Assembly: GCA_944320485.1 (NCBI GenBank)
Contig: CALUHQ010000060.1
Span: 1-48,754 of the forward strand
Length of the DNA stretch: 48,754 nucleotides
Direction of reading: 5' to 3'
Source of the DNA: Candidatus Methanomethylophilaceae archaeon
Lineage (GTDB): Archaea; Thermoplasmatota; Thermoplasmata; Methanomassiliicoccales; Methanomethylophilaceae
Shown piece after piece: positions 1-48,754 of this stretch. The position numbers were made by a program, and so were the translations under genes. The notes beneath the pieces are model-generated. The model ran no database searches, had not been told where the DNA came from, and saw nothing but the letters and a program-made list of their open reading frames with translations. Each line of letters starts with the position of its first letter. Position 1 is the stretch's first letter.

Positions 1-1674
<1,674 letters not shown>

Positions 1675-1686
1675 ATAATATCGGAA

Positions 1687-1723
1687 GAATTGACTCTCGA
1701 GTCATTTACTTACAAGTCAATTC
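1687..1723. promoter_or_regulatory. Inverted repeat between gyrB and thiC, possible operator
   Basis: GAATTGACT (1687-1695) is matched by its exact reverse complement AGTCAATTC (1715-1723), with centres 28 bases apart. A third copy of the AGTCA core at 1700-1704 forms a shorter hairpin with TGACT at 1691-1695. This spacing suits a dimeric regulator. The site is 75-115 bases upstream of gyrB and about 190 upstream of thiC, so the target is unclear. The rest of this roughly 300-base gap (1724-1880) shows no RNA gene or convincing ORF. Confidence 0.4.
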
Positions 1724-1908
1724 CTTGGGGAGCGTCTGATAGGCCGTTGTTGCCGTTTTGCACATGTTGCGTCTCCATGTCGGCTGCGCATGCATCCATA
1801 TAGTTCCCAGAGCATTTGTTGCGACCGGAGACCTTCTGGTGACGTAATCGCCTGGGAAAACCGGCCCTCCTCATCGGTCAACTATTAAGCCTGGCTCGGG
1901 AGATACGG

Positions 1909-3219
1909 ATGCGATCCGCAATGAGCACCATAATGGAGACGGCCCGCAGGGGAGAGATCACCCCTATGATGAAGAAGATCGCCGAGAGGGAGAAGGTCAG
2001 CCCGGAGTTCATCCGCAACGGGATAGCCTCGGGACGCATCTGCGCGCCCTGCAACCCGGCGCACGACCCCGAACCGGCAGCCATAGGAGAGGGGCTCTCT
2101 GTCAAGATCAACGTCAATCTGGGCACCTCCAGGGACATAGTGGACCTGGATGCCGAGCTCCAGAAGCTCCAGGTGGCCCTGAAGTACGGGGCTGACGCCG
2201 TCATGGACCTCAGCACCGGCGGCGACATCGACGCCATAAGGGCCAGGCTCCTGAAGGAGTGCCCCGTCATGATGGGTTCGGTGCCGATCTACCAGACCGG
2301 CCTCACCGCCGCCAGGAGGAACGCGGTCGTCGAGATGACCGAGGATGACATCTTCAACGGCATCGAGAAGCACGCCAAGGACGGGATGGACTTCATGACC
2401 GTCCACTGCGGGATCACCAGGGAGAGCGTCGGCTGGCTGGAGAAGTGCCAGAGGATCACCGACGTCGTCTCCAGGGGCGGATCGTTCCTGACCGCGTGGA
2501 TCCTCCACAACGGCGAGGAGAACCCCCTCTACAAGAACTTCGACTACCTGCTGGAGATGGCCAGGAAGTACGAGTTCACCCTGTCCCTGGGGGACGGATT
2601 CAGGCCCGGATGCATAGACGATGCGTCCGACCAGGCGCAGATCACCGAGCTCATGACCCTGGGGCATCTGGTCAGGAGGGCACGCGACGCCGGAGTCCAG
2701 AGCATGGTGGAGGGTCCCGGACATGTGCCGCTCGACCAGGTTCCCATGAACATGCAGATTCAGAAGCGCATGTGCGACAACGCGCCGTTCTACGTCCTGG
2801 GGCCGCTCGTCACGGACATCGCGCCGGGATACGACCACATCGTCGGGGCCATCGGGGGCGCTGTCGCCGCCCAGAACGGAGCTGACTTCCTCTGCTACCT
2901 CACGCCCGCGGAGCACCTGTCCCTGCCGGATGTCGACGATGTCAGGGAGGGGGTCATCGCATCGAAGATCGCCGCCCACGTCGGGGACCTCTGCAGGGGC
3001 ATCGGCAGGGAGCGCGACACCAGGATGGCAAGAGCCAGGAAGGCACTCGACTGGGAGACCATGTTCGACACATGCATCGACGAGGAGAAGGCCCGCAGGT
3101 ACAGGTGCAGGGGATGCACCGAGGAGAGCGAGGGGTGCTCCATGTGCGGCGACGTCTGCGCCATCAAGATCGTCAACACATACATGAGCAAGGGCGGCGA
3201 CGGGAAGCACGACTGCTGA
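1909..3219 (+). CDS. thiC: Phosphomethylpyrimidine synthase ThiC
   Basis: Radical-SAM enzyme converting aminoimidazole ribotide to the hydroxymethylpyrimidine phosphate moiety of thiamine. The 436 residues cover the family's TIM-barrel core: SVKINVNLGTS, MDLSTGG, PVMMGSVPIYQT and MVEGPGHVPLDQVP are all present. The cluster-binding cysteines sit in the C-terminal tail as CSMCGDVC. The last spacing is three residues, where E. coli and Caulobacter ThiC have CX2CX4C. A GGGAGAT ribosome-binding site lies just before ATG 1909; ATG 1921 is an in-frame alternative. The gene is monocistronic and no TPP riboswitch is visible upstream. It starts after ACTATTAAG near 1881, a weak promoter candidate. Confidence 0.96.
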   Translation: MRSAMSTIMETARRGEITPMMKKIAEREKVSPEFIRNGIASGRICAPCNPAHDPEPAAIGEGLSVKINVNLGTSRDIVDLDAELQKLQVALKYGADAVMDLSTGGDIDAIRARLLKECPVMMGSVPIYQTGLTAARRNAVVEMTEDDIFNGIEKHAKDGMDFMTVHCGITRESVGWLEKCQRITDVVSRGGSFLTAWILHNGEENPLYKNFDYLLEMARKYEFTLSLGDGFRPGCIDDASDQAQITELMTLGHLVRRARDAGVQSMVEGPGHVPLDQVPMNMQIQKRMCDNAPFYVLGPLVTDIAPGYDHIVGAIGGAVAAQNGADFLCYLTPAEHLSLPDVDDVREGVIASKIAAHVGDLCRGIGRERDTRMARARKALDWETMFDTCIDEEKARRYRCRGCTEESEGCSMCGDVCAIKIVNTYMSKGGDGKHDC

Positions 3220-3227
3220 CGACCGTC

Positions 3228-3263
3228 GGCGGGTCCGGCATCACCGTGCCCGCCAACATTTTT
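3228..3263 (+). terminator. Hairpin plus T-run after thiC
   Basis: GGCGGG (3228-3233) pairs with CCCGCC (3249-3254), followed by a short T-run at 3259-3263, nine bases after the thiC stop. This is a plausible transcription end for thiC. The remaining bases to the tRNA (3264-3350) show nothing recognisable. Confidence 0.5.
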
Positions 3264-3350
3264 CCCATCCGCATCGCTGCATTCGTTCCGCTGTCATCTG
3301 ACGAGACGGCACACTGCCACAAGAATCTGCTGAAATTCGAAAATGAGGGA

Positions 3351-3425
3351 TGGAGCCACTGGAGGGGATCGAACCCCCGGCCTACGGTTTACGAAACCGC
3401 CGCTCTACCGCTGAGCCACAGTGGC
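3351..3425 (-). tRNA. tRNA-Thr (anticodon CGT), CCA encoded
   Basis: Read on the minus strand, the acceptor arms GCCACTG (3419-3425) and CAGTGGC (3355-3361) pair perfectly. The discriminator is U and the 3' CCA is genome-encoded (3351-3353). The D arm reads GCTCAGCGGTAGAGC and the T arm GGGGGTTCGATCCCC. The anticodon loop TTCGTAA gives anticodon CGT, decoding ACG as threonine. Without CCA it is 72 bases with no intron. A TATA box stands 26-33 bases before the 5' end. Confidence 0.96.
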
Positions 3426-3450
3426 AACGGTGAGTGTGATTGATTCCCCC

Positions 3451-3458
3451 TATAAAAC
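3451..3458 (-). promoter_or_regulatory. TATA box of tRNA-Thr
   Basis: The minus strand reads TTTTATAG at 3451-3458, centred about 29 bases upstream of the mature tRNA 5' end, the normal archaeal box A distance. The G-rich stretch before it could hold the BRE. Confidence 0.7.
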
Positions 3459-3474
3459 TGTGAGCCCGGAGGCC

Positions 3475-4923
3475 TCATCGGTCCTGGCGGACCACATCTA
3501 TCCGCACGGGATAGCGGAATCCTGTGGATATCAGCAGCGCCTCCTCCATCATGGCGTGCAGATACTCGCACGTGTTCTCGACGACACGGTCGGATTCCCT
3601 GACGGGACGGTACTTCAGCACGACGGGGATGTACGATTCCAGTCTGACGTCGATCCCCCTGTCAGAATGCACCATGCAGGCATGTTCCAGGAACTTCTGG
3701 GGCGTTATCTCCGGGAACATCGCCATGACCTCACTCGCTATGACCCTTCCTATGGTCTCCGAGATCCCGTCGCTGCCGAAGCCGAACATGTTTATGAGCC
3801 ACATCATGTGAACGTAGACGCACTCGCGGAAGACCTTGGCATCCTCGAGGAACGGTCTCCTGGGGATGACCTCCCTCTCGCTGGACGGCACCCTCATCAG
3901 CGCCCGGGTCGCGGACCTGTACACCGTCCCTCCCTGCGACCTGTGACGTGAGACCGCCCCGACCGACTCCAGCTTCGAGAGCACCGTGTGTACCGTGGCC
4001 TCCAGGAGGCCCGTCTCCGATGCGATGTCCGCGACGGTGCGTTCGGAGACCGACAGGACATCGAGGATGGAGTTCATCGCATCGTTGGACACGAGGACCG
4101 GCCTGCCCTCGCTGATGCGTATGACGAAGGGGACAGGCACGGTGCATTCCAGGCCCAGGGCGCATGACGGGAACTCCGGGTCCTCCACTGGCCTGTTGAT
4201 CGCATAGGTGGAAGCGCGGATCGACCTGGTTCCTCCAGCTACCTCAACCTCCGACTTCGGGGAGCACAGCAGACCATGGTCCCTCTTGAGCATCGACACG
4301 ATGAACCCCGACATCAGATGGACTGGCACCATGACCTCGTCCGCGGACATGGTTATGGCGAACCCGTCACGGTTGGACCAGTCCACCGTCAGGTCACCTT
4401 TGATCATGAACAGCCTCTTGATGACCGAATCGAGAGGTTCATCAGGATTCCGACGCCCATGTTCCGCGTACGAGGCACCCATGGACAGCCCTATGGCACC
4501 GAACATCGGGAGCACATCCACCCCGCGGGACAGGAACTCCGATACCAGGAGGAACAGCACATCGTATGTCGGGACCCCGCTGCGCTCCATTATGCTCAGG
4601 ACGATGTCGCGCCTGTAGCTCAGCATCGCATCCGACGGCTCCACGCTCCTGACCATCTCTATGCAACGGAGATGGAACACCACCCTGCGGGAGTCGTCAC
4701 CGCCGCGCTGCGAGCCCAACATGCCCATCTCCGAAAGACGGGCGAGGCTGGACTGGACCGTGGACCTGGCCATCCCGGTGATCTCGGAGAGTTCGGATAT
4801 CGTCTTGGGGGTCTCGGCCACCAGGTCCATCAGCCGAATCCACGACTCGTTGGTCAGGAACCGTATGGTGGACCCCTGCGTCAGGTACACGGCGAATGTG
4901 AACCCGTACTCGGAATCGGCCAA
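3475..4923 (-). CDS. Double winged-helix regulator with internal duplication
   Basis: 482-residue putative transcription regulator of unknown target. An ArsR/MarR-like winged helix sits near residues 25-85 (TISELSEITGMARSTVQSSL) and a second near 290-345 (TVADIASETGLLEATVHTVL). Each is followed by a roughly 120-150 residue alpha/beta region without recognised motifs, so the protein looks like a head-to-tail duplication of an HTH plus sensor unit. The start is TTG with AGGTG five bases upstream. The gene begins 20 bases after the endonuclease IV stop, so the two are probably cotranscribed. No metal-binding cysteine set is apparent. Ligand and operon control are unknown. Confidence 0.75.
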   Translation of the reverse strand: MADSEYGFTFAVYLTQGSTIRFLTNESWIRLMDLVAETPKTISELSEITGMARSTVQSSLARLSEMGMLGSQRGGDDSRRVVFHLRCIEMVRSVEPSDAMLSYRRDIVLSIMERSGVPTYDVLFLLVSEFLSRGVDVLPMFGAIGLSMGASYAEHGRRNPDEPLDSVIKRLFMIKGDLTVDWSNRDGFAITMSADEVMVPVHLMSGFIVSMLKRDHGLLCSPKSEVEVAGGTRSIRASTYAINRPVEDPEFPSCALGLECTVPVPFVIRISEGRPVLVSNDAMNSILDVLSVSERTVADIASETGLLEATVHTVLSKLESVGAVSRHRSQGGTVYRSATRALMRVPSSEREVIPRRPFLEDAKVFRECVYVHMMWLINMFGFGSDGISETIGRVIASEVMAMFPEITPQKFLEHACMVHSDRGIDVRLESYIPVVLKYRPVRESDRVVENTCEYLHAMMEEALLISTGFRYPVRIDVVRQDR

Positions 4924-4942
4924 GGTCGCACCTGCCGGGCAA

Positions 4943-5755
4943 TCATGCTCTGCGGTACTGCGGGAACATGTCCCTGAACACGACCGCGTCCTTCTCGATC
5001 AGCGGCGACTCGCAGATGAAGGTGCACTCCTGCTTGGAATCCTGAAGGACGTCCGCCAGGATCTGGAGGTCGGGGTCCTTCGTCTCGAGGGGCAGGTGCG
5101 AGATCTCCCCCTTCTCCCCGTACTTGATGCAGCTGATGTGGAAGTGGGCTATGTCCCCGGCGAGGGAGAAGAACTGGTCCGTGAGCTCCCTCATGTCGGC
5201 CTCGGTCCTCAGGCAGCCCCTGCCGCGCGCATGGACGTGAGCGACATCCAGCACCGGGCGGACGCCGTCCACGCTCTCCATGACCTTGCCGATCTCGTCC
5301 AGTGTCCCGAACTGGCCCAGCTTCCCCATGGTCTCCACGCCCAGGATGACGTCCTTTATCCCCTCGTCATCCAGCATGTCCTTGCATCTGGACAGCCCTG
5401 CGATCACCGAGGGGAGCGCGGTCTCCGGGCTCTTGCCGTAGGAGGCCGCGTGTATGACTATGATGTAGGCGCCGAGGTTGTGGGCGGCCCTGGCGGTGTC
5501 CATGACCCATCCGATGCTCTTCTCCCGGGTCTCGTCGGAGTCCGAGTTGAAGCTTATGAAGTACGGCGCGTGGCAGCTCAGCCTTATGTCCAGCTCCCTG
5601 GCCTTCGCACCGACCTCCATCGCCCTCTCCGGCTTGATCCTGGCCCCGCGGACGAACTCGACCTCGAGCGCATCCAGTCCGAGTCCGCGGGTGTATTCCA
5701 GCGATCCTTCCGGCGTCTTGCCCGCCGACGGGTATCCTGCAGGTCCGAATCTCAT
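4943..5755 (-). CDS. nfo: Endonuclease IV family AP endonuclease
   Basis: 270-residue TIM-barrel protein of the AP endonuclease 2 / xylose isomerase-like family, expected to cut DNA 5' of abasic sites in base-excision repair. The metal-ligand pattern is complete: SCHAPY, IIVIHAASYG, ILGVETMG, VLDVAHVHARGRG, HFHISC and FICESP supply the H/H/E/D/H/H/E positions of the trinuclear zinc site. ATG 5755 begins the conserved MRFGPAG N-terminus. It is divergent from the OGG-type glycosylase, with only 99 bases between the starts, so the two repair enzymes probably share a regulatory region. It lies upstream of the double winged-helix regulator. A strict Nfo assignment versus a related sugar-phosphate isomerase cannot be proven from sequence alone. 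Confidence 0.88.
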   Translation of the reverse strand: MRFGPAGYPSAGKTPEGSLEYTRGLGLDALEVEFVRGARIKPERAMEVGAKARELDIRLSCHAPYFISFNSDSDETREKSIGWVMDTARAAHNLGAYIIVIHAASYGKSPETALPSVIAGLSRCKDMLDDEGIKDVILGVETMGKLGQFGTLDEIGKVMESVDGVRPVLDVAHVHARGRGCLRTEADMRELTDQFFSLAGDIAHFHISCIKYGEKGEISHLPLETKDPDLQILADVLQDSKQECTFICESPLIEKDAVVFRDMFPQYRRA

Positions 5756-5854
5756 GCCGCCCGTATCGCCGTTCCACGTTAAGGGTTGCGCGCGAACTGT
5801 GTGAGAACACGGACGCCCGCAAGTATAACGTAGGTCACGCGGAATCCGGATGCC

Positions 5855-6652
5855 ATGAGGCTGAAACTGGACGTCTCGCTGGACCCCACGCTCGGATGCG
5901 GACAGGCCCACCGCTGGAGGCACAAGGGGGATTCGTGGGAGGGCGTCCTGGGAAGGGACGTGGTGACCCTCACGCAGACCGAGGACGGTTTCGAATCCGA
6001 GGGATGCGGGAGCAGGAGCAGGCTCCTGGACTACTTCAGGTCGGAGGACGACCTCGATGCGATAATCGCCGAGATATCGTCCAGGGACGCTTACGTCGCA
6101 TCCCTGTCGTCGCGCTGCCCGGGCCTCAGGATCCTTCGCCAGGACAGGTGGGAGTGCCTGGCGACGTACCTCCTGGCCACCAACGCCAACGTCTCGCGCA
6201 TAGCCAAGATGGTCGAGTCCGTCTGCGATTCGTTCGGGGACGACCTCGGGGGACGCCATGCATTCCCGGAGCCGCGCCAGATCCTCGACGGATGCGACAG
6301 GATAGGCGGCTGCAGGCTCGGGTTCAGGGAGCAGCGCTTCATCGAGCTGGCGGACCGCGTGGAGAGCGGGGACATCGACCCGGACGGCATCGCGGAGCTG
6401 GACTACGAAGGCTGCGTCCGCGAGCTGATGGGGATCAAAGGCGTCGGGCCGAAGGTTGCGGACTGCGTCGCGCTGTTCGCCTACGGCCACCTCGAGGCGT
6501 TCCCCGTGGACGTGAGGATATCCAAGGAGATGGAGAGGATGTACGGCGTCACGGGATCCTATGCCAAGGTCTCCGCCTACGGCCGTGAGAAGTTCGGAAG
6601 GTACGCCGGCTACGCCCAGGAGTTCCTGTACCACAGCCCTTTCATTGGGTGA
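5855..6652 (+). CDS. ogg: 8-oxoguanine DNA glycosylase/AP lyase, OGG1-type (HhH-GPD)
   Basis: 265-residue base-excision glycosylase that removes 8-oxoguanine. An OGG N-terminal-like region (residues 1-85) is followed by the HhH-GPD domain. The motif IKGVGPKVADCV contains the Schiff-base lysine K200, and FPVDVRI contains the catalytic aspartate D219. The 19-residue K-to-D distance equals that of human OGG1 (K249/D268). A TATA-like AAGTATAAC around 5820 predicts a transcript with almost no leader. The 3' end overlaps the convergent COG2522 regulator by 11 bases. Confidence 0.93.
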   Translation: MRLKLDVSLDPTLGCGQAHRWRHKGDSWEGVLGRDVVTLTQTEDGFESEGCGSRSRLLDYFRSEDDLDAIIAEISSRDAYVASLSSRCPGLRILRQDRWECLATYLLATNANVSRIAKMVESVCDSFGDDLGGRHAFPEPRQILDGCDRIGGCRLGFREQRFIELADRVESGDIDPDGIAELDYEGCVRELMGIKGVGPKVADCVALFAYGHLEAFPVDVRISKEMERMYGVTGSYAKVSAYGREKFGRYAGYAQEFLYHSPFIG

Positions 6653-7037
6653 AGCCCGCCAGCTCGCCCTCCTCGAACGCACAGCGCGGCGGAGGAGACC
6701 CGGTCTGGGCCTTGTAGATTATCGCCAGGAGCCCCGTCTTCTTGACGACGCAGCAGAGCCTGCACATCTCGACGGAGAACTCGCTCTCGTCCTGTGCGAT
6801 CCTGCGGGCGGACTCGCTGACCTCGGCCTGGAACTGGGGGTAGAGGGGGCTGTCGTCGATCAGACTGTTGCCCCCGCGCTTCTTCTTGAGATACTGCGAG
6901 ATCGCCGCATCCGTGACGCCGAACCTGCGGGCCACCTCGGCCTGGGTCATGCCATGGGTGTAGACGAGCTCCTTGGAGAGCTCCCTGCGTATCATAGGCA
7001 GGACGTACCAGACCACGATCTCACACGGTATCTTCAT
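6642..7037 (-). CDS. COG2522-type HTH regulator with C-terminal cysteines
   Basis: 131-residue predicted DNA-binding protein of an archaeal family. The N-terminus MKIPCEIVVWYVLP is family-typical. A helix-turn-helix covers about residues 28-54 (GMTQAEVARRFGVTDAAISQ). Cysteines at 5, 92, 95, 96 and 119 (MCRLCC...PPPRC) suggest metal or redox binding. ATG 7037 is chosen because the upstream TATA (minus-strand TTAAATAC around 7055-7062) puts the transcription start at or just before it. It lies 49 bases after the lhr stop but appears to have its own promoter. Regulated genes are unknown. Confidence 0.82.
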   Translation of the reverse strand: MKIPCEIVVWYVLPMIRRELSKELVYTHGMTQAEVARRFGVTDAAISQYLKKKRGGNSLIDDSPLYPQFQAEVSESARRIAQDESEFSVEMCRLCCVVKKTGLLAIIYKAQTGSPPPRCAFEEGELAGFTQ

Positions 7038-7086
7038 GCGCCCGATTATCGTATCCAAGTATTTAACGCCGTTGTAATGGCATCGG

Positions 7087-10000
7087 TCAGGCGCCGGGAT
7101 TGACCTTGGTGTAGAATTCCGACACGTCCCAGTCGTCGTCCTCCCTCTGCCTCTGGGTCTCCAGCCTGACACCGACGGACTGCGCCGCCTCCTTGAGGAT
7201 CCTGGCTGCCCTGTCCGACCCCTGGAAGTCCTCCACCTTGGCGCCCGACGAGCAGACCTTGCCCTTGAAGCTGCCCACGATGCGGGTGCCGCTGAGGATC
7301 ACCGAGTTGGCGCCCGCCCCGGTCTCCGATTTGATCATGTGGCGGAGGTAGATGTGCAGGTTGTCCTGGGAGTTGAGCACCAGGTTCTCCATGAAGCGCG
7401 ACGGCTTCCTGCCGACATCCTCGGCGAGCATCCACATGAGGGTCGGGTCGTCCCTGATGAAGAACCCCTTCCTCAGGAATCCCTCCTCCTCCAGCTCCCT
7501 CAGGACCCCCCTGGTCACGGACATGCGTCCGGAGACGAACTGGGACAGGCCCTCCGCGGAGAACATGCCGAAATCGCGGAAGTGCCCGCGGACGACCTCC
7601 AGGAGCGCCTGGTGGGGGTCCATCCCCGAATCGGGGACGATGTTGTAGCATGACTCCCCGTCCTGGTAAATGACCGAGTTGCGGGACAGCTCGGACAGCA
7701 GGTCCGCCGTGCGCTCCGGGGAGTACGGCGAGTCCGCGGCCAGGGCCTTGCGGGTGACCGGCTGCTTCTTGGATATCAGTGCCAGCAGGTCCTTCGCCTC
7801 CCCCTCCGGCCTGTACGCCTTCTCCGCCCTGTAGACGGATGCGTGACGGAGGTCGGTGTAGCCGACGTACGGCGGGGAGAGGCACATCTTCACGATGCCT
7901 CCGCGCTCCATCTGCTTCTTCATGGTGGTGCGGTCGGTAACGCGCGCCAGAAGCTCCTGGTCGCCGCGGATGTACCCCCTGACGGAAATCACGTCCTGCA
8001 CCGTCGGATATCTGGAATCGCGGAACACGTGCTGCTTGGACAGGACGTAGCTCAGGGCCTCCGACTCCGTCATGGTCCAGGGCTCGAACCTCCCGCATGC
8101 GTAGAAGCCGTTGACGAAGTGGTAACCGTGGTCCCTCAGGACCCCGACGGTCTCATCGTCGAGCTGCTCCGCGTCCACGTTGAGTACCTCCCTGATGCGG
8201 ACGATGTCCGTGCCCTTCATCCGGTAGAACCCCATCATGCGGTCGATGGCGTCCAGGGCCTCCGGCAGGATGTCCGGGGAGTCCAGGTCCATGGCGCGGA
8301 CCTCTATGCATCCCGACATCTCCCAAAGCTCCAGGGCGCCGACGACGCTGTTCCCCCTGACGAGGGGGTAGATCCACTTGTCGCCGTAACGGGACGAAAT
8401 CTCGGCCCATTTGGACCCCAGGTCCGGGTCGTAGAGCGAGAGGACCCTGACGGGGAACTCCTGCTCCGGGACGGCGTCCAGCAGCGGGACCTCGTCCGCC
8501 ATCACCAGCATCGGCACCTGCCCCTCACCCACGGTTATCGTCACCGCGCCCAGCGAGGCCGCGATGGCCTCCATCTCGTCCAGGGGGATGTCCACCAGGA
8601 ACCTCATGGCGCTGACCGGTATGGGGCCGTATGCCCTCAGCGCCCTGCGCACCAGCTCGGTGGCCGGGTCGCCTACCGGCTCCCCCGGACGGTAGACCGC
8701 ATAGGTGTTCTCCGTCCCCCAGTCCTCCCTCTCGTCGAAGTCGCGTATGACCTGCAGCGAGCGGTCCAGGCGCATTATCGCCTGCTTGACGTCGTCCTTC
8801 TCCATGCCCGTCGCGGCGACGAGCTGGCGCATGGTGGCGGAGCCCATCCCGTCGATCATGTTCAGGACGCGGGCGTCCTCGGGCTGAGTCTCGTCGTGCC
8901 TGAGCGCCGCGTAGCGGTCGGCCTCCTCCCTGAGGACGAACCTGACCCTGCCCCTGACGAACCTCCCCAGGAGCAGCTCCCCAGACTCCCTCATGGAGTA
9001 CCACTCCGATAGGTCGAATCCCCTGACCCTCGTGTAGACGTCCAGTTCGCTCCCCGCGGAGCCGTAGAAGTCGAAGAACTCCCGGATGGTGTCGAAGCTC
9101 TCCCCCTTGGTCAGCCTGTAGCGCTCGACGGTCTCGTAGTCGTAGACGTTGTCCCTGCCCGCCTTGAGGCGCATGTGGTCGATCTTCAGCATGTACTGAT
9201 CGTCCTCGGAGATCAGGAACCTCCCCTTGACGACCTCCTCGGCGGCGACCAAAGATTCCAGGGACGTCCGGGCGTCCTCGTCCGGGATCGACAGCGCGAA
9301 CGCCGCCTCCTGGACGGTGGAGGGCGCGAAGCACTCCAGGTAGCGGAGCACGATCCTGTCTATCGCCTTCTTGCGGTCCACTTCCGGGTACTCGACCTTG
9401 GAGAAGAACCACCTGTTCCTGCCGTCCACGTCCGTGCGGGCGACGAGGTACATCGACTCCAGCTTGCGGACCGCCCTGAACGCCACATCGTCGCTGATCT
9501 CCAGCTCGGATGATATCTCGCTGAGCGGCGTGCCGTCGCCGATGATCCCGTAGACGCTGCGCTCGACGTCCGTGAGCTCCCTCTCGCGGCGGGTCGCCGC
9601 GGCGTAGTACGGTATCTCGGACGCCACCATCATGTGCGGCTCGTCCAGGAAGACTGATCCGATCGTCCCGTCCCTCAGGAGCTCCCTTACCCATCCGTCG
9701 ACGGTCTTCTTGTCCTCGTCGGTGTAGGAGTAGATGTTCCTGCCCCTCTCGCGCATCACCTGGAGGGGACCGGTGGCCATCAGAAGCTTCGGGATGTCGT
9801 CCCTGGACATGACCCGGGGGGCCTTCTGTGAGAAGTACGGGACCACCTGGTCCTCCGTGAACTCGAACTCGCTCACCGAGTCGCCCAGGGCCCGGTACAG
9901 GACCTTCCTGTGGAGCTCCCTGAGCAGGGCGGACCTGTCCTCCATGAGCACGATGTCCGAGAAACCGGACAGGATGGCCGAGTGGGCGAACGGCGACGGG

Positions 10001-12453
10001 GTGCCTGTGTAGTGTATGAGGCTCACGCCCATCTTCCCCGAGTCCAGGAGGTCGAGGACGTACCTGGCGTTCTTTATGTCCATGTCGTCCTCCATGACCT
10101 CGCGGTAGGTCTCCTCTATGACCGGCACGCGGTCCATGTCCCCAAGGGTCTCGAGGAGGTACGTGGAGCGTATCTGCTGCCTGTTCACGGAGATCGGGCG
10201 GCCCATGTAGTTGCGGAGGATCATGAAGCTGCGGGCGGCCGTGTGCCTGAACCTGAGTTTGAATATCTCGGAGTCCTTCAGTGACTTCCTCAGCACCTGC
10301 TCCAGCTCCGAGCCCTTGATCAGCCCCGGGATGAGCGAGATGTCGAACTTCCTGGGACATCCGAGCATGAAGCTGTCGTCGGATATCGTCACGGACACGT
10401 TAGCCCCGATCATCCCCGTCATCCTGTAGGCGTACGCCCTGGACAGGGCGTCGTTGACCCTGCGGCCGAACGGGAAGTGGAAGATCAGCTTCTGGTTCCC
10501 TGAAGGGTCGATGTACTCCTCCACGGCGAGACGGTCGCAGTCCGGGATGAAACCAGCCACGGCCTCCTGCTCCCTGAAATAGGACAGCATGCTGCGGGCG
10601 GACCCCTCGTCGACGTCGAAGTCGCGGACGAGCTCGGAGATTGCCTGGGAGTCGGGCTCCGATATGCGGGACGCCATCTCCTTCCTGAACACGGCGATGT
10701 CCATCGACAGGTCGAAGCTGCGCGGGAGCATCTCCCCCGCCCAGGACGGGACCGTGGGCTTCCTGCCGTTGGCCTCCTTGACGTAGGCGGTCATCCCCTT
10801 GGAGCGGACGAACTCGAAGGACCTGCCGCCGAGCACGAATACGTCCCTGGGCGAGAGCCTCTCCACGAACTTCTCGGACAGCTCCCCAGCGGTGGAACCG
10901 TGGCTGGTCACCACCCTGTAGTTCGCCTCCTCCGGGATCGTGCCCAGGTTCATGAAGTAGATCATCCTGGACCCCTTCTTCTTCCCGAACTGCTGGTCCT
11001 CCTCGTCGTACCATATCTTCGAGTACACGCCCTCGAAGTCGTCCTTGCTGCCGAGGTACCTGAGGACGTAGAGGAAGCTCTCCATGGTGAGCGTGCGGTA
11101 GCAGTAGGAGCCCTTGACCAGGTCGTACGCGTCCTTGACGTCCCACCTGCTGTCCAGACTCATGCCCACGACGGTCTGGGACAGGACGTCCAGGCAGTTC
11201 TCCGGTATGCCGACCCTGTCGATGTCCCCGCGGTGCGCCGCCCTGCACATGACGGCGCATTCGACCAGGTCGTCGGGGTCGAAGACCAGGAGCCTCCCCT
11301 TGGCCACCTTCCCGAAGCTGTGGCCGCTGCGACCGATCCTCTGCAGGCCCTTGGCCACCGACTTGGGGGAGCCGATCTGGCAGACCAGGTCCACGGACCC
11401 GATGTCGATGCCCAGCTCCAGTGATGTGGACGACACGACGCACTTGATCTCACCCCTCTTGAGCCTCTCCTCGACGTCCAGGCGGATCTCCTTGCCCAGG
11501 GAGCTGTGGTGCACCTCGATGTTCTCCAGGCCGCGCTCCTTCAGCTTGTACACGACGCTCTCCGCCCCGGACCTCGTGTTCGTGAACACCAGCGTGGTCT
11601 CGTGCTGGTCGATGAGCTCCTTCAGGGTGTCGTACATCATCGAGTTCACGATGTCGGACGACAGCGTCGTCATGTCCTCAGTGGGGCAGATCACCTTCAG
11701 GTCCAGCTGCTTCTTGGAACCGGACTCGATGAGGGCCACGTCGCGCATGCTGCCGTCGGGCTCGCATCCCACCAGGTACCCCGCGATGGCGTCGATCGGG
11801 GCCAGGGTGGCGGACAATCCTATCCTCACAAAGTCGTTCTTGCAGTGGTGCCTCAGGCGCTCCAGCGTCAGCGAGAGGAAGGCGCCCCTCTTGGAATCGC
11901 ATATGTCGTGGATCTCGTCGATGATCACCCACTCCACCCGGTCGAAGGCCTCCTTGAACTTGGGGGCTGCCAGGATGAGGGCCAGGCTCTCCGGCGTGGT
12001 GATCAGGATGTGAGGGGGATGGCGCACCATCTTCTGCCTCTCGTTCTGGGGGGTGTCCCCCGAGCGCACGGCCACCCGTATGTCCGGGACGTCCATCCCG
12101 TTGGCGGCGGCGACCTCCCTCATCTCCGCCAGGGGCGTGTTGAGGTTGCGGTTGACGTCGTTCGCCAGTGCCTTGAGCGGCGAGACGTAGATGCAGTACA
12201 CCCTCTCCTCCAGGGTGCCCTCGCGGGAGTAGCGGGTGAGCTCGTTGATGATGCTGGTGAACGCGGTGAGGGTCTTGCCGGACCCCGTGGGGGAGGACAC
12301 GAGGACGTTCCTCCTCTGGTGGATCACGGGGATGGCCTTGGCCTGGGGGATCGTCAGATCGTCGAACCTCTCGTTGAACCAGGTGGAGATGAGCGGCTCC
12401 ATCAGGCCCATCACCTCATCCTTCGTGTATGTCCTGTCCACTTTCTCCAGCAC
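7087..12453 (-). CDS. lhr: Very large Lhr-family ATP-dependent helicase
   Basis: 1788-residue superfamily 2 helicase. Motor motifs are clear: Walker A SSPTGSGKT (residues 53-61), TTPESL, DEIH box VIIDEIHD (about 170), LSATL, and motif VI QRIGRSGHSFG (about 370). The Lhr winged helix and core follow to about 850. The remaining 900 residues hold several predicted winged-helix-like segments, ending in a stretch resembling the HTH_42/AlkZ-like C-terminal region of bacterial long Lhr. Archaeal Lhr proteins are usually around 850-950 residues, so this one is about double. Translation starts at GTG with GGTGAT five bases upstream. The repair-gene surroundings support a role in DNA repair or fork restart, which is inferred. 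Confidence 0.93.
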   Translation of the reverse strand: MLEKVDRTYTKDEVMGLMEPLISTWFNERFDDLTIPQAKAIPVIHQRRNVLVSSPTGSGKTLTAFTSIINELTRYSREGTLEERVYCIYVSPLKALANDVNRNLNTPLAEMREVAAANGMDVPDIRVAVRSGDTPQNERQKMVRHPPHILITTPESLALILAAPKFKEAFDRVEWVIIDEIHDICDSKRGAFLSLTLERLRHHCKNDFVRIGLSATLAPIDAIAGYLVGCEPDGSMRDVALIESGSKKQLDLKVICPTEDMTTLSSDIVNSMMYDTLKELIDQHETTLVFTNTRSGAESVVYKLKERGLENIEVHHSSLGKEIRLDVEERLKRGEIKCVVSSTSLELGIDIGSVDLVCQIGSPKSVAKGLQRIGRSGHSFGKVAKGRLLVFDPDDLVECAVMCRAAHRGDIDRVGIPENCLDVLSQTVVGMSLDSRWDVKDAYDLVKGSYCYRTLTMESFLYVLRYLGSKDDFEGVYSKIWYDEEDQQFGKKKGSRMIYFMNLGTIPEEANYRVVTSHGSTAGELSEKFVERLSPRDVFVLGGRSFEFVRSKGMTAYVKEANGRKPTVPSWAGEMLPRSFDLSMDIAVFRKEMASRISEPDSQAISELVRDFDVDEGSARSMLSYFREQEAVAGFIPDCDRLAVEEYIDPSGNQKLIFHFPFGRRVNDALSRAYAYRMTGMIGANVSVTISDDSFMLGCPRKFDISLIPGLIKGSELEQVLRKSLKDSEIFKLRFRHTAARSFMILRNYMGRPISVNRQQIRSTYLLETLGDMDRVPVIEETYREVMEDDMDIKNARYVLDLLDSGKMGVSLIHYTGTPSPFAHSAILSGFSDIVLMEDRSALLRELHRKVLYRALGDSVSEFEFTEDQVVPYFSQKAPRVMSRDDIPKLLMATGPLQVMRERGRNIYSYTDEDKKTVDGWVRELLRDGTIGSVFLDEPHMMVASEIPYYAAATRRERELTDVERSVYGIIGDGTPLSEISSELEISDDVAFRAVRKLESMYLVARTDVDGRNRWFFSKVEYPEVDRKKAIDRIVLRYLECFAPSTVQEAAFALSIPDEDARTSLESLVAAEEVVKGRFLISEDDQYMLKIDHMRLKAGRDNVYDYETVERYRLTKGESFDTIREFFDFYGSAGSELDVYTRVRGFDLSEWYSMRESGELLLGRFVRGRVRFVLREEADRYAALRHDETQPEDARVLNMIDGMGSATMRQLVAATGMEKDDVKQAIMRLDRSLQVIRDFDEREDWGTENTYAVYRPGEPVGDPATELVRRALRAYGPIPVSAMRFLVDIPLDEMEAIAASLGAVTITVGEGQVPMLVMADEVPLLDAVPEQEFPVRVLSLYDPDLGSKWAEISSRYGDKWIYPLVRGNSVVGALELWEMSGCIEVRAMDLDSPDILPEALDAIDRMMGFYRMKGTDIVRIREVLNVDAEQLDDETVGVLRDHGYHFVNGFYACGRFEPWTMTESEALSYVLSKQHVFRDSRYPTVQDVISVRGYIRGDQELLARVTDRTTMKKQMERGGIVKMCLSPPYVGYTDLRHASVYRAEKAYRPEGEAKDLLALISKKQPVTRKALAADSPYSPERTADLLSELSRNSVIYQDGESCYNIVPDSGMDPHQALLEVVRGHFRDFGMFSAEGLSQFVSGRMSVTRGVLRELEEEGFLRKGFFIRDDPTLMWMLAEDVGRKPSRFMENLVLNSQDNLHIYLRHMIKSETGAGANSVILSGTRIVGSFKGKVCSSGAKVEDFQGSDRAARILKEAAQSVGVRLETQRQREDDDWDVSEFYTKVNPGA

Positions 12454-12490
12454 TTAGAATCACCAGTCGGAGACTCCATGAGCGATTCCG

Positions 12491-12543
12491 ATTTAAGGGT
12501 TGCTAGGGGAATCGTTCGAACCTCCCTGCAAAGCAAATATAAA
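12491..12543. promoter_or_regulatory. Divergent promoters of lhr and the secreted protein gene
   Basis: On the minus strand CTTAAAT (12491-12497) sits about 41 bases before the lhr GTG, leaving a short leader that contains its GGTGAT site. On the plus strand AAATATAAA (12535-12543) is centred 27 bases before ATG 12566, so that transcript should be leaderless. Confidence 0.55.
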
Positions 12544-12565
12544 CGCCTGCGACAGATTCGGTGGC

Positions 12566-13468
12566 ATGGACCGCCGTCTGACGTCTATACTTCTGCTGGT
12601 CGCCGTCGTCCTGGTGACGATCCCCCTGCTGACGGATTCATCCGATGCAGCCGGCCAGAGCGGGTCGGACGACCCGACGTCGGATGAGGTCACGTTCTAC
12701 GGTTACGTCTCGAACCTTTCCGACCAGGAGAGGAACACACCCCTTGCCGGGGTGAACGTGACGCTGTACGTGGGCGACCAGGAGACCGACGCCGCCACCG
12801 TCACCACCGACGAGGACGGACGGTTCGAGTTCCAGACGACGTACTCCCCTGACGGCACGTACTACCTGCTGTTCAGCTACGACGGCTACACCGTCAGGTC
12901 GCTGCCAGACCTCAGCATGTCGATGGACGAGGAGGGCTACGTGCAGTTCCAGCTGAGGGCGGACATGCTGGACGAGGAGGGCAAGTACAGGCTCACCGGG
13001 ACCGCCGACGGGCCCCATGCCATCGTCATGGTCATCACCACGGGCAGCATCTACGGCAACGTCTACGGCGACGACGGCGCACCGGTCTCCGGGGCCACCG
13101 TGTCGATCGTCTCCGACAAAGGACAGACGTACACCGCCGGGACGGACGGCAACGGGTACTTCCAGTTCACATGCCCCTACGGCACCTACAGCATGACCGT
13201 CAGCTGCAACGGGTTCGGATCGTCCACGGTCGACAACGTGTCCACGGACCACGGGCGCGCCTACAGCATCACTCTCGAGAAGAACACCTCGGAGGTGTTC
13301 CTGGGACTGGACAGCGCCCATGCGATGCTGGTCATGGGCGCCATACTGCTGGTGGCTTTCCTGCTGGTGGTGGCGTTCCTCGTGAGGAGGTCCGACCATC
13401 CCGACTCCAACATCACGGTGGAGAACGACCTGGACCCGTCGTCCGAGGACGAGATCAGACGTCTCTGA
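12566..13468 (+). CDS. Secreted membrane-anchored protein with two carboxypeptidase-regulatory-like domains
   Basis: 300-residue surface protein. Residues 1-29 form a signal peptide (LTSILLLVAVVLVTIPLL, small residues after DSSDAA). Two beta-sandwich repeats of the CarboxypepD_reg type follow: one near 42-130 (PLAGVNVTLYV...TDEDGRFEF) and one near 155-235 (GAPVSGATVSIVS...TDGNGYFQF). A transmembrane helix near 254-275 is followed by RR and an acidic cytoplasmic tail, giving an outward-facing anchored topology. NVT, NTS and NVS sequons are present. It overlaps the convergent fumarase beta gene by 14 bases. The function is unknown; adhesion or a cell-envelope structural role is possible. Confidence 0.8.
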   Translation: MDRRLTSILLLVAVVLVTIPLLTDSSDAAGQSGSDDPTSDEVTFYGYVSNLSDQERNTPLAGVNVTLYVGDQETDAATVTTDEDGRFEFQTTYSPDGTYYLLFSYDGYTVRSLPDLSMSMDEEGYVQFQLRADMLDEEGKYRLTGTADGPHAIVMVITTGSIYGNVYGDDGAPVSGATVSIVSDKGQTYTAGTDGNGYFQFTCPYGTYSMTVSCNGFGSSTVDNVSTDHGRAYSITLEKNTSEVFLGLDSAHAMLVMGAILLVAFLLVVAFLVRRSDHPDSNITVENDLDPSSEDEIRRL

Positions 13469-14024
13469 CGAGGGAGGAATTGACCTTCTCGTAGAGGCTC
13501 TCCCCGTTGGCGTCCATGGCGACTATGAGCGGCCCGAGGCTGTTAGCCTCGAACCTCCACATCGCCTCGGCCATCCCGAGGTCCTCCCACTCCACGCCGA
13601 CGCACCTGTCGAGACCCTCTGCCAGCGAGACCGCGGCACCCCCTGTGGCCGCCAGGTAGACGCATCCGTAGTCGCGCATGGCCTCGGCGGTCTCCCTGCC
13701 CATGCCGCCCTTCCCCACGATGGCGCGGATGTTGAAAGTGGGAATCATCTCCGGCTCCAGACGGTTCATGCGGGCGGATGTCGTTGGTCCAGCGGCGACG
13801 ACGGACCACGACCCGTCGTCCGAGCGCCTCATGATGGGTCCGCAATGGAAGATGACCGCACCCTGGAGGCACTCCGGGACGTCCTTGCCCTCGTCCGCGT
13901 ACTCGAGCGCACGGATGTGCATCTCGTCCCTGCCGGTGACTATCGGCCCGGACAGGTACACCGTCTCCCCGAGCTTCAGGGACCTCACGGTCGCCTCGTC
14001 CAGGGGCGTGCGGAGGACCTTCAC
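13455..14024 (-). CDS. Fumarate hydratase class I, beta subunit
   Basis: 189-residue C-terminal-type subunit of the two-subunit [4Fe-4S] hydro-lyase (fumarase / L-tartrate dehydratase family). Family motifs visible are GPIVTGRDEMH, the substrate-binding GPTTSARM, and the GKGGM loop. The GTG start at 14024 overlaps the alpha subunit stop (GTGA), so the two are translationally coupled with alpha first. The substrate could be fumarate/malate or tartrate by sequence alone; fumarase is favoured in an archaeon with partial TCA reactions. Confidence 0.9.
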   Translation of the reverse strand: MKVLRTPLDEATVRSLKLGETVYLSGPIVTGRDEMHIRALEYADEGKDVPECLQGAVIFHCGPIMRRSDDGSWSVVAAGPTTSARMNRLEPEMIPTFNIRAIVGKGGMGRETAEAMRDYGCVYLAATGGAAVSLAEGLDRCVGVEWEDLGMAEAMWRFEANSLGPLIVAMDANGESLYEKVNSSLVRDV

Positions 14025-14896
14025 AGGACCGCCCCCTGGGCGTAGTCGACGCCGTGGTCGGTGATCCTCGCGGAGGCCCTGCGGGTGGCCCAGCAGCCGA
14101 TGTTGACTGCGACCGGCAGGCTGGCGGTGTGGCAGGCGCACCTCCTTATCCTGACGCCCAGGGCGGTGGTGGACCCGCCGAGCCCCATGGGTCCGAGCCC
14201 GGACCCGTTGAGGGCGACGAAGAGCTCCTCCTCCAGCTTCCTGAGGGTCGGGTCGGGGTTCTCCTCGTCTAGAGGTATGAGGAGGGCCTCCTTGGCCATC
14301 TCCACGCATCTGTCCGACGTCCCACCGATGCCCACCCCCACGATCGACGGCGGACAGGGACGTCCCCCGGCGTCGAGGACGGCGTCCACGACGAACCTCT
14401 TGACCCCCTCGATGCCGTCGGCGGGGTTCAGCATGGTCAGCCGGGTCATGTTCTCGGATCCGGCTCCCTTGGGGAGCACCGTGATCTCGGTGAAATCGTC
14501 CCCCGTCGGGATGTAGTGGATCAGCGGCATGCCCTCGCCCAGGTTGTCGCCGTGGTTCTCCCTGGTGATGGGGTCCACGGTGTTGGGCCTCAGGGGTATC
14601 TCCCGGGTGGCCCTCTCGACCCCGCGGGCGATCTCCGCCGCGATGGACGAATCGAACCTGCCCCTGACATAGAAAACAGGGATCCCGGTGTCCTGGCACA
14701 TGGGGAGGCCCATGTGCTCCGCCTTCTTCACGTTCTCCATGATCGCACCCAGCTGGGTGTAGGCCACCTCGCTGGTCTCCCACCCGGCGGCGGCCTCCAG
14801 TGCCCACCCCACGTCCGCGGGCAGCTTGGTGTTCGCTAGACGCAGCAGGTTGACGACTATGTCCTCCACCGGCTCGGAGAGCTTGATCACGGTCAT
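14021..14896 (-). CDS. Fumarate hydratase class I, alpha subunit
   Basis: 291-residue iron-sulfur subunit of class I fumarase. The three cluster cysteines fit the family: C67 in MCQDTG, C181 in RPCPPSIVGVGIGG and C268 in VNIGCW. The enzyme interconverts fumarate and malate with an oxygen-labile [4Fe-4S] cluster. ATG 14896 gives the usual N-terminus. The beta subunit follows with a four-base overlap. The upstream gap to NMD3 is only 45 bases; because the nmd3 gene is on the same strand upstream, read-through from that operon is possible. Confidence 0.92.
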   Translation of the reverse strand: MTVIKLSEPVEDIVVNLLRLANTKLPADVGWALEAAAGWETSEVAYTQLGAIMENVKKAEHMGLPMCQDTGIPVFYVRGRFDSSIAAEIARGVERATREIPLRPNTVDPITRENHGDNLGEGMPLIHYIPTGDDFTEITVLPKGAGSENMTRLTMLNPADGIEGVKRFVVDAVLDAGGRPCPPSIVGVGIGGTSDRCVEMAKEALLIPLDEENPDPTLRKLEEELFVALNGSGLGPMGLGGSTTALGVRIRRCACHTASLPVAVNIGCWATRRASARITDHGVDYAQGAVL

Positions 14897-14941
14897 GCGC
14901 CTTCAAGCGCGGTCGGTGTATTTGGGCTCTTCCCAGGAAGG

Positions 14942-15970
14942 TCAGGGGACGTAGTACCAGGCGTCGTCTATGTTCACGACCGCGACGGTGTCGCCGATCT
15001 CGGCGCCCTCGGGCACCCTCAGGTCCACGGTGGAGTAGTTCGAAGGGTCCAGGACCTGTATCTCGGCGCCGGACCTGCTGACTACGGTGGCTTCCCTGAT
15101 GTCCGCGGCCTTCTCGTAGATCCTGAGCTCGGACATATCCTGCCTGCGGACCGCCCTCTCCCTGAAATCGGAGAGGTCGACGACCCTGCCCCCGTTCCCG
15201 TTGACGCGGGTGAGCTTGCAGTGGTGGCCCTGGAAAACGACGACGTCCCCGACATGGTACTCGGGGAGCCTCACCAGGTAAGTTATCCTGTACATGTCCT
15301 GGCCGTCCGTGGTCTGCCCCACCAGCTTGGGGGACTCCTTGGTCTCTGCGCAGTACGCATCGGCCAGCTCCCTCGCCAGGGACTTGCCCAGGGACATCGA
15401 CGACAGGTACACGTCCACGCCGCCGGTGACGATCTCCATCTTGGTTATGAAAAGGGACCTGTTGGTGACGGCCTGCCTGGCGACGGAGTTCTCCACCATC
15501 GCCAGGGTCTCCTCCCTCTCCTCGTCGGAGAGCCTGCCGGACCCGGTCCTGATCTGAAGGATGGCCTCGTAGTAGCTCCCCAGCTGCCTGGAGCAGCGCC
15601 TGCAGACCGTGTTCTTGATCCTGACTATGGTCGTGGCCTCGTCCTCGGCCTCATAGCCCATGACGTCGCAGACCGTGCGGACCGTGACCCCGTAGACGTG
15701 GGGGTCCTGCTCCACCGCCTCGGTGGAGACGGAGACGGGCACGGCGTCCCTGATGACCGCCAGGGCATCGGCCGCGGCATCCTGCACCGCGACCATCCTG
15801 TCCCTCCTGAGCCATCTGTCGCCGAACTCGTACTCCCCGCAGTTTGTGCAGACCCTCAGGTCCACATGATGCGGAAGGGAGGTCAGCTTCCTGCCTCCGA
15901 GCCAGCAGTCGATGCACAGCCCGTCGAGGGATTCGTCGCAGTCCCTGCCGCACTTGACGCAGAAGCTCAA
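14942..15970 (-). CDS. NMD3-family ribosome biogenesis protein
   Basis: 342-residue homologue of eukaryotic NMD3, the 60S export adaptor; in archaea it presumably acts in large-subunit maturation. The N-terminal zinc ribbons are visible as FCVKCGRDC...LCIDCW, VCTNCG and VCRRC. The following region (about 90-330) has the family's beta-rich domains. Its ATG overlaps the stop of the DUF424 gene (ATGA), making it the last gene of a chain that starts with the 77-residue protein and mcm. The pairing of a replication helicase with a ribosome factor is notable. Confidence 0.85.
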   Translation of the reverse strand: MSFCVKCGRDCDESLDGLCIDCWLGGRKLTSLPHHVDLRVCTNCGEYEFGDRWLRRDRMVAVQDAAADALAVIRDAVPVSVSTEAVEQDPHVYGVTVRTVCDVMGYEAEDEATTIVRIKNTVCRRCSRQLGSYYEAILQIRTGSGRLSDEEREETLAMVENSVARQAVTNRSLFITKMEIVTGGVDVYLSSMSLGKSLARELADAYCAETKESPKLVGQTTDGQDMYRITYLVRLPEYHVGDVVVFQGHHCKLTRVNGNGGRVVDLSDFRERAVRRQDMSELRIYEKAADIREATVVSRSGAEIQVLDPSNYSTVDLRVPEGAEIGDTVAVVNIDDAWYYVP

Positions 15971-16263
15971 AACAGCACCACCTGGGCGTGCTTGACGCCG
16001 CCTATCTCGATTACCGAGTCGGGCGACACCTTCCCCTCGGAGATGGCCAGGGCCACCGCCCTCTCGCCCACCAGGTTCATGATGGTGACGGACTTCATCC
16101 TCTCGACGAAGGCCTCCTCGGAGATGGACTCCCCGCGGTAGAAGCCCTCTGAAACCGTAATCCTCGCACCGTCCCCCTCGAACGTCATACCGAGGACGTC
16201 CTCGTCGCAGGCGGCGAGTATCCTCTCGTTCCCGTGGGTGTGTATCCTCACGTACATGTTCAT
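15967..16263 (-). CDS. DUF424 family protein
   Basis: 98-residue conserved archaeal protein of unknown function. The sequence MNMYVRIHTHGNERILAACD, then FYRGE and IMNLVGERAVALAI, matches the DUF424 pattern. There are no cysteines beyond one and no membrane segment. It overlaps mcm upstream by four bases (ATGA at 16260-16263) and nmd3 downstream by four bases, so all three should be made from one message. No function is assigned here. Confidence 0.82.
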   Translation of the reverse strand: MNMYVRIHTHGNERILAACDEDVLGMTFEGDGARITVSEGFYRGESISEEAFVERMKSVTIMNLVGERAVALAISEGKVSPDSVIEIGGVKHAQVVLF

Positions 16264-18359
16264 CCCACCATCTTGTACAGACCGGCCTGGGTCCTTATTA
16301 TCTCTACCCCGTCGCTCAGGCGCTTGAGGGCGCGGGATATCTCGTCCTCGGTGAGCCCCTCGGAGGACCCGTGCTGGACGAGCTCCTCCATGGTCAGGCC
16401 GTTGCCCCCGTACTGGCGCATGATCTTGCGGACTATGTCGATCTTGTCGCGGTCCTTGGAGCTGATGCCCGTGGCGATCTTGTCTATGTCGAAACCGCCG
16501 TCGTCGTTGCCGGCTATCCTGCTGAGGTAGTCCTCGACCAGGTCGACCGCGCGGTTGGCGTCGACGTCGGTGACCACGGGGCTCAGGCGCATCTTCGCTG
16601 AGGCCTCCGACAGACGGACGAACGCCTCCAGCTGCCTGGCGGTGATGGGGACCGACGACCCGTCGCCGCCCATCGCCCTTATCCTGAGGTAGCTCCTCTC
16701 TATGATACTCTTGGCCTCCTCGGTCATCACGGGGGTGATCCTCTTGGAGTACGCCACGTACTTCCTCAGGAACTCCACGTCGTAGACCGGACGGATGTTG
16801 TCCGTGTTCTCGAGGATGGACTTGGGGTCCACACCGTCGATGTGGACGTCCTCGTGCATCATCCTGACCTGGCCGCGCTGGTGCGCCTTCAGGATGTGCT
16901 CCGTGATCGCCGTGTCCTTCCTCTTCTCCGGCTTGTCGGTGAGGACGAAAATGAGGTCGAAACGGGACATCAGCGCCGGCGGGAGGTCGATCTGGTCGGC
17001 GATCGGGGTGTCCTCCTCGAAACGTCCGTACTTGGGGTTCGCGGCCGCCAGCATGGAGCACCTGCACTGGAGCGTGGCGGTTATCCCCGCCTTGGCGACG
17101 GAGATCTTCTGGGACTCCATCGCCTCGTGTAGGGACGACCTGTCCTGGTCCGTCATCTTGTCCAGCTCATCGATGCACGCCAGACCCTTGTCCGCGAGGA
17201 CGAGCGCCCCCGCCTCCAGGGTCCATCTTCCGTCACCGAAGTCGTCCCTGACGGCGGCTGCGGTCAGACCCGCGGCGGATGCCGATTTTCCAGACGCGTA
17301 GATGCCTCTGGGCGCGAGCATGCTCATGTACCTCAGGAGCTGCGACTTGGCGACTCCGGGGTCCCCCATGAGCAGGATATGCATGTCACCCCTCATGACC
17401 GTCCCGTCGTCCATCTCCTTGTGGCAGCCTCCGAAGAGCTGCAGGGCGATGGCCTTCTTCACGGAATCGAGACCGTAGATGGATGGCGATATCGAACGCA
17501 CGATGTTGTCGAACAGGTCCGGGTCCTTTGACGTCAGGAGGATCTGCCTCTCGTCCTCGTCGGTGATCTGGATCTCATCGTACTCGTGCTGCTCGAACTC
17601 CACCGAGATTACGTCGAGATACGTGTCGAACACCGTGGACTTGTCCCTGTCGGACTTCTCCACCGACCTCAGGATCCCGTTGAGCGTTATCCTGTTCCCG
17701 GCCGTGACCTCCCCGGCTATGTCGTCCTCCACGTAGCCGGTGATCCTCTCAGGCTGGGCGCCTCCCCTCAGTCCCTCTGGGGACTCCTGGATCTCGATCT
17801 TCTGCGTGTCGATGTACACGGATTCCTTGTCCTCGAGGATGAAACGGGTGGCCTGCTTGTTGCAGCTGCCGTCGGGGTTTGAGCACATCATGGGCTCCTT
17901 CAGGAGCATCCCCGGCTGCTCGACCCAGATCTCGGCGCCGCACCTGGCGCATCTGAACAGCGCCATGGTCATCCTGGGCTTGACGGTGGTCACCTTCCTG
18001 GCGAGACCCTCGACCGCGACGAGCCTCCTGAGGTGGTCGGCCCTGAGGTTCCTGATCTCGACCTTCGCGTCCCTGGGGAGGTTGACTATCCTGACGTTGA
18101 TTGCCTCCCCGGGACGGCTGATCGTGGGGACCAGGGACAGCACGACCTTCCTGGCCGACTCCAGGCATCTGTCCGGGTTGTCCAGGACGTACATGGCGAA
18201 ATCGACGTTGTAGGTGTTGATGTCGGCGTAATCCACCATCAGACTCTTCTTCTGAGGGTAGTTGTCTGCGATGCAGGCGATCATCAGACGGTACTTCTCG
18301 CGGGAGAACACATCGTTCCACGCCTCCTTGATGTCGTCGTCCTGGAAGTTGACGTTCAC
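16260..18359 (-). CDS. mcm: MCM replicative helicase
   Basis: 699-residue minichromosome maintenance helicase that unwinds DNA at the fork as a hexamer. An N-terminal OB/zinc domain includes CARC...C...C around residues 135-170. The AAA+ core shows the MCM-type Walker A GDPGVAKS, Walker B LACIDELDKM and arginine finger SRFD. A C-terminal winged helix spans about 620-699. The start is GTG 18359, overlapping the stop of the preceding 77-residue gene (GTGA), with a purine-rich AGGGGGAG site upstream. No intein is present. Confidence 0.97.
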   Translation of the reverse strand: MNVNFQDDDIKEAWNDVFSREKYRLMIACIADNYPQKKSLMVDYADINTYNVDFAMYVLDNPDRCLESARKVVLSLVPTISRPGEAINVRIVNLPRDAKVEIRNLRADHLRRLVAVEGLARKVTTVKPRMTMALFRCARCGAEIWVEQPGMLLKEPMMCSNPDGSCNKQATRFILEDKESVYIDTQKIEIQESPEGLRGGAQPERITGYVEDDIAGEVTAGNRITLNGILRSVEKSDRDKSTVFDTYLDVISVEFEQHEYDEIQITDEDERQILLTSKDPDLFDNIVRSISPSIYGLDSVKKAIALQLFGGCHKEMDDGTVMRGDMHILLMGDPGVAKSQLLRYMSMLAPRGIYASGKSASAAGLTAAAVRDDFGDGRWTLEAGALVLADKGLACIDELDKMTDQDRSSLHEAMESQKISVAKAGITATLQCRCSMLAAANPKYGRFEEDTPIADQIDLPPALMSRFDLIFVLTDKPEKRKDTAITEHILKAHQRGQVRMMHEDVHIDGVDPKSILENTDNIRPVYDVEFLRKYVAYSKRITPVMTEEAKSIIERSYLRIRAMGGDGSSVPITARQLEAFVRLSEASAKMRLSPVVTDVDANRAVDLVEDYLSRIAGNDDGGFDIDKIATGISSKDRDKIDIVRKIMRQYGGNGLTMEELVQHGSSEGLTEDEISRALKRLSDGVEIIRTQAGLYKMVG

Positions 18360-18589
18360 TGCTGACTCCCCCTGCACTCGTCGTCGACCCACCAGACCCA
18401 GCCGCCTCTGTCCATCGAGATCTCCCCCTTGATCGCCCCTGCCTTGCGGTACTTCATGAGGGTCTTGGCAAGGTCGTCCGGACACCTGTACTCGAACAGG
18501 TGCTCCAGCCGGTCGGTCGCCTCCTTGGTGGTGAGGCGGTCCGTGCCGAGGGCATCCCAAATCATCGGCAGAAGGTCGTCTGTGGTCAT
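18356..18589 (-). CDS. 77-residue protein leading the mcm operon
   Basis: Small soluble protein (MTTDDLLPMIWDALGTDRLT at the start) of unrecognised family. It looks like a compact winged helix: three helices (residues about 2-45) and a beta-hairpin rich in tryptophan (GGWVWWVDD, 62-70). A TATA-like TTATAGG at about 18616-18622 predicts an almost leaderless ATG 18589. It is translationally coupled to mcm through GTGA. A replication-associated or regulatory role is only suggested by position. Confidence 0.7.
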   Translation of the reverse strand: MTTDDLLPMIWDALGTDRLTTKEATDRLEHLFEYRCPDDLAKTLMKYRKAGAIKGEISMDRGGWVWWVDDECRGSQQ

Positions 18590-18859
18590 CCGGCTTCCAT
18601 AACCCCGACCCCTATAACTAATCTCGGTGTGCGACCACGGTGCGGTGCCCGAGGCGTACGGGCCGGTCGGGCCGGAGAGCCTGGCGATTCGGCCGAGGCG
18701 GACGGCGATCCCCCGGCCACGGGGAGACGGAACGATTTAATCGGACCTAAACGAGACGAACGGTGTTTCATGGACCGATGGGGATCGGAAGGCCGTAGCC
18801 AGACATGATTATTTAGGGAGCCCTTCGCTGTGAGGGGCCCCGAACAATCCGACCGGATT

Positions 18860-18899
18860 TTTAGACCCGCCTAAACAGCGTTTAATCAGTTTTTTATAC
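18860..18899 (+). promoter_or_regulatory. Ferredoxin promoter with TTTAG-CTAAA palindrome
   Basis: TTTAG (18860-18864) and CTAAA (18871-18875) form an inverted repeat with a six-base spacer. It lies about 15 bases upstream of the TATA box TTTTTTATAC (18890-18899). Transcription should begin near 18922, leaving a short leader with AGAGGT before ATG. The palindrome resembles sites of iron-responsive DtxR-family regulators, which is inference. The other part of this 345-base gap (18590-18859) holds the mcm-operon promoter and otherwise nothing recognised. Confidence 0.45.
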
Positions 18900-18934
18900 A
18901 CCTTCGTCAGTCATCATCCTCAGAGGTAATCACA

Positions 18935-19099
18935 ATGGTTACAGTTAACGCATCTGAGTGCGTCGCATGCGGAGCATGCGTCGACGTTTGCCCCGAGGGA
19001 GCCATCACCTGCGACGACATCGCTGTCATCGACGCCGGCAAGTGCATCGACTGCGGTGCCTGCATCGACGAGTGCCCCTCCAGCGCCATCACCGAGTGA
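18935..19099 (+). CDS. 2[4Fe-4S] ferredoxin
   Basis: 54-residue bacterial-type ferredoxin, a low-potential cytosolic electron carrier. Two complete CX2CX2CX3CP cluster motifs are present, [12 protein letters not shown] (residues 9-20) and [12 protein letters not shown] (37-48), in pseudo-twofold symmetry. AGAGGT precedes the ATG. The gene stands alone with its own promoter and a hairpin terminator. It could serve the methanogenic and hydrogenase electron-transfer systems expected in such an organism, but the partners are not in the window. Confidence 0.96.
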
Positions 19100-19117
19100 G
19101 ATTGCTGAAAGGCCGAC

Positions 19118-19161
19118 CGCCGCTCATGCGGCGCAAACCCCCTTTCCCACCCTTCTTCATG
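19118..19161 (+). terminator. Hairpin and pyrimidine tract after ferredoxin
   Basis: CGCCGC (19118-19123) pairs with GCGGCG (19128-19133) around a TCAT loop. A C/T-rich run follows to about 19161. The location between convergent ferredoxin and Tsr3 genes fits a transcription end. Confidence 0.5.
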
Positions 19162-19212
19162 ATGTTCTGAGGTCGTGTTTCCTTCAAGGTGCCGTTCCGT
19201 CACGGATCGACT

Positions 19213-19740
19213 TCACGATTCGTTGTCATCGCCGAGAACCGATTCGATGTACTCGTTCTGGATCCTGACCACTTCGGTGCTGTCCCTAGCTTTCGAATAA
19301 TCCTCCAGCATCGCACCGTTCAGACGCATGAACTCGGGGGCCCAGTTGAAGCGTCCCATGAACGTCTCCGCCTGCTCCCTCTGACCCAGGATGATGAGCG
19401 CGGCCATCACGGCCTCGGCACTGTTGAGCTCCATGGGCCTGCCCCAGTTTATGGGATTGGACGCCAGGAGGTATGGGAGGGCCCTCTCCTCCACACGCTT
19501 CAGCCTGGGGAACTCATCTATGTTGGTCCAGGTCAAGTCCATCACGACCAGACCCTTGTGCGCATGCCCTAAGTCCGCGGGCGAGAGTGCCCTGTCCGAG
19601 AACGGGGAGAGGACTATCGATCCGGCGGGAATCGCCCCCAGGGTCTTCGCCTCCTTGCCGAGCCCGAACTTCAGCATCCGCTTTGCGGTGCACTTCTTCG
19701 GGTCGCATTGGCATTTGTCGTAGATTATGACGGGGATCAT
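19213..19740 (-). CDS. Tsr3 family rRNA aminocarboxypropyltransferase
   Basis: 175-residue enzyme of the DUF367/Tsr3 family, which transfers the 3-amino-3-carboxypropyl group of SAM to a pseudouridine-derived base in small-subunit rRNA. Characteristic motifs are YDKCQCDPKKCTAKRM near the start, VVMDLTW, and LLASNPINWGRPMELNSAEA. ATG 19740 overlaps the stop of the upstream phosphatase-like gene (ATGA), so the two are translationally coupled. It converges on the ferredoxin gene. Confidence 0.92.
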   Translation of the reverse strand: MIPVIIYDKCQCDPKKCTAKRMLKFGLGKEAKTLGAIPAGSIVLSPFSDRALSPADLGHAHKGLVVMDLTWTNIDEFPRLKRVEERALPYLLASNPINWGRPMELNSAEAVMAALIILGQREQAETFMGRFNWAPEFMRLNGAMLEDYSKARDSTEVVRIQNEYIESVLGDDNES

Positions 19741-20213
19741 GCCGAGACCAGCGAGGCCAGCTTGGACGGGTCGGACAGATTCTCCTTCACCCATGCCCTG
19801 ACCTCCTCCATCGTGCGGACATATTCCTGATAGAGCTCCAGGTCATCGGTGGCTGTGTACTCGGAGCGGGGGCGTATGGGTGCCAGGATCTGCTTCCCCT
19901 TCCAAGGGGTCTTGGGGGCCCACTCCTCGAAGACGCCACTGTCGGTGAAGATGACGTAGTCGTACTCCTGGTCCTTCCTCAGATGGTCCTCGTCCTCGAA
20001 GTCCTTGGAGACCTGCCTCCTCATATCCTCCCCGTTCTGGTACATCGCGGAGATGAGCTCGCAGTCCACGATGTCGTGCTCCGGCCCGGCGCTGTACGCC
20101 TCGTACATGTCAGGGAACAGCTTGGATGTGAAGTACTCTGCGACCTGTGACGAGAAATCGTTCTTTGCGTCCACGAACAGGACGCGGACCTTGTTCTCCT
20201 TCTTCTTGAACAT
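19737..20213 (-). CDS. LMW tyrosine phosphatase/ArsC-fold protein lacking the catalytic P-loop
   Basis: 158-residue protein with the overall LMW-PTPase/arsenate reductase pattern: an N-terminal strand VRVLFVDAKN, the helix SSQVAEYF, the YSAGPE segment and YDYVIFTDS. The catalytic CX5R loop is gone: aligned to FVCTGNSCRSQMAE, the Cys is Asp and the Arg is Ser. It therefore cannot form the cysteinyl-phosphate intermediate and is probably a binding or regulatory pseudoenzyme. An upstream in-frame ATG at 20234 with GGTGAG would add seven residues. It is coupled to tsr3 by ATGA. Ligand unknown. Confidence 0.7.
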   Translation of the reverse strand: MFKKKENKVRVLFVDAKNDFSSQVAEYFTSKLFPDMYEAYSAGPEHDIVDCELISAMYQNGEDMRRQVSKDFEDEDHLRKDQEYDYVIFTDSGVFEEWAPKTPWKGKQILAPIRPRSEYTATDDLELYQEYVRTMEEVRAWVKENLSDPSKLASLVSA

Positions 20214-20420
20214 TGGGACACAACCAGGATGCACAATAGCTCACCCTGCCTTAAACAATACGACAACCTCCGAATACGGATATCACGAACCTTGAACCTA
20301 CAAGAAAACCGATTTATTCGTCTCGCACCTTCCCCTCATGGTGATACAATCCATTGCGCCAGGATTCTCATAGGTGAATCCGATGGGGGAAACTCATGCA
20401 TACAGGTTCTTCCCCCTCAC

Positions 20421-21032
20421 ATGAATGATCCCGAGCTCGGCACCGAATCCGAGGTCCTTCAATGTGCATGCCTAGAGGGATGCAGAGGATGCTCGATGGT
20501 TAAGATTAGCGACCCCCATGGCTCCCTAAAAAGCATCCTATCTGACAAGATGGAGGGCGAGAATGATCTCGGGAAGTTCAACATAACCCGCATCTCCAAC
20601 AGACAGTACATAGCCATGGTCATCAACTACAAGTGCCAAGTTTCCAGGATTGCTACAGAGAATGGATGTTTCATTACCTCCGCTTCGAGAGAAAATAACG
20701 ATATGATCCTCTGGACCGTGGTAGGTGTTGACTCCGAATCAATCAAGAATATGGTGAGGGCGTTGAGGGACGAGGGCTGCTACGCCGAAAAGATAGCGAC
20801 ATACATCCCTGATTTTACTCCCACGTTGACTATCAAACAGGAAAAGGCCCTCAGGATGGCGTTTGATGCAGGGTATTACGAGATACCCAGGAAAAATAAC
20901 ATCCATGATCTTTGCAAGAGGAATGGACTGTCCCCCTCCACTTTTGATGTCACCTTGAGAACCGCTGAAAAGAAGATCGTATCGTACTACCTGCAGGGGA
21001 ACAAGGACAACATCGTGGACCGCAGACATTGA
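20421..21032 (+). CDS. Bat-type HTH_10 transcription regulator
   Basis: 203-residue archaeal regulator. The C-terminal HTH_10 domain spans about 145-200 and is recognisable by LTIKQEKALRMAFDAGYYEI, PRKN, LSPSTFDVTLRTAEKKI. An N-terminal sensor region begins with a cysteine cluster (C15, C17, C21, C24: CACLEGCRGC), a potential metal or redox site. ATG 20421 is the only standard start after the TATA-like GATTTATT near 20311; the frame is open further upstream, so a longer form is possible. It converges on the methyltransferase-permease pair and has similar, lower GC. It is a candidate local regulator of that pair. Binding site unknown. Confidence 0.72.
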   Translation: MNDPELGTESEVLQCACLEGCRGCSMVKISDPHGSLKSILSDKMEGENDLGKFNITRISNRQYIAMVINYKCQVSRIATENGCFITSASRENNDMILWTVVGVDSESIKNMVRALRDEGCYAEKIATYIPDFTPTLTIKQEKALRMAFDAGYYEIPRKNNIHDLCKRNGLSPSTFDVTLRTAEKKIVSYYLQGNKDNIVDRRH

Positions 21033-21042
21033 TGCATGATTT

Positions 21043-21072
21043 GGCCCGGACTGGAAAGATCATGTCCGGGCC
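21043..21072. terminator. Bidirectional hairpin between convergent genes
   Basis: GGCCCGGAC (21043-21051) is exactly complementary to GTCCGGGCC (21064-21072), a nine-base-pair stem with a 12-base loop. It lies between the stops of the HTH_10 regulator and the methyltransferase, so it can terminate both. Confidence 0.65.
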
Positions 21073-21097
21073 GGGGATTACATAATTTCTGCGAAAC

Positions 21098-22114
21098 TTA
21101 GAATCTGCTTATCGCCTCTGATATCGCCCTGACGTTCTCAAACTTAGAACCCACGGGAACATCGCATCCCGAACCTAGCAGGAATCCCCTGCGACCTCCC
21201 TCGTTGAGGATCCTGGTGGTCTCGCTTATGACGTTCTCTGGAGTCCCCATGTAAAGAACTTCCGTCGGATCGATGTTTCCGATTATTGCCATACGTTCAG
21301 CCATCCTGGAGACGGCATCACGAATGTCGACACACGAATCACAAGAGAATGCCTTGCATCCGGTATCTGCGATTCTGTCCAATCTGTCGCTAGTGCTTCC
21401 ACACATATGGATTATGAAGTCCTTGCCAGCACCCCTGATGACATCCCCTACCTCCCTGAGATGCCTCTGAGAGAACTTGTCGAAGTCCCCTGGACTCATC
21501 AGATCTCCTGAAGTTGTTGGATCGCAGGTTAGAACAGCATCGATGTCCCACTGGCAAATGAACTCCACAATCTCCTTGTCCAGCTCGGTCGCCTTCTTAA
21601 GAAGTGCCGTGACAAAGTCTTCGTCCACCAGGGAATCATATAGAAGATTGTCGACTCCCCTGAGCTCCCCTGCTAGAGTGAATGGTCCAAGAATGGATGC
21701 CGTGAGATAATGATCCTTTCCAAGGCTGTCGTACAACAACCCTGCGGTTGCCTTGGCGGATGCGGACCTGTAGAACTTGTTCAGATCGGGAAGCTCCAGC
21801 TTGTCCACATCTCCAGGCTCGTTGACCACATGTGTCTTGGTGCCTATCGTACCGAATTCTGGAATCTTGACCTTGCATCCCAGGGCCTCCACCGGGAACA
21901 TCCAGTCCCAAAGAACTTCCACGGCATCGATCCCACAAGGCGATACCACTCTCATTTGAGCCTCTGCCGCCTGCTTTGGGTCGTTGATGGAATCCATGGT
22001 CTTCAGCCCGGCATCCGCCAACGCCCAATATCCCTGGAAGGGTGGGAAGAAAGGCACACGGTCGACTTCCTCCCTGTTCAATGCAGACTCTACTATTTCC
22101 CTTGATGTTGTCAT
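21098..22114 (-). CDS. MtaA/MtbA-like methylcobamide:CoM methyltransferase (UroD family)
   Basis: 338-residue TIM-barrel protein of the uroporphyrinogen decarboxylase superfamily, in the branch of zinc thiol-methyltransferases. The zinc ligands of MtaA are conserved: H236 and C238 (IIHMCGS) and C317 (GSGCDVP), at almost the MtaA numbering (237/239/316). It would move a methyl group from a methyl-corrinoid to a thiol, in methanogens coenzyme M. No corrinoid protein or substrate methyltransferase is adjacent. Its ATG overlaps the permease stop by four bases, so it is made with a transporter. Whether the acceptor is CoM cannot be decided from sequence. Confidence 0.82.
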   Translation of the reverse strand: MTTSREIVESALNREEVDRVPFFPPFQGYWALADAGLKTMDSINDPKQAAEAQMRVVSPCGIDAVEVLWDWMFPVEALGCKVKIPEFGTIGTKTHVVNEPGDVDKLELPDLNKFYRSASAKATAGLLYDSLGKDHYLTASILGPFTLAGELRGVDNLLYDSLVDEDFVTALLKKATELDKEIVEFICQWDIDAVLTCDPTTSGDLMSPGDFDKFSQRHLREVGDVIRGAGKDFIIHMCGSTSDRLDRIADTGCKAFSCDSCVDIRDAVSRMAERMAIIGNIDPTEVLYMGTPENVISETTRILNEGGRRGFLLGSGCDVPVGSKFENVRAISEAISRF

Positions 22115-23598
22115 ACTGTAGCCTCCTCGTTGATGTCGGAAGATGTTTCTGTCATGTCCTGCAACTCATCCTTGTCGCTGTCCATGTACCTCTCCGGATG
22201 ACGTCCTTCGTCCCGCTTCAGAAGGAATCTGATCACACCTATGATGGCAAAAAACACGACCACCATGATTGCCATTGTGGGGTCCCCGTCTATTGCTGAC
22301 TTGATCACAGTGTATACCATCATTGCCGCCATGAACAAAGAAGAAATGGTCGCAATGACACCTGTGGCTGTGGTGCCTGGAGCAGTCCATGGCCTGTTGA
22401 CATTAGGACGAGACTTTCTGAGCTTCAGATAAGCGAGAGAAGCACCGAGGTACGTGAACCCGACTCCGAGGGCCATCAGGCTAAATGCAGCATTGATCCA
22501 GGAATCTCCTGATAAGACGATAACCGTCAGGATGAACACCATTAGAAGCATGAAATAGTTCCCCGTCGAGGGCATCCCATGCTTGTTTGTCTTTGCAAAA
22601 ATCGACGGAAGGGAGCCAGACATCCCCATGGAATGCAAAGTGCGCGCGCTCCCCATCCAGAACCCGATCATACAACAGCCCATGCAACAGAAATTGGCGA
22701 TTGCTATCGCCCACTTCAGCCATGACCCGACATACGCCTCTGCGAAGATGGCCCCTACCATGCCGTTGGAAGCATATAGGCTGGATATGTACTCGAAATT
22801 GGTCATTGATGGATCCAGAGAATACATGCCCGTCTCCGCCAGACAGATGAGTACGTCGAATACGATTACAAAGAATATGCATGCGACCATCAACTTCCAT
22901 ACCTTGTTCCTGGGATACGACCCCTCGACAGCGAACTGCGGTATCAGCTCGAATCCGAAAAACATCGTCACAAGGGCGGCAATCGCCAACAAGAAGCCTG
23001 CATCCATGCCTATTATGTCGTTGTATCCGACTATGCCTTCCTGGAAAAATGGCTCCCAGTTGGATGTACTGAACCCATCACTTGTGAAGAACATGACTAC
23101 CGACACCAGACCCACTATGACCAATATCACGAACAGTAGTGTCTGAAGGGATGTCATGAAGGTGAGATTCCTCGTGTTTAGAGCCGCCATCGCCAACATC
23201 AGTACCACGGCAACGCCTATGGTCAGGGATTGGGAAAACGTCCATCCGCCAAGGAACTGCAAAAGCATGGTCACACAAACGATCTGAAACAGTGTAACAA
23301 CGATGTACGAGAACATCGTTGTCCAGGACACCCAGTATGCTGATTCGCGACCGAAAGCCGCCTTGACGAAGTTGTATGTGCTTCCGCTGTCCTTGAACAT
23401 TCCACTAAGCTCCCCGTAACAGAAGGCTATAGGGATGCAGAGAAGCCCACAAGCAAGGAACGCCAGAGCCACCGACGTCCCGGTGTATCCAATCCACTGG
23501 GACGTCAGAAGCAGCCACGGCCCCAGAATGGATGCCGTACCGATGACGAACAACTTCGTCCCGCTGACCCTTCCGGCCAGTTTGGTGTTTTCTGCCAT
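22111..23598 (-). CDS. APC-superfamily amino acid/amine permease
   Basis: 495-residue integral membrane transporter with about 12 hydrophobic segments. The N-terminus GRVSGTKLFVIGTASILGPW carries the unwound TM1 region of the amino acid-polyamine-organocation superfamily, and GSTYNFVKAAFG matches the TM2-3 loop. The C-terminal 45 residues are charged and cytoplasmic. A strong AGGAGG ribosome-binding site lies eight bases before ATG 23598. It is first in a two-gene operon with the MtaA/MtbA-like methyltransferase. The substrate is unknown; a methylated amino compound is a reasonable guess from the partner. The codon choice is AT-richer than in the flanking genes. Confidence 0.85.
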   Translation of the reverse strand: MAENTKLAGRVSGTKLFVIGTASILGPWLLLTSQWIGYTGTSVALAFLACGLLCIPIAFCYGELSGMFKDSGSTYNFVKAAFGRESAYWVSWTTMFSYIVVTLFQIVCVTMLLQFLGGWTFSQSLTIGVAVVLMLAMAALNTRNLTFMTSLQTLLFVILVIVGLVSVVMFFTSDGFSTSNWEPFFQEGIVGYNDIIGMDAGFLLAIAALVTMFFGFELIPQFAVEGSYPRNKVWKLMVACIFFVIVFDVLICLAETGMYSLDPSMTNFEYISSLYASNGMVGAIFAEAYVGSWLKWAIAIANFCCMGCCMIGFWMGSARTLHSMGMSGSLPSIFAKTNKHGMPSTGNYFMLLMVFILTVIVLSGDSWINAAFSLMALGVGFTYLGASLAYLKLRKSRPNVNRPWTAPGTTATGVIATISSLFMAAMMVYTVIKSAIDGDPTMAIMVVVFFAIIGVIRFLLKRDEGRHPERYMDSDKDELQDMTETSSDINEEATV

Positions 23599-23650
23599 CT
23601 ATGTTTCCTCCTATGACTCATACAAGTCGGAAAAACACCGCCCTGAGCGT

Positions 23651-23678
23651 CTATAATGAAAATTGCGAACATGTTCGC
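23651..23678 (-). promoter_or_regulatory. Permease promoter with perfect 14-bp palindrome
   Basis: On the minus strand ATTATAG (23651-23657) is a TATA candidate about 55 bases before the permease ATG. Immediately upstream of it lies GCGAACATGTTCGC (23665-23678), a perfect palindrome centred on 23671/23672. Placement at the BRE/upstream edge fits an operator for a dimeric regulator. The remaining gap to 23866 contains the promoter of the HPS-RraA gene (TGTAAATAG near 23837) and nothing else recognised. Confidence 0.6.
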
Positions 23679-23866
23679 GTTGCCTCCCGTGATAAAACTG
23701 ACGCTGATTGAGACGACCCGAGACCAATCGTTATCATCAACGAGCGCATAGGGGGTCACGCCACGATGATGATCGTTACATCGAGCTGAGAATGATGATA
23801 GACGGGCGAGCTGAGTGGCAGACTTCTCCCAATATCTGTAAATAGGGCACTCCCGATGAAAAGGGC

Positions 23867-25159
23867 ATGCCGGTCCTCCAAGTGGCTCTCGATCTCATGC
23901 AGTTGAACAGAAGCATCGCCATCGCCCATGAGGCTGTGGAAGGCGGTGCGGACTGGATCGAGGTGGGCACCCCCCTCATCAAGAGCGAGGGCGCCGAAGC
24001 GATACGCGCCCTCAGGCGCGAGTTCCCCGGCCACAAGATCATCGCGGACACCAAGACGATGGACGTAGGGTCCTTCGAGGTGGAGATCGTGGCAAAGGCC
24101 GGCGCGGACATAGTCACTGTCCTCGGGCTGGCGGATGACGCCACCATCGAGGAGGCCGTGATGGCCGGCAGGAAGTACGGAGCGGAGATCATGGTCGACA
24201 TGATCAACGTCCCGGACCGCGTGGAGAGGGCCAAGCAGGTGGAGAAGCTCGGAGCGGCGTACATCTGCATGCACATGGGCATAGACACCCAGATGCGCGG
24301 GGAGGAGCCGCCCGTCGACGTCCTCAGAAGGATCGTCGAGTCCGTGAGCATACCCGTCGCGGTCGCTGGGGGGATCACGGCCGAGAACGCCGGGGAGTAT
24401 GTGGAGGCCGGAGCCACGGACGTCATCGTCGGAGGCGCCATAATCAAGACCGACGACATAGTATCCGCCGCAAGGAACATCAAGTCGGCCATGGCCGGGG
24501 CCAAGGTCGACACCAACCTCGCCAGGAAGTACGGGGAGGACGACCTGTTCGAGGCGTTCTCCAGGGTGTCCACGTGCAACATATCCGACGCCTACCACAA
24601 GCAGGGGGTCATGTTCGGCATCCTGCCACAGTCCCTCAAGCACAAGCAGAAGCTGGTCGGGAGGGCCCTCACGGTCCAGACCACCAACGGCGACTGGGCT
24701 AAGCCCGTGGAGGCCATCGACCGCGCCCGCGACGGTGATGTGATCGTCGTGGACGTGGGCGGCGCCCCCGTGGCGGTCTGGGGGGAGCTGGCATCGTGCT
24801 CTGCGATGGTCATGGGCGTCAGGGGGATAGTCATCGACGGCGCTGCCAGGGACATCGACGACATCAGGGAGCTCGGGTTCCCCGTGTTCTCCCGCACGGT
24901 CGCACCCTGCGCGGGCGAGCCCAAGGGCTACGGCGGCATAGGCATCGAGATCACGGTCGGCGGACAGAGGGTCCGCACAGGGGACTGGATCGTAGGCGAC
25001 GAGAGCGGGATCATGGTCATCCCCAAGGAGGTCGCCGTTGAGGTCGCCAACCGCGCCCTGGACGTCCACGAGAGAGAGAACAGGACCAGGGAGGAGATCC
25101 TCCGCGGATCCACGCTGTCCAAGGTCAACGAGCTGGCGAAATGGGAACCTGTGAAGTGA
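23867..25159 (+). CDS. Fused 3-hexulose-6-phosphate synthase / RraA-like aldolase
   Basis: 430-residue bifunctional protein. Residues 1-205 are HPS of the OMPDC superfamily, with the DXKXXD signature in IIADTKTMD. It would interconvert ribulose 5-phosphate plus formaldehyde with hexulose 6-phosphate, used in reverse by archaea to make pentoses. Residues about 225-410 are RraA/HMG-aldolase-like: GRALTVQTTNGDW, GDVIVVDVGG, WGELAS and IDGAARDIDDI. An E-X20-R-D arrangement replaces the D-X20-R-D of characterised aldolases. The pairing is known in archaeal annotations, but the job of the second domain is unsettled. The start has AAGGG close upstream and is probably leaderless. Confidence 0.9.
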   Translation: MPVLQVALDLMQLNRSIAIAHEAVEGGADWIEVGTPLIKSEGAEAIRALRREFPGHKIIADTKTMDVGSFEVEIVAKAGADIVTVLGLADDATIEEAVMAGRKYGAEIMVDMINVPDRVERAKQVEKLGAAYICMHMGIDTQMRGEEPPVDVLRRIVESVSIPVAVAGGITAENAGEYVEAGATDVIVGGAIIKTDDIVSAARNIKSAMAGAKVDTNLARKYGEDDLFEAFSRVSTCNISDAYHKQGVMFGILPQSLKHKQKLVGRALTVQTTNGDWAKPVEAIDRARDGDVIVVDVGGAPVAVWGELASCSAMVMGVRGIVIDGAARDIDDIRELGFPVFSRTVAPCAGEPKGYGGIGIEITVGGQRVRTGDWIVGDESGIMVIPKEVAVEVANRALDVHERENRTREEILRGSTLSKVNELAKWEPVK

Positions 25160-25168
25160 CCGCGAAGG

Positions 25169-26509
25169 TCATTCGCGCAGGCAACCGATCGGGATCACGT
25201 GCACGCCATCAGGCCTGGTATAAGCATAACCTGTGGCAGTGATGACGGCAAGGAATGACGGGGGCTTCATTCCCTCGCCCCCGACCTTGTCTCTCAGCGC
25301 CATCAACGTCTTGGCCCCGTAATCTATGGCGTCCTGACCGCCCAGCTTCACCTCGAACGCCGCCCAGCGGCCGCCGAAGAGATGGACTATCGCATCCGCT
25401 TCCAGACCGTCCTTGTCACGATAGTGGTATACCTTCCCGTCATTTGCTTGGGCGTACACGCGCAGGTCACGGATCACCATCGATTCGAAGAGCAACCCGA
25501 ATGTCTTCAGATCCCCTATCAGGTCCTCCGGTCCCGCATCCAGGAAGTACGCCGCTATGGCAGGATCGGACATATGCCTTGTGTCCGAGGTGCGGATGGC
25601 CGTTTTTGAACGCAGATTCGGCGTCCATGCCGGAAGGTCCTCCACGGCATAGATCTCCTGGAGCGCTTTGATGTACCTTGAGAGGATGTTGCGGTCCATC
25701 GACCTCTGATCGGAATTGACGTCTTCCAGGATCGTCGTCATAGGGACCTGGGTGGCGGTATTGCGTGACAGGGACCTCAGGACACGTGCCATCCTGTGCA
25801 TATCCCTCTCCGAAACCTCCCCTGCGGCACCCTTCTCTTTGATGTCGGGGACTCCGGGCATTGATACATTGGTGCGGAGAAGCGCCTCGCAATACGCACG
25901 CACGAGCTTGTGGGCGGCGCCTTCGGACCTCCCTATGGATTTCGGCCAACCGCCTCTCACCAAAGCGGATGCTACGCCCTCGAGATCCAGATCTGAGTAC
26001 CCATCCGCCTTGATGCCGGAGAAAAGCGCACCCATGCTGACCTCGCCTGTGGACAGACCTGACTCGAACAACGACATCGTGCGCATCACAAGTGTCGTGA
26101 ACCTGCCTGCGCCGACATCTCTTATCCCTTCCGAATTGGGTTTGACGGAACCTGTCAGTATGAACATCCCGTCATCGTTATCATGGTCTGCATGGAATTT
26201 GACGGCATCCCAGAGGTTGGGGGCCATCTGCCATTCGTCTATGAGACGAGGGCGCTTACCTTCGAGGATCTTTGAGGGCTTTATCTTGGCCAACTCCAGG
26301 TTCTGCGCATAGGAGTCTGGATCGTTCATGTAGATGGCGCTCTTGCAGAACTGCTCAGCTGTCGTGGTCTTCCCCACCCACTTGGCTCCGCGGATTTCAA
26401 CCGCACAAATAGCCTCCAGTTCATCCCTCAACTGCGCATCGACTATCCTCGGAACGTAGCCGTCCATCTCAGTCACGATTATGCCATCAATATGCTCAGA
26501 TATAATCAT
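25169..26509 (-). CDS. AAA_14/DUF4143 ATPase with nuclease-like C-terminal domain
   Basis: 446-residue STAND-like ATPase of a family that is abundant, mobile and functionally obscure in archaea and bacteria. The Walker A is IRGAKWVGKTTTAEQF, the Walker B RLIDEWQ, and the sensor FILTGSV. The C-terminal DUF4143 domain ends with GLEADAIV and FEVKLGG, a D/ExK pattern of the PD-(D/E)XK fold. ATG 26509 follows 23-bp tandem repeats. The family's usual N-terminus begins at the internal ATG 26467 (MDGYVPRIVDAQ), which is a good alternative. It is flanked by housekeeping genes and looks like an inserted single gene. Confidence 0.85.
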   Translation of the reverse strand: MIISEHIDGIIVTEMDGYVPRIVDAQLRDELEAICAVEIRGAKWVGKTTTAEQFCKSAIYMNDPDSYAQNLELAKIKPSKILEGKRPRLIDEWQMAPNLWDAVKFHADHDNDDGMFILTGSVKPNSEGIRDVGAGRFTTLVMRTMSLFESGLSTGEVSMGALFSGIKADGYSDLDLEGVASALVRGGWPKSIGRSEGAAHKLVRAYCEALLRTNVSMPGVPDIKEKGAAGEVSERDMHRMARVLRSLSRNTATQVPMTTILEDVNSDQRSMDRNILSRYIKALQEIYAVEDLPAWTPNLRSKTAIRTSDTRHMSDPAIAAYFLDAGPEDLIGDLKTFGLLFESMVIRDLRVYAQANDGKVYHYRDKDGLEADAIVHLFGGRWAAFEVKLGGQDAIDYGAKTLMALRDKVGGEGMKPPSFLAVITATGYAYTRPDGVHVIPIGCLRE

Positions 26510-26510
26510 A

Positions 26511-26569
26511 ATGCAAGTTGGCGGTAAAAATCGATGCAAGTTGGCGGTAAAAATCGATGCAAGTTGGCG
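26511..26569. repeat. 23-bp tandem repeat (2.6 copies) at the DUF4143 gene start
   Basis: The 23-base unit starting ATGCAAGTTGGCGGTAAAAA occurs at 26511-26533 and 26534-26556, followed by 13 bases of a third copy to 26569. The repeats touch the ATG of the DUF4143 ATPase on the minus strand. They lie downstream of a weak TATA candidate (GTTTATGTAG near 26580), so at least part should be transcribed leader. Confidence 0.9.
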
Positions 26570-26625
26570 ACCGGTAATAACTACATAAACGTGGAAAACG
26601 AGGCCTCGCCCCGATGGAAAATGGA

Positions 26626-26653
26626 CCCGGAACGGATTGGAACCGTCTCCGGG
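26626..26653 (-). terminator. Hairpin after htpX
   Basis: CCCGGA and ACGG (26626-26635) pair with CCGT and TCCGGG (26643-26653) with a single bulged base, nine bases after the htpX stop. It likely ends the htpX transcript before the DUF4143 gene. Confidence 0.5.
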
Positions 26654-26661
26654 CCCTTGGA

Positions 26662-27552
26662 TCAGTAGTGGATCCTGCCGTTGAGCTCGGAATCCAGCTT
26701 CTTGAGCCTCTCGATCCTGTCGGGGGTCGAGGGATGCGTGCGGAACAGGTTGACGAGCCCGCGCTCCTTCTTCATCCCGAACGGGTTGGAGATCCACATG
26801 TTGGCCGTGGAGGGGCTATCGTAGGTGTTGGTCCTGGATGTGCATCCGCCCTCGATCTTGATGAGGGCGTTCGCCAGCGCCATCGGCTTCCCGGTCAGCC
26901 TCGCCCCGGACTCGTCGGCCAGGTACTCCCTGTTCCTGGAAACGCCGAGCTGGATCAGCATCGCGGCGATGGGCAGGAGTATGTCCGCGAGGAGCATCAG
27001 GGGCAGGTTGTTGCCACCGTTCTCGTCGTTGCCGCTGAACATGGCTGCGAAGATCGCCATCCTGGTGATGTATGCCACCAGCGAAGCCATCGTGGAGGCC
27101 ACGGACATGACCAGGATGTCCCTGTTCTTGACGTGGGACATCTCATGGGCCATTACTCCCTCCAGCTCCTCGTCGGTGAGCAGGTTCATGAGCTGGCGGG
27201 TGGCGACGACTGCCGCGTTCTTCGGGTTCCTCCCGGTGGCGAACGCATTGGGCATCGGCAGCTCGGAGATCCCCACCTCGGGCATCGGCAGCCCCGCCTT
27301 GAGGGCGAGACCCTCCACTATGCCGTAGAGCCTGGGCTCCTCCTCCCTGGTCACCAGACGGACCTTGTGGGAGGACAGGGCCATCTTCTTCGAGAAGAAG
27401 TAGGAGAACGCGTTGAACAGCACGGATATGACGAGCATTATGCCCAGCCCGTACAGCCAGTTCCCGAATACGGAACCGACCACCGTGCCGACCACGACGA
27501 GCAGTGCTGACATCGCCGCGAACATCGCGGCGGTTCTGAGACGCCAGTGCAT
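26662..27552 (-). CDS. htpX: HtpX-like M48 membrane zinc protease
   Basis: 296-residue integral membrane metalloprotease for membrane-protein quality control. Two N-terminal helices (about 8-52) precede the catalytic region. The zinc motif HEMSH sits in VMAHEMSHVKNRD (about residues 135-147), and the third ligand is the glutamate in NREYLADESGA. Two more membrane segments lie between them (about 152-205). The N-terminal MPNAFATGRNPKNAAV is typical of HtpX. ATG 27552 follows a TATATAAA box centred 35 bases upstream. Confidence 0.95.
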   Translation of the reverse strand: MHWRLRTAAMFAAMSALLVVVGTVVGSVFGNWLYGLGIMLVISVLFNAFSYFFSKKMALSSHKVRLVTREEEPRLYGIVEGLALKAGLPMPEVGISELPMPNAFATGRNPKNAAVVATRQLMNLLTDEELEGVMAHEMSHVKNRDILVMSVASTMASLVAYITRMAIFAAMFSGNDENGGNNLPLMLLADILLPIAAMLIQLGVSRNREYLADESGARLTGKPMALANALIKIEGGCTSRTNTYDSPSTANMWISNPFGMKKERGLVNLFRTHPSTPDRIERLKKLDSELNGRIHY

Positions 27553-27582
27553 TTTAATCGGTAACTGCCTTGTTCGATTTCG

Positions 27583-27590
27583 TATATAAA
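27583..27590 (-). promoter_or_regulatory. TATA box of htpX
   Basis: Minus-strand TTTATATA at 27583-27590, centred 35 bases before the htpX ATG. It predicts a leader of under ten bases with no room for a canonical ribosome-binding site. Confidence 0.65.
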
Positions 27591-27620
27591 TGTATTATAT
27601 GGAACTTCGTCGGAGCTGGG

Positions 27621-28370
27621 TCACCCGCGGTAGGTCATGCCCACATAGAACTCCTCTATCCCGTTGAGCCCGAAATGGGTCCTCAGGTTCACCATGCCGT
27701 CCCTGCCGGTGCAGTGGTTCAGGATCAGCCTGTCGCATCCGCGGGAAGAGAAGTCCGACGCGTACTGCTCCGCCAGCGGCTTCTTCTTCTTTTCGAGGAG
27801 CACGGCTCCCAGGAACGCCTCCGGAGACCTGCCGAACCTGTCCGCCACTGCGTCGAGCGCCCTCGCAGGACCGCCGACGCCCCTGCCGCTGACGACCGTC
27901 AGCCTCCTCCCGGATGTCGCCACGAACCTCTCGGACCACCCGTCGGAATTTGTCAGGAAGGGCGTGACGGTGACCCCCGGGATGGGTTCGAACCACCCGT
28001 CGGTGGTGTCCAGATCCGCCTTAGCGCGGTTGTCCTCGGACAGTCCGGTGCTGAAGGAAAGGAACCCCTTCTTCCCGTCGAACAGCCCCGAGGGGGCGTA
28101 CACCTTCACGGGAGTCTCCCTCATGCCGAGGAACCCGTCCAGGGCCCTGCAGTTGTCGGGATGCCCCTGGGTTATCACGACAGCCTCCACCGATTCCGGA
28201 TCGATCTCGAGGTACTCCAGGTTGTGCACGAGGTACCTGTCCCTGAGCCCCGTGTCCACCAGGACCCTCCTGCCGTCCGCCTCGATCAGGACCGAGAACC
28301 CCTTCGCACCGATCAGCTGGGTGTTCTCCAGGGCGCCCTCGTCGTACACGCTAGTAATCTTTACCTCCAT
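27621..28370 (-). CDS. COG1237-like metallo-beta-lactamase-fold protein with altered metal motif
   Basis: 249-residue cytosolic protein. The N-terminus MEVKITSVYDEG, GFSVLIEADGRRVLVDTG and the C-terminal LILNHCTGRDG match the COG1237 branch, some of whose members act in methanopterin synthesis. The HXHXDH metal motif is altered to QGHPDN at residues 68-73: only the second His and the Asp remain. Catalysis may be lost or use a single metal. It starts five bases after the TatD-like gene stop on the same strand, so the two form an operon. Function is uncertain. Confidence 0.72.
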   Translation of the reverse strand: MEVKITSVYDEGALENTQLIGAKGFSVLIEADGRRVLVDTGLRDRYLVHNLEYLEIDPESVEAVVITQGHPDNCRALDGFLGMRETPVKVYAPSGLFDGKKGFLSFSTGLSEDNRAKADLDTTDGWFEPIPGVTVTPFLTNSDGWSERFVATSGRRLTVVSGRGVGGPARALDAVADRFGRSPEAFLGAVLLEKKKKPLAEQYASDFSSRGCDRLILNHCTGRDGMVNLRTHFGLNGIEEFYVGMTYRG

Positions 28371-28375
28371 CTGGC

Positions 28376-29218
28376 TCACCTCTTGTACAATGAATCGGGG
28401 ATGTCCCCGCATATCCTGTGGATGCTCTCGACCGGGACCTCGCCGTTGGACAGCCACGCGCGGACCTTCTTGGGGACCGTGGTGACCGACATTATGGCCC
28501 CGGGCTTGGCGGGGTCGTCGATGTAGTCGGTCTCCATCATGAACCTGTCCGTCCCCTTGCCTATGGCCGCCCTCATGTTCGTCTTGGATGCCGGTATCGA
28601 GGGCATCACGCCGTGGGTCTCCTCCGGGGTGACCCACGGAGGGGACGAGTGCTTGACCACCAGCCCGCGGTCCAGACCGGCCCTGTCGGCGATCCTCGCC
28701 AGGGATTCGTCGGTGTCCGGCTCCGATTCGCAATGGATGATGACCGGGCAGTCGTTCTCGCAGGCGATCTCCATCCCGCGGAGAAGGACCCTGTTCGATG
28801 CGTCCCATATGTCCTCCCCGACCGGGAAGTGCGGCCTGCCTATCTCCCCTATGGCGACGGCCTTACCCTCGGCCACATCCCTGCCGGCGGCCTCCATGCC
28901 CTCCAGCATCATCTCCTCGGCCCTCTGGAGACCGTACTGCTCGGCTAGATGGATCAACAGGATCGGATAGGGGCCCACAGCGATGTTTATCTCGAGATTC
29001 GTGGCCTCCCTCGCCCTCTCGGCGAGCGAGTAGGTCACCTCGTAGGACCTGGCGAAATCCCCACCCTCAGTGATCGGGACCTCCTTGTGGGGGAGAGTGA
29101 CGAGCGTCAGTCCCGTCCCGCCGGCGGCCTCGAACTCCCTGAGTGCGTCCACGTTCCTCCCTGACGGGCTCATATGGACGTGGTTGTCGTAGACGGGGAC
29201 GCGTTCGGTCATGGTCAT
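28376..29218 (-). CDS. TatD-related archaeal metal-dependent hydrolase (COG1831-like)
   Basis: 280-residue TIM-barrel hydrolase of the amidohydrolase/TatD group. VYDNHVHMSPSG supplies the N-terminal HxH, GEIGRPHF the bridging glutamate and a His, PVIIHCES and VVKHSS further His ligands, and METDYID the C-terminal Asp. TatD relatives are DNases, but the archaeal group is uncharacterised. ATG 29212 is a second in-frame start; a TATA-like TTATACC near 29237 predicts a transcript beginning close to it. It is followed by the MBL-fold gene. Confidence 0.82.
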   Translation of the reverse strand: MTMTERVPVYDNHVHMSPSGRNVDALREFEAAGGTGLTLVTLPHKEVPITEGGDFARSYEVTYSLAERAREATNLEINIAVGPYPILLIHLAEQYGLQRAEEMMLEGMEAAGRDVAEGKAVAIGEIGRPHFPVGEDIWDASNRVLLRGMEIACENDCPVIIHCESEPDTDESLARIADRAGLDRGLVVKHSSPPWVTPEETHGVMPSIPASKTNMRAAIGKGTDRFMMETDYIDDPAKPGAIMSVTTVPKKVRAWLSNGEVPVESIHRICGDIPDSLYKR

Positions 29219-29331
29219 GCGAAGGTCGTTCAGGTATAAGATGGGATATAGGCCCTACGGACCTACTGTTATATTGCCACATCCCGATTCCTAGACGGTC
29301 ATGGGCGGCAGGCCCGTGGCCGGTGACCCAT

Positions 29332-30369
29332 ATGAGAGATTCGCACACCTACCCGTTCACCGCCATCGTGGGACAGGACGAGATGAGGGAGGCCCTCGTC
29401 CTGAACACCGTGTACCCGGAGATAGGAGGCGTCCTGATCCGCGGGGAGAAGGGCACCGCCAAGTCTACGACCGTCCGTGCGCTGGCCGGGCTCCTGCCCG
29501 ACAGGAGGGTCGTCAGGGGATGCACCTGCGGATGCACATGGGGGGACTGGGACTCGGTCTGCCCCGAATGCCGCGAGAGGCTCTCGTCCGGAACCCCCGA
29601 AGCCGAGACCGTCCCGATGAAGGTGGTGGAGCTCCCGCTGAGCTCCACGGAGGACCGCGTCGCGGGGACCATGGACCTAGAGCATGCGATAAGCACCGGG
29701 AGGAAGAGGTTCGAGCCCGGGATACTGGCCAAGGCGAACGGGAACATCCTCTACGTCGACGAGGTCAACCTGCTGGACGACCACATCGTGGACCTCCTGC
29801 TGGACGCCGCCGCTATGGGTGTCAACTACATCGAGAGGGAGGGGATCTCCTACAGCCATCCGTCGAGGTTCATGCTCGTGGGCACGATGAACCCGGAGGA
29901 GGGCGACCTGCGCCCCCAGCTCCTGGACCGCTTCGGACTGATGGTCGAGGTCGCCGGCGAGAAGGAGGAGGGCCGGCGCATGGAGGTCATCCGCCGGAGG
30001 ATGGGGTTCGAGAGGGACCCGGAGACGTTCTGCGAAGGATACGCGGCCAGCGAGTCGGAGCTCCGCGACCGCATCGTGGAGGCCAGGAACATCGTGAAGG
30101 AGATGGAACCTGGCGATGATGTGCTCAGGGCAGCCGTAGGCATATCCCTCCACCTGGGAGTAGAGGGGCACCGTGCCGACCTAACTATGGTGAGGACGGC
30201 ATGTGCCAGGGCGGCCTTGGACGGCCGTGAGTCCCCGACGCCCCGCGACGTGGCCGCCATCAGCAGGATGGTCCTCTCCCACAGGATGAGACGCGACCCG
30301 TTCCAGGAGTCCGGATTGGACGAGGAGGGCCTCGAGCAATGGATGAACGGATTCCTGGACACCCTGTGA
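29332..30369 (+). CDS. Magnesium-chelatase-type AAA+ ATPase, ChlI/BchI-like
   Basis: 345-residue AAA+ motor subunit of a metal chelatase. Walker A is RGEKGTAKST, Walker B ILYVDEVNLL, and a cysteine-rich insert (GCTCGC...CPEC) near residues 65-90 resembles the BchI loop. LLDRFGLMVEV matches the arginine-finger region. GGTGA lies five bases upstream of ATG 29332. ChlD-like and primase genes follow in the same direction. In archaea such ChlI/D pairs probably insert cobalt or nickel into tetrapyrroles together with a CobN-type subunit, which is absent here; the metal is therefore uncertain. Confidence 0.9.
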   Translation: MRDSHTYPFTAIVGQDEMREALVLNTVYPEIGGVLIRGEKGTAKSTTVRALAGLLPDRRVVRGCTCGCTWGDWDSVCPECRERLSSGTPEAETVPMKVVELPLSSTEDRVAGTMDLEHAISTGRKRFEPGILAKANGNILYVDEVNLLDDHIVDLLLDAAAMGVNYIEREGISYSHPSRFMLVGTMNPEEGDLRPQLLDRFGLMVEVAGEKEEGRRMEVIRRRMGFERDPETFCEGYAASESELRDRIVEARNIVKEMEPGDDVLRAAVGISLHLGVEGHRADLTMVRTACARAALDGRESPTPRDVAAISRMVLSHRMRRDPFQESGLDEEGLEQWMNGFLDTL

Positions 30370-32243
30370 CCCCCTATCCGCTGACCGCCGTCGTCGGAAA
30401 CAGGGACGCCGTCGACGCCGTGTCCTGCGTCCTCTGCAACAGGAACATCCGCACGGTCCTGCTGATCGGCCCCCCGGGGTCCGGGAAGACCGTCGTCGCC
30501 AGAGCGGCTGGATCGGTATCGGGGGACAGACGCATCGTCGAGGTCCCGCTGAACGTGACGGCGGAGCAGGCGTTCGGGACGATAGACCTCGAGGAGGCCG
30601 TATCGAGCGGCAGGAGGAGGGTGTCGGATTCGCTGATGAGGCGCGCCGACGGCAACATCCTGATAGCCGACAACGCCAACCTCCTGCCCAAATCCATCCT
30701 CCACGGCATCCTCGACGCCGTCCTGACGGGATGGGTGATGGCGGAGCTGGACGGGACTTCGGTGTCCGAGTACTGCGACACCGTGCTCATCGCCACCATG
30801 GACCCATCTGAAGCGGAGCTCAGCCGCCATGAGCTCGACCGCTTCGACATCTGCGTCCGCATGGAGCCCATCGACGGGATGGAAGGGAGGCTGGAGGTCC
30901 TCAGACGCTCCCTGGTGCACTCCCATGACCCGGCCGGGTTCCGCTCATTATACGAGGATTCCGAGGAGGAGCTACGTCAACGCATCTCCGCCGCAGACCC
31001 GCTGTCCGTGCGTCTCCCGGAATGGGCCGTCCCGGCGATTCAGGGAGCATGTTCTGCGATGGGTGCCGACGGACACAGAGGGGACATATCTGTTGCTGAG
31101 ACAGCGGTCACGCTCGCCGCCCTCCGCGGACTCGGCGAGACCGACCTCCAATGCGTGAGGGACGCGATACGCCTGTGCCTCCCCCACCGCTCCCGCCACG
31201 AGGATGCCGATGAGGATGTGCCAGACATCATCCTGGACGTCCCCGAGACCATCCTCGGTGAGCCTGGTCAGACGACGGTGGCCGCTCCTCCCGTGTCGAC
31301 ATCCGGTCCGTCTACCGAAGGTTCGGGAACATGGTCCCCCTCCATGGCGGCGCCCCCCGTTCCGGATGCCCAGGACGTGGTGTTCGAAATCGGACGGACG
31401 TTCACGGTCAGGGACTTCCTGCCGGAGGAGAGGGGTCTTTCGAGGGACAGGGACTCCGGCAGGAGGGGGCTCATGCTCTCCAGATCGGCGGAGGGACGCT
31501 GCATCGGCTACGAGATCCCACGCGGGAGGCCCAAGGACATCGCCCTCGGGGCCACGATAAGGATCGCCGCCCCGAAACAGGTCCACAGGGACCGCGGAGA
31601 CCTGGCCATCGCCATCGACGGCGACGACATCAGGGAGAAGATCAGGGTCCGCAGGAAGGGCGCCAAGATGCTCTTCGTGGTCGACGGCTCCGGGTCCATG
31701 GACGCAGAGAGGCGCATGGTCGCGGTCAAGGGGACGATACTGTCCATACTGGAGGAGGCCTACAGGCGCAGGGACATGGTGGGCCTCGTGGTGTTCAAGG
31801 GGGATGAGGCCGAGGAGGTCCTGCCTATGACCCGCAGCGTCCTCACGGCCTACGGCATCCTGAAGGAGCTGCCGATAGGCGGGCGCACCCCGCTGACCTC
31901 GGGTCTGCGCCTCGGACACGACATCCTGAGACGCTACTGCGTCAAGAGGGAGGAGCCGGTCATGATAGTGATGACCGACGGCTGGGGCAACGTCAACGTG
32001 GACCCCAGGATAAGACCCCAGGAGGAGCTGGCGGCGACGTGCAGGGTGATCCTGGAATCGCCCATCCGCCCGGTCGTGATAGACACAGAGCCCAGGGGCT
32101 CCAAGTTCAGAAAGGCCCCGAAGCTCGCCGAGATGCTGGGGGCGGAGTGCCTCCTCCTGGAGGAGATGAGCGCCGACAGCCTCTCCAGGACGGTCGAATC
32201 CACGCTGGCGGACATGGAGACGAAGCCGAGATATACCCGCTGA
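30339..32243 (+). CDS. Chelatase ChlD/BchD-like subunit with VWA domain
   Basis: 634-residue partner of the ChlI-like ATPase. An N-terminal AAA+ domain (about 12-280) keeps Walker A GPPGSGKT, but Walker B reads ILIADNANLL with the catalytic Glu replaced by Asn, as expected for a non-hydrolysing D subunit. A proline-rich acidic linker (about 290-350) leads to a C-terminal von Willebrand A domain with MIDAS motif DGSGSM and the downstream threonine in GGRTPLTSG. ATG 30339 overlaps chlI by 31 bases; GTG 30366, overlapping its TGA, is a likely alternative that gives the ChlI-like N-terminus TPYPLTAVVG. Confidence 0.88.
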   Translation: MDERIPGHPVTPYPLTAVVGNRDAVDAVSCVLCNRNIRTVLLIGPPGSGKTVVARAAGSVSGDRRIVEVPLNVTAEQAFGTIDLEEAVSSGRRRVSDSLMRRADGNILIADNANLLPKSILHGILDAVLTGWVMAELDGTSVSEYCDTVLIATMDPSEAELSRHELDRFDICVRMEPIDGMEGRLEVLRRSLVHSHDPAGFRSLYEDSEEELRQRISAADPLSVRLPEWAVPAIQGACSAMGADGHRGDISVAETAVTLAALRGLGETDLQCVRDAIRLCLPHRSRHEDADEDVPDIILDVPETILGEPGQTTVAAPPVSTSGPSTEGSGTWSPSMAAPPVPDAQDVVFEIGRTFTVRDFLPEERGLSRDRDSGRRGLMLSRSAEGRCIGYEIPRGRPKDIALGATIRIAAPKQVHRDRGDLAIAIDGDDIREKIRVRRKGAKMLFVVDGSGSMDAERRMVAVKGTILSILEEAYRRRDMVGLVVFKGDEAEEVLPMTRSVLTAYGILKELPIGGRTPLTSGLRLGHDILRRYCVKREEPVMIVMTDGWGNVNVDPRIRPQEELAATCRVILESPIRPVVIDTEPRGSKFRKAPKLAEMLGAECLLLEEMSADSLSRTVESTLADMETKPRYTR

Positions 32244-32258
32244 GCCGTGCATCCGACG

Positions 32259-33488
32259 ATGGACCCGAACGCCCGCTTCCTCCTGAAGGCCTTCAGGAAG
32301 TACTACAGGGTTAACACCCCGATCCTGCCGGACAGATTCACCCGCAGGGAATTCGGGTTCATGTTCTTCGACAGGACGTACGTCCAGAGGCACATGTCGT
32401 TCACGAGGCCCGAGGACCTGCACAGGTTCATGCTCGGACAGGTCCCGTCCCACAGCTACTACTCCACGTCGTACTACCGCAAGCCCGACGCTCCCACCAT
32501 GGACGAGAAGGGCTGGATGGGCGCGGAGCTGATCTTCGACCTGGACGCGGACCATCTGGAGGGGGCGGCGACGATGACGTACGCCGAGATGCTGCTGCAG
32601 ATCAGGTCGGAGATGATCAACCTCGTGGACTCCTTCCTGCTGGGGGACCTCGGCTTCTCGGAGGACCAGGTCCACATAACGTTCTCGGGCGGCAGGGGAT
32701 ACCATGCGCACGTCCGCACACCGGATGTAATGGGGCTCGGGACCCACGAGCGCAGGGAGCTCGTCGACTACATCACCGGCACCGGGCTCAACATAGACTG
32801 GGTCTTCCCCTACAACAGGGTGGCCACCTCCCAGGTGGTCACAGGCAGCGGGGTGAGGACCAACGTCGCGAAGGACCGCCTCATACCCCCCGCCGATTCC
32901 GGCGGATGGAAGCTGAGGATGAGGAACGGCCTGATGGATGTGGTCAACGACATCTGCGACACCGACGTCAAAGCCGTGAAGAGGGAGTATCCGAGCATCA
33001 AAGGCAGCAACGCCCAGACCATCGCCAAGGCGCAGGAGGAGCTCAGGAAGAGCCGCGGCGTCCTGTTCCAGAAGAACACCATGGCCGTCCTGTCCCAATC
33101 CACGCAGAACATCCTCGTGAAGATCATGAAGGAGGATGTAGCCTACCGCCTATCCGGCGAGGTCGACGAGCCCGTCACCGCCGACATCAAGAGACTGATC
33201 CGCCTACCTGGGTCTGTGCACGGGAAGAGCGGGCTCAGGGTCACGCCCATCACGCGCTCGCAGCTCACCGACTTCGACCCTCTGCAGATGGCGGTCCCGG
33301 AGGAGTACTCGGACGACCCTGTCAAGATCACCATGCGCAGGCCGTCGGAACTCGACATGAAGGGGGAGCACTTCAGACTGGAGGGGGAGACCGAGGTCCC
33401 CGAGTTCGCCGCGGTGTTCCTGATAGGCAGGAAGATGGCGGACATCGGCTTCGCTTCCGAGGAATCCGGGAAGCAGAGGCTGTTCTGA
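32259..33488 (+). CDS. priS: DNA primase small (catalytic) subunit PriS
   Basis: 409-residue archaeo-eukaryotic primase catalytic subunit, which makes RNA/DNA primers with PriL. The active-site acidic pair is in GAELIFDLDADH, the conserved SGGRGYHAHV follows, and RLPGSVHGKSG completes the nucleotide-binding set. MDPNARFLLKAFRKYY is the family N-terminus, so ATG 32259 is preferred; GTG 32247, three bases after the chlD stop, would add four residues. The gene is directly downstream of chlD and is likely cotranscribed. priL is not in the window. Confidence 0.95.
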   Translation: MDPNARFLLKAFRKYYRVNTPILPDRFTRREFGFMFFDRTYVQRHMSFTRPEDLHRFMLGQVPSHSYYSTSYYRKPDAPTMDEKGWMGAELIFDLDADHLEGAATMTYAEMLLQIRSEMINLVDSFLLGDLGFSEDQVHITFSGGRGYHAHVRTPDVMGLGTHERRELVDYITGTGLNIDWVFPYNRVATSQVVTGSGVRTNVAKDRLIPPADSGGWKLRMRNGLMDVVNDICDTDVKAVKREYPSIKGSNAQTIAKAQEELRKSRGVLFQKNTMAVLSQSTQNILVKIMKEDVAYRLSGEVDEPVTADIKRLIRLPGSVHGKSGLRVTPITRSQLTDFDPLQMAVPEEYSDDPVKITMRRPSELDMKGEHFRLEGETEVPEFAAVFLIGRKMADIGFASEESGKQRLF

Positions 33489-33606
33489 GGACGTCTGGCA
33501 CATGTCCTTTCGATGTCGGTCCGCGTGTTTTCCCGTATAGGATGCGCGCGTAAAACCCCCTAAAGCTTTATTAAGAGGATGGGAATCCCGCATCCAGGTA
33601 ATTAAA

Positions 33607-33831
33607 ATGAAAGCATTCCGTGTCACAGGAAACTACGCAGACCCCAGGAAGAGACAGCCCTTCTCCATCGAGATGGCCGCTGAGGACGAGGCCGCAGTCA
33701 GGGAGAAGGCCCTCTCCACCATCGGCAGCAAGCACAAGCTGAAGAGGTGGGAGATCGAGATCACCGAGGTCTCCGAGATCCCCGCCGACCAGGTCGTCAA
33801 CCACGTCGTCAAGTACCAGATCGGTGAGTGA
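33607..33831 (+). CDS. Large ribosomal subunit protein eL20 (L18a/LX)
   Basis: 74-residue archaeal ribosomal protein, formerly LX. MKAFRVTGNY, then GSKHKLKRWEIEITEV, match the family. It has its own promoter: CTTTATTAA (33566-33574) stands about 37 bases before ATG. It heads the classic archaeal cluster eL20, prefoldin alpha, FtsY and overlaps the prefoldin start (GTGA). The 118 bases before it (33489-33606) contain only this promoter. Confidence 0.93.
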   Translation: MKAFRVTGNYADPRKRQPFSIEMAAEDEAAVREKALSTIGSKHKLKRWEIEITEVSEIPADQVVNHVVKYQIGE

Positions 33832-34268
33832 ACGTGGAAGACAACGAGCTCCGTCAGGCCATCGCCGTGATGGAAAGCTACAAGGAGAGGGTCGAGGCGC
33901 TGAGCCGCCAGGTACAGGTCCTCCGCGTCTCGCTGGACGAGGTCAACATGGCCTCCGAGGCCCTCAAGGCGTTCAAGGACGCCAAGGAGGGTGACGAGAT
34001 CCTAGTGCCCGTCGGAGCTTCCACCTTCATACCCGTGAAGGTCACGGCCAACAGGAGCGCCGTGGTCGGTATCGGTTCCAACATCTCCGTCGAGAAGGAC
34101 GTCTCGGACTCCGTCGACTACATGGAGGCCAACGCCGCCGAGATCAGCGAGGCCCTCAAGAAGTCCGCCGAGGCCCTGAACGAGGCCCAGACGGCCCTCA
34201 CCAACCTCAGCGCGGCCGTCCAGCAGGAATACGCCAACAGGCAGCAGGCCGCATCGGCCAACCAGTGA
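33828..34268 (+). CDS. pfdA: Prefoldin alpha subunit
   Basis: 146-residue subunit of the jellyfish-shaped chaperone that hands unfolded proteins to the thermosome. It consists of two long coiled-coil helices (about 3-50 and 95-140) around a beta-hairpin core with EILVPVGASTFIPV and VVGIGSNISVEK, the alpha-type signature. GTG 33828 overlaps the eL20 stop. The C-terminal tail is Gln/Ala-rich. Its stop overlaps a GTG that could start ftsY. Confidence 0.93.
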   Translation: MNVEDNELRQAIAVMESYKERVEALSRQVQVLRVSLDEVNMASEALKAFKDAKEGDEILVPVGASTFIPVKVTANRSAVVGIGSNISVEKDVSDSVDYMEANAAEISEALKKSAEALNEAQTALTNLSAAVQQEYANRQQAASANQ

Positions 34269-34279
34269 GGGTGGCGAGC

Positions 34280-35455
34280 ATGTTCGAGTCCCTCAAATCC
34301 AAGATGAAGGGCCTCTTCTCCAAGGCCAACAAACAGCTCGATGAGGAGAAGGTCTACAAGAAAGAGGAACCCGAACTGCCTCCCGAACCCGAGGCGGTCC
34401 CTGAGACCCCGAAGGCCGAGGCACCCGTCGAGACTGCGCCCGTGGACGCCGTCCCCGAGAAGGCATCCGTTCCCGAACCGGCACCTGAACCCCCCAAGGA
34501 AGAGCCCAAGCTCTCCAGGAAGGAGATGCTGAAGCTCAGGAAGCAGGAGAAGAAGGAATCCAAGAACGTCGCTCAGCCGTCGTCATCATCCATCGTCTCC
34601 GATTCCGGGAAGAAGATCAAGGAGGACCCTCTGGACGAGATCCTCGACGAGCTCGAGATCATCCTCCTGGAGGCCGATGTCGCCTACCCCGTGGTAGAGG
34701 AGATCAAGGCGGGCGTGCGCGAGAACCTTCTCGGTCGGAAGTACGACCGCTCCTACACCCTGGAGCAGGTCGTGGAGATGGCCGTCAAGGACGCGGTCAG
34801 GGATGTCCTGAAGATCAACGAGTTCGACTTCGACGGCTGGCTCGCCCAGCAGAGCAGACCCGCCGTGATAATGTTCGTCGGGATCAACGGCACCGGGAAG
34901 ACCACCGCGATCGCGAAGATCGCGAAGCGTGTGCAGGACCAGGGCATGACGGTCGTGATGGCCGCATGCGACACGTTCAGGGCGGGAGCCATCGAGCAGC
35001 TGACCATCCACTCCGACAGGCTCGGATGCAAGATCGTCAAGCAGGCCCATGACGCCGACCCCTCCGCTGTCGCGTTCGATGCCATCGAGCATGCCAAGTC
35101 CAAGCGCAAGGATGTGGTCCTGATCGACACCGCCGGCAGGATGCAGACCAACAACAACCTCATCGAGGAGATGAAGAAGATCGTCAGGGTCGCCAAACCG
35201 GACCTGAAGGTGTTCGTCGGGGACTCGCTCGCAGGCAACGATGCCATCGAGCAGGCGAAGGTCTTCGACGCGGCGATCGGCGTCGACGCCATCATACTGA
35301 CCAAGATCGACACCGATGCGAAGGGCGGGGCCGCACTGTCCATCGCCCACACCATCGGGAAACCCATAGCGTTCGTCTGCAACGGTCAGGAATACGACGA
35401 CATCATCAAGTTCAACACGGAATGGATGATCGACCGTATGTTCAACGACGACTGA
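34280..35455 (+). CDS. ftsY: Signal recognition particle receptor FtsY
   Basis: 391-residue SRP GTPase that docks ribosome-SRP complexes at the membrane. An acidic, proline-rich A domain (about 20-90, many PEP repeats) is followed by the N domain and the G domain. G1 is GINGTGKTTAIAK, G2 DTFRAGAIEQL, G3 DTAGRMQ and G4 TKID. GDSLAGNDA is diagnostic of FtsY as opposed to Ffh. ATG 34280 with GGGTGG upstream gives the usual MFESLK start; GTG 34265, overlapping pfdA, is the alternative. It ends the cluster before a terminator. Confidence 0.96.
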   Translation: MFESLKSKMKGLFSKANKQLDEEKVYKKEEPELPPEPEAVPETPKAEAPVETAPVDAVPEKASVPEPAPEPPKEEPKLSRKEMLKLRKQEKKESKNVAQPSSSSIVSDSGKKIKEDPLDEILDELEIILLEADVAYPVVEEIKAGVRENLLGRKYDRSYTLEQVVEMAVKDAVRDVLKINEFDFDGWLAQQSRPAVIMFVGINGTGKTTAIAKIAKRVQDQGMTVVMAACDTFRAGAIEQLTIHSDRLGCKIVKQAHDADPSAVAFDAIEHAKSKRKDVVLIDTAGRMQTNNNLIEEMKKIVRVAKPDLKVFVGDSLAGNDAIEQAKVFDAAIGVDAIILTKIDTDAKGGAALSIAHTIGKPIAFVCNGQEYDDIIKFNTEWMIDRMFNDD

Positions 35456-35459
35456 ACAA

Positions 35460-35491
35460 CCTTTTTTTCCATAGGAGGGCATGAGCCCTCC
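35460..35491. terminator. T-run and hairpin between ftsY and the M20 peptidase
   Basis: A seven-T run begins just after the ftsY stop (35462-35468). GGAGGGC (35474-35480) and GCCCTCC (35485-35491) then form a perfect stem with an ATGA loop. It can terminate both converging genes. Confidence 0.65.
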
Positions 35492-35493
35492 GT

Positions 35494-36744
35494 TCATTTC
35501 CCGCTGACGCACAGCCTGTGGTATATCGCCGCGAAGACCTTCGTGTCCGTCAGCATGTCCTTGACGACCACATGCTCGTTCGGAGCGTGGAGCGTCCCTC
35601 CGCCGCATTGCCACACGTACGCATCGAGACCCTTGAGCCTGAAGAAGTTGGCACATGTCCCACCCCCTATGCCCTTAGGAGCAGGTCTCGCACCGGTGAC
35701 CAGCTCGACGGAGTCGGACAGCACCTCGAATCCCCTGGTGTCCAGGGAAGACGGCTTCCCGGACACCTCCTTCATGACCTCTTCGACCGTTATCTCTGCA
35801 CCGGACCTCTCCGCATGTTCCGCCGCGACCTTCCTGATGACTTCCATCACATCATCCGGCCTGTGCTGGGGCAGGAGCCTGATGTCCATGCAGAACTCGT
35901 CGTTGCCGGGTATGGTGTTGATGTTCTCCACCGTGGCCGGCCTCTTGGTGGGCTCGAAGGTGGACCTGGACGGACTGAACATGGAATCGGTGTCGTCGAA
36001 CGTCCTTTCGAGCTCATCCAGCAGATCCATCAGGAGACATGTGGAGACCCTGTACGCGTTGATGCCGCTGTCCGGATTGGAGGCATGTGCGGTCTTCCCG
36101 CGGACCTCCACCCTGATCCACAGCATGTGCTTCTCGGAGACGTCCACCATTGTCCCGCCGGGAGTGCCCCAGTCGGGGACGTAGATCACGTCATCCTCCG
36201 AGAAGTAGCCGTGGTCCAGGAGGTACTCTATCCCGGCCTTGCTGCTGGTCTCCTCGTCGGCGACCAGGGCCACACCCATCGACATGCCGTGGAGTTCCTG
36301 GTCCATGCAGGCCCTGGATGCGAATATGGAGGATATCACGGACTGACCGTTGTCCTCGGTCCCCCTGCCGTAGACCTTGCCGTCCCTGTACACTGGGTCG
36401 AACGGCGGCGTGTCCCACAGGTCGGGATCGCCGGTGGGCACGACGTCCATGTGGGCGACCACCCACACGGTCCCCTTCGAAGGACCCACCTTCCTGGCGA
36501 GGATGTTCGCCCTCATGACGCTGGGATCATGCCAGTCCGGGACATCGACCCTCTCGACGGTGTCGAATCCGCGGAGCTGCGTCTCCAGGTAGTCCGCCTT
36601 CCTCCCCTCACCGTCGCCTCCGTTGAAAGGTGCCAGCGCGGGTATGCGCGTCATCTCGATCATAGTGCGAACCATGTCGTCCACAGAGGAATCGACACGG
36701 CCCAGCGTCTCCTCCAGGGTCCTCATGGTCCTGTGAAAAGGCAT
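35494..36744 (-). CDS. M20-family zinc peptidase (ArgE/DapE-like)
   Basis: 416-residue co-catalytic zinc aminoacylase or peptidase. Ligands are visible: VVAHMDVVP (His and Asp), GRGTEDNGQ (bridging Asp), ADEETSS (catalytic base and zinc Glu), VYVPDWG-like region (Asp) and the C-terminal NEHVVV (His). The dimerisation lid near residues 200-320 includes RGKTAHASNPDSG. Substrate could be N-acyl amino acids, dipeptides or succinyl-DAP; no pathway neighbour decides this. ATG 36744 is chosen over TTG 36747; ATG 36726 is also possible. Confidence 0.87.
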   Translation of the reverse strand: MPFHRTMRTLEETLGRVDSSVDDMVRTMIEMTRIPALAPFNGGDGEGRKADYLETQLRGFDTVERVDVPDWHDPSVMRANILARKVGPSKGTVWVVAHMDVVPTGDPDLWDTPPFDPVYRDGKVYGRGTEDNGQSVISSIFASRACMDQELHGMSMGVALVADEETSSKAGIEYLLDHGYFSEDDVIYVPDWGTPGGTMVDVSEKHMLWIRVEVRGKTAHASNPDSGINAYRVSTCLLMDLLDELERTFDDTDSMFSPSRSTFEPTKRPATVENINTIPGNDEFCMDIRLLPQHRPDDVMEVIRKVAAEHAERSGAEITVEEVMKEVSGKPSSLDTRGFEVLSDSVELVTGARPAPKGIGGGTCANFFRLKGLDAYVWQCGGGTLHAPNEHVVVKDMLTDTKVFAAIYHRLCVSGK

Positions 36745-36770
36745 CAAGCGTCATAACAGTTGCTCGAGGT

Positions 36771-36785
36771 CATCCATGATGGATG
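36771..36785. promoter_or_regulatory. Perfect inverted repeat upstream of the M20 gene
   Basis: CATCCAT-G-ATGGATG is a perfect 15-base dyad, 27 bases upstream of the peptidase ATG on the minus strand. The stretch from 36786 to 36842 is purine-rich on the plus strand, so the thiolase transcript ends in a pyrimidine-rich tract here. A regulatory role for the dyad is only suggested. Confidence 0.35.
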
Positions 36786-36842
36786 GGGAGGAACTGGAAA
36801 ACAGGAAAGGGAAAGGGGTTTGCGAAAGGGTTTGAGCGATCA

Positions 36843-38021
36843 TCATTCGCTGCGGACGATCATGGTGACGGCGTTTCCGCCGCCGAGGCACAGGGTGGCC
36901 AGACCGGTCTCCTTGTTCCTGTCCTTCATCGCGTAGAGCAGGGTGGTGAGGACACGGGCACCGGAGCATCCGATGGGGTGACCGAGGGCGACTGCGCCTC
37001 CGTTGACGTTGAAGATCTCGTCGGGGACGTTGAGCTCCTTCTTGACGGCGCAAGATGCGGAGGCGAAGGCCTCGTTGTGCTCGAAGAGGTCGATGTCGTC
37101 GATGGTCATGCCGGCCTTCTTGAGGACGTGCTGGGTGGCGGGTATGGGGGCCTCCATGATGTACTCGGGCTTGACTCCCCTCTCGCCGTAGGCCACGATG
37201 GACGCCATGGGCTTGATGCCGTGCTCCTCGGCCCATTTCCTGGAGGTGATGACGAGCGCGGATGCACCGTCGCTAAGCTGGGAGGAGTTCCCGGCGGTGA
37301 CGATACCGTCCTTCTTGAAGACGGGCTTGAGCTTCCCGAGGGACTCCATGGTGGAATCCTCCCTGACGCCCTCATCGGTGTCGAAGATTATGTCGCCCTT
37401 CTTGGACGGGATCGTGACGGGGAGAATCTCTGCCTTGAACTTCCCGGCCTTGATCGCGGCGGCGGCCTTCTGGTGGGACTCCACGGACAGCCTGTCCGCG
37501 TCCTCCCTGGTGACATTGAACCTCTCGGCGACGATCTCGCCGGTGAATCCCATGTGCTGGTTGTTGAAGATGTCCCAGAGACCGTCATGGACCATCGAGT
37601 CCACTGCGGGCTGGTCGTTCATCCTGAATCCCCATCTGGCACCGGGGAGGAGGTAGGGTGCCTGGGACATGCTCTCCATGCCTCCGACCGCCAGGACGTT
37701 GTACTCTCCGGCCTTGATCGCGTCCGCGGCGAGCATGGCCGACTTCAGTCCGGAACCGCACACGGCGTTGACCGTGAAGGAGCCGATCTCGACGGGAAGA
37801 CCTGCACCGATGGCCGCCTGCCTGGCGGGGTTCTGTCCAAGACCCGCGCCGATGACGTTACCCATTATGCACTCCTCGATGTCGGTGGGCTGGAGACCGG
37901 CCCTGTTGACCGCCTCCTTTACGACCATCGCACCGAGGTCGGTCGCCTTGAATCCGGCGATCGCCTTTCCGTATTTTCCTATGGGTGTCCTGACTGCGCT
38001 GATAATGACTGCCTCATCCAT
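36843..38021 (-). CDS. Acetyl-CoA C-acetyltransferase (biosynthetic thiolase, bacterial type)
   Basis: 392-residue thiolase condensing two acetyl-CoA to acetoacetyl-CoA. The catalytic residues match the Zoogloea enzyme in motif and numbering: C88 in NAVCGSGL, H348 in VALGHPIG and C378 in TLCLGGGN. The overall sequence (VIISAVRTPIGKYG, GGMESMSQAPYLL) is of the bacterial AtoB/PhaA kind, and no HMG-CoA synthase or DUF35 gene sits beside it, unlike the common archaeal mevalonate cluster. AGAGGGGAT precedes ATG 38021, and a TATA box is present at 38056-38065. It may feed the mevalonate pathway or be a transferred gene. Confidence 0.93.
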   Translation of the reverse strand: MDEAVIISAVRTPIGKYGKAIAGFKATDLGAMVVKEAVNRAGLQPTDIEECIMGNVIGAGLGQNPARQAAIGAGLPVEIGSFTVNAVCGSGLKSAMLAADAIKAGEYNVLAVGGMESMSQAPYLLPGARWGFRMNDQPAVDSMVHDGLWDIFNNQHMGFTGEIVAERFNVTREDADRLSVESHQKAAAAIKAGKFKAEILPVTIPSKKGDIIFDTDEGVREDSTMESLGKLKPVFKKDGIVTAGNSSQLSDGASALVITSRKWAEEHGIKPMASIVAYGERGVKPEYIMEAPIPATQHVLKKAGMTIDDIDLFEHNEAFASASCAVKKELNVPDEIFNVNGGAVALGHPIGCSGARVLTTLLYAMKDRNKETGLATLCLGGGNAVTMIVRSE

Positions 38022-38055
38022 GGGATATCCCCTCTATGAGGCCCCATCCAGCGAA

Positions 38056-38065
38056 TTATATAAAA
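38056..38065 (-). promoter_or_regulatory. TATA box of the thiolase gene
   Basis: Minus-strand TTTTATATAA, centred about 40 bases before ATG 38021. It leaves a short leader that contains the AGAGGGGAT ribosome-binding site. It overlaps nothing coding; the tiaS stop is at 38075. Confidence 0.65.
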
Positions 38066-38074
38066 GAGTGTCGA

Positions 38075-39400
38075 TTATATACTACGACCATTGACGAACT
38101 CGACCGGCTGGATGAGCCCCATCCTCTTGAGAGGCTTCGAGAGATGCCTCCTGGCAGCGGTCGGAGGCTCGTACCACCCCGGGACGATCTCCCTCTGCAC
38201 GACCTGCATGACCGGTTCGTAGGATTTCGTGCCGCACTTCTTGCACTTGAACTTCTTTCCGCTGCCGGTCGACTTCATGGTGCGTGAGCATATAGGACAG
38301 ACAGGGTTGCAGACCTTCCTGAGCTCCTGCACAGTCTCGATGACATGGAACTTCTCGATGTTCAGGGTGCGCGGCTGGTCCCTCAGCTCCCCCACCACCT
38401 CTATCTCGTCACCCGGATAGAGCCAATCTATCGCGTAGCGGAACTCCTTGGACGGCTCGTAAGCCCCGCACACCACCGTGCCGAAGTCCGTATCCAAATC
38501 GAAAAACACGTGTCCGCCCTCGATGTGCCTCGCACGGGAGGAGACCCTTCCCTTCAGCATGTACGACTGGTTTGGAACCAGTGTCCTTGGATTGTGTATT
38601 ATGTGGTCGTCCGTGCCCTGGTTGGTGAGGAACACCATCCAGCGCTCTATCGGTTCGGTGACGATCTTCGCCGAGGCCTCGATGAGATCCGCCTCGACAT
38701 CGCCTCTCAGACCGTACATCACCGGACACGGTGTGGAGGGGATCATGGCCACCTTCTGGGTCCTGTCCTCCCAGCTGTTGAATGTGGTGGGATAGCCGTG
38801 TTCCACATCCCTTATCGTCAAGGGTTTGAACACGCGCTCCGTCCCCCATCTGGACTCAGGTCTGTATGAAAGCAGCTCGAATGTGCTGTCCCTGGGTCTC
38901 CATGCCATGCCGCAGGTGCAGCCGACGAGTCCGCGACCGTTGCCTATCGTGTATGTGAGACCCCCTATCCTGGATATCTCCTCGTCGATGACGCCGCGGT
39001 CCATGATCGTCCTGACCCCTCCCCAATAGAATGACTGGGAGGGCTTGATCCTGGATATCAGAAGTCCAGGGTCCGAATCGTCCTCGTGATGTTCGAGTAT
39101 GTGAGGGATTATACGCTCCCGCATCGACTCCGGATCGGGCTCCCATGCGGAGCACCTGTCGTAGCAGAAGATCTTCCTGTCCCCTATCATGCCGATGAAC
39201 CTCCTCGGTCCGACACCCTTCCCGAAACGCATCACGAGTGCGCCGTTGCCGCGGGTCTTCCAGGGAGTGGCGGGATTCAGCCTGACGAGCCTGGGATTGC
39301 CTATCAGGTCCAGATCATCGAACTCGCGTATGATCTCGGTGGCGAGGAAGGTCGTGCAGTTGCCCTTCATCGAATCGGTATCGTCGACAGCTACGAACAT
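38075..39400 (-). CDS. tiaS: tRNA(Ile2) agmatinylcytidine synthetase TiaS
   Basis: 441-residue archaeal enzyme that attaches agmatine to C34 of tRNA-Ile(CAU), so that AUA is read as isoleucine. MFVAVDDTDSMKGNCTT carries the DDTD motif of the TCKD domain. A central region, an OB-fold (about 285-365: YMLKGRVSS...DEIEVVGELRD) and a zinc ribbon CPIC...CKKC (about 380-400) follow in the expected order. ATG 39400 gives the usual start; the frame is open to a TTG at 39418. It is probably monocistronic. Confidence 0.95.
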   Translation of the reverse strand: MFVAVDDTDSMKGNCTTFLATEIIREFDDLDLIGNPRLVRLNPATPWKTRGNGALVMRFGKGVGPRRFIGMIGDRKIFCYDRCSAWEPDPESMRERIIPHILEHHEDDSDPGLLISRIKPSQSFYWGGVRTIMDRGVIDEEISRIGGLTYTIGNGRGLVGCTCGMAWRPRDSTFELLSYRPESRWGTERVFKPLTIRDVEHGYPTTFNSWEDRTQKVAMIPSTPCPVMYGLRGDVEADLIEASAKIVTEPIERWMVFLTNQGTDDHIIHNPRTLVPNQSYMLKGRVSSRARHIEGGHVFFDLDTDFGTVVCGAYEPSKEFRYAIDWLYPGDEIEVVGELRDQPRTLNIEKFHVIETVQELRKVCNPVCPICSRTMKSTGSGKKFKCKKCGTKSYEPVMQVVQREIVPGWYEPPTAARRHLSKPLKRMGLIQPVEFVNGRSI

Positions 39401-39465
39401 GGATTCCCATCCCTGCAACCATCGTTGAGTATACTAAAATAACATTTGGAATGTTAGTACAGGCG

Positions 39466-39771
39466 TTAATATCTATTTTGGAAAGGCTCTATGTCGAGAT
39501 TACGTATCGATGACACGAAGAATATATTCCCGTCATCGGAGAACTCGCCGGACACCGCATAGTATCCGAGATCCACGGGCTCCTCGTAGGAGAAGCATCT
39601 GAACCCGGGACCGTCGGGGTTCAGCACGAACACGAAACCGCTCGTGCTCTCATGCACATCGGACACTATCCCGGTGTAATCGTACGCCCCCGGACCGTTG
39701 TAGTCGGAGAACAGCAGGAATGTTCCCGTGACCATGATGACCGCGATGCCCAACACCGCATATCTGTTCAT
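39466..39771 (-). CDS. Small membrane-anchored protein with OB-like beta domain
   Basis: 101-residue unrecognised protein. Residues 4-22 form one hydrophobic N-terminal anchor (YAVLGIAVIMVTGTFLLF). The rest faces outside and reads as five beta-strands with glycine turns (YTGIVSDVHE, FVFVLNPD, GYYAVSGEF, IFFVSSI), compatible with an OB-fold. A TATA-like TTTATTATATG at about 39790-39800 makes ATG 39771 leaderless. It lies next to the left ORB-like element of the putative origin. No function can be given. Confidence 0.65.
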   Translation of the reverse strand: MNRYAVLGIAVIMVTGTFLLFSDYNGPGAYDYTGIVSDVHESTSGFVFVLNPDGPGFRCFSYEEPVDLGYYAVSGEFSDDGNIFFVSSIRNLDIEPFQNRY

Positions 39772-39828
39772 GAAACAGGCTTCGTGATATCATATAATAA
39801 AGAGAAGGAGTGGAGTTTAACTGATAAG

Positions 39829-39856
39829 CCCCCCACCCCTTTGTTTCCACTGGAAA
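39829..39856 (-). other. Origin Recognition Box-like element, left copy
   Basis: On the minus strand the dyad TTTCCAGTGGAAA (39844-39856) is followed, after four bases, by the G-string GGGGTGGGGGG (39829-39839). A dyad TTCCA-N-TGGAA plus an adjacent G-run is the layout of archaeal ORB sites bound by Orc1/Cdc6. A longer hairpin (CCCCTTT/AAAGGGG) encloses the dyad. AT-rich DNA (39779-39828) abuts the G-string side and could be the unwinding element. Confidence 0.75.
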
Positions 39857-39883
39857 CGGCAAAAGGGGTATGCCGTGTTTCGA

Positions 39884-39964
39884 TCAGCTTCCGATGACAT
39901 ACAGGATGCCGATGAAAGCCAGGATTCCGAGAACGCAAGCTCCTATGACCAGCCAACCTTTCAT
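39884..39964 (-). CDS. 26-residue single-helix membrane peptide
   Basis: A tiny ORF encoding MKGWLVIGACVLGILAFIGI followed by LYVIGS: one uninterrupted hydrophobic helix with a positive N-terminus. It has complete expression signals: AAGGAGTGA seven bases before ATG, and a TATA box (minus-strand CTTTATATT, 40007-40015) about 47 bases upstream. It diverges from orc1/cdc6 and lies between that gene and the left ORB-like element. No homologue is recognised. Such a peptide could bind a membrane complex or act as a small regulator. Confidence 0.65.
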   Translation of the reverse strand: MKGWLVIGACVLGILAFIGILYVIGS

Positions 39965-40006
39965 TTAGGTTCACTCCTTTGAATAGGAGTCAGTAAACAT
40001 ATGCCC

Positions 40007-40084
40007 AATATAAAGGATGGGTGGGTTCCAAAGACATCCCATCGGAACCATCCCCGGGAATCCAATTCTCCAAACGCTTATAAT
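40007..40084. promoter_or_regulatory. Divergent promoters of the membrane peptide and orc1/cdc6, with inverted repeat
   Basis: Two TATA boxes point apart: AATATAAAG at 40007-40015 (minus) and CTTATAAT at 40077-40084 (plus, about 68 bases before the cdc6 ATG). Between them GGTTCC (40024-40029) and GGAACC (40044-40049) form an inverted repeat with 20-base centre spacing, two helical turns. It could be an operator for both genes. Confidence 0.55.
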
Positions 40085-40148
40085 CAAGTCTGTCATACAC
40101 AGGAAAGAAAACGCCGAACCGGTGTTTTCGAATGAAGGAGTGCAAACG

Positions 40149-41384
40149 ATGACTGAAACGAACATATTCACTCAATACATGCAGAAAAGGAATGTTATAG
40201 TGAAGAACAAGAAGATCCTCCAGTCATCGTACATACCCGAGAACCTTCCTCACAGGAGCGACAAGATCAACGAGATCGTCGAGATCATCGCCCCTGCGCT
40301 GAACAAGGACAAACCTTCAAACATCCTCATCTTCGGGAAGACGGGAACAGGCAAGACAGCTGTCATGAACTTCGTCGGGAAGGAACTGAGGAAGGCTGAT
40401 GAGAACCAGCAGAATTGCAGTTTCATATACGTGAATTGTGAAGTCGTCGACACCACATATGGAATCCTCTACAACATCTCCAACCAGATCATCACGGATC
40501 CCAGCAAGAGGATCCCGTTCACCGGATGGAGTCTGGATAAGATCCTCGCGGAGCTCACCAACTACATCGACAAGGAGGACAAGGTGTTCATCATTGTCCT
40601 CGATGAGATCGATAGGTCGTTCCAAAAGAATGGTGATGACATATTCTATTATCTGACAACAATCAATGAGGTTCTCCAGAACTCGAAGGTCTCGATCATC
40701 GGGATAACCAACAACGCGAACTTCACCGAACTTCTCGGACAGAGGGTGAAGAGCAGACTCGGAGAGGAGAAGATAATCTTCCCTCCATACAACGTGGAGC
40801 AGCTTCAGGACATCCTCTACGCAAGGGCCAGGGACGCCTTCGACGACGGTGTCCTGGACGACGACGTCATACCCTACTGTGCCGCTCTTTCTGCTCAGGA
40901 GATGGGTGATGCGAGGAGGGCCCTCGACCTTCTGAGGATGGCAGCCGATTTTGCGGAGAGGAACGGTGACACGAAGATCACCGGAGCCCATGTCCGCTAC
41001 GCGAAGAACAAGATCGAACTCGATGCCGTTTCCGAGGTCGTGAAGACGCTCACGCTTCAGTCCAAGATAGTCCTCATGAGTATCATCAGGAACACGGACG
41101 AAGGGATGTCGACGATGACCACCGGGGATGTCTACTCCACATACAAGTACATCTGCGAGGCTATAGCCCAATCCGTTCTCACTCAGAGGAGAGTCGCCGG
41201 TCTGATCTCCGAGCTCGATATGCTCGGCATCATACATGCAAGGGTCAAATCGTTCGGAAGGGCTGGTCGCACCAAGGAGATCGAGTTGAGCACTCCGAAG
41301 GAGATCATCGCGATGATCAAGAACGACGAGATGTTTAAGGGACTCGATTCCTACAAGCCCAAGAAACAGATGACCTTGATGTGA
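40149..41384 (+). CDS. cdc6: Orc1/Cdc6 replication initiator
   Basis: 411-residue initiator that binds origin boxes and loads MCM. The AAA+ domain shows Walker A FGKTGTGKTA, Walker B IIVLDEIDR and sensor 1 GITNNANF. The lid region AQEMGDARRALDLLRMA and a C-terminal winged helix (about 310-395) complete the family architecture. ATG 40149 has GGAGTG six bases upstream; the frame is open further 5' but starts inside the promoter. Two ORB-like elements flank it in opposite orientation. Codon choice is somewhat AT-richer than in most of the window. Confidence 0.95.
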   Translation: MTETNIFTQYMQKRNVIVKNKKILQSSYIPENLPHRSDKINEIVEIIAPALNKDKPSNILIFGKTGTGKTAVMNFVGKELRKADENQQNCSFIYVNCEVVDTTYGILYNISNQIITDPSKRIPFTGWSLDKILAELTNYIDKEDKVFIIVLDEIDRSFQKNGDDIFYYLTTINEVLQNSKVSIIGITNNANFTELLGQRVKSRLGEEKIIFPPYNVEQLQDILYARARDAFDDGVLDDDVIPYCAALSAQEMGDARRALDLLRMAADFAERNGDTKITGAHVRYAKNKIELDAVSEVVKTLTLQSKIVLMSIIRNTDEGMSTMTTGDVYSTYKYICEAIAQSVLTQRRVAGLISELDMLGIIHARVKSFGRAGRTKEIELSTPKEIIAMIKNDEMFKGLDSYKPKKQMTLM

Positions 41385-41466
41385 TCCGGTTCGGTTCTGT
41401 CCGAATCATTCGGTCTCGGCGATGTTCCGGAAGGCCTCCGAAGCGATGGGGTATCCCTTTTTCTCG

Positions 41467-41493
41467 TTCCAGTGGAAATGGAGGGGTGGGGGG
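41467..41493 (+). other. Origin Recognition Box-like element, right copy
   Basis: On the plus strand the dyad TTCCAGTGGAAA (41467-41478) is followed after four bases by GGGGTGGGGGG (41483-41493). It is the inverted counterpart of the left copy and carries the same eleven-base G-string. It sits between the convergent cdc6 and signal peptidase stops. Confidence 0.75.
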
Positions 41494-41501
41494 CTCAGGG
41501 C

Positions 41502-42353
41502 TCATCTGGAGCATTCCCTGACCCTGGAGATCCTGTAGATGAGTCCCTTCTGGTTCCTGTAAAGGGTCAATCCGTCTAGCAGCATGAGGAATCCGAAGAT
41601 CACTATGATGCACATTATGAGCGACGGGAGGCTGTTGGTGACGTACTCCAGGTTCTCCCCTCCGTTGCTTATGAGGATCTTCAGGGTGCCTAGCCAGGGT
41701 ATCTCTAGGAACGGCACGGATCTGATGTCGTCCATTGATACCAGATCATGCTGGACTCCGAGGATGCTCACCTGATCGAAGTAGTTGTTCCTGGTGTTGT
41801 CCCCCATGGTCAGATATCCGCTGTGCTTGTTCAGACTGTCGACATTGATCTCTACATCCTTTCCTGAAACGGTGATGTCCTCGAAGACCAACGTTCCGGT
41901 GATGTTGTACGGATCGGGATTCTGGACCCTTTGACCTGTCTCATCCTCGTAGTACCATGTCCCTGCATAACCATCGAGACTCGGTGCCGACCATGTGTCT
42001 GTTCCAGGATTGTAGTCCAACCACACTATCGCCCTGTGTATCACGGGGTTGTAGTTGCTGCCGCGGTCGTATATGATCACCGATCCGTAGTCCCCGAAGG
42101 ATGAATGCCCGTTCTGGGTACCCTCGACATAACTGTATATCTGGGTCTTCGAGGGGTCCATCACCATGACGACGTCGCCGGTGTCGATGACACCTATCTC
42201 GGACTCCGTCTGGCTATGTTGCATGCTCTGGGACATGACGACGCTGAACGGGGTCGTCATCCCTGTGTACATGATGGTCCCGACGAAACCTCCGACTACG
42301 ATGACGAAGACGACGCCTATGGCGATGACGAGGTTCCTGTCGGATCTGTTCAC
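41502..42353 (-). CDS. Signal peptidase I, archaeal/ER type (S26B)
   Basis: 283-residue membrane protease that cleaves signal peptides. An N-terminal membrane helix (8-30) is followed by the serine motif SQSM (S43 is the likely nucleophile), the VIHRAI box with the His that replaces bacterial Lys in S26B enzymes, and the GDN box ([14 protein letters not shown]). A C-terminal membrane helix lies near 242-262 and ends in a basic tail. It is longer than minimal archaeal homologues owing to an insert around 110-150 ([18 protein letters not shown]). Confidence 0.92.
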
Positions 42354-42454
42354 GGAGGCGGTTGAAGGTTTATTTCATTAATACACTTTCCACGGGATCC
42401 GATCCATCTGGACCGCACCTCAAGATGATATACTGCGAGTGTAATCAGCATCGC

Positions 42455-42913
42455 ATGGAAAGACCCAGCACCGATGAGTACTTCATGGAGATGGCGAGGC
42501 TCGTGTCGACAAGGTCGACGTGTCTCAGGAGGAAGGTCGGCGCGGTCATAGTCAAGGACAAGAGGGTCCTGTCCACGGGCTACAACGGGTCCCCCCGCGG
42601 GACACGCCACTGCGAGGAGATGGGATGCATCAGGGTGCAGATGAACGTGCCGTCTGGCACTAGGCACGAGCTGTGCCGTGGCGTCCATGCGGAGCAGAAC
42701 GCCGTGACCCAGGCGGCGTACTTCGGTGTCAGCGTCAATGGTGCCACGATCTACACCACCACGTTCCCCTGTTCCATGTGTGCCAAGATACTCATAAACG
42801 CGGGTATTAAGGAGATAGTGTACGACGAGGGGTACGTCGACGACCTCTCGAAGTCGCTCCTGGCTGAAACCGATATTATTATCCGCGAATTCCATCCAAT
42901 CAAGAACCCCTGA
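42455..42913 (+). CDS. Deoxycytidylate (dCMP) deaminase
   Basis: 152-residue zinc deaminase turning dCMP into dUMP for thymidylate synthesis. The zinc motifs are GVHAEQNAV (His and catalytic Glu) and TFPCSMCAK (two Cys). A typical extra substrate segment [17 protein letters not shown] is present. A TATA-like GATATACT near 42430 places the transcription start at ATG 42455, so the message should be leaderless; ATG 42425 is in frame but inside the promoter. ComE-type proteins share the fold, but this context and length favour dCMP deaminase. Confidence 0.9.
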
Positions 42914-42937
42914 CTGCTGATTTCGTAGCGTTCATTG

Positions 42938-42953
42938 CTTTATATTATAAAAG
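42938..42953 (+). promoter_or_regulatory. Promoter of the A-type ATP synthase operon
   Basis: CTTTATATTATAAAAG is a strong double TATA-like element, 61-76 bases before the first ATPase start. The leader that follows (about 45 bases) ends with GGGGAGTG, the ribosome-binding site for the TTG start of subunit H. Confidence 0.65.
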
Positions 42954-43013
42954 GAGAGGATTACAGTTAAGTACCCCTCCTAGGATACGATAGCAGGGTC
43001 GGGGAGTGTTAAT

Positions 43014-43332
43014 TTGAGCCGAACTGACATACTTTCGGAAATAAAGAAGGCGGAGGCGGACGCTGACGCCAAGGTCAACCAGGCCGAGGTCGACAAGAAG
43101 TCCGCAATCGCCGAGGCTCGCAGAGATTCTGTGAAGAAGATTCAGGACGCTGAGGCTCAGATGCGCAGCTCTTACGAATCCGCCGTAGCCAAGGAGATGG
43201 CCGATCTCGCCGTCAAACGTGACGCGATGCTCGCCGAGGGCAACAAAGAGGCCTCCGGCATCGGTTCCAAATCCGAGGCTAAGATGCAGGAAGTCAGAGA
43301 CTATCTCAACAAAGAAGTAGAGAGGATCCTAA

Positions 43333-43346
<14 letters not shown>
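43014..43346 (+). CDS. A-type ATP synthase subunit H (peripheral stalk)
   Basis: 110-residue, almost entirely coiled-coil protein rich in Ala, Lys and Glu; with subunit E it forms the peripheral stalk. The first codon is TTG with GGGGAGTG five bases upstream. It heads the operon H-I-K-E-C-F-A and overlaps subunit I by 14 bases. Identification rests on composition, length and position. Confidence 0.87.
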
Positions 43347-45659
<2,313 letters not shown>

Positions 45660-45678
45660 GCCGTCGAGAGGTATTCTC

Positions 45679-46236
45679 ATGGCACTAGCGAACGTAACTC
45701 AGGAGATCCTCAAGGCTGCCGACGAGAAGGCCGCCGCCATCAAAGCGGAGGCCGACGCCGAGATCGCCAAGATCCGCGCCGATGCAGATGCGAAGGTCGC
45801 CGAGTTGAAAGAGAAAGAGGACAAGAGGCTCAAAGAAGCAGTTGAGCGTCTCAGCCGCCAGGAGCTGTCCAGCGCCGAGCTGGAGAGCAAGAAGATCGTT
45901 CTGGCCAAGAAGAAGGAGATCCTCAAGGAAGCCTTCGACAGCGCTCTGTTCGAGCTGGAGAACGCGTCCGACGACGCCAAGCTCAAGCAGTACAGGGCCA
46001 TGGTCGAGGTCGCCAAGACGATCATCGAGAACCCCAAGGCACTCATGTCTGAGAAAGACTCCTTCACCGCAGCCGACCTCGGCGTCTTCTCCGTGGAGAA
46101 GGACAGCAGGATCGCAGCGGGACTCATCCTCCAGAGCGAGGACGGTCAGATGGAAGTGGACATGCAGTACTCCACGATCCTCCAGTCCATCTGGGATCGT
46201 GAGATCAAGACGGTGTCTGACATACTGTTCGGGTGA
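45679..46236 (+). CDS. A-type ATP synthase subunit E (peripheral stalk)
   Basis: 185-residue peripheral-stalk subunit. An N-terminal coiled coil (about 5-85: alternating A, K, E, D) leads to a globular C-terminal domain (about 100-185) that contacts the catalytic head. The pattern SAELESKKIVLAKKKEILKE fits NtpE/AtpE of archaea. It lies 19 bases after the proteolipid gene and is followed by subunit C, whose ATG is five bases beyond its stop. Confidence 0.92.
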   Translation: MALANVTQEILKAADEKAAAIKAEADAEIAKIRADADAKVAELKEKEDKRLKEAVERLSRQELSSAELESKKIVLAKKKEILKEAFDSALFELENASDDAKLKQYRAMVEVAKTIIENPKALMSEKDSFTAADLGVFSVEKDSRIAAGLILQSEDGQMEVDMQYSTILQSIWDREIKTVSDILFG

Positions 46237-46241
46237 GACCT

Positions 46242-47297
46242 ATGTTCAGCCGCAGCGGAAGAACAGGAAACTACGCGTACACCGTGTCCAGGGTGAAGGC
46301 CAAGAAGGGCCTGCTCCTTAAGGACGAGGACTACAACAAGATGCTGCAGATGGCAGTCCCCGAGGTGTCCCGCTACATCAGCGAGTCGGGATACCAGAAG
46401 GAGATGTCCGAGCTCGCCGGAAGGATCGAGGGAATCGACCTGGTGGAGCATGCGACCTACGCCAACATGGCGAAGGTCTTCAGCAGCATCCTCCAGGCCT
46501 CCCAGGGTGAGCTGCACACGATGGTTGCCGCATATCTCGAGAAGTGGGATATCTGGAACCTCAAAGTGATCCTCCGCGGTAAATCATACGGTCTCAGCGT
46601 CGACGAGGTCAGAGAGGATCTCGTCCCCGCCGGCAGTCTGAAGTCCGAGGACCTCGAGAAGCTCATGGGCATCGAGAACGTGGACGACATACTCGCCAAC
46701 TACAGCAAGATGGTGCATGTGCAGATCCCCCAGGACGTCATGAACGCCTACAAGGCCAACGGCAACCTGGGTGAGATCGAGGACTACCTGGACAAGTTCC
46801 ACTGGACCAGGCTCCTGAAGAGCATCAACCCCTCTTCGAGGCCCACCAGGATGTTCCAGGACTACGTCAGGATGGAGATCGACGTCATCAACCTCGAGAC
46901 CATCCTGAAGCTGAAAGCCGAGGGTATCTACGGCGAGCAGGTGATGAAGTACATCATCCCCGGAGGGAAGGACATCACACCCAAGGTGGCCACCCAGCTC
47001 GCCAACGCGGAGACCTTCGCCGCAGCGTCCTCGGACCTGCAGCAGCTGGAGTTCTACGACATCATCAAGGACATCGTGGAGTCCGACAACGTCACAGTGA
47101 GGGAGGTGGTCACGGAGATGAAGAAATACGAGATCGCCGAGGCCAACAAGTTCTCTCACATGTACCCTCTGTCCGTGTGCCCCATCCTCGATTACATGAT
47201 CCACAAGGAGATCGAGGTCGGGAACATCAGGACGATCGCGAGGGGTATCGAGAGCGGACTGAACACAGAGACCATCAAAGGACTGCTGGTGATCTGA
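46242..47297 (+). CDS. A-type ATP synthase subunit C (d-type, central-stalk socket)
   Basis: 351-residue all-helical, funnel-shaped protein that connects the central stalk to the c-ring. YAYTVSRVKAKKGLLL, EKWDIWNLKVILRGK and the C-terminal YPLSVCPILDYMIHKEIEVG are typical of V/A-ATPase subunit C/d. ATG 46242 with GGTGAG upstream is preferred over GTG 46233, which lies inside the subunit E stop. Its stop overlaps the subunit F start by one base (TGATG). Confidence 0.94.
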   Translation: MFSRSGRTGNYAYTVSRVKAKKGLLLKDEDYNKMLQMAVPEVSRYISESGYQKEMSELAGRIEGIDLVEHATYANMAKVFSSILQASQGELHTMVAAYLEKWDIWNLKVILRGKSYGLSVDEVREDLVPAGSLKSEDLEKLMGIENVDDILANYSKMVHVQIPQDVMNAYKANGNLGEIEDYLDKFHWTRLLKSINPSSRPTRMFQDYVRMEIDVINLETILKLKAEGIYGEQVMKYIIPGGKDITPKVATQLANAETFAAASSDLQQLEFYDIIKDIVESDNVTVREVVTEMKKYEIAEANKFSHMYPLSVCPILDYMIHKEIEVGNIRTIARGIESGLNTETIKGLLVI

Positions 47298-47602
47298 TGG
47301 AGATTGCGGTAATAGGCAGCGACGAGTTCGTGCTGGGCTTCAGGCTCGCCGGAATCAGGCGCGTGTTCGTCGCCAACCCTGACAACTACCAGGAGAAGAT
47401 GCTGGAGGCTATGTCCCAGCCATCAATTGGTATCCTCGCAGTGGATGCGAAGGATCTCGACAATCTCTCTTTCGCCGTGAGGCACAGGGTGATGGATTCG
47501 ATCCAGCCCGTCGTCGTGCCCGTCGGAGGCGACCAGAGCGACCTCCGCGAGAAGGTGAAGAGGGCCATTGGCGTTGACTTATACAAAACAGAGGATGAAT
47601 AA
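47297..47602 (+). CDS. A-type ATP synthase subunit F
   Basis: 101-residue central-stalk subunit with a Rossmann-like fold that works with subunit [21 protein letters not shown] is the standard N-terminus, followed by GILAVDAKD and PVVVPVGG. The start overlaps the subunit C stop by one base, and the stop is two bases before the subunit A start. Confidence 0.94.
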
Positions 47603-47604
47603 GA

Positions 47605-48754
47605 ATGAGCACTGAAGGTGTAATTTACAGGGTCGCCGGACCTGTGGTGACTGCCACCGGTATCTCGCCCAAGATGTACGACGTCGTGCATGTTGGAAAC
47701 GAGCAGCTGATGGGAGAGGTCATCAAGATCATCGGCGACTACTCCATCATCCAGGTTTACGAGGACACATCCGGAATCAAACCCGGAGAGCCGGTCACAA
47801 ACTCCGGCAAACCCCTCTCCGTTGAACTCGGCCCCGGCCTCCTCACATCCGTTTACGACGGAATCCAGAGGCCCCTGCCCGTTCTCAGGGAGAAGATGGG
47901 AGACTTCATCTACCGTGGAGTGTCCGCGCCTGGACTGGATCACGAGAAGAAATGGGACTTCACTCCCGTAGCCAAAGAGGGCGACGTCGTCACCGCCGGA
48001 CAGGTCATCGGTACCGTCCAGGAGGGCCCCATGGTCCACAAGATCATGGTCCCCATCGACATCGCCAAGGGGAAGATCGACTCCATCAAGAGCGGATCCT
48101 TCACCATCGACGAGACCGTCGCCGTCATCGACGGAAAGGACGTCTGCATGGTCCAGTACTGGCCCGTCCGTAACCCCAGGCCCGTCGCCGAGAAGTATCA
48201 GCCCGACGTCCCCCTGGTCACCGGACTCAGGGTCCTGGACACCATGTTCCCCCTCGCGAAGGGAGGAGCGGCCGCCATCCCCGGTGCGTTCGGTACCGGA
48301 AAGACGGTTACCCAGCAGTCCCTGGCCAAGTTCTCCGACGCCGACATCGTCGTCTACATCGGATGCGGTGAGCGCGGAAACGAGATGACCGAGGTTCTGA
48401 CCGAGTTCCCCGAGCTGGACGACCCCAGGACCGGGGAGAAGCTGATGAAGAGGACCGTCCTGATCGCCAACACGTCCAACATGCCCGTCGCCGCTCGTGA
48501 GGCCTCCGTCTACACCGGAATGACCATCGCCGAGTACTTCAGGGACATGGGATACAACGTGGCTCTCATGGCCGACTCCACCTCCAGGTGGGCCGAGGCC
48601 ATGCGTGAGATCTCCTCCAGGCTCGAGGAGATGCCCGGAGAAGAGGGATACCCCGCCTACCTGGCCGGACGTCTCTCCGAGTTCTACGAGCGTGCCTGCC
48701 GTGCCAAGACACTCTGCGGCGAGGACGGATCCATCTCCGTCATCGGAGCCGTCT
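47605..48754 (+). CDS. A-type ATP synthase catalytic subunit A, partial (C-terminus beyond right edge)
   Basis: The first 383 residues of the catalytic subunit, which normally has about 580-590. Walker A is GAFGTGKTV in [10 protein letters not shown]. The A-subunit-specific insert (about 110-200, [20 protein letters not shown]) distinguishes it from subunit [10 protein letters not shown] supplies the catalytic glutamate, and [20 protein letters not shown] is also present. Subunits B and D are expected further right. No intein is seen in the visible part. Confidence 0.96.

Follow-up and report, generated by a model that had tools for sequence, protein, structure and literature searches.

To our knowledge, no replication origin has been mapped in the Methanomassiliicoccales, an order of gut methanogens. 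A previous study by Borrel et al. (2014) listed origin recognition boxes (ORBs) for three members of the order, Ca. M. alvus, M. luminyensis and Ca. M. intestinalis, and its order consensus is GTTCCAGTGGAAATGG-AGGGGT, with a GGGGGT extension in some (PMC4153887). In Ca. M. alvus, the ORBs (ORB1-4) flank orc1/cdc6.1 on both sides (PMC4153887). The same study reports no ORBs near orc1/cdc6.2 and has ATP synthase genes adjoining the origin. The paper on ISO4-H5 argues similarly, from a Cdc6.1 with ORBs and a distant Cdc6.2 without them (PMC5011839). The minimal origin at oriC1 of H. hispanica consists of AT-rich DNA flanked by two inverted ORBs whose G-strings occupy the outer ORB ends; neither ORB and neither G-string is dispensable (PMC3936714). 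Around haloarchaeal oriC1, cdc6 is accompanied by genes for a GTP-binding protein and a signal peptidase (PMC4010727, Fig. 2 legend). In Sulfolobus, opposed ORBs direct MCM onto the intervening DNA (PMC12141716, PMC6742236).

We show herein that the window (the whole stretch of 48,754 nucleotides that was analysed) contains an inverted pair of ORBs around an orc1/cdc6.1 gene, and that this locus is very probably (at a rough probability of 0.85) a chromosomal replication origin of the oriC1/orc1-1 type. The original prediction of a probable replication origin is supported by the GC skew in relatives, by the roughly two full copies of the box per genome and by the published Methanomassiliicoccales ORB. 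This kind of feature has already been described, and the arrangement is conserved and not peculiar to the present genome.

Both boxes read TTCCAGTGGAAA + 4 bp + GGGGTGGGGGG, and they lie on opposite strands with 1.6 kb between them. The upstream ORB, TTTCCAGTGGAAACAAAGGGGTGGGGGG (39829 to 39856, minus strand), consists of a dyad, 4 bp and a G-string directed away from cdc6, and has an inverted partner and a conserved position in nearly all loci of the genus. The downstream ORB, GTTCCAGTGGAAATGGAGGGGTGGGGGG (41466 to 41493, plus strand), is identical to the published consensus through AGGGGT, whereas the left box differs in the spacer. Exact TTCCAGTGGAAANNNNGGGGTGGGG occurs at 39831 to 39855 (minus) and at 41467 to 41491 (plus), and the exact matches run on through GGGGTGGGGGGCT, to 39829 on the left and to 41493 on the right. 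The two dyad and G-string sites proposed to enclose orc1/cdc6 on opposite strands were thus confirmed in position. Each box is accompanied on its 5' side by a flank element (motif ATACCCTTTT): ATACCCCTTTT (39861 to 39871, minus) adjoins the upstream ORB, and GGTATCCCTTTTT (41450 to 41462, plus) precedes the downstream one.

The enclosed orc1/cdc6.1 initiator gene (40149 to 41384, plus strand) matches NF001625 (E=1.6e-156) and starts at the ATG at 40149, after GGAG. Another in-frame ATG, at 40017, was considered as its start; relatives do not support it, and 40149 fits better. The product is closest by sequence to Sulfolobus Orc1-1 (2qby_A, 6.8e-100) and matches the Aeropyrum ORC1 solved on ORB DNA (2v1u) at 2e-92; its winged-helix and initiator-motif regions are well conserved in the alignments. 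The usual right neighbour by synteny, a signal-peptidase-like gene (41502 to 42353, minus strand), encodes a product with a homologue (28% identity, E=2e-26) that in turn gives a weak match to TIGR02228. It is followed by the published origin neighbourhood, namely a dCMP-deaminase-like gene and then the first part of the A1A0 ATP synthase operon (42362 to 47297, plus strand), with V_ATPase_I and ATP-synt_C matches at 43333 to 45659. That the genes mostly run away from the region proved true of the TiaS, thiolase and ATP-synthase genes, but not of the right neighbour at 41502 to 42353, which points toward it. A search for RNA families between 39.0 and 42.5 kb gave no match, and a 101-aa ORF at 39466 to 39771 matched nothing in Pfam or NCBIfam. 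Around the origin and the ATP synthase genes (38000 to 48000), the GC content is 50-58%, down from about 62%; a further drop, to 50-53%, occurs at 20000 to 24000 of the window.

In common with archaeal origins of the oriC1 type, the locus has an ORB motif that occurs above chance, at least two opposed ORBs with outward G-strings, and an adjoining orc1/cdc6 gene of the Orc1-1 type. As published for the Methanomassiliicoccales, the ORB consensus lies near cdc6.1 and A1A0 ATP synthase genes are close by. The ORB consensus with its GGGGG extension, the initiator paralogue and the ATP-synthase neighbourhood are all shared with the origins of Borrel et al. (2014). Unlike Ca. M. alvus, where a closely spaced ORB pair occupies each side, the window has one ORB per side; unlike the bracket here, both ORBs of ISO4-H5 are reported downstream of cdc6.1 (PMC5011839). 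Inverted ORBs with long, outward G-strings and an initiator beside a signal-peptidase gene are likewise found in haloarchaeal oriC1, whose GTP-binding-protein gene on the other side may be compared with hflX in families related to the present one. No perfect G-rich inner repeat was seen here. While a minimal AT-rich segment between the two ORBs suffices in H. hispanica, the present boxes lie 1.6 kb apart with the initiator gene between them. The likeness to Sulfolobus oriC1 (ORB3-DUE-ORB2) lies in opposed ORBs that serve one initiator of the Orc1-1 type and have the loading zone between them (PMC12141716); there, however, a strongly AT-rich DUE separates the boxes, and here only a moderately AT-rich promoter region.

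By analogy with other archaea, Orc1/Cdc6.1 from the enclosed gene would bind one ORB per side as an oriented monomer, its winged helix presumably contacting the dyad and its AAA+/ISM part the G-string. As a result of the outward G-strings, the initiators on the two sides would be turned toward one another and would recruit MCM onto the intervening 1.6 kb. The polarity in the window is the same as in H. hispanica oriC1 and in Sulfolobus, so both loading and melting are predicted to occur inside the bracket. Strand opening would most likely take place in the AT-richer divergent promoter region between cdc6 and a microprotein gene described below, and two forks would then exit outward. This region (39965 to 40148), with TATA-like sites at 40009 and 40078, is the best candidate for the melting site (DUE). 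Its AT content is 55%; over the loci of the genus it averages 62%, versus 53% in the gene. The moderate AT content (55%), with no strong AT-rich DUE, counts against an origin, as does the spacing, since 1.6 kb with a whole gene inside is wider than is known for mapped archaeal origins. Two opposed binding sites reportedly support bidirectional helicase loading in yeast (Coster and Diffley, 2017), and the wide, gene-enclosing pair resembles that arrangement and thus constitutes a natural archaeal test of the maximal distance between loading sites. The locus also offers exact and cheap targets, namely two boxes, one initiator and one melting candidate.

AT-rich DNA had originally been placed on the outer side of the left copy. 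It does occur there (60 bp at 39760 are 67% AT), but the inside is equally AT-rich (67% at 39955 and 68% at 40157). As a melting site, the outer stretch is disfavored by this equality and by the polarity of the boxes. Within the promoter region lies a weak dyad, TCCCATCGGAA (40037 to 40047), which has two mismatches and is possibly a degenerate mini-ORB without a G-string. Perfect inner dyads without a G-string occur in 7 of 21 genus loci, versus 0.01 expected from mononucleotide shuffles, and dyads with at most one mismatch in 12 of 21, versus 0.13 expected; here only the version with two mismatches remains.

Inner dyads of this kind, present without G-strings in the cdc6 promoter of many relatives, could join the upstream ORB as a compact unit. 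One side alone might then be the origin, and the other ORB might be regulatory, acting in Cdc6 titration or autorepression like the downstream cluster of H. hispanica oriC2 (oriC2D), which provides a precedent (PMC3936714). The large spacing between the boxes and the persistence of a lone core after mvhA (see below) also fit such an arrangement. We nonetheless regard it as unlikely, given that both boxes are full-strength, single, always opposed and covarying, whereas titration clusters are multi-copy, and that outgroup families retain an outward pair at a similar distance around a different gene.

Copy number bears on the nature of the boxes. No further ORB match with up to three mismatches was found in the 48,754-nt window, and 100 dinucleotide shuffles of the window gave 0 matches to the pattern. 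In its own assembly (1.71 Mb, 83 contigs, 88% complete), the two boxes are the only perfect copies, followed by one core with a single mismatch (contig C20) and one site with two mismatches (C24); at this completeness and fragmentation, additional copies could be missing. The strict pattern finds one box per strand around cdc6.1 in most genomes of the genus, while a reversed control pattern gave 0 matches in the 41 genomes searched. Overall, each genome has about two full copies, which bracket cdc6.1, and at most a few partial ones. The search for further copies proposed with the original prediction therefore returned the two around cdc6 and no dispersed repeat.

Every box, including the one near mvhA, stands shortly past a stop codon, in sense orientation and with a T-tract before it, as would be expected of terminators or of repeats dispersed at gene ends. 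Such an identity is highly improbable, because the full copies number about two per genome and always surround cdc6.1, because the dyad and G-string match Orc1 sites, and because other families carry one or two boxes upstream of the cdc6 start codon. Many copies at unrelated gene ends were not found, and the idea was rejected on copy number.

Within a genome, the two boxes are more alike than expected. The 23-bp boxes are identical in 32 of 57 pairs, a tally compiled by hand in which phylogeny is accounted for at the genus level only, and they differ at a mean of 0.93 positions within a genome versus 2.15 between genomes of one genus; a within-genus permutation test gave 0/10000. The covariation spans the box, reaches about 20 bp into its 5' flank (ATACCC-TTTT) and is gone beyond, the far flanks showing none (3500/5000 and 1794/5000). 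The flank element ATACCCCTTTT, present in most boxes of the genus, likewise covaries with the partner box, whereas the DNA farther out does not; it is a candidate for an extended ORB, for the T-tract terminator of the microprotein gene, or for both. A functional element of about 50 bp, fitting joint recognition by one factor, is indicated. The present window is a partial exception, with spacers ACAAA and ATGGA. No description of within-genome covariation of ORBs was found in the literature searched.

Such similarity would also arise if the boxes were an inverted repeat homogenized by gene conversion; the origin might then lie elsewhere, for example near cdc6.2. The similarity could stem from very short conversion tracts, although it ends so sharply at the element that a tract would need to be about 50 bp. 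No full ORB was found on the cdc6.2 contig, which ends 26 bp past the match to that gene, and none is reported near it in the papers (PMC4153887, PMC5011839). In addition, the skew turns at or near cdc6.1, and an origin elsewhere is accordingly very hard to credit.

The genome itself is too fragmented for skew analysis, and two complete relatives of the same genus, G014 and G007, were used instead. The first of these, G014, is a single contig of 1.889 Mb, and its Cdc6 is 93% identical. Its cumulative GC skew, after detrending, has a minimum 43 kb from cdc6.1 and a maximum near the opposite side, at 1.056 Mb; none of 2000 block shuffles gave as large a range. For G007 (1.594 Mb), of which half was sampled, the curve is lowest at cdc6.1 and highest at about 0.87 Mb (9 of 5000 shuffles). 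The measurement in relatives only, and at a resolution of tens of kb, weighs against the origin reading. The anticipated inflection was therefore observed, as a sign change at or near cdc6.1, in both relatives.

A clean pair, with the upstream box on the minus and the downstream box on the plus strand, surrounds cdc6 in most genomes of the family, 57 such pairs having been compiled. Across the order, the boxes form an outward-facing pair at a distance of mostly 1.3-2 kb; the enclosed gene is cdc6 in the present family and hflX in the others. In those other families, as well as in some more distant members of the Thermoplasmata, cdc6 has one or two boxes before it, in the direction of the gene and upstream of its start codon. 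At such loci, a further opposed box lies about 1.3-2 kb off, beyond hflX, which is transcribed away from cdc6; at L195 and L197-L201, two outer boxes enclose an hflX match. By comparison, the search for hflX gave nothing in the 25 genomes of the genus or in the family loci examined. We infer that hflX was lost in the family, that the box behind it stayed, and that the box on the cdc6 side moved from before to behind cdc6. The gene order TiaS - (hflX) - cdc6 - signal peptidase - dCMP deaminase is otherwise kept. The literature searched yielded no description of an order-wide bracket in which hflX and cdc6 are swapped as passengers.

Between the upstream box and cdc6 lies a 26-aa single-TM microprotein gene, MKGWLVIGACVLGILAFIGILYVIGS (39884 to 39964, minus strand), divergent from cdc6 and preceded by a Shine-Dalgarno sequence and a TATA-like box. 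Its product measures 26-31 aa across relatives; nearly every family locus examined has it, and it is recognizable in most of them (L183-L194, L258). At L185, an ATG pattern gives no match, while the profile finds one in the same genome (G006). The profile matches 23 of 25 genomes of the genus, solely at the origin locus, and 0 of 16 genomes of other families; among the genomes tested, the microprotein is restricted to the family. The two remaining genus genomes, G012 and G015 (each about 96% complete), also yielded no cdc6.1, owing either to an assembly gap at the origin or to real loss. A dN/dS of about 0.157 and differences that fall mainly in third codon positions point to purifying selection on the microprotein, which is predicted to span the membrane. 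No model in Pfam or NCBIfam matches it, and no microprotein at an origin was found described in the literature searched. It is apparently an unannotated gene fixed at an origin, and our guess is that it serves as a tether to the membrane or as a small regulator acting on this locus. A tentative possibility is that, in the Methanomassiliicoccales, the origin is a wide bracket in which two opposed ORBs, at a spacing of mostly 1.3-2 kb, act jointly, that the helicase-loading zone between them holds an entire gene (hflX, or in Methanomethylophilaceae cdc6), and that the boxes coevolve as a pair. In Methanomethylophilaceae, a conserved membrane microprotein of 26-31 aa would then replace hflX and could connect the membrane, or regulation, with the origin or its initiator.

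A third ORB core elsewhere in the genome also counts against an origin at the bracket. This core, CCANTGGAAANNNNGGGG, lies 77-263 bp past mvhA, a hydrogenase gene, and shares its strand; mvhA was found in 19 genus genomes, of which 8 have the core. No description of it was found in the literature searched. It is the one at G000:C20:2436-2455 (L003:1501-1520) in the present genome, and occurs also at L141 and G014:C1:1554231-1554248. Its spacer does not track the origin boxes of the same genome, and it may be a weak Cdc6 site (titration) or a remnant. Another lone core, L142:1639-1656 (G005:C24:21639-21656, minus), was seen in one genome only, in a convergent intergenic region behind a gene on the same strand.
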